Virus record (IMG/VR): IMGVR_UViG_3300002231_000826
Span: 18,075 to 41,136 of that record
DNA: 23,062 nucleotides
Reading direction: 5' to 3' (one strand)
DNA from: a virus
Shown: piece after piece, positions 1 to 23,062 of the stretch
Layout of the letters: each line of letters starts with the position of its first letter
How positions within the stretch are numbered: the stretch's first letter is position 1
Made by a program: the position numbers and the translations under genes
The notes under the pieces: generated by a model
Databases searched by the model: none
Seen by the model: the letters and a program-made list of their open reading frames with translations, nothing else
What the model was told of the DNA's origin: nothing

Positions 1-325
1 GCAGTTGGAGGATGTGATTCGTTCCACCCAGGAACCATAAGTCAAGATTCTCCTCCGTTTGAATTCCGCCGTTTTGTAAGTGAAGGCACCGTATCTTTAC
101 CTGTCCGGAATCGAATGGATTTATAAACGTTGCTCCATTGTCCTCGGAATAAAGAAGCTCTATCTCAGTCTGCTCTATATCAGCGCTTCCGCCGAATTTG
201 TTAATGTGCCAATTTTCTCCTGCTGGAATACTTATGTTCCGTGTCAATTGCCCCGGTGTTCCACCGCTTTGAGTTGGAACATCGTCTGCTTCAAAGAATT
301 TGTCAAGTGTGTTTCGTGTCCCCAT
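1..325 (-). CDS. Putative virion protein, 3' end cut by window
   Basis: An open frame begins at ATG 325 and stays open to base 1, giving 108 residues with no stop. It starts MGTRNTLDKFFEADDVP and ends in the window around LWFLGGTNHILQL. The start lies 2 bases after the stop of the gene at 328-981, with GGAGG in the last codons of that gene serving as ribosome site. The sequence alternates short hydrophobic and polar stretches and contains GENWHINKFGGSADIEQTEI, as in beta-rich phage surface or fibre-associated proteins. I do not recognise a family. The position at the end of a run of small virion proteins suggests another structural protein, which is inference. The gene is certainly truncated by the window. 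Confidence 0.8.
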   Translation of the reverse strand, partial: MGTRNTLDKFFEADDVPTQSGGTPGQLTRNISIPAGENWHINKFGGSADIEQTEIELLYSEDNGATFINPFDSGQVKIRCLHLQNGGIQTEENLDLWFLGGTNHILQL

Positions 326-327
326 AA

Positions 328-981
328 TTACCCCGCCTCCGCATGTTCATACCATTCTAATTTAAAGTCGATCCAATGAGTTCCCGCGCCAGATTTTGTA
401 AGACGAAATAAATAGTTTGTGTTTTGCGCAAGGATTATTTCATATTCAAGTTGTGATTGCCCACCAAAAGACCCCGCTGATCCTGTTTTGGATGAAAGAA
501 TGGATGTTCCAGTTGTCGTTACTGTCGGACCAAAGAAAGTTGTTCCCCCTGCCGTATTTGCAGTATTCCTATTGTTATCCACTTCGGCCAGGGCTACCCC
601 ATTTGCACTTACAGTAGTTCCTTCGTAAAGAACGATAACAAACTCATCCTCTGTTCGTATATGAAAAAACGCATGTGGCCAGCTCGTTGTATTTGGGACA
701 ATGATAAGAACATCAAAATTTGTTGCGGCCCCTGTTACATCGGTTTGCCCCTGAACGAAAAAGTGGTTTCCGTTATGGATCTCGTGATGCCTGTAGTCAA
801 TTGTCTCCATCGCCCTTGACGATCTGTCGATTCGAAGCGGTTGCCATAGAGCGTTGTCTTTGTCGTAGCCGTGAATCTTAACTTGGATCCGTCCGTCAGT
901 ATCAACAGTCAATGATTGATCATCGTTTGTCGGATCCGTTATCGTGAATTCACCCTTGTCTTTATTGTTTAGATCCGCCAT
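328..981 (-). CDS. Putative beta-rich virion protein
   Basis: A 217-residue protein starting MADLNNKDKGEFTI at an ATG preceded by GAGGAAAG. It overlaps the upstream gene (962-1261) by 20 bases. It is rich in Thr, Asn, Gly and aromatic residues in alternating patterns, with motifs such as DVLIIVPNTTSWPHAFFHIR near the middle and EYEIILAQNTNYLFRLTKS near the C-terminus. It has no cysteines, no signal peptide and no membrane segment. This composition fits a beta-sandwich structural protein such as a fibre-associated, decoration or head-fibre protein. The ending, LTKSGAGTHWIDFKLEWYEH, resembles a jelly-roll edge. The function is inferred from composition and neighbours only; I do not recognise a named family. 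Confidence 0.72.
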   Translation of the reverse strand: MADLNNKDKGEFTITDPTNDDQSLTVDTDGRIQVKIHGYDKDNALWQPLRIDRSSRAMETIDYRHHEIHNGNHFFVQGQTDVTGAATNFDVLIIVPNTTSWPHAFFHIRTEDEFVIVLYEGTTVSANGVALAEVDNNRNTANTAGGTTFFGPTVTTTGTSILSSKTGSAGSFGGQSQLEYEIILAQNTNYLFRLTKSGAGTHWIDFKLEWYEHAEAG

Positions 982-1261
982 TCTTTCCTCTCTTTTCCTT
1001 CTCCATTTTTTCCTCGTATGCCTTTAGCTTTTCCTCCGGAATCAACAGCTTGACGAACCCGGTCAGCGCAACAATGTTTTTGTTTAACATCTCCGCCATC
1101 AATATCTTGGTGCGATCCACGTTCCCGAATATAACCTGGTATTCGTTTGTCCTGTCTTGAGCGGGGATGGATTTCATCCTCACTGAATGCGTTCTCTCTG
1201 TGCCTTTGTTTTCTGTCGTTTCATTGGCGGGAGCATTCCCGTCCAGATTTAAATCTGCCAT
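962..1261 (-). CDS. Small hypothetical virion-region protein
   Basis: A 99-residue protein starting MADLNLDGNAPANETTENKG. The N-terminal 30 residues are polar and probably disordered. The middle (about 35-78) looks folded, with YQVIFGNVDRTKILMAEML and IVALTGFVKLLIPEEKL, and the C-terminus is a Lys/Glu-rich helix. Its ATG overlaps the homing endonuclease stop as TAATG, and its ribosome site GAGGAG is made of the last Glu codons of that endonuclease. It then overlaps the next gene by 20 bases. The first residues MADLN are shared with the downstream gene product. No family is recognised; it may be an assembly or tail-associated protein. Confidence 0.7.
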   Translation of the reverse strand: MADLNLDGNAPANETTENKGTERTHSVRMKSIPAQDRTNEYQVIFGNVDRTKILMAEMLNKNIVALTGFVKLLIPEEKLKAYEEKMEKEKRGKNGGSKQ

Positions 1262-1749
1262 TAGTTCTCCTCTATTTTGTTTAGTAATGCGAACTCGCCG
1301 TGATATTTTCTAGCGGCTTTATTGTATGCTTTTGCTGCGGATCTCGAATCGGGAAACTGACCGAGATGATGTTGTTTCCTTTCATACGTTATTGATGCAA
1401 CCCATGGATTTTTTTGTTTCCTATTCCCCCTGTAGAAAACACCCTTGTATGGTGACGTAGATTTTTTTGCCCACCCTATTCTGTTCGTTGAATTGTTTTT
1501 TTGAAAACACAATCTAAGGTTTGAAATGCTATTGTTTAACGGATTTCGATCAACATGATCGACGACGAGGTATTTTGGGTCTCCCATTATTTGCCTGTGC
1601 ATATAAAACGTCCTTTCTGATTTTTTCCCTCTATCCCTTCTAACGACATATCCATTCTGATCAACATACCAGTGGAACTTTATCAAGTGTCCATACTCAG
1701 AATCATCTACTACTGCTTTCTTCCCTTCATTTAATTCTAGCTCTTTCAT
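1261..1749 (-). CDS. HNH-AP2 homing endonuclease
   Basis: A 162-residue free-standing homing endonuclease. The HNH core sits at residues 50-80: the YMHRQIMG segment, then VVDHVDRNPLNN with Asp64-His65, then SNLR. This is the HNH_3 pattern that binds the metal and cuts DNA. Residues 99-157 (from SPYKGVFYRG to YHGEFALLN) form an AP2/ERF-type DNA-binding domain. The gene is AT-rich: by hand count 23 of 60 bases are G+C at both 1261-1320 and 1441-1500, against 32 of 60 at 2101-2160. That suggests recent acquisition. It sits between two virion genes with no intron in sight, and its stop overlaps the next start (TAATG). Its ribosome site GGGGAG, 6 bases before ATG, lies in a strong hairpin. Confidence 0.93.
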   Translation of the reverse strand: MKELELNEGKKAVVDDSEYGHLIKFHWYVDQNGYVVRRDRGKKSERTFYMHRQIMGDPKYLVVDHVDRNPLNNSISNLRLCFQKNNSTNRIGWAKKSTSPYKGVFYRGNRKQKNPWVASITYERKQHHLGQFPDSRSAAKAYNKAARKYHGEFALLNKIEEN

Positions 1750-1754
1750 TTCTT

Positions 1755-1786
1755 TCTCCCCAGGTGACTAAAGCCACCTGGGGAGA
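1755..1786 (-). promoter_or_regulatory. RBS-sequestering hairpin before HNH gene
   Basis: A perfect inverted repeat: 1755-1766 and 1775-1786 are complementary over 12 base pairs with an 8-base loop. On the minus strand the 3' arm reads CACCTGGGGAGA and contains the GGGGAG ribosome site of the homing endonuclease, 6 bases before its ATG. In a transcript carrying the whole element the site would be paired. There is no U-run after the stem on either strand, so it does not look like a terminator. It is the only long gap near this gene (71 bases between the upstream stop and the ATG). Confidence 0.82.
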
Positions 1787-1814
1787 TACTATGTTTACGA
1801 TTTGTTCAAGTCAA
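1786..1814 (-). promoter_or_regulatory. Putative sigma70-type promoter for HNH gene
   Basis: Reading the minus strand, TTGACT (1814-1809, five of six matches to the -35 consensus) and TAGTAT (1791-1786, four of six to the -10) are separated by exactly 17 bases. The predicted start is an A near 1779, inside the 5' arm of the hairpin at 1755-1786. RNA from this promoter would keep only about 5 pairs of the stem and leave the ribosome site free. It sits just after the stop of the 409-residue protein gene. The boxes are seen directly; activity is inferred. Confidence 0.55.
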
Positions 1815-1820
1815 CAATGG

Positions 1821-3050
1821 TTACACATCATTACCGATTATTGTACTGTACAAATCTTGAGCCTGTCCTTGCCTGTTGGTCCGGATCAGCCTGACTGTAC
1901 CTGTCGAAGTCACTGGGACCTCTTCCGGTGGATCAAAGAACAGTTGCAATGTCCCGCCTTCTTTGGGAACGAAGCCAACCGCGATTGTTGCCAACGAAGC
2001 CACTGGCCCTGTCTGAACCTCAACCTTGCTTCCGCCCGAAGTTGACATGATGATCGACTTCAAGAGAAACGTGGTATTGGCCACTGTGTAATCATGGTTG
2101 TCTGTTGCGTCGCCAGCAACGGCAGCAGCGGTATCATAATCATGAATCTCACTGGCCGAAACACCGGTCGTCACAACCTGGACATAGAGAGGAGTTAGCT
2201 CTGTGTTTGCATCCAGGACAGCATCCCTTGTCCATAGAGCGCCCGTAGAGCTTGTCCGGCCTCTTACATAATCTCCGTCAACCGGAGTCAGGGTTGTCAA
2301 TGTATCGTCCCGAAGGAACAGCGCGGCAATACCTGTGTCTGTTGCGCCTCCAGCGGAATCGACAGCCTTACCGAGATTGGTCGCTCCAACCCCAGGAATC
2401 ACCGAGGTTACATCAACGTCTCCGATGTCCGTCCCGGAGTTCGCAGCCAGAATTGCGCTTGCGCTTCCGTTGGAATCAATCGACAACCGTTGAGAGTCAG
2501 TGGTCGCATCAACCAGAACGTGAAGCTGTTTCCGGTCTAAAGTCATGCGGGGCGCACCAACATCTCCTTCATCCACGGAATCGGGAGTCGTTTCATCAGC
2601 GAGACATCCGATAACACCGATAGTTCCGGTTCCAACAACGAACGCGCTGTCGTCAGCAACGACGTTGGTTGGATCGCTTGTGGCACCTGTGTTCACCCAC
2701 AATGCTCCAGTGGAGTCCACCCGGAGTGCGACATAGTCTCCGTCTACTGGAGTCAGCGTAGTTAGCGCATCATCCCTGATTACGAGGGCTGCTACACCCG
2801 TATCGGTTGCACCCCCCGCCGTGTCAATTGCTTTACCTAAGTTTGTTGCCCCTGTCCCCGGAATGACGCTAGTCACATCAACATCACCAATGTCAGTCCC
2901 CGAGTTCGCCGCAAGAATAACGTTTAAATTATTACTCGCGTCTACATTGGCCTGTTCTGTTCCGTCAGTAATGGTTACAAATAAACCATTACTTACGGCA
3001 TTAGCGTCTCTATCCTTAGAGACAAGTGTTGGGAAGTTTCCGTCAGCCAT
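1821..3050 (-). CDS. Virion protein with duplicated 75-residue module
   Basis: A 409-residue protein starting MADGNFPTLVSKDRDANAVS, with an AGGAGGG ribosome site. A module of about 75 residues occurs twice, at residues 45-119 and 200-274. Both copies begin ILAANSGTDIGDVDVTSVIP and end STGALW; by eye 63 of 75 positions are identical. The DNA of the two copies differs at many third codon positions. The C-terminal part (about 300-409) contains a beta-rich domain with VANTTFLLKSIIMSTSGGSK and FDPPEEVPVTSTGTVRLIR, which looks like a receptor-type or trimer-type jelly roll. The Asp/Thr/Gly-rich composition, lack of cysteine pairs and position fit a fibre or baseplate-like surface protein. The exact role is not recognised. 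Confidence 0.78.
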   Translation of the reverse strand: MADGNFPTLVSKDRDANAVSNGLFVTITDGTEQANVDASNNLNVILAANSGTDIGDVDVTSVIPGTGATNLGKAIDTAGGATDTGVAALVIRDDALTTLTPVDGDYVALRVDSTGALWVNTGATSDPTNVVADDSAFVVGTGTIGVIGCLADETTPDSVDEGDVGAPRMTLDRKQLHVLVDATTDSQRLSIDSNGSASAILAANSGTDIGDVDVTSVIPGVGATNLGKAVDSAGGATDTGIAALFLRDDTLTTLTPVDGDYVRGRTSSTGALWTRDAVLDANTELTPLYVQVVTTGVSASEIHDYDTAAAVAGDATDNHDYTVANTTFLLKSIIMSTSGGSKVEVQTGPVASLATIAVGFVPKEGGTLQLFFDPPEEVPVTSTGTVRLIRTNRQGQAQDLYSTIIGNDV

Positions 3051-3070
3051 AACACCCTCCTTGTTATCTT

Positions 3071-3310
3071 CTAGCCTGCCTCAACAGACTGAGATCGTAG
3101 TAATTCGTTTTCGAGCTTGAGAATTTCAAGCTCAAGCATTTTCACTCGTGCTTGCAAATCCAGCATCCGACCCTTTGCAAGGTCTTCAATGTCCTGTTTG
3201 TATCTGTTGATCATCGAGACTTTTTCTTGGATCTGAACCTTGACCCACATCTCGTCGATTTCTTTTGTTGGCGAAACCAGCCATTGTTTCGATATGCCTA
3301 TGTCAGCCAT
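3071..3310 (-). CDS. Small coiled-coil protein
   Basis: A 79-residue protein starting MADIGISKQWLVSP. Residues 26 to 75 are strongly helical with heptad spacing of Leu, Ile and Met (INRYKQDIEDLAKG, then VKMLELEILKLENELL), so a coiled-coil dimer or trimer is likely. Its ATG overlaps the stop of the preceding gene as TAATG. The downstream gene starts 20 bases after its stop. Such small coiled-coil proteins among fibre genes can be chaperones or connectors for trimeric fibres, but no family is recognised and that role is inference. Confidence 0.7.
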   Translation of the reverse strand: MADIGISKQWLVSPTKEIDEMWVKVQIQEKVSMINRYKQDIEDLAKGRMLDLQARVKMLELEILKLENELLRSQSVEAG

Positions 3311-3687
3311 TATGTGTACCCCAGTACCGTAGATTCAAAGTCCGGAGTCTCACCTGTGACGAAATGCTGTACCTTCACATCAAGCACGGATCCACTTGAA
3401 ACTTTGAGGGGATTTACGAATTCCCATATCACATCACGATTCGATCCCCCGCGTCGAATCATTTGGTCTACCGAATCCACTGTCAAAAACCATTTGCCAT
3501 ATTCCATTCCAGAGCAGACAACCTCTGTGATGTATGTGTCCGCTACCGCCGAGATAGTAAGAACCGTCGTCTTAACGGTTGCCGCCACGCTTGTTGCTAT
3601 GGCTTTCCCTAGAACCGTTGAGTTCTTTATCGCTACCCCTGTCGCTGGGGTTGCTCCTGCTTCTGGTACAAATATCTGGATGCTCAT
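3310..3687 (-). CDS. Small beta-rich putative virion protein
   Basis: A 125-residue protein starting MSIQIFVPEAGATPATGV. The pattern is Val/Thr-rich beta strands (VKTTVLTISAVADTYITEVV, then GSVLDVKVQHFVTG) with an aromatic centre around MEYGKWFLTVDSVD. Start and stop both overlap neighbours by one base as TAATG, so translation is probably coupled to the genes on either side. No signal peptide or membrane segment is seen. This fits a virion surface or tail accessory protein; no named family is recognised. Confidence 0.72.
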   Translation of the reverse strand: MSIQIFVPEAGATPATGVAIKNSTVLGKAIATSVAATVKTTVLTISAVADTYITEVVCSGMEYGKWFLTVDSVDQMIRRGGSNRDVIWEFVNPLKVSSGSVLDVKVQHFVTGETPDFESTVLGYT

Positions 3688-3962
3688 TATTCACCCCACT
3701 CCCAGAATCGAACGTCCGCTGTTCCTGATGCTACTACGCCGTAGACGGTCCCGCGCCACATCCCCTTCTTGTCCGACATGTTGATGTATCCGCCAGCCGG
3801 AATAAAAATCGTATTCGCTGTTGTTATGTTTTCATCCGGTCCATAGTAAACAGCCGAGGTTGAATTGTTCTGGATCGTATACCCTTGTCTCCGGCCACGC
3901 GAAGCCATAACCAGCGTGGGTGATGTCGTCACTGTTACTGATCCATTTGAAAAATTTGCCAT
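3687..3962 (-). CDS. Small beta-sandwich virion protein
   Basis: A 91-residue protein starting MANFSNGSVTVTTSPTLV. The order RRQGYTIQNNSTSAVYYGP, TANTIFIPAGGYI, then WRGTVYGVVASGTADVRFWE is a pattern I associate with small phage structural beta-sandwiches: an exposed N-rich strand, a glycine turn, then a closing aromatic strand. The ATG overlaps the stop of the 1156-residue protein gene as TAATG, with AGAGAGG upstream as ribosome site. It probably sits on the virion as a decoration, fibre or tail component. The assignment rests on composition and context. Confidence 0.72.
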   Translation of the reverse strand: MANFSNGSVTVTTSPTLVMASRGRRQGYTIQNNSTSAVYYGPDENITTANTIFIPAGGYINMSDKKGMWRGTVYGVVASGTADVRFWEWGE

Positions 3963-6900
3963 TACAAACCTCTCTCTCTTAACCGGCCACGGAACTGTTG
4001 CTGGAGCCTTCGCGGAAGCCGACGGATCGCTTGTTCTCGCGGGGAGAACCCTTCGATGATCTGACGCTTCCTTATCTTCATCATAATCCTCTTCTTGTCT
4101 GGGCCGGAAACGTCTTTCCCCAGATTAACCATACGCTGTCTGTTCTCTGTGTTTGGATCATCGATGAACTGCTTAAACGCTTCCTCAAAAAGAAACCGTG
4201 GTGTCCTTGCTTTTACTTTTTCTTCATCTAGGAATTCTATGGCTTCTTCTTTCTCGACACCAAAGAACCCTGACGGCGCTCGGGCAATCGGAACAAAAGC
4301 CTCGGCACGCCGCAGGGCTCCTGGATCTTTTCGGGGGATTGTTGGATTAATATCCAAAGACCGCAGGGCAACATCCGCTCCCTCAAAGATTTGAGGCGAG
4401 GCCGGAAAGAGTGACCTCGCCAAAGATTCCATTCGAACCGGAGACAATCCTGTGGCTTCACCTAGGAGTCTCGCTGTGTTCGATGTGAACGTTGTGAACT
4501 GGCTTCCAGGTTCAACATCCTGAAGCCTCTGAGGAACCACCGGTCGTCGACGGAAGAGATCCCAGTTCGACCATTGCTCTGCTGCGGCGGAGAGTGCAGG
4601 TGGAATCACTCGACTGAGCATTGCAGACCCTAGGTTCTTTGCGCTGTACTCTTTCATGTGGATACGAAACTGAGGATCATTCTCTGACCATTCCATAAAC
4701 ATCTCAAGGGGCCGTGTAAACCATTTTGCCGCTTCCCCTTTCCGTGCGATGAAAAGGACAGGAACCTTCTTGCCTTCCCTGTCGATCTCAATACCTGAGT
4801 TCACGTAGAAATAATTGTCTTTGATAAACGGATCAATCTTCTCGTCGTTCTTAAAGCTTCGGTTCCAAGAATAAAAAGAAACCGCTGGAACAACCATCTG
4901 GTATCCGATACGTCCCATGGAGATCAAAGGTTGGGCCTGAATCGCACGCCCAGTATTCAGCTCCCCTTGCACTTGTGCGTTTAAGAATGGGATCCACCGG
5001 TTGAATACCTTCATGGCATTTCCCATCTTCTCGAAATCGATTGTGATATCCCGTGCCTGGAGAGCTTTCAATTCGTCGGGGAGAGGTGTTCTCTTCACTC
5101 GTAGGAATTCAGCCAACCGAGATGTGTTCTCCGAGATCTGCGCCAGACGACCGATTTCTTCAAAGGGAAGTCCGATTGTTCCTTTGATAACATCCCTGGC
5201 CTGCTCTCCCAGAGGCCGAAGCCGAAACGGGAGCTTTATGCTTTTCGGGATCGCTGTGACAATTCCACCAAAGGCGGCTCCAGAATCAAGGAACTCTTTA
5301 AAGGTTTTGTCCTTCACACCGAAGCCTGCTTTAATGGCAGACATCCCACCTTCAAGCCCAGCAACCACAGTTGATTTCTGGCCTGGAAGGACACGCTTAT
5401 TGAAAAAAAGCGCCTGAGTATCCCGTGCCAGGTTCGCTATCACAAACGGCAGCCTGTAGGTTGTGGCTCCAAGCCGGAAGAAATTGTTGTAATGGCTCAT
5501 CATGCGGGTGATCATGTCAGACTCTTCAACGTTCAAGCCCTTCATGAGATCATCGACTTCTTTTCTGACGGCCACGATTCTGCCGTCGGACGTCTGCATG
5601 GAGCTTCGCACCCAGCCTGCGGGGATCTTCTTGGAATCAAATGCCTCAATGATCTGTTTTTGATCAATGGTGGATCTGGTTGTTGGCTGGCCCTTGATGG
5701 CAAACCCGGCGGCGACTTTATTTTCCCTGGGCCCTCCTGGAAACCGTCTCCCGATCTTAACGCCAAACTCCCTGGCGATGGTATTCACCGCTTGCTGCTT
5801 CTCAGCGGTGGCCATCTTGGAGATCAAACTTCGGCGTATGACATCCAGGACATCGTTGTTGATCATCTTGGTGGTCCCGAGCTTGGTCTTCAGGAACCCT
5901 CGGTTGATCCGTCCCATCTGCTCCCCGCTCGAAGCAATCAATTCCGGGTACAATGGCGAGAGGTTTTCGTCCATGATCTCAGAGCGCAGGTAATTGGGGA
6001 ATCGGCTTCGAAGCTCTGCGGCGGTTTTGGGTGAGATGACCTTCCCTTCAACCAGTATCTCGAGCCCTTTGTTGTTCTGGATATCCGCCAAGTCGTCTGC
6101 CACCTTGCTGATTCGTGCGAATCGTTCCTTGCCCAACTGTCTCTCCAGGGCACCCAGCTTCATGTTCGCATCACGCACTGTGACATTCGATGTGGTTCTT
6201 CCGATCATGTCCAGATCTCGGAAGTTCCGCATGGTGTAAATCTCATTCAGCCAGAGCCTTTCCTTGTGGCTCCTCAGGGGCTCGACAATCCGGTTCACTT
6301 CATCCAGCAGAAGCTCAGACTTCCCACGGATCTTTCCCTTGAGGAGTCGGGCTGCCACGTATGACTTGGAGTATCCGCCTCCAGCCTGTTCAAATTGTGG
6401 GGATATCCCCTTCTTCGGGATCCCTTTAAGAGGTGTAAATCTGTCAATCAATTCCCGCTGCCAAACGGAACCAGTGACATCATTCACTGGAGCCTCACCC
6501 AAAACAGTCGGACCCTCTGTGGCAATGATAGGTTCGGTCGCGTTCGCCTTGGGCTTGTCCAGCTTGATGACATCCGCCAATTGCGCTTCCAAAGGTTTCG
6601 TCTTATCAATCGGACCCAGGACGTTCTTGGATGTGATCGGAGCCAAATGCTCCTCACCGGGTTTAATGATAGGACCAAATCTTTTCTGCTCTACGCCGGG
6701 TTTAACAATGGGTCCCTTGGGCGGCACAACACCGGGGGCTTCAGGCTCAAGCAAAGGCCGGGGCCGAACGGGAGGCTTGGGAATGCCGGGCTGTGTGATC
6801 CCCAGACCGGGTTCTCGCCCGAGACCGAATCGTTTAATGGCTTGGCCTCGTTTACCAAGCTGTGATAATGGAGTCTTCAACACACGCCCTGCGGTGGAAA

Positions 6901-7432
6901 CCAAAGGCGAACGTGAAGCTAAAGCTTTGGCTGCGAATTCAAGTCCGCTTGAGCCAATGCCAATCGCTCCGAACAGGGCCACATCCGTTGGCGTCATGGG
7001 GATCATCTCGACGGCTGTTTCAGCCAAGGCCCTGCCAGCGATCTTCAACTTAGGAATTTCTCCGGTCCGACCGGCTTCCTTTAGGATTTCCTCTCTCTGT
7101 GGGCTGATAAAATCAGCAATCTTTTCTCGACCTTCCGCAGCCATCGCTTCTGTGTCTTCAAAGCTCGGGCCCGGGACTGGGAGGCCGAGCGCTTTCTGTG
7201 GTGTGATTGGAGGAGGAATGGCAATAGGTGATCCAGGAACCACTCGAGGCATGAAGAGAGTCGGTCCTGTAACCCCAAGAGCTTCCGTTGTTGGTGTCGG
7301 TGTAATTTCATCTGGACCTAAGAACTCTTCAGTGGAAAAAGCCTCTGTCTCTTCTTCCCCTAAGAATTCATCCACAGAGAAAGGCTTTTCTTCTTCCTCA
7401 AGGAAGTCCTTGATGGAAAATCCTTTTGCCAT
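3962..7432 (-). CDS. Large internal virion / ejection protein, LPD38-like
   Basis: A 1156-residue protein and the largest in the window. Residues 5-38 hold three copies of the motif F-S-x-x-[DE]-F-L at 5, 18 and 32. Residues about 200-330 are Pro-rich and probably disordered. From about 340 to 1000 the protein is mostly helical. VIANLARDTQ (664 onward) and WIPFLNAQVQG (813 onward) resemble the large polyvalent protein-associated domain LPD38, common in very long phage proteins delivered with the DNA. The C-terminus is highly basic (FSPREQAIRRLPRRLQQQF). The size and place after three helical virion genes match internal proteins such as T7 gp16. No lytic transglycosylase motif is evident. The ATG follows the previous stop directly (TAAATG) and has GGAGG upstream. 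Confidence 0.72.
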   Translation of the reverse strand: MAKGFSIKDFLEEEEKPFSVDEFLGEEETEAFSTEEFLGPDEITPTPTTEALGVTGPTLFMPRVVPGSPIAIPPPITPQKALGLPVPGPSFEDTEAMAAEGREKIADFISPQREEILKEAGRTGEIPKLKIAGRALAETAVEMIPMTPTDVALFGAIGIGSSGLEFAAKALASRSPLVSTAGRVLKTPLSQLGKRGQAIKRFGLGREPGLGITQPGIPKPPVRPRPLLEPEAPGVVPPKGPIVKPGVEQKRFGPIIKPGEEHLAPITSKNVLGPIDKTKPLEAQLADVIKLDKPKANATEPIIATEGPTVLGEAPVNDVTGSVWQRELIDRFTPLKGIPKKGISPQFEQAGGGYSKSYVAARLLKGKIRGKSELLLDEVNRIVEPLRSHKERLWLNEIYTMRNFRDLDMIGRTTSNVTVRDANMKLGALERQLGKERFARISKVADDLADIQNNKGLEILVEGKVISPKTAAELRSRFPNYLRSEIMDENLSPLYPELIASSGEQMGRINRGFLKTKLGTTKMINNDVLDVIRRSLISKMATAEKQQAVNTIAREFGVKIGRRFPGGPRENKVAAGFAIKGQPTTRSTIDQKQIIEAFDSKKIPAGWVRSSMQTSDGRIVAVRKEVDDLMKGLNVEESDMITRMMSHYNNFFRLGATTYRLPFVIANLARDTQALFFNKRVLPGQKSTVVAGLEGGMSAIKAGFGVKDKTFKEFLDSGAAFGGIVTAIPKSIKLPFRLRPLGEQARDVIKGTIGLPFEEIGRLAQISENTSRLAEFLRVKRTPLPDELKALQARDITIDFEKMGNAMKVFNRWIPFLNAQVQGELNTGRAIQAQPLISMGRIGYQMVVPAVSFYSWNRSFKNDEKIDPFIKDNYFYVNSGIEIDREGKKVPVLFIARKGEAAKWFTRPLEMFMEWSENDPQFRIHMKEYSAKNLGSAMLSRVIPPALSAAAEQWSNWDLFRRRPVVPQRLQDVEPGSQFTTFTSNTARLLGEATGLSPVRMESLARSLFPASPQIFEGADVALRSLDINPTIPRKDPGALRRAEAFVPIARAPSGFFGVEKEEAIEFLDEEKVKARTPRFLFEEAFKQFIDDPNTENRQRMVNLGKDVSGPDKKRIMMKIRKRQIIEGFSPREQAIRRLPRRLQQQFRGRLRERGL

Positions 7433-8365
7433 TTATCGGCCTCCAAATCTTTCCCTTAGTATTCGATTCGCTTGTTCTCTTGTAATTTCGCCTCGTTGCC
7501 ATGCCGCTTTAACATCTTCTTTCGTACGGAACTGAAGACCCCGGCGTTGTTCAGCAGGGGACGCAGGACCTCTCTTTGCGGGCGCTTCTGGTTTCAATAC
7601 AGGTGCCCGAGGAACAGCAACACCGGCACCGGTTGTTTCCACTCCCGAACTGCCAGTTAAGAACCTTCTGATACCACCAAAAACTCCGCCTCGTTCTTTC
7701 GCTTCTTCTCGTTTCTTTTTCTCTGCCTTGAACGCAGCTTCATCCATGTCTGCCCTTGAGGTAAAAGGAGTTGGGACGAATTCGACTCCGCTTAAAGTAG
7801 AGATCCGCCGATTCAATGCGTTCTGTTGTTTAACGAGAGCCCCGTCTTCTTCTGATCCGGGTTCAACAAAGATCCTTCGATTGGCCAAATTATTTGAAAG
7901 GCTGACCAAAGAACTTAAACCTTGTGCCCCACCTCGACGCGCAGACAATTCAGGGAACGCATTCCCAATCGCTGCCTGGCCAGCCCTCCCTGGAGACACT
8001 ATCGCAGCCTGACGTAGAGCCTCCTGCTGGGGCCTGACACCTGGCGCAAGAGGTCCTTCAACACCTGGAGCCAAAGCACCCGGGACCTGACCGGCCAACG
8101 ATTCGCCCAATCCACGCTGGGCCGCCTGTTGCTGATTCCGAAGTTTAATCGCCTGTCGCTGGGCACTGATACCTGTAACAGCCTGCCCAACAGAAGCGGC
8201 TGTCCCAATCGTGTTTAAGAACTGATTGAACTTCGCTCTCTTCTCGCGCTCCCGCCTGGCACGCATCTCCTCTTCCAATACAGGTTTCTGTATGAGAAGC
8301 TGTGCGATATTCGCCGCACCGATTGTCGGCCTAAATCTTAAGTTTGGAAACTGAAATCCCTGTGC
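7433..8365 (-). CDS. Putative internal virion (ejection) protein
   Basis: A 310-residue protein starting MAQGFQFPNLRFRPTIGA. ATG 8365 is chosen over a longer frame because GGAGG stands 8 bases before it and it begins just after the previous stop. Residues 30-90 are helical and charged (EEEMRARREREKRAKFNQFL), followed by a Gln/Ala-rich stretch with the small repeat ALAPGVEGPLAPGV near residues 99-111. The middle and 230-275 are low in complexity. The C-terminal 30 residues form a short helical-hairpin motif, FRTKEDVKAAWQRGEITREQ then ANRILRERFG, similar in spirit to SHOCT-type motifs. Its place between two other internal-type proteins suggests a virion-internal role. Confidence 0.65.
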   Translation of the reverse strand, partial: AQGFQFPNLRFRPTIGAANIAQLLIQKPVLEEEMRARREREKRAKFNQFLNTIGTAASVGQAVTGISAQRQAIKLRNQQQAAQRGLGESLAGQVPGALAPGVEGPLAPGVRPQQEALRQAAIVSPGRAGQAAIGNAFPELSARRGGAQGLSSLVSLSNNLANRRIFVEPGSEEDGALVKQQNALNRRISTLSGVEFVPTPFTSRADMDEAAFKAEKKKREEAKERGGVFGGIRRFLTGSSGVETTGAGVAVPRAPVLKPEAPAKRGPASPAEQRRGLQFRTKEDVKAAWQRGEITREQANRILRERFGGR

Positions 8366-8369
8366 CATA

Positions 8370-9323
8370 TTATTTACCTCCTCCGCCGCCACCACCTTGA
8401 AGTCCACCCAGTAAACCTCCTCCTATAATGCCAGGAAGTCCACCGCCAAACGATGCTCCCAATAATCCACCACCCAATGCTCCGCCGAGGCTGAAGCCTC
8501 CGCCTGATTGTGAAGGGACATGCGGGACGCCTAGTTCTGCCAAATCACGGGCCAATTTCGATTCTCGCTCAATGTCTTCGAGACTGAAGAATCGCTCAAG
8601 ACCCGCTTGTTGCGATTGAATTCGTGGCTGGGCAATCTGCTCAACTCCAAGAATCGCGGCTTCCCTATCGCTTAAGCCTTGGCCCAGAAGCGCAGCTTGA
8701 GTTTCCTGTTCAAGCCGTCCTCTCTCCGAAGCGAGAGCTTCACCGAGAGCGGAAGATCTCAACAGTCCACGGGTGTTCAAGGACTCTTCAATCTGAGGCT
8801 GTGCTTCCTCGAATCTCCGTGTCTCTTCTTGTCCAAGGAACGAAGCCAAATCTCCAAGGCGCTGTTCTCGTTGCTGTTCTTGAACCTGAAAAATCTGACG
8901 AAGTTGTTCCTCTTGCCTCCGACCAAATTTCTCAATCTGCTGCTGGAAATTCTGGAGTCCAGCAATGTCCCGAAACGGATCCCCGATTAATGTTCCAAGA
9001 CCGGCTTCTTCTGGCAATCCAATAGGAGAAGTTGGAGTCGTGGGCCCCAACCCGGGATCAAGGGGCAATTGAACAGGAGTTTCAACAAGGGGAGACTCTT
9101 CGTCTCCTCCTATTCCTGCTTCCAATAAAGCATCCTGTATTGCTTTATCTAATGCCGCTTTTTCTTCAATTTCTTTTTTCCTTTTTTTCCCTTGCTCTTG
9201 TTCGAACGGACCTATTCCAGCGAAAGGCGGCAATGCTGGTTTTGTTGTCTCCGCCTTATTCTTTCTCGTTCTTTGTAATGATTGCCGAACTCTTTCTTTA
9301 ATCCCGCCCATTCCAAATGCCAT
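8370..9323 (-). CDS. Putative ejection protein with Gly-rich tail
   Basis: A 317-residue protein starting MAFGMGGIKERVRQSLQRTR, with GGAGG 7 bases before the ATG. Residues 40-65 are strongly charged. Residues 115-260 are Gln/Glu/Arg-rich and predicted to be a long helix or coiled coil. Residues 274-317 are almost only Gly, Leu, Ala, Ser and Phe (GGALGGGLLGASFGGGLPG) and end in a Gly run plus Lys. A long soluble helix followed by a glycine-zipper-like hydrophobic tail is typical of phage DNA-ejection proteins that insert into host membrane. No enzyme motif is present. The role is inferred from this architecture and from the gene order before a very large internal-type protein. Confidence 0.65.
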   Translation of the reverse strand: MAFGMGGIKERVRQSLQRTRKNKAETTKPALPPFAGIGPFEQEQGKKRKKEIEEKAALDKAIQDALLEAGIGGDEESPLVETPVQLPLDPGLGPTTPTSPIGLPEEAGLGTLIGDPFRDIAGLQNFQQQIEKFGRRQEEQLRQIFQVQEQQREQRLGDLASFLGQEETRRFEEAQPQIEESLNTRGLLRSSALGEALASERGRLEQETQAALLGQGLSDREAAILGVEQIAQPRIQSQQAGLERFFSLEDIERESKLARDLAELGVPHVPSQSGGGFSLGGALGGGLLGASFGGGLPGIIGGGLLGGLQGGGGGGGK

Positions 9324-9344
9324 AACGTTCCTCCTTGCCCTTTC

Positions 9345-9686
9345 TTATTTTCCTGCTCCTCCACCAAGTAAGGGCCTTCGTTGTAAAGAGGAAGCCCCTC
9401 CTCCTCGTAATCCTTCAAAAGTGCGCCTTCCAAGAGGCATTCCAGAAAGGATCCCCGACAAGTCATCTCTGCTTGATCCTCTAAGGCCACGTCCAAGTTG
9501 CAATCCAGAGAAAGGAGCATGTGCCATTCCGGGTTGTGGTAAATCAGGGATCGGTTTTAGGTTGGACAATCCTGTCGACACCTGTTGTTGTAACCCTTGC
9601 CCCAACTCGTTAAGCCTCGTCTGAATCTGTTGCTGTAGTTCTTGTAGTTTTGTCGGGTCCATTCCCTGCAAATTGTTTGTGGCCAC
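9345..9686 (-). CDS. Small Gln/Gly-rich virion protein
   Basis: A 113-residue protein. It starts at a GTG (VATNNLQGMDPTKLQEL in literal codons, Met in the protein), placed 1 base after the preceding stop (TAACGTG). Residues 10-42 form a Gln/Leu-rich helix (KLQELQQQIQTRLNELG). The rest is Gly/Arg/Leu-rich and low in complexity. It ends LLGGGAGK, echoing the Gly-run plus Lys ending of the next protein in the operon. It is probably a small internal virion or assembly protein of the ejection cassette. No family is recognised. Confidence 0.6.
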   Translation of the reverse strand: MATNNLQGMDPTKLQELQQQIQTRLNELGQGLQQQVSTGLSNLKPIPDLPQPGMAHAPFSGLQLGRGLRGSSRDDLSGILSGMPLGRRTFEGLRGGGASSLQRRPLLGGGAGK

Positions 9687-9687
9687 G

Positions 9688-9996
9688 TTAGTCCTCCAAA
9701 TCCTTTTTTAATAATTCCAAGTACGGACGAACATCATCCTTCAAAAACCGCGTCCATCCATCGCGCACGCTTGGAATCACGATGTGGGCGCAATGCCTTC
9801 GCTTCGCGTGCTGCTTCAGCTTCAGCCAGACCCCTGTTGTAAATAACGCATCGTTCCGCCTGTCCTCTGAGATCCAGACCTGGTTGATCCAATAGCAGAG
9901 CTTATTGTCGATGTCCTTGGTGATGTTCGCCAATAGGTACATCTTCACATCGCCTTCTTCTTCAGCCAGCCAGAAAACTCCCCAAACCACCGACAT
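9688..9996 (-). CDS. GNAT-like protein, C-terminal part
   Basis: A 102-residue frame. The core YLLANITKDIDNKLCYWINQ, then VWISEDRR, AKRRHCAHIVIPS and a final YLELLKKDL match strands beta2-beta5 and helices of an N-acetyltransferase (GNAT) fold. The usual acetyl-CoA loop (R/Q-x-x-G-x-G/A) is degraded to DRRNDAL, so enzymatic activity is doubtful. The ATG at 9996 has no ribosome site and lies inside the end of the previous frame. The N-terminal helices expected of a GNAT are encoded there in another phase, so the two frames are probably one gene split by a one-base shift. T7 gp13, a virion protein just before the ejection genes, is also GNAT-like, and this gene stands in the same place. Confidence 0.6.
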   Translation of the reverse strand: MSVVWGVFWLAEEEGDVKMYLLANITKDIDNKLCYWINQVWISEDRRNDALFTTGVWLKLKQHAKRRHCAHIVIPSVRDGWTRFLKDDVRPYLELLKKDLED

Positions 9997-10207
9997 TTAA
10001 GAACGTTGCCATCGCCACACGCTCAATCGTCTGGTTAAAGAATCCCTGCGGGTCCGTATCAATCATGGCGTCAGTAATAAACGCCGTGATCGCACCCTCA
10101 ATCGCACCCACCTTCACCTGGTTCGGAATTTCCCGGACGAGGTTTAGCTCCAGATGCTTGGATTCACTCCGATTATTCTCCACCGTGCTGTCGTTAAGTC
10201 GTACCAT
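9962..10207 (-). CDS. GNAT-like protein, N-terminal part (split)
   Basis: An 81-residue frame from ATG 10207. The likely folded part is from about HLELNLVREIPNQVKVGAIE through AITAFITDAMIDTDPQGFF to ERVAMATFL, two helices of the kind that precede the first core strands of a GNAT domain. It ends with VGGLGSFLAG and a stop. The next frame, one base over, continues with GVFWLAEEEGD, exactly where a GNAT core strand is expected. A one-base shift near 9970-9990 would join them into a protein of about 170-180 residues. The start is uncertain: ATG 10207 overlaps the upstream gene by 64 bases and has no good ribosome site. It could be a sequencing error, a decayed gene or a programmed shift. Confidence 0.5.
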   Translation of the reverse strand: MVRLNDSTVENNRSESKHLELNLVREIPNQVKVGAIEGAITAFITDAMIDTDPQGFFNQTIERVAMATFLNVGGLGSFLAG

Positions 10208-10479
10208 AAATGTGCTGAAGCGTCGGGATCGAGCGTTATGTCCACCGTATGACTTGTAATAATACGATTGGCTGCTGACGAGCTTCCGCTCTGGTTTGCT
10301 AAAACCAAATCGTTTGATCCGATGTTGATCACCCATAAGTGATCTCCGCTCTCTCCTGCCACAAATCCTGTTATTGTTCTCGTTGCGTCCGTCGAAAGCC
10401 TAAGCCATTCCGAACCGCCGGGATCGTAGTCGTCCTGATCCGACGTAATCTGAGCCGGGGAGGAGATGTCCCCCACCAT
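10144..10479 (-). CDS. Fibre-type domain protein, start codon unclear
   Basis: The first ATG (10479) gives 111 residues with EWLRLSTDATRTITGFVAGE, HLWVINIGSNDLVLANQSG, ITLDPDASAHLWYDLTTARW and a final Trp. This is a repeated-strand module typical of phage fibre and tail surface proteins. The same frame is open for 40 codons upstream of that ATG, back to a stop at 10600-10602, and at least 30 of these codons read as protein (LPFRFRSIGPPDQDKVDADF, then EKIENFIND). None of them is ATG, GTG or TTG. The true start is thus probably upstream and non-standard, or was lost. It follows the 80-residue gene at 10584-10826. Confidence 0.6.
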   Translation of the reverse strand: MVGDISSPAQITSDQDDYDPGGSEWLRLSTDATRTITGFVAGESGDHLWVINIGSNDLVLANQSGSSSAANRIITSHTVDITLDPDASAHLWYDLTTARWRIIGVNPSIWS

Positions 10480-10583
10480 CGTGTCATTGATAAAGTTCTC
10501 AATCTTCTCAAAGTCTGCATCGACCTTATCCTGATCCGGCGGCCCTATCGACCTGAACCGAAATGGAAGCTTAAGCTCGGCCC

Positions 10584-10826
10584 TTAGGTGATATTGAAAT
10601 CAATCCTGGCCTGGGCTTCAGCGGCAGATTTCGCAGCCGCCCCAGCAATGCTTCCTTCTTGCTTCACAGCAATACGAATCGCCCAATCTTCTATTAGCAT
10701 TCGCTTTGCGAATTGAACTTTCGTTTCACCATTAAGCTTGTTGTAATCGTATCCATACTCGGCTGAGATGGCGTCATTGACTCGCGCTGCCACTCCGTCC
10801 GGAATTGTAATTGTTATGCTTGCCAT
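10584..10826 (-). CDS. Small conserved-type phage protein, unknown role
   Basis: An 80-residue protein starting MASITITIPDGVAARVNDAI, with AGGAGG 9 bases before ATG. A short N-terminal strand (SITITIPD) leads into a helical body (TKVQFAKRMLIEDWAIRIAV) and an Ala-rich helix (AGAAAKSAAEAQARID). This layout of ITITVPD followed by A-R-V-x-D-A recurs in small phage proteins next to fibre and tail genes, but I know no assigned function. It lies between the repeat-bearing fibre gene and the fibre-domain frame. Confidence 0.7.
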   Translation of the reverse strand: MASITITIPDGVAARVNDAISAEYGYDYNKLNGETKVQFAKRMLIEDWAIRIAVKQEGSIAGAAAKSAAEAQARIDFNIT

Positions 10827-10844
10827 ATTATTAATCCTCCTAAA

Positions 10845-11807
10845 TTATGTTACGACAACCCCTCTCCAGGACCCGTTGTAGACCCATATCTTATTTGCCG
10901 ATGAATCGTAGACCATCGGGTATGATCCGGTAAAAGTCCCCGGATTCCCCGTTGGCGTTCCATTTGTGGCTCGAATCCAAAGGAAACCTGATGTCGCGGT
11001 TGTCGCCAATAATCCGCTACCATCACCAACAACTACATTCCCATTTGACGCTAGGCCAAGTATCGATGTCCCAACAACAGTCATGTTCATGTTCGCACCT
11101 GACCTGTAGATCCCGGTGTTCGTTGCACCTGAAAAAGAATGGGATGGCGCACTTACGGATCCGTCTGCTGCCCGAAGTGGTATCGTTGCAACAATCGCAG
11201 CCGTGGCAACATTCATCCGCAAAGTTCCGGTAGTCGCAAGCCCAATCTGATCTGCTCCGATACGGTAGATCCCAGTGTCCACATCGCTTTCAAACGAAAC
11301 GGAAGGGGCGCTCACAGTCCCATCGCCAAATCGACATTGGTTCCTAAGTAATGTTGCGGTCGATGCCATGTCTATCTTACTGACCCCTCCAACGACAAGC
11401 GCCCAACGATCAGCACTCACACGATAGGCACCGCAATCTAAATCAGCAGCAAAAGATACAGCAGGTGCGCCAACCGCTCCATCTGTAAAAAGAGCCTGCT
11501 GCGATGCATTAAATCGGACCGCTTCTGTTCCACCGGTGGTGACGCCAAGAATATCCGCACTCACCCAGTAGATGCCTGTGTTGGTATCCGAGGTAAAGCT
11601 GACCGATGGAACAGTGACACTCCCGTCATTCATGCGTAGAGTCGCCTTTCCTGTCATGAGACCCGCGCAAGAGAACGCATCCCAGTCTGCTGATGCGGCA
11701 TTCCTCGCATTGATATACGTCACTCCATCATTGAAGTTGGTCTGTACCTCCGATGCGTCTGCGGTCGTCCCGTTTGCAAGCGTGAAACTTAAAGATAAAT
11801 TCGCCAT
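10845..11807 (-). CDS. Tail fibre with four 50-residue repeats
   Basis: A 320-residue protein with AAGGAGG before its ATG. The N-terminus (FTLANGTTADASEVQTNFND) is of the type that attaches fibres to a phage tail. Four repeats follow, each opening D-G-x-V-x-x-P-x-x-S-F and then T/C-G-I/A-Y-R/W-x-x-A. They start at residues 61, 109, 162 and 215, spaced 48, 53 and 53. The pattern suggests a repeating beta shaft, probably trimeric. The C-terminal 50 residues (GSYPMVYDSSANKIWVYNGS, then WRGVVV) form a tip of the kind common in fibres. It lies directly after the nozzle gene. Host receptor recognition is inferred. Confidence 0.82.
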   Translation of the reverse strand: MANLSLSFTLANGTTADASEVQTNFNDGVTYINARNAASADWDAFSCAGLMTGKATLRMNDGSVTVPSVSFTSDTNTGIYWVSADILGVTTGGTEAVRFNASQQALFTDGAVGAPAVSFAADLDCGAYRVSADRWALVVGGVSKIDMASTATLLRNQCRFGDGTVSAPSVSFESDVDTGIYRIGADQIGLATTGTLRMNVATAAIVATIPLRAADGSVSAPSHSFSGATNTGIYRSGANMNMTVVGTSILGLASNGNVVVGDGSGLLATTATSGFLWIRATNGTPTGNPGTFTGSYPMVYDSSANKIWVYNGSWRGVVVT

Positions 11808-11816
11808 CGCTCCTCC

Positions 11817-13364
11817 TTATACCGTTCCGAATATTTTTTGGCCTGCGGGAACACCGCTGATTGACCAACCGTGGAGCAGGAAATCCTGATCTTCCACATT
11901 GTTTTGAAAACTAATTTGAAAGGCATTTCCTCGACCACGCATGAAAATGTTCCGCATAATGTCCGCCTGTCCGCCCCATATCCCTGTCCCCCAGAGAAAA
12001 GAACCCCAGGTGGAACCCCCAGGCGTCATGTCGATGACGTTTGTTCTCGTATTGCTTGAAAAATCAAATCCATATCTGAGAGTCAACTCGCCAATGCTCT
12101 GAGAAAGAAGCGCCAGGTTTAATCGAAAAGGACGAATCGATTCCTGGAGCGTTCCAGCCGTCAGCCATCCCGATGCCCAATACGCATCAATGGCACCCGG
12201 AGATGTTTCAGACGCATCCCTGTAAACAGCGGACGCATCCAACTGGTAAACCTTCCCATCATAGAACCCGCCATAAAAATCTCGTCCCTGAGTCAACATC
12301 ATGACGTTCGCCTTGTATCCCGTTGTGTGCTTCAACCAGCAATTGTTCCGAATGTCCCATACGATGGCGGTGTCATTCGTTGTATTTGATCCTGTTGAAA
12401 CGAGCCAGATGATGTGTTCAAAATCTTCGCCTTCGTAATAAATCCCCTGAATGAATTGGATCCGTGACATGTTAAGGCTCTGCCATAAATCATCGACATC
12501 GTTGATCCGTGGAAACGTTACTTCTGTTAAAAACTTTGTTCCGTCTGTGATCGCCATCTTGCCGCGCGGAGTGATGAAATAAACAAGACCCTTGGCTGTC
12601 ACGATCCCTTTCTTGCTCACTGCTCCAATGTTTTCTGCTAAAGAAAAAACAGGAAACGGTGCTTCACGAACAATGAACTGATGGATTGAATTCTGTTTAA
12701 ATAGAAGAACGATGTCCGTGTTTAGAATCGCATGGCCAACCAGTGTGTCCCCGTCTCCGGTATAAACATCAGAACTTCCGGATCCTGTTCCGCTCCAATC
12801 TTCAGGGTCCGCCAGAGCCGACCAATAGATTGTGGATGGATTGGCGTCTGGAGCGCCAATAAAAAACCGGTTGTTCATCTGGAAACCAAACTGGCCAGAC
12901 ACGGGAGATCCGCCAAGAACAGCGGCGTTTCCTGTCGCCGTCCACTTGATTGGCGCATCCGGCGCTCCACCGACAAAGATAGACAGATCATTCATGACGG
13001 AATGGGTCCAGATGTTGTCCTGCCCTGCCGTAATAGTAACAGCCCCGGTAATATCATCCATCGTCCCATCTAGGTTGTCTGACTTAAAAATCTTGGTTCC
13101 CGCTATCGCCATCATGTAATCGGTTCCGGTCGAGAGCTTGAAGTATCCAAGCCCGGATATTGCTGTTGATCCAGAAACCATGGCGGACGCATTAAACTCT
13201 GTGTTCCCGCGCCTCTTCTCAACGCCAGCGGCAGGCGTTATATAAACGTTTCTCAAGTCCAACGCCTGATTTGTTTCCAGGTTCGTATTCGGCTTGGCCG
13301 AAGCCAGCCCACCGTCAAATCGAAACTGACCGCCTTGCGGAAGTTCATGTAATCGCGTTGTCAT
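11817..13364 (-). CDS. Tail nozzle / stabilisation protein (P22 gp10-like)
   Basis: A 515-residue protein starting MTTRLHELPQGGQFRFDGGL. The early pattern NQALDLRNVYITPAAGVEKR is characteristic of the beta-propeller nozzle or packaged-DNA stabilisation proteins that cap the short tail (P22 gp10, 472 residues, and the SU10 nozzle). Blades are visible as repeated strand-turn units: YFKLSTGTDYMMAIAGTKIF, DNIWTHSVMNDLSIFVGG, then MNNRFFIGAPDANPSTIYWS and so on. The final region holds FLWGTGIWGG and a beta-rich end. The gene begins 3 bases after the adaptor stop, with TTGGGGT as a modest ribosome site. It acts in the virion neck and tail, keeping DNA in and forming the channel. Confidence 0.8.
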   Translation of the reverse strand: MTTRLHELPQGGQFRFDGGLASAKPNTNLETNQALDLRNVYITPAAGVEKRRGNTEFNASAMVSGSTAISGLGYFKLSTGTDYMMAIAGTKIFKSDNLDGTMDDITGAVTITAGQDNIWTHSVMNDLSIFVGGAPDAPIKWTATGNAAVLGGSPVSGQFGFQMNNRFFIGAPDANPSTIYWSALADPEDWSGTGSGSSDVYTGDGDTLVGHAILNTDIVLLFKQNSIHQFIVREAPFPVFSLAENIGAVSKKGIVTAKGLVYFITPRGKMAITDGTKFLTEVTFPRINDVDDLWQSLNMSRIQFIQGIYYEGEDFEHIIWLVSTGSNTTNDTAIVWDIRNNCWLKHTTGYKANVMMLTQGRDFYGGFYDGKVYQLDASAVYRDASETSPGAIDAYWASGWLTAGTLQESIRPFRLNLALLSQSIGELTLRYGFDFSSNTRTNVIDMTPGGSTWGSFLWGTGIWGGQADIMRNIFMRGRGNAFQISFQNNVEDQDFLLHGWSISGVPAGQKIFGTV

Positions 13365-13367
13365 AAA

Positions 13368-14264
13368 TTACCCCAATGGATAAGTTCCAGGCAGAAGAGG
13401 TTCCCGCAAAGCCACATCTCCTTCCACCGATTGAAGTTGTCGTTCCTCATCCAGATTTGGAAGGATTCCATCCTTCATCTCCTGAATGTATTTCAGATAT
13501 AAAACGTAAGCTTCTTTGGATCTTGAATCATCCAAGAATTGCCACCCGCGCCAGATCGCTCCTTGAAGCATAGTGGTCGTGTGCCATTTCTCAGGGATGA
13601 TGGAAACGTCCGAATCAGCCGAGAGATCTGTCAGCTTCTTCAGATATTCCACGTACATATTGAACACCCTGTCCGGAAACGGCCAAAGACAAAATTGCCA
13701 TTGATCAGATGAATCCTTCCCTCGAATAACAAACACGCGAGGATTCCCTGTTTGATTCGCTGAAGACGACCAGGGGTTGAGCCACTGGGATTGTTTACCC
13801 ACGAGTTCATAGGGCCAATCCGAGATCCGCATCTTCCTCACACGGTCAACCGTTGTGTCCAAGACATAGAAGAACTTTCGAATCTGATATTCCGATGCTG
13901 TCTCCGCTTCAATCGCAGACGGGGATATGGTCGCCGTATCGGTCCCCGCTGTATGCGCTGTGATCCTGTACCACGCATCTTCTCCATCGAATTGAATGTA
14001 CTGATCTGTTTTGGAATCTGTAATGGTGGCTGAAAATGTAACAGTGGTCCCCCCAGCAGCGACGGACGCAGTACCAGTTGTATAGTCCACGACCGTCTGG
14101 ACAACCACAGGGTCGATTGCCTCCAAGAAGGGCCAATGCGCGGCATCGCCAATGTCACGCTGCGCGATGTTCAGCCATCTTTTAATAAGAGTTGCTTGAT
14201 CGCTTTGAGTCTCGTCCAGGCCCAGTATGGCCGCCACTTCTTGCTGTTGGGTAAGGAAATCCAT
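13368..14264 (-). CDS. Head-tail adaptor (SU10/P22 gp4-type)
   Basis: A 298-residue protein starting MDFLTQQQEVAAILGLDETQ. The helical opening with ATLIKRWLNIAQRDIGDAAH and WPFLEA is the signature of the phage SU10 adaptor domain, which binds the portal and forms a ring under it. Residues about 60-125 are a beta insertion (ASVAAGGTTVTFSATITDSK) of the Ig-like sort. The chain then returns to the adaptor core with VRKMRISDWPYELVG and a C-terminal helical part that contains MLQGAIWRGWQFLDD. The gene starts 1 base after the preceding stop and is followed at once by the nozzle gene, the expected order for a short-tailed neck. Confidence 0.82.
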   Translation of the reverse strand: MDFLTQQQEVAAILGLDETQSDQATLIKRWLNIAQRDIGDAAHWPFLEAIDPVVVQTVVDYTTGTASVAAGGTTVTFSATITDSKTDQYIQFDGEDAWYRITAHTAGTDTATISPSAIEAETASEYQIRKFFYVLDTTVDRVRKMRISDWPYELVGKQSQWLNPWSSSANQTGNPRVFVIRGKDSSDQWQFCLWPFPDRVFNMYVEYLKKLTDLSADSDVSIIPEKWHTTTMLQGAIWRGWQFLDDSRSKEAYVLYLKYIQEMKDGILPNLDEERQLQSVEGDVALREPLLPGTYPLG

Positions 14265-14265
14265 G

Positions 14266-14691
14266 TTATGCCACCTTCTGTTTTGTTTTTGGAACCTCCG
14301 TTGGCGGGAGATCCACTTTCTTTAAAGGGATCACCGTAATCTCATCCGGGTCGAGACTGACTTCCGCATGACAATTATTCGCCAAACGTTTTCCCATCTC
14401 TTCCAACTTGTCCATCAGACGGAAAGAATCCGGTGTCATTTTTCGGACATGCTCACAGATCTGTCCCCATCTTTCCTTGTCTTTGTTGATCAGCTTGTAA
14501 TCCAACATGTAAAAAGGAAATGGCTGCTTCTGAAAATCATGCTTTGCATCATTTTCAAACCATCGCCTCCAATACTTCGGAAGTCCATTTATCGGCGCTC
14601 GTCTGATACCGGCCAATAGATCTTTTGGCAGACTGTCAAACGCAATAATACGATCCGGTTCTCCAGGGAGAACCAATTTAAACATTTGCAT
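14266..14691 (-). CDS. Hypothetical protein in neck region
   Basis: A 141-residue protein starting MQMFKLVLPGEPDRIIAFDS, with AGGAGG 5 bases before ATG. The centre is rich in Trp, Tyr, Phe and basic residues (LPKYWRRWFENDAKHDFQKQ, then PFPFYMLDYKL), followed by a helix (RKMTPDSFRLMDKLEEMGKR) and an acidic, Pro-rich end. No enzyme motif or membrane segment is seen. The stop is 1 base before the adaptor ATG. The location between a small beta protein and the adaptor suggests a neck or assembly role, but this cannot be shown. Confidence 0.7.
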   Translation of the reverse strand: MQMFKLVLPGEPDRIIAFDSLPKDLLAGIRRAPINGLPKYWRRWFENDAKHDFQKQPFPFYMLDYKLINKDKERWGQICEHVRKMTPDSFRLMDKLEEMGKRLANNCHAEVSLDPDEITVIPLKKVDLPPTEVPKTKQKVA

Positions 14692-14699
14692 TTTTCCTC

Positions 14700-14990
14700 C
14701 TATCTTCTGTCCAACGAATACACGATACTTACATGGGCATTATTCGCATCGTGATCATAAAAGCATCCACCGGGAAAAAGCATCCCTTCATTCCCGATGT
14801 CATATATGGTCCCGACATTAATAGTCCCTGTAAAATCAAGATAAACCGTTCCGGAAGCCGTTGTTCCATTTCTTAAAACAATGTTCCCGGCAGTTCCACC
14901 GCTTTTTAAATTCACCGTGAAAACCCGGACTGGGCTTCCGGACACCCCAACTGCCGCATCAGCCGTCATTACTTGAGTTCCTGCTGCCAT
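14700..14990 (-). CDS. Small beta-rich virion protein
   Basis: A 96-residue protein starting MAAGTQVMTADAAVGVSGSP. ATG 14990 is preferred over a longer frame from 15125 because a perfect AGGAGG lies 5 bases before it and the upstream part overlaps a glycosyltransferase. The strands RVFTVNLKSGGTAGNIVLRN, GTVYLDFTGTINVGTIYDIG and VSIVYSLDRR give a compact beta sandwich of decoration or surface type. It is the first gene after the three sugar-transfer genes, 1 base after the stop of the last one. It could be a substrate of those enzymes, but only position suggests this. Confidence 0.7.
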   Translation of the reverse strand: MAAGTQVMTADAAVGVSGSPVRVFTVNLKSGGTAGNIVLRNGTTASGTVYLDFTGTINVGTIYDIGNEGMLFPGGCFYDHDANNAHVSIVYSLDRR

Positions 14991-14991
14991 T

Positions 14992-15882
14992 TTATCCTCC
15001 TGTCCGATCCAAAACCGTCTGGATCCTATGGTCGTATGTATGTCTTGCGTTGACTTCGAGCCATCCATTGAGCGCAATTCGCTCCCGTTCATCATCGTGT
15101 TCAATGTAATATCGCGCCTTATCAACTGCGTCGTCTAAATTTTTGTATGTCACCAAATGTTTCCCATCCTCAAACAATTCATGGATGGTTGGGATGTCTT
15201 CAGTCAGAAGAAAATTCCTGGATCCAAGAACCTCAAAAACCCTCATGTTGATATCATCCGCATGGGCCGTGTTGAACACAACCTTGGACCGGCTGAACAT
15301 AGTGGCGCATCGCTCGAACCTGCGAACGCCGTAGAAGAAATTTGGAATCGCTTTGAACATATGATCCAATGCGTCTTCTCTTTTCTGATTGTTCACATGC
15401 CCGATAAAGCACAAGTCGTATTCCTTGTTTGCGACAGCATCGATCCATTTGTCGCTCTCGCTAGACCAAACTCCGGGACGATAGCATGTCGGTTCAAAAG
15501 CCGGAGGAAGCCAGAAGATCCGGTCCTTCGGAATTCCATCCCCGATAAACTCTTCGACATTCCTCTTCTGATAACATGCGACCCACCGTGCTTGCTTGGC
15601 TCTCTTAAGCCTATACGCATAGGAATCTTTGTTGATATGGTAATCAGAAGACCAATAGAATGTATCCTTCGGCATCGGAAAGTCTTGATACCCCAAGGCG
15701 TCATCAGCGAAATCCACCCACCAATAGAGATCAAACTTGCCCCATTGTGCCGGGTCCCCTTTTGGGAGGTAATGATAGACCTCCACTTTCTCTTTCAGGC
15801 GCTTCAATGCTTCCAACGTATAGAGAGGAGCGCCGTCGTTCCTGCCGCATTTGGAATCATAAATATGGGCAATTCGAATCAT
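14992..15882 (-). CDS. CgeB-like GT-B glycosyltransferase
   Basis: A 296-residue protein of the Glyco_trans_1_2 / CgeB type. The start is taken at ATG 15882 (MIRIAHIYDSKCG), the normal opening of a GT-B enzyme. A longer frame exists from a TTG at 15924 but overlaps the upstream gene. The N-terminal domain holds FDLYWWVDFADDALG and FYWSSDYHINKDSY. The C-terminal nucleotide-sugar half runs from DLCFIGHVNNQKRED through SKVVFNTAHADDINMRVFEV to ITHE-like PTIHELFEDGKHLVTYKN and ARYYIEHDDERERIALNGW, the typical end. It transfers a sugar from an activated donor; the acceptor is unknown. It is the last of three adjacent transferases. Confidence 0.85.
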   Translation of the reverse strand: MIRIAHIYDSKCGRNDGAPLYTLEALKRLKEKVEVYHYLPKGDPAQWGKFDLYWWVDFADDALGYQDFPMPKDTFYWSSDYHINKDSYAYRLKRAKQARWVACYQKRNVEEFIGDGIPKDRIFWLPPAFEPTCYRPGVWSSESDKWIDAVANKEYDLCFIGHVNNQKREDALDHMFKAIPNFFYGVRRFERCATMFSRSKVVFNTAHADDINMRVFEVLGSRNFLLTEDIPTIHELFEDGKHLVTYKNLDDAVDKARYYIEHDDERERIALNGWLEVNARHTYDHRIQTVLDRTGG

Positions 15883-15895
15883 CTTCTTTTCTTTC

Positions 15896-17164
15896 TCAAC
15901 TACCTTTGTCATATACCCCCACAAAACTCATGCCATTGTTGGCCTTCTGAGATAAAACTTTTTTAAAATTTGGAAGCACCGAGGCGATGAGATCATTCAG
16001 CGAATCCTCGGTGTATGCATGGACATGTTCCGGATTCAACGGAATCCCAACAACCTGATCCTCGTCCGGCACAGCGATGATCAAACGTCCTCCCGGCTTC
16101 AACACGCGGTCCCATTCTTTAAGGTTAATAACCGGGTTGATCAAATGCTCAAGGATATGGCGAGAGATGATACAGTCGAGTTCTCCATCTTTAAATGGAA
16201 GATTGTCCACCATGGCCACAATGTCAGCCTGGGATATAAACGGAACCTGGCTCACCATAAGAGACGGGATTTTTGTTCCTTTCGGGAAAACATCAACTCC
16301 GATATTAGATTCCATTGTCTTTGATCCGCCGCATCCAAGATCCGCAACCTTTCCATCTTTAACGAGAGATCGAATCAAATCGCCTTCCGCGTCGGCACTT
16401 AATCCCTGGAATCGAAACGGGAGGCTATCTTTCGGGTTCCCATATCGACATCTCTGAAATTTCTTAAACCCGTTTCTTTTTATCAGTTCAATATTTGTCT
16501 TGTCCTGATGAGTCTCAGAATCCCAATAATTTCCATGGACCTTTCTTCCTGTCTTCGCCCCATGGTGAAAAACAAAAACTTCTCGCAACGCTCTCAGCTT
16601 AAGACCCTCATCTTCAATGCGGATAGAGAGATCAAGATCATCTCCGCCCGGGAGATTGGGTGCGAGCCCTCCAAGCTTTTTAAACAGCTTTGTCTTCATC
16701 AACATGCAAAGCCCGATCAGAACGTGAACATCCATCCGGCGGGGAAGCCCCTGCCAGAACATATTCTGTCTCTGCATAATGTAATTGGATGACGGACCCA
16801 CCGCCCCCACAGACGGATCACGAAATTCCCCGAGCATCTTCAAAATCCACGACGGATCGTTCGGTGGAATAAACGTATCGTCATTCAAGAGCATGATAAA
16901 ATCTGTTTTCACTTCCGGGATCGCCGCGTTAATCCCGCCTTCCCATCCCAGGTTTTTCCCCATGTCAATCACGCGGATCTTGTTCGTCTTGTTGTTGAAC
17001 AAGTCCAGCGTCTTCGGAGCACCATTGTTCATAATCAAAATCTCAAACATTTTCGGATGCGTGTTCTCAAGAATGGACAACACGCACTGATGCAGAAGAT
17101 CAAAATTGTCAAACGTGGGGATGACAATCGTTACGAGATTTTTTGTTTGAACATTAAGCGACAA
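15896..17164 (-). CDS. Glycosyltransferase 2 / methyltransferase fusion
   Basis: A 422-residue two-domain enzyme. Residues 8-230 are a GT-A family 2 glycosyltransferase: VTIVIPTFDN, MGKNLGWEGGINAA, the metal-binding LLNDDT (93-97) and GGDDLDLSIR (173-182). Residues 245-420 are a class I SAM-dependent methyltransferase: VADLGCGG (273-280, SAM loop), IGVDV, LDCIISRHILEHL and RVLKPGGRLIIAVPDE. The start is a TTG at 17164, chosen because GAAGGAG stands 7 bases upstream, and it overlaps the previous gene by 11 bases. One chain that both adds and methylates a sugar would cap a glycan. Virion glycosylation is known in other phages; the target here is unknown. Confidence 0.88.
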   Translation of the reverse strand: MSLNVQTKNLVTIVIPTFDNFDLLHQCVLSILENTHPKMFEILIMNNGAPKTLDLFNNKTNKIRVIDMGKNLGWEGGINAAIPEVKTDFIMLLNDDTFIPPNDPSWILKMLGEFRDPSVGAVGPSSNYIMQRQNMFWQGLPRRMDVHVLIGLCMLMKTKLFKKLGGLAPNLPGGDDLDLSIRIEDEGLKLRALREVFVFHHGAKTGRKVHGNYWDSETHQDKTNIELIKRNGFKKFQRCRYGNPKDSLPFRFQGLSADAEGDLIRSLVKDGKVADLGCGGSKTMESNIGVDVFPKGTKIPSLMVSQVPFISQADIVAMVDNLPFKDGELDCIISRHILEHLINPVINLKEWDRVLKPGGRLIIAVPDEDQVVGIPLNPEHVHAYTEDSLNDLIASVLPNFKKVLSQKANNGMSFVGVYDKGS

Positions 17165-17888
17165 GATTTGACTCCTTCTTTTTCTCAGAATATTCTCCGC
17201 ATACTTCTCGAATCCGTTTCACGGAACTTGTTTTCTCGAATTCGTTTTCATCGATCACATGGGTTCGTGCTGCCAGATGCCCCGCCTTCACGGATGTATC
17301 AACATACGTCGGCGCATTCGCATGTTGTTTGGCGTTAAAACAAAACAATAAATCCTCTCCCGTTCCGCACGTAGACTGAAACCACGGCGTCGGCATTTTC
17401 TTCAGGAGATCCACTTTGATTAAGACCGCACCGAAACCAACGGCATCACATTCGAAAAGAGAATTCTTGGGATAGTTCTGGATGGTGTCTGTGGAGAAAT
17501 ACATCTTCCCGTTCTCGAATCCTCTTCGTTGGCTGAAGATGACAGGGTGATGAGGAGGACGCTTCATGAAAGCCAGCGCCGCAACGATATCCAAGTCATG
17601 CCGGAGAAGTTTCTCAACGCAATCCATCGGCAGGATCATGTCGTCATCGAACATGAAGACGAAATCCATCCCCGCCTGAACAGCGGTTTCGCATATCCGT
17701 TCCCGAGCGACCGGCGTGAAGCAGCCTTCTATGATTCCGATCGAGAAATCATAAGGCAGGTCGCGCACCTTTTTACCAAGTCGGAACATATACTCAAGAT
17801 GATTTTGATAACTTGAAGCCGCGACAACGGAATCGACTGGGACAGCAATAAGAACTTTCTTTTTTCTCTCCACTTCATCCATACCCAT
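17154..17888 (-). CDS. GT-A glycosyltransferase
   Basis: A 244-residue GT-A fold enzyme starting MGMDEVERKKKVLIAVPVDS. GGGAG stands 9 bases before ATG 17888. Key features are VLIAVPVD (12-19), ARERICETAVQAGMDFVFMF followed by the metal-binding DDDM (81-84), CDAVGFGAVLIK (148-158), and CGTGEDLLFCFNAKQHA with Glu178-Asp179 near the catalytic base position, then the closing VKAGHLA. It lacks a membrane segment, so it is a soluble cytoplasmic enzyme. It is the first of three transferases transcribed together and overlaps the next by 11 bases. Donor and acceptor cannot be read from the sequence. Confidence 0.85.
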   Translation of the reverse strand: MGMDEVERKKKVLIAVPVDSVVAASSYQNHLEYMFRLGKKVRDLPYDFSIGIIEGCFTPVARERICETAVQAGMDFVFMFDDDMILPMDCVEKLLRHDLDIVAALAFMKRPPHHPVIFSQRRGFENGKMYFSTDTIQNYPKNSLFECDAVGFGAVLIKVDLLKKMPTPWFQSTCGTGEDLLFCFNAKQHANAPTYVDTSVKAGHLAARTHVIDENEFEKTSSVKRIREVCGEYSEKKKESNLVA

Positions 17889-18010
17889 TCAATAAAACTC
17901 CCATAGTGTGCATACTTCATTTGATGCCCACAGCAAACGCCCTCCCCGATGAGATCATCATCGAGGAGGCGCTTGCATTCACATCGGAAAAACCAATGTT
18001 TAGAGCGCAC
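17729..18010 (-). CDS. Doubtful small Cys-rich (zinc-ribbon-like) frame
   Basis: A GTG-started frame of 93 residues, of which only the first 45 or so look protein-like: HWFFRCECKRLLDDDLIGEG, then VCCGHQMKYAHYGSFIEWVW. The C-x-C ... C-C-G-H spacing could bind zinc. Against it, there is no ribosome site before GTG 18010, which overlaps the previous stop, and the second half lies wholly within the glycosyltransferase gene and looks like a shadow. A 12-bp hairpin in the same DNA offers another explanation for the sequence. It could be a remnant of a small zinc protein that lost its own stop. Confidence 0.28.
   Translation of the reverse strand: MRSKHWFFRCECKRLLDDDLIGEGVCCGHQMKYAHYGSFIEWVWMKWREKRKFLLLSQSIPLSRLQVIKIILSICSDLVKRCATCLMISRSES
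17941..17969 (-). promoter_or_regulatory. 12-bp hairpin in head/sugar-module gap
   Basis: The arms 17941-17952 and 17958-17969 pair over 12 bases in RNA from the minus strand (one G-U wobble) around a 5-base loop. It lies in the 111-base gap between the last head gene and the first glycosyltransferase, about 50 bases before that gene's ATG. No U-run follows, so an ordinary intrinsic terminator is not supported. A processing site or an mRNA-stabilising or attenuating structure is possible. Confidence 0.45.
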
Positions 18011-18428
18011 GCAATATTGCTTTCGCGTAAACTTGACCCTGCGAGAGAGTCAAGGTTTCTGCAATAATTCCGTACTTACCGTTGTTGAATCCACCGGACG
18101 ACAGACCAACCGATCCAGCAATAGGGATAAGAGCATCCCCGGCTGTGATGGTGATCGAAGTTGTCTCGTTGGAGATCTTAACGGAATCACGATAGCCAAG
18201 AGCCTGAGAGCGTCCATAGCCGTTTATGGCCACAGTCGCATCAGCAATACCAATCCAACTCTTGAGGCTGACAGCCGCAGGGTGGGTGGCATTGTTGCCG
18301 TTGACAGAGTTGCCGTCTACAGCGATGCAGACGTTCGCGTTTGCCGTTATAGAGCCACCGCCGTCCACGTTTCGAAAAGCGATAAACACTTTGTCGGAAT
18401 CTTCTCTGTTAAGTCCTTGAATTTCCAT
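18000..18428 (-). CDS. Putative head decoration / minor virion protein
   Basis: A 142-residue protein starting MEIQGLNREDSDKVFIAFRN, with a perfect AAGGAGGT 8 bases before ATG. It is rich in Ala, Ser, Thr, Gly and Asn with repeated short strands: SITANANVCIAVDGNSVNG, KISNETTSITITAGDALIPI, then YGIIAETLTLSQGQVYAKAI. This is typical of capsid-binding decoration proteins and other virion surface beta proteins. It is the second of two small genes right after the major capsid protein, the usual place for decoration or head-completion proteins. The many Ser/Thr/Asn side chains would suit sugar attachment by the next three genes, but that is only inference. Confidence 0.68.
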   Translation of the reverse strand: MEIQGLNREDSDKVFIAFRNVDGGGSITANANVCIAVDGNSVNGNNATHPAAVSLKSWIGIADATVAINGYGRSQALGYRDSVKISNETTSITITAGDALIPIAGSVGLSSGGFNNGKYGIIAETLTLSQGQVYAKAILRAL

Positions 18429-18456
18429 CGAATATTACCTCCTTGAAAGATGAACC

Positions 18457-18717
18457 TTAGTATCCACGGCACCAAATAGACAATCGACCCGTTTGGTTCG
18501 CAGCCGAAGCGAAAGTAAAAGTTCCAGTCGCGGCGGCGTAGTTGTCCACGGTACAGTCTTGCGGCCCATCGATTGAGGTGTGAACATCCCAATCGAGAGC
18601 GCTTTTGATACCAGAGGCCCATGTGTCGTTATCATCAATGTCCGTAAAGGTGGCGATGATATGGCGCATATCGCCAGAGCTTAGGACTCTGACCGAGCTT
18701 GGTGTTTTAGCAGCCAT
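18457..18717 (-). CDS. Small head-associated beta protein
   Basis: An 86-residue protein starting MAAKTPSSVRVLSSGDMRHI, with AAAGGAGG 6 bases before its ATG. It contains HIIATFTDIDDNDTWASGIK, then WDVHTSIDGPQDCTVDNYAA and a closing TFTFASAANQTGRLSIWCRG. It is small, beta-rich and ends in an aromatic strand. It begins 12 bases after the major capsid stop. A decoration or capsid-cementing role is likely from size, composition and place, but no family is confirmed. Confidence 0.68.
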   Translation of the reverse strand: MAAKTPSSVRVLSSGDMRHIIATFTDIDDNDTWASGIKSALDWDVHTSIDGPQDCTVDNYAAATGTFTFASAANQTGRLSIWCRGY

Positions 18718-18729
18718 TTTATGCCTCCT

Positions 18730-19692
18730 TTAGTCGGTGATGCTGTTCATTATTCCGAGTTTCCGTCGGTTCCCCGTGGTCAGGGCGCATCCGAGCAAGA
18801 TTTTGCTGGCTCGTGCGTCTTGATTCCAAGGTTCAATGAACGGTTTAACGAGGAAGTCAGTATCCGTGTTGACGATAAACTCCAGCGCAGAACTATGCAG
18901 AGCATAGATCGTGTCGGCTGTCGCTTGTGGAGACCACATCCAAGGAATCCGCTTGAAGGTCAGGTTGTTAAACCCGCCGTCAGCGGCCTGAGTGTTGGTG
19001 AAGCGTTGTTCCGGAGTAAGAGTTCCTTCATACCGCTCGAAGGTGTCTTGATCCGAAATAAGCATCTCCGGCATACCGACAGGATTTATCACGCTGATGG
19101 AATTAACCAAGTTGGTCAAATCCGCTCGTCCCTGTGCAGCGAACGATCCGGAAGAAACCACTTGGGATTGCCACCATGTCGATGAGGTCCCGTTGATATC
19201 TCCAACTTCTCCTGAGTTTGTGATGATGGTAGCCAAGGACTCGATGTCCTTAGATCCTGGAGCCGCAGCGAAGAGATGTTGTTCCAAGAGAAGTTCAATC
19301 GCTTCTTGCGCTTGCATCTTCTTCTCGTCAACAATGTCTTCAATCTTCGACTCTCCGGCGTTAGCGATCCGCTCTAGGAAACCATCGATGGTAACGGAAA
19401 CGTTGTACTGCTTCCATTGCCATTGGTCGCGCGTCATGCCGTCTTGCGGCGTGACATCTAGGAGATCATAACGCTGGTAGGATTTGGCTGTGCTGTTTGT
19501 TTGGTAGAGAACCCCATGCGAAAGAGAAGCACCGCCTCTTTTGCGAATCTTCTTCTTGTTGTACAAGAAGTCGAAGACGGGGTTGGATTTGAATACGTTA
19601 TCCCGTATCCCCGGAATCATATTGACTAGAGTCGTGGTTAATAACTCGTCAACATTCCCCGGGCCGTAACTTTGTAATGTAGGTGCGGCCAT
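18730..19692 (-). CDS. Major capsid protein
   Basis: A 320-residue HK97-fold-type major capsid protein starting MAAPTLQSYGPGNVDELLTT, with AGGAGGGT before the ATG. Features are NVFKSNPVFDFLYNKKKIRK near residues 33-52, then WQWKQYNVSVTIDGFLERIA, a long spine-helix-like stretch DIVDEKKMQAQEAIELLLEQ with HLFAA, and MPEMLISDQDTFERYEGTLT in the second half. The C-terminal VNTDTDFLVKPFIEPWNQDA with ILLGCALTTGNRRKLGIM is the usual strand ending. The N-terminus is short with no separate scaffold domain, in agreement with the separate scaffold gene just before it. It forms the shell of the virion. Confidence 0.85.
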   Translation of the reverse strand: MAAPTLQSYGPGNVDELLTTTLVNMIPGIRDNVFKSNPVFDFLYNKKKIRKRGGASLSHGVLYQTNSTAKSYQRYDLLDVTPQDGMTRDQWQWKQYNVSVTIDGFLERIANAGESKIEDIVDEKKMQAQEAIELLLEQHLFAAAPGSKDIESLATIITNSGEVGDINGTSSTWWQSQVVSSGSFAAQGRADLTNLVNSISVINPVGMPEMLISDQDTFERYEGTLTPEQRFTNTQAADGGFNNLTFKRIPWMWSPQATADTIYALHSSALEFIVNTDTDFLVKPFIEPWNQDARASKILLGCALTTGNRRKLGIMNSITD

Positions 19693-19716
19693 AGTACCCT
19701 CCTGTTATGTCATAGT

Positions 19717-19744
19717 CAGGAATGGTTTTTATTTACCAATCCTG
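19717..19744 (-). promoter_or_regulatory. Hairpin between scaffold and capsid genes
   Basis: Arms 19717-19726 and 19735-19744 are complementary at 9 of 10 positions with an 8-base AT-rich loop. The structure covers the last codons and stop of the scaffold gene and ends 25 bases before the major capsid ATG. It lacks a trailing U-run. It could protect or separate the capsid message, which must be made in larger amounts, but this is inference from place alone. Confidence 0.35.
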
Positions 19745-20692
19745 TGGAACACGAATCCCGCGTTTTGCAAGATCGAAGGCTTCTGATGTCGAGATTTCTT
19801 TTGGTTTGCCGCCTTGGTAGACGGGTCCAGTTCCTCTCGTTGGAGTTTCCGATAAGTTACCCTCTTTCTGTTTTAACCTTTGTATTCCAGCCTGATATCC
19901 TTCGTTGTAAATGTCGTTGTAAACATTTTTCGCGTTGGAATATGCACCGTTCAGCAACTTGTCCCAATCCTTTTCAGAGGATTTTGGATGAGGTCGGTGG
20001 AGGGCCACCTGATAAGTAATGAATTTGTGTTTGTCATACTTATCGAAGTCCGTGTAGTCGGGTTTGGACTTAAAGTCCCTGACGAACTGGTTCGCCTTTT
20101 GAACCCGAAGGTCGGCTTCTAACTGATCCTGGCGTATTTTCTCACGCTCAGAATGGCCTTTGATCGTCCGTTCGAGGACTTTGGAAAATCCCTCTTTGGA
20201 CGATAAGGCCTCATTGAAGTCCTCATCTGACAGGCCCAATGCTTGAGCCTGCTGTGCTGTCGGTTGACCGGTCGGCGTCGCTCCGCCCTGGGCTGGCAGC
20301 GAATTCCAGTAGTCGATAAACGCTTCGTCTGAAGATATTTGATCGTACACACTGGCTTTCTGGCGGAGTTCTTCCGCCTCTCGCTGGTTCGCCTCAATGG
20401 ATCGCCTCTGATCTGCTACCGCTTGAGTTTTTCGTTTATAATCAGTGAGCATATTTTTGTATGCCTTCTGATTCTCCGCACTGAGTGTGTTTGGATCGAT
20501 CTCAGTAAACGATTCATCAACGGGTGGTTGCGGGGTTTCACCTTCGCCGCTGGGAATGACTTGAGGCTGGGGCTCATTCTGCCCCTGATTCGCCGTTCCG
20601 GGTGTATCAACAGGGGTAGGGTCCAGATTTATATCTGGCTGGCCTGCCGTTGTTGTGTCCGGGTTCGGGCTTGAAATTGGCTGTTCTGGCAT
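19733..20692 (-). CDS. Capsid scaffolding protein
   Basis: A 319-residue protein with AAGGAGAG 4 bases before ATG. Residues 1-70 are Pro/Thr/Gln/Asp-rich and disordered (PQPQVIPSGEGETPQPPVDE). Residues 70-125 form a Glu/Lys/Gln/Arg coiled coil (YKRKTQAVADQRRSIEANQR, then EAEELRQKAS). A helical middle with EGFSKVLERTIKGHSEREKI follows. The C-terminal end is basic and ends with AKRGIRVPQDW. An acidic, disordered then coiled-coil protein directly before the major capsid gene is the hallmark of phage scaffolds, which guide capsid assembly and then leave. Confidence 0.82.
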   Translation of the reverse strand: MPEQPISSPNPDTTTAGQPDINLDPTPVDTPGTANQGQNEPQPQVIPSGEGETPQPPVDESFTEIDPNTLSAENQKAYKNMLTDYKRKTQAVADQRRSIEANQREAEELRQKASVYDQISSDEAFIDYWNSLPAQGGATPTGQPTAQQAQALGLSDEDFNEALSSKEGFSKVLERTIKGHSEREKIRQDQLEADLRVQKANQFVRDFKSKPDYTDFDKYDKHKFITYQVALHRPHPKSSEKDWDKLLNGAYSNAKNVYNDIYNEGYQAGIQRLKQKEGNLSETPTRGTGPVYQGGKPKEISTSEAFDLAKRGIRVPQDW

Positions 20693-20715
20693 TTATCTCT
20701 CCTTCATCCTTATTA

Positions 20716-21000
20716 TTAGGACGCTGCGGGTTCGATTTCCGGTTTCACGATGATGGTGGGATCTTGTCCCTGGATCTTCCCATCCACCCGTGTTACGTTA
20801 ATCATAACGTCGCCTTCGTCATCTATCATTTTCACCGTGCCGGAGAGGTTGAGGTTTACCGCATGGCCGGGTCTGAGCATGTGGCCATTTGGTATTTCGC
20901 TCACACGGACACGAAAAATCCTTGGAAGCGGGAGCTGAATCCGCCTCATTTCTACGTTGTCGTCACTACCACCTAAAAAGTTCGCAAACGGATCTGGCAT
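20716..21000 (-). CDS. Small hypothetical protein in head operon
   Basis: A 94-residue protein starting MPDPFANFLGGSDDNVEMRR. The body has IQLPLPRIFRVRVSEIPNGH and LRPGHAVNLNLSGTVKMIDD, then EGDVMINVTRVD, a small beta-barrel-like pattern, and it ends with an acidic tail. Its ATG overlaps the stop of the zinc-ribbon gene (TAATG). The gene sits between the portal region and scaffold. I have no firm function for it; a head assembly role is the natural guess from position. Confidence 0.7.
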   Translation of the reverse strand: MPDPFANFLGGSDDNVEMRRIQLPLPRIFRVRVSEIPNGHMLRPGHAVNLNLSGTVKMIDDEGDVMINVTRVDGKIQGQDPTIIVKPEIEPAAS

Positions 21001-21272
21001 TATCTCGCCCCCCTTACTCGGTCGCCTGTCTCGGTCACGCCCATCATCTTCAGGGCCTCGGCCTTGTGGCGACGCGATTTCAATAAAATCGGGTTCCCCA
21101 TGTTGTCCGTCAAATTCTCATTGTAATGCTCATGCCCCGGCCAATAAACGTCCGGGATTCCCGGCATAAACGACAACCTGGCACAATTGTTGCATACCGT
21201 TACCAGTCTACCCTCGGGATCCATCTTCGTCAACGTCCGGTACGCTTCTTTTTTACAGGTCTCGCAGATCAC
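21000..21272 (-). CDS. Cys4 zinc-ribbon protein
   Basis: A 90-residue protein that starts at GTG 21272, overlapping the portal stop as GTGA. Cys3-x-x-Cys6 and Cys27-x-x-Cys30 form a Cys4 zinc ribbon separated by 20 residues, with the turn KMDPEGRLVTVCNNCARLSF between and after. A basic C-terminal part follows (LKSRRHKAEALKMMGVTETG). Zinc ribbons can bind nucleic acid or protein; the place between portal and scaffold suggests a head-assembly or packaging accessory. No specific family is recognised. Confidence 0.75.
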   Translation of the reverse strand: MICETCKKEAYRTLTKMDPEGRLVTVCNNCARLSFMPGIPDVYWPGHEHYNENLTDNMGNPILLKSRRHKAEALKMMGVTETGDRVRGAR

Positions 21273-23062
21273 TGTCCCTGAAAGTCCTCATCGCTTGGGA
21301 GTTGACCCAGACCACGCCCGAGCGCAATGGCCTGTGGCAGCACTCCCGCCTGTTGTGCCTCATTGAGCGCTCGTCCTGTTTCGATGGCGGTCTCGGATCG
21401 GACCTGATTCGCTTGCGCTCTCCTCTTGTCGGCTTCCGCTGCCGTTTTTTCAACTTCCACTTGCCCCGCCTGGGCCTGTTCTTGTGCCTGTTTCTCGGCC
21501 CCTTTTGTCTGGATCTCAAACGCCTCTTCCAAGGATTTTATGTCCAGATCTCGCAGTAATTCTTGTATCACGACCTGGAGGAAGGGCGGGATCACCTGGG
21601 CCTGCGCTAGCCGCGCCGCTTGTTCCAGAACGGTCCCCAAGATGCTGAGTCGTCCTTCCCGGTTCAAGGGCATGGTGGACCCGCCCTTCACTTCCACATC
21701 GTACTCTCCCAGGATGTCTTCCCGGGAAAATTGGAGGCTGCCTGTCTGTTGGTCAAAATTCTCGCCAAACGCCTGCATCAATTCCTGCGGAACTTCGCCT
21801 GTGATCTGAATGAAAGTCGGAATATCGATATTGGCTTTTAGGTTCGCAATCATGTGACGAGCAATGTTTTCGATGTGAGTCTCAACGCGGTCGGTCTTCC
21901 GCTGGACCCGGTTCATGGCACCGGCCCCCATCATCTTGAGTTCTCCCAAGGTCCGGGTCGGGGCACGGTCGGTGCCCCCTGCCATCTGGGATGGCTGGCC
22001 GGACACCTCGTTTATGATCGCGTCCAACCGGACCAAAATCGCGTACACATCCCCCTGCAAGGACGGATAATCAGTGGCTTTTACGATGTCCGCCGGGGCT
22101 CCGCCGTCCACTTCGATGATCGCACCATCGACCCCTTTCTCAAATTTGTCCATCTCGGCTCGCCGGAGGGCACCGCGCTTCACAAACGCCTGCCGGTTCC
22201 ACCGTTTCACATGGTTCAGTCCCATCGCAATCAGCTTAATCTTCTCTAAAATCTGTGGTTCAAACGGAGCAATGTCCGGAATCGGCATGGGTTTGTCTGG
22301 GACGCGGTTGAAATACAAGTGCTGGAATGGATACTCATCGAGGTAGGCAGGCCAGTCTTCCTCCAGCCTTAAAAATCTGTCGTGGTCCTCAGCCAAGAGA
22401 AACTTCTCTTCGTTCTGGATGTCCCATACTTCCCAGAGAACCGAGAAATTCAGGTCATCCTTATACATTGCACCCTTGATCTCGTTCGGCGTCAGGCTCG
22501 GGTGCGGTCCACCCTTCAGCCCCGCTGCCCGGGCACCGTACTGTTCTTTGATGTCAGCGGTGGGTCTCACAATCCGCTGCGCCATCCACTGGCAATCCCC
22601 AGGAACTTTCCTGGCACCAATGTTCCACACCATGTCTCGAAACGAAACCCGCAAGCTGAACAGAGTCTCGCGCTCCTGCTTCAACTTCTGGCCGATCCCC
22701 ACCGCTTCGTTCGCCACGCCCACCTTGTGGAACCCGGATCCCGCGAGAACCACATCAATCAACTCGTCTTCAATCTCTTCTTTTATCTTCAACTCACGCC
22801 AGTAATAATTAATCGCCTGCTCGAGGATCCGCGCGCCACGGATGGAGCCCGTCTTCTTGGCGTTCACCGTGATAAACGGGTCCCGGTTCATCAACAGAGC
22901 AATTAACGCCTGCGCGTAGGAATAAACTTCGTTGATGGGAGGAACTTTCATTCGGCCCATCGTGACTTTCTTGTAGGTCCCCTCGTATTCCTCCAGGAAC
23001 CGGTTCACCCCAATCCATTCACGCTGAAGCTCAAGATGATGCGAGGCGATACGGATCCGCTC
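21269..23062 (-). CDS. Portal protein (P22-type), 5' end cut by window
   Basis: The reading frame is open to the window edge. The first in-window start is GTG 23008, but 18 coding codons lie upstream (RIASHHLELQREWIGVNRF), so the true start is outside. It shows the P22-type portal layout: an opening with ALIALLMNRDPFITVNAKKT, the clip and stem region with QRIVRPTADIKEQYGARAAG and VLWEVWDIQNEEKFLLAED, the stem helix area IKLIAMGLNHVKRWNRQAFV, then VRLDAIINEVSGQPSQMAGG and MNRVQRKTDRVETHIENIAR. The C-terminal 80 residues are a long Gln/Ala/Glu helix, the barrel of such portals. It forms the 12-subunit ring for DNA packaging and tail joining. Confidence 0.88.
   Translation of the reverse strand, partial: ERIRIASHHLELQREWIGVNRFLEEYEGTYKKVTMGRMKVPPINEVYSYAQALIALLMNRDPFITVNAKKTGSIRGARILEQAINYYWRELKIKEEIEDELIDVVLAGSGFHKVGVANEAVGIGQKLKQERETLFSLRVSFRDMVWNIGARKVPGDCQWMAQRIVRPTADIKEQYGARAAGLKGGPHPSLTPNEIKGAMYKDDLNFSVLWEVWDIQNEEKFLLAEDHDRFLRLEEDWPAYLDEYPFQHLYFNRVPDKPMPIPDIAPFEPQILEKIKLIAMGLNHVKRWNRQAFVKRGALRRAEMDKFEKGVDGAIIEVDGGAPADIVKATDYPSLQGDVYAILVRLDAIINEVSGQPSQMAGGTDRAPTRTLGELKMMGAGAMNRVQRKTDRVETHIENIARHMIANLKANIDIPTFIQITGEVPQELMQAFGENFDQQTGSLQFSREDILGEYDVEVKGGSTMPLNREGRLSILGTVLEQAARLAQAQVIPPFLQVVIQELLRDLDIKSLEEAFEIQTKGAEKQAQEQAQAGQVEVEKTAAEADKRRAQANQVRSETAIETGRALNEAQQAGVLPQAIALGRGLGQLPSDEDFQGQ

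What the first reader, a model, noticed from the sequence alone, without database searches (positions are those of the whole stretch)
1747..1820. I-TevI-like RNA switch in front of an HNH-AP2 homing endonuclease
Seen directly: a 12-bp perfect hairpin (1755-1786) whose 3' arm contains the GGGGAG ribosome site, 6 bases before the HNH ATG. Just upstream is TTGACT, 17 bases, TAGTAT (1814-1786), predicting a start at an A near 1779, inside the 5' arm. Known: in T4, I-TevI translation is blocked on long transcripts because a hairpin hides its ribosome site, and transcripts from a later promoter start inside the hairpin and free it. Inference: this phage uses the same logic for an unrelated nuclease family. 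Operon read-through would be translation-silent and the local promoter would give translatable mRNA, so the nuclease is kept off despite being carried in a highly expressed virion operon.
Basis: partly seen in the sequence, partly recalled or inferred. Interest (0 to 1): 0.85.

Follow-up and report, generated by a model that had tools for sequence, protein, structure and literature searches.

The report
Phage operon hairpin capping nuclease gene
In an uncultivated phage, a selfish DNA-cutting enzyme gene sits right behind a strong RNA hairpin that related phages carry without the enzyme, so its ribosome site lies inside the hairpin and the enzyme is probably made only in small amounts unless a short transcript escapes the hairpin.

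Summary
The minus strand has a 14-pair hairpin (12 perfect Watson-Crick) at 1786-1755. Its 3' arm contains the GGGGAG ribosome site of an intact HNH_3+AP2 gene (1749-1261). It is the longest stem in the 41-kb record, and none of 60 simulated windows had a perfect stem of 12 or more. Opening the site costs 17-19 kcal/mol on long transcripts and about 0 on transcripts starting at 1779 or later, so the I-TevI-like geometry is physically possible.

Two parts of the interpretation need correction. First, relatives without this HNH gene carry a strong hairpin in the same place, between the homologue of the upstream virion gene and the next gene. Several have similar feet (CTCC...GGGAG), and the next gene's ribosome site lies outside the stem. 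The hairpin is therefore most likely a resident operon element behind which a promoterless homing-endonuclease cassette landed. Second, the local promoter is weak: 9/12 match, counts at chance window-wide, about 2% at this spot, and no room for it in the closest relatives.

RBS-hiding hairpins on free-standing and HNH homing endonucleases are already known (mobE, segB, I-TevIII). I file this as a new variant of a known kind: translational attenuation likely, promoter switch unproven.

The parts
1821..3050 (-). upstream gene of the operon (409 aa; probable virion protein, no Pfam match); its stop codon is at 1823-1821
   Evidence: ORF; 74 IMG/VR loci encode relatives, 64 for its C-terminal part; none in cultured phages
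1786..1814 (-). sigma-70-like promoter match TTGACT-17-TAGTAT; would start transcription near 1777-1780
   Evidence: present, 9/12; not in excess over chance window-wide; about 2% by shuffling the spacer
1755..1786 (-). RNA hairpin UCUCCCCAGGUGGC-UUUA-GUCACCUGGGGAGA, 14 pairs, about -28 kcal/mol; probably a resident intergenic element of the virion operon
   Evidence: hairpins at the same place in relatives that lack this HNH gene
1756..1761 (-). GGGGAG, Shine-Dalgarno of the HNH gene, inside the 3' arm of the hairpin
   Evidence: sequence; fully paired on long transcripts, free on transcripts with a 5' end at 1779 or downstream of it
1261..1749 (-). HNH_3 + AP2 free-standing homing-endonuclease-like gene, 162 aa, intact; its stop codon overlaps the next start (TAATG)
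   Evidence: Pfam; alignment A1 keeps the D64-H65 and N73/N77 columns
962..1261 (-). next operon gene; its ribosome site (AGAGGAG) lies in the last codons of the HNH gene. Its relative directly follows the hairpin in L010; L009 has a similar start
   Evidence: 36% identity with L010; similar N-termini in L009 and L010

Best explanation
The hairpin is a resident RNA element of the virion operon, placed between the 1821-3050 gene and the 962-1261 gene. A promoterless HNH-AP2 homing-endonuclease cassette inserted directly behind it, and the purine-rich 3' foot of the hairpin (GGGGAG) now serves as the nuclease's Shine-Dalgarno. On operon read-through mRNA the site is locked in the stem, 34 nt behind the upstream stop codon and so out of reach of the terminating ribosome; nuclease translation is therefore strongly attenuated. 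Shown here: geometry, stability, rarity, and hairpins at the same place in relatives without this HNH gene. Inferred: that the window's hairpin descends from the resident one, that it represses translation in the cell, and the order of events. A short transcript starting inside the 5' arm would relieve the block, but the evidence for such a promoter is thin.
For: In 51 distinct relatives of the upstream gene, 14 have an uninterrupted stem of at least 10 bp with at least 4 G-C pairs within 80 nt of its stop codon. Three of these (L172, L217, L225) appear to lie inside the next reading frame, leaving 11. Other gene ends in the same loci: 9 of 395 (one-sided Fisher p 4e-9 for 14, 1e-6 for 11; indicative only, relatives are not independent). 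The hairpins include the nearest relatives (L166=L010, L167=L009), and the following genes there have free ribosome sites. L182, L192, L194 and L207 have the same kind of feet: CTCC or CTTCC in the 5' arm and GGGAG at the 3' foot; L192, L194 and L207 share CCTGGGGAG/CTCCCCAGG with the window, with the arms swapped. The HNH gene sits exactly between the hairpin and the ribosome site of the gene that follows the hairpin in relatives. SD opening cost is 17-19 kcal/mol on long RNAs, 0 for 5' ends at 1779 or downstream. In a -70..+20 frame it is 12.3: highest of 56 HNH-AP2 leaders and of the window's genes tested (next 7.3), while 1 of 144 other starts reached 12.
Against: No close relative with the same HNH gene in the same place was found (closest HNH about 40-46% identical, elsewhere), so descent of the hairpin from the resident one rests on position, size and partial motif, not on alignable sequence; the cassette could have brought its own hairpin. 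The window's hairpin starts 34 nt behind the stop, against about 6-17 nt in most relatives. Most of the 51 relatives do not meet the strict hairpin criterion. No expression data.
Confidence: 0.6

Rival explanations
1. Full I-TevI/mobE-type switch: the hairpin silences read-through mRNA and a dedicated promoter at 1814-1786 makes a short mRNA starting near 1779 that lacks half the 5' arm and is translated, timing nuclease synthesis.
For: A promoter-like site at the right place, and starts at 1779 or downstream free the ribosome site completely. The same arrangement is described for I-TevI, I-TevII, I-TevIII, segB and mobE (PMC2988022, PMC3014915).
Against: Promoter 9/12, not enriched over chance in the window, about 2% positional chance. 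In L166 and L167 the stem begins about 6 nt behind the stop, leaving no room for such a promoter between stop and stem. A start one or two bases earlier (1780-1781) already costs 3-5 kcal/mol to open. Which polymerase and sigma factor read this operon is unknown.
Confidence: 0.2
2. The hairpin came with the nuclease cassette as its own leader and replaced the resident intergenic sequence.
For: Exact overlap with the ribosome site, a longer spacer than in relatives, and known HEG leaders of this kind.
Against: None of the other HNH-AP2 leaders examined has a comparable upstream hairpin over the ribosome site; the broken paralogue in the same phage has only weak leader pairing; hairpins at this very intergenic position exist in relatives without this HNH gene.
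Confidence: 0.2
3. It is a transcription terminator or attenuator behind the upstream gene (either strand), and its effect on the HNH gene is incidental.
For: The scan lists the plus-strand reading as terminator-like; similar hairpins stand behind the upstream gene in relatives.
Against: On the coding strand no U-tract follows (AAAGAAAUG), and most of the relatives' hairpins also lack one; genes continue downstream in the same operon; terminator-like sites are not enriched over shuffles.
Confidence: 0.15

Closest known systems
mobE of Aeromonas phage Aeh1 (free-standing HNH homing endonuclease; PMC2988022, PMC3014915)
   Same: free-standing HNH endonuclease between phage genes, Shine-Dalgarno hidden in a stable hairpin on polycistronic mRNA
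   Different: mobE sits within a ribonucleotide reductase gene, in a T4-like phage with late promoters; here an HNH_3+AP2 enzyme in an uncultivated phage with a P22/SU10-like portal, and related phages without this gene carry a hairpin at the same place
I-TevI (T4 td intron, GIY-YIG)
   Same: ribosome site sequestered on long transcripts; a short transcript starting in the 5' part of the hairpin would free it
   Different: intron-encoded GIY-YIG enzyme with a known late promoter and an operator; here no intron, no shown promoter, no operator tested
segB of T4
   Same: free-standing endonuclease with a ribosome-site hairpin
   Different: GIY-YIG family; predicted T4 late promoter
seg43(25) of Aeromonas phage 25
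   Same: very stable hairpin directly in front of a homing-endonuclease gene
   Different: there the ribosome site lies just outside the stem; here it is inside. The relatives studied here have the 'outside' geometry, but for the ordinary next gene

Membership tests
RBS-sequestering homing-endonuclease leader (I-TevI/mobE/segB type) | Shine-Dalgarno of the endonuclease gene paired in a stable hairpin on long transcripts | tested here: met
RBS-sequestering homing-endonuclease leader (I-TevI/mobE/segB type) | a promoter whose transcript omits part of the 5' arm | tested here: inconclusive
   9/12 sigma-70 match at the right place; chance about 2% for this spacer; no window-wide excess
RBS-sequestering homing-endonuclease leader (I-TevI/mobE/segB type) | measured repression of translation and stage-dependent transcripts | not testable with these tools
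   needs infected cells and 5'-end mapping
RBS-sequestering homing-endonuclease leader (I-TevI/mobE/segB type) | hairpin belongs to the endonuclease cassette | tested here: inconclusive
   hairpins at the same position in relatives without this HNH gene argue against; no alignable sister locus found
HNH_3/AP2 homing endonuclease | HNH_3 catalytic motif and AP2 DNA-binding domain in an intact ORF | tested here: met
   PF13392 E 1.5e-7, above the gathering score; PF00847 E 1.6e-4, 22.4 bits, below its gathering score of 33.3; conserved columns in A1
HNH_3/AP2 homing endonuclease | DNA cleavage and homing activity | not testable with these tools
   biochemistry needed
intrinsic terminator | G+C-rich stem followed by a U-tract on the transcribed strand | tested here: not met
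   AAAGAAAUG follows on the minus strand

The most novel reading that the evidence does not exclude
The intergenic slot behind this virion gene carries a cis-acting RNA element kept as a structure rather than as a sequence in a large group of uncultivated phages (hairpins of changing sequence, and in a sister group an H-type pseudoknot-like fold with compensatory changes). A homing endonuclease has captured it as a ready-made translational lock, so the silencing of a selfish gene comes from the host virus's own operon architecture.
Probability: 0.35. Interest if true: 0.6.

Novelty: new variant of a known kind. Interest (0 to 1): 0.42.

Why it matters
If right, it shows how a promoterless homing endonuclease can be tamed at once on arrival: by landing behind a pre-existing RNA hairpin that supplies, and hides, its ribosome site. 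Parasite and host virus would then not need to evolve a dedicated switch. It also suggests that the intergenic slot behind this virion gene is an RNA element worth studying in its own right in a group of phages that has no cultured member in the collections searched.

Tried and rejected
Compensatory-change test of the hairpin in carriers of the same HNH gene: not possible, the closest HNH relatives are about 40-46% identical and sit elsewhere (genome contigs gave only two remote hits). Exact-pattern scan for the same stem: no hit in IMG/VR. Portal and capsid queries found no viral-contig relatives with exact peptide patterns; tblastn for the portal gave one cultured-collection record at 25% identity. 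DNA similarity to deposited phages: none. Terminator reading: no U-tract on the coding strand. 'HNH-AP2 genes in general hide their ribosome site': not supported; 5 of 56 leaders had an opening cost of 8 or more, against 5 of 144 other starts (I did not test the difference formally). TGA=Trp recoding, suggested by a TGA at a conserved Trp of the paralogue: not supported; the portal gene and others end in TGA next to the following gene and a normal tRNA-Trp(cca) is present. Rfam: no relevant match in the window (one sub-threshold chance hit far below its gathering score) or in 11 relatives.

Full report
What is there. The window is bases 18075-41136 of a 41,136-base IMG/VR virus record. The genes around the finding run on the minus strand. 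Between the 409-aa gene 1821-3050 and the 99-aa gene 962-1261 lies a 162-aa ORF (1261-1749) with an HNH_3 domain (E 1.5e-7) and an AP2 domain (E 1.6e-4, below Pfam's gathering score). In front of it the RNA can form UCUCCCCAGGUGGC-UUUA-GUCACCUGGGGAGA: 14 pairs, about -28 kcal/mol, with GGGGAG in the 3' arm 6 nt before the AUG. It is the longest perfect stem in the record, and no simulated window out of 60 had one of 12 bp or more.

How strongly the site is hidden. Forcing GGGGAG open costs 17-19 kcal/mol on transcripts that include the whole stem, 3-5 for starts at 1780-1781, and 0 for starts at 1779 or downstream. In a fixed -70..+20 frame the cost is 12.3. That is the highest of 56 HNH-AP2 leaders and of the window's genes tested (next 7.3); 1 of 144 other starts in related loci reached 12. 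The upstream stop codon ends 34 nt before the stem, too far for the terminating ribosome to melt it (inference from ribosome footprint size, own knowledge).

The promoter. TTGACT-17-TAGTAT is there, but 23 such sites in 20 kb match the 19.1 +/- 4.8 expected. Shuffling the 37-nt spacer gives an equally good, equally placed site about 2% of the time. That is suggestive at best, and post hoc. In L166 and L167, the closest relatives, the stem begins about 6 nt behind the stop, so a promoter of this kind has no room between stop and stem.

Relatives decide the origin of the hairpin. A search with the upstream gene gave 74 loci and one with its C-terminal alignment gave 64. In none of those whose downstream region I read does an HNH-AP2 gene follow directly. 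Yet in L009/L167, L010/L166, L011/L169, L012/L204, L014/L182, L015/L175, L027/L179, L192, L194, L207, L216, L221 and others a strong hairpin stands at this place, and the next gene's ribosome site lies outside it. In L010 the next gene is a relative of the window's 962-1261 gene (36%, E 1e-4), and L009's next gene starts similarly. By a strict criterion (uninterrupted stem of at least 10 bp, at least 4 G-C pairs, within 80 nt) 14 of 51 distinct relatives qualify, 11 if three that appear to lie in the next reading frame are left out, against 9 of 395 other gene ends in the same loci (one-sided Fisher p 4e-9 and 1e-6; indicative, because relatives are not independent). Stem sequences differ widely, but L182, L192, L194 and L207 share the foot pattern CTCC/CTTCC...GGGAG, and three of them share CCTGGGGAG/CTCCCCAGG with the window, arms swapped. 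The GGGGAG used by the HNH gene is thus the kind of foot this hairpin already has in phages without the gene.

Interpretation. The simplest account is that a promoterless HNH-AP2 cassette inserted between the resident hairpin and the ribosome site of the next gene, which now lies in the last codons of the HNH gene, and took the hairpin's 3' foot as its Shine-Dalgarno. Translation from operon mRNA should be low. Whether a short transcript relieves this is open. Because no sister locus with alignable intergenic sequence was found, I hold this at 0.6.

Known context. PMC2988022 and PMC3014915 describe ribosome-site hairpins for I-TevI, I-TevII, I-TevIII, segB and mobE, relieved by late promoters where mapped, and a non-sequestering hairpin before seg43(25). 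I-TevIII and mobE are HNH enzymes, so the use of this logic by HNH endonucleases is not new. New here would be the HNH_3+AP2 family, the phage group, and the evidence that the hairpin is a pre-existing operon element.

Side observation. In L170, L173, L174 and L177 the same intergenic slot holds an H-type pseudoknot-like arrangement with an inner hairpin: 96.8% of cells paired and four pairs with changes on both sides in only four sequences. It has no Rfam match at E 1 or better. L191 and L199 have candidate H-type pseudoknots there too. This supports the idea that the slot itself carries an RNA element, but four related sequences are few.

Noticed in passing
L170, L173, L174, L177 (about locus positions 2885-2985; IMG/VR relatives): H-type pseudoknot-like element (TGTGG, inner hairpin, GGGTTG, CCACA, A-rich loop, CAACCC) in the same intergenic slot; 4 pairs with changes on both sides, no Rfam match. 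L191 and L199 have candidate H-type pseudoknots there.
   Followed up: partly
L004:7497-7943 (minus; same virus record, outside the window): A second HNH-AP2 copy (38% identical), broken by an in-frame TGA at a conserved Trp position; the rest of the record reads by the standard bacterial code.
   Followed up: yes
L029:5724-6077: A different, HNH-like ORF starts directly at the stop codon of the upstream gene's homologue, so this slot seems to have received nuclease-like genes more than once.
   Followed up: partly
L082:1501, L098:1501, L097:1501 leaders: In some HNH-AP2 genes the ribosome site or start codon can pair with the first codons of the ORF (SD AGGTGTC with GATACCT; in L097 a 10-11 bp hairpin around the start).
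   Followed up: no
L004:1142-1612 and 133-1155 (minus): The large terminase appears split over two ORFs, with unresolved bases nearby; assembly error or a real break was not examined.
   Followed up: no
L004:9147-9219 and 11682-11755: The virus record carries tRNA-Trp(cca) and tRNA-Asn(gtt) genes.
   Followed up: no
window 1799-1823 and 1832-1856: A long imperfect inverted repeat (25 nt arms, 72%) spans the end of the upstream gene and the promoter-like region; possibly chance.
   Followed up: no
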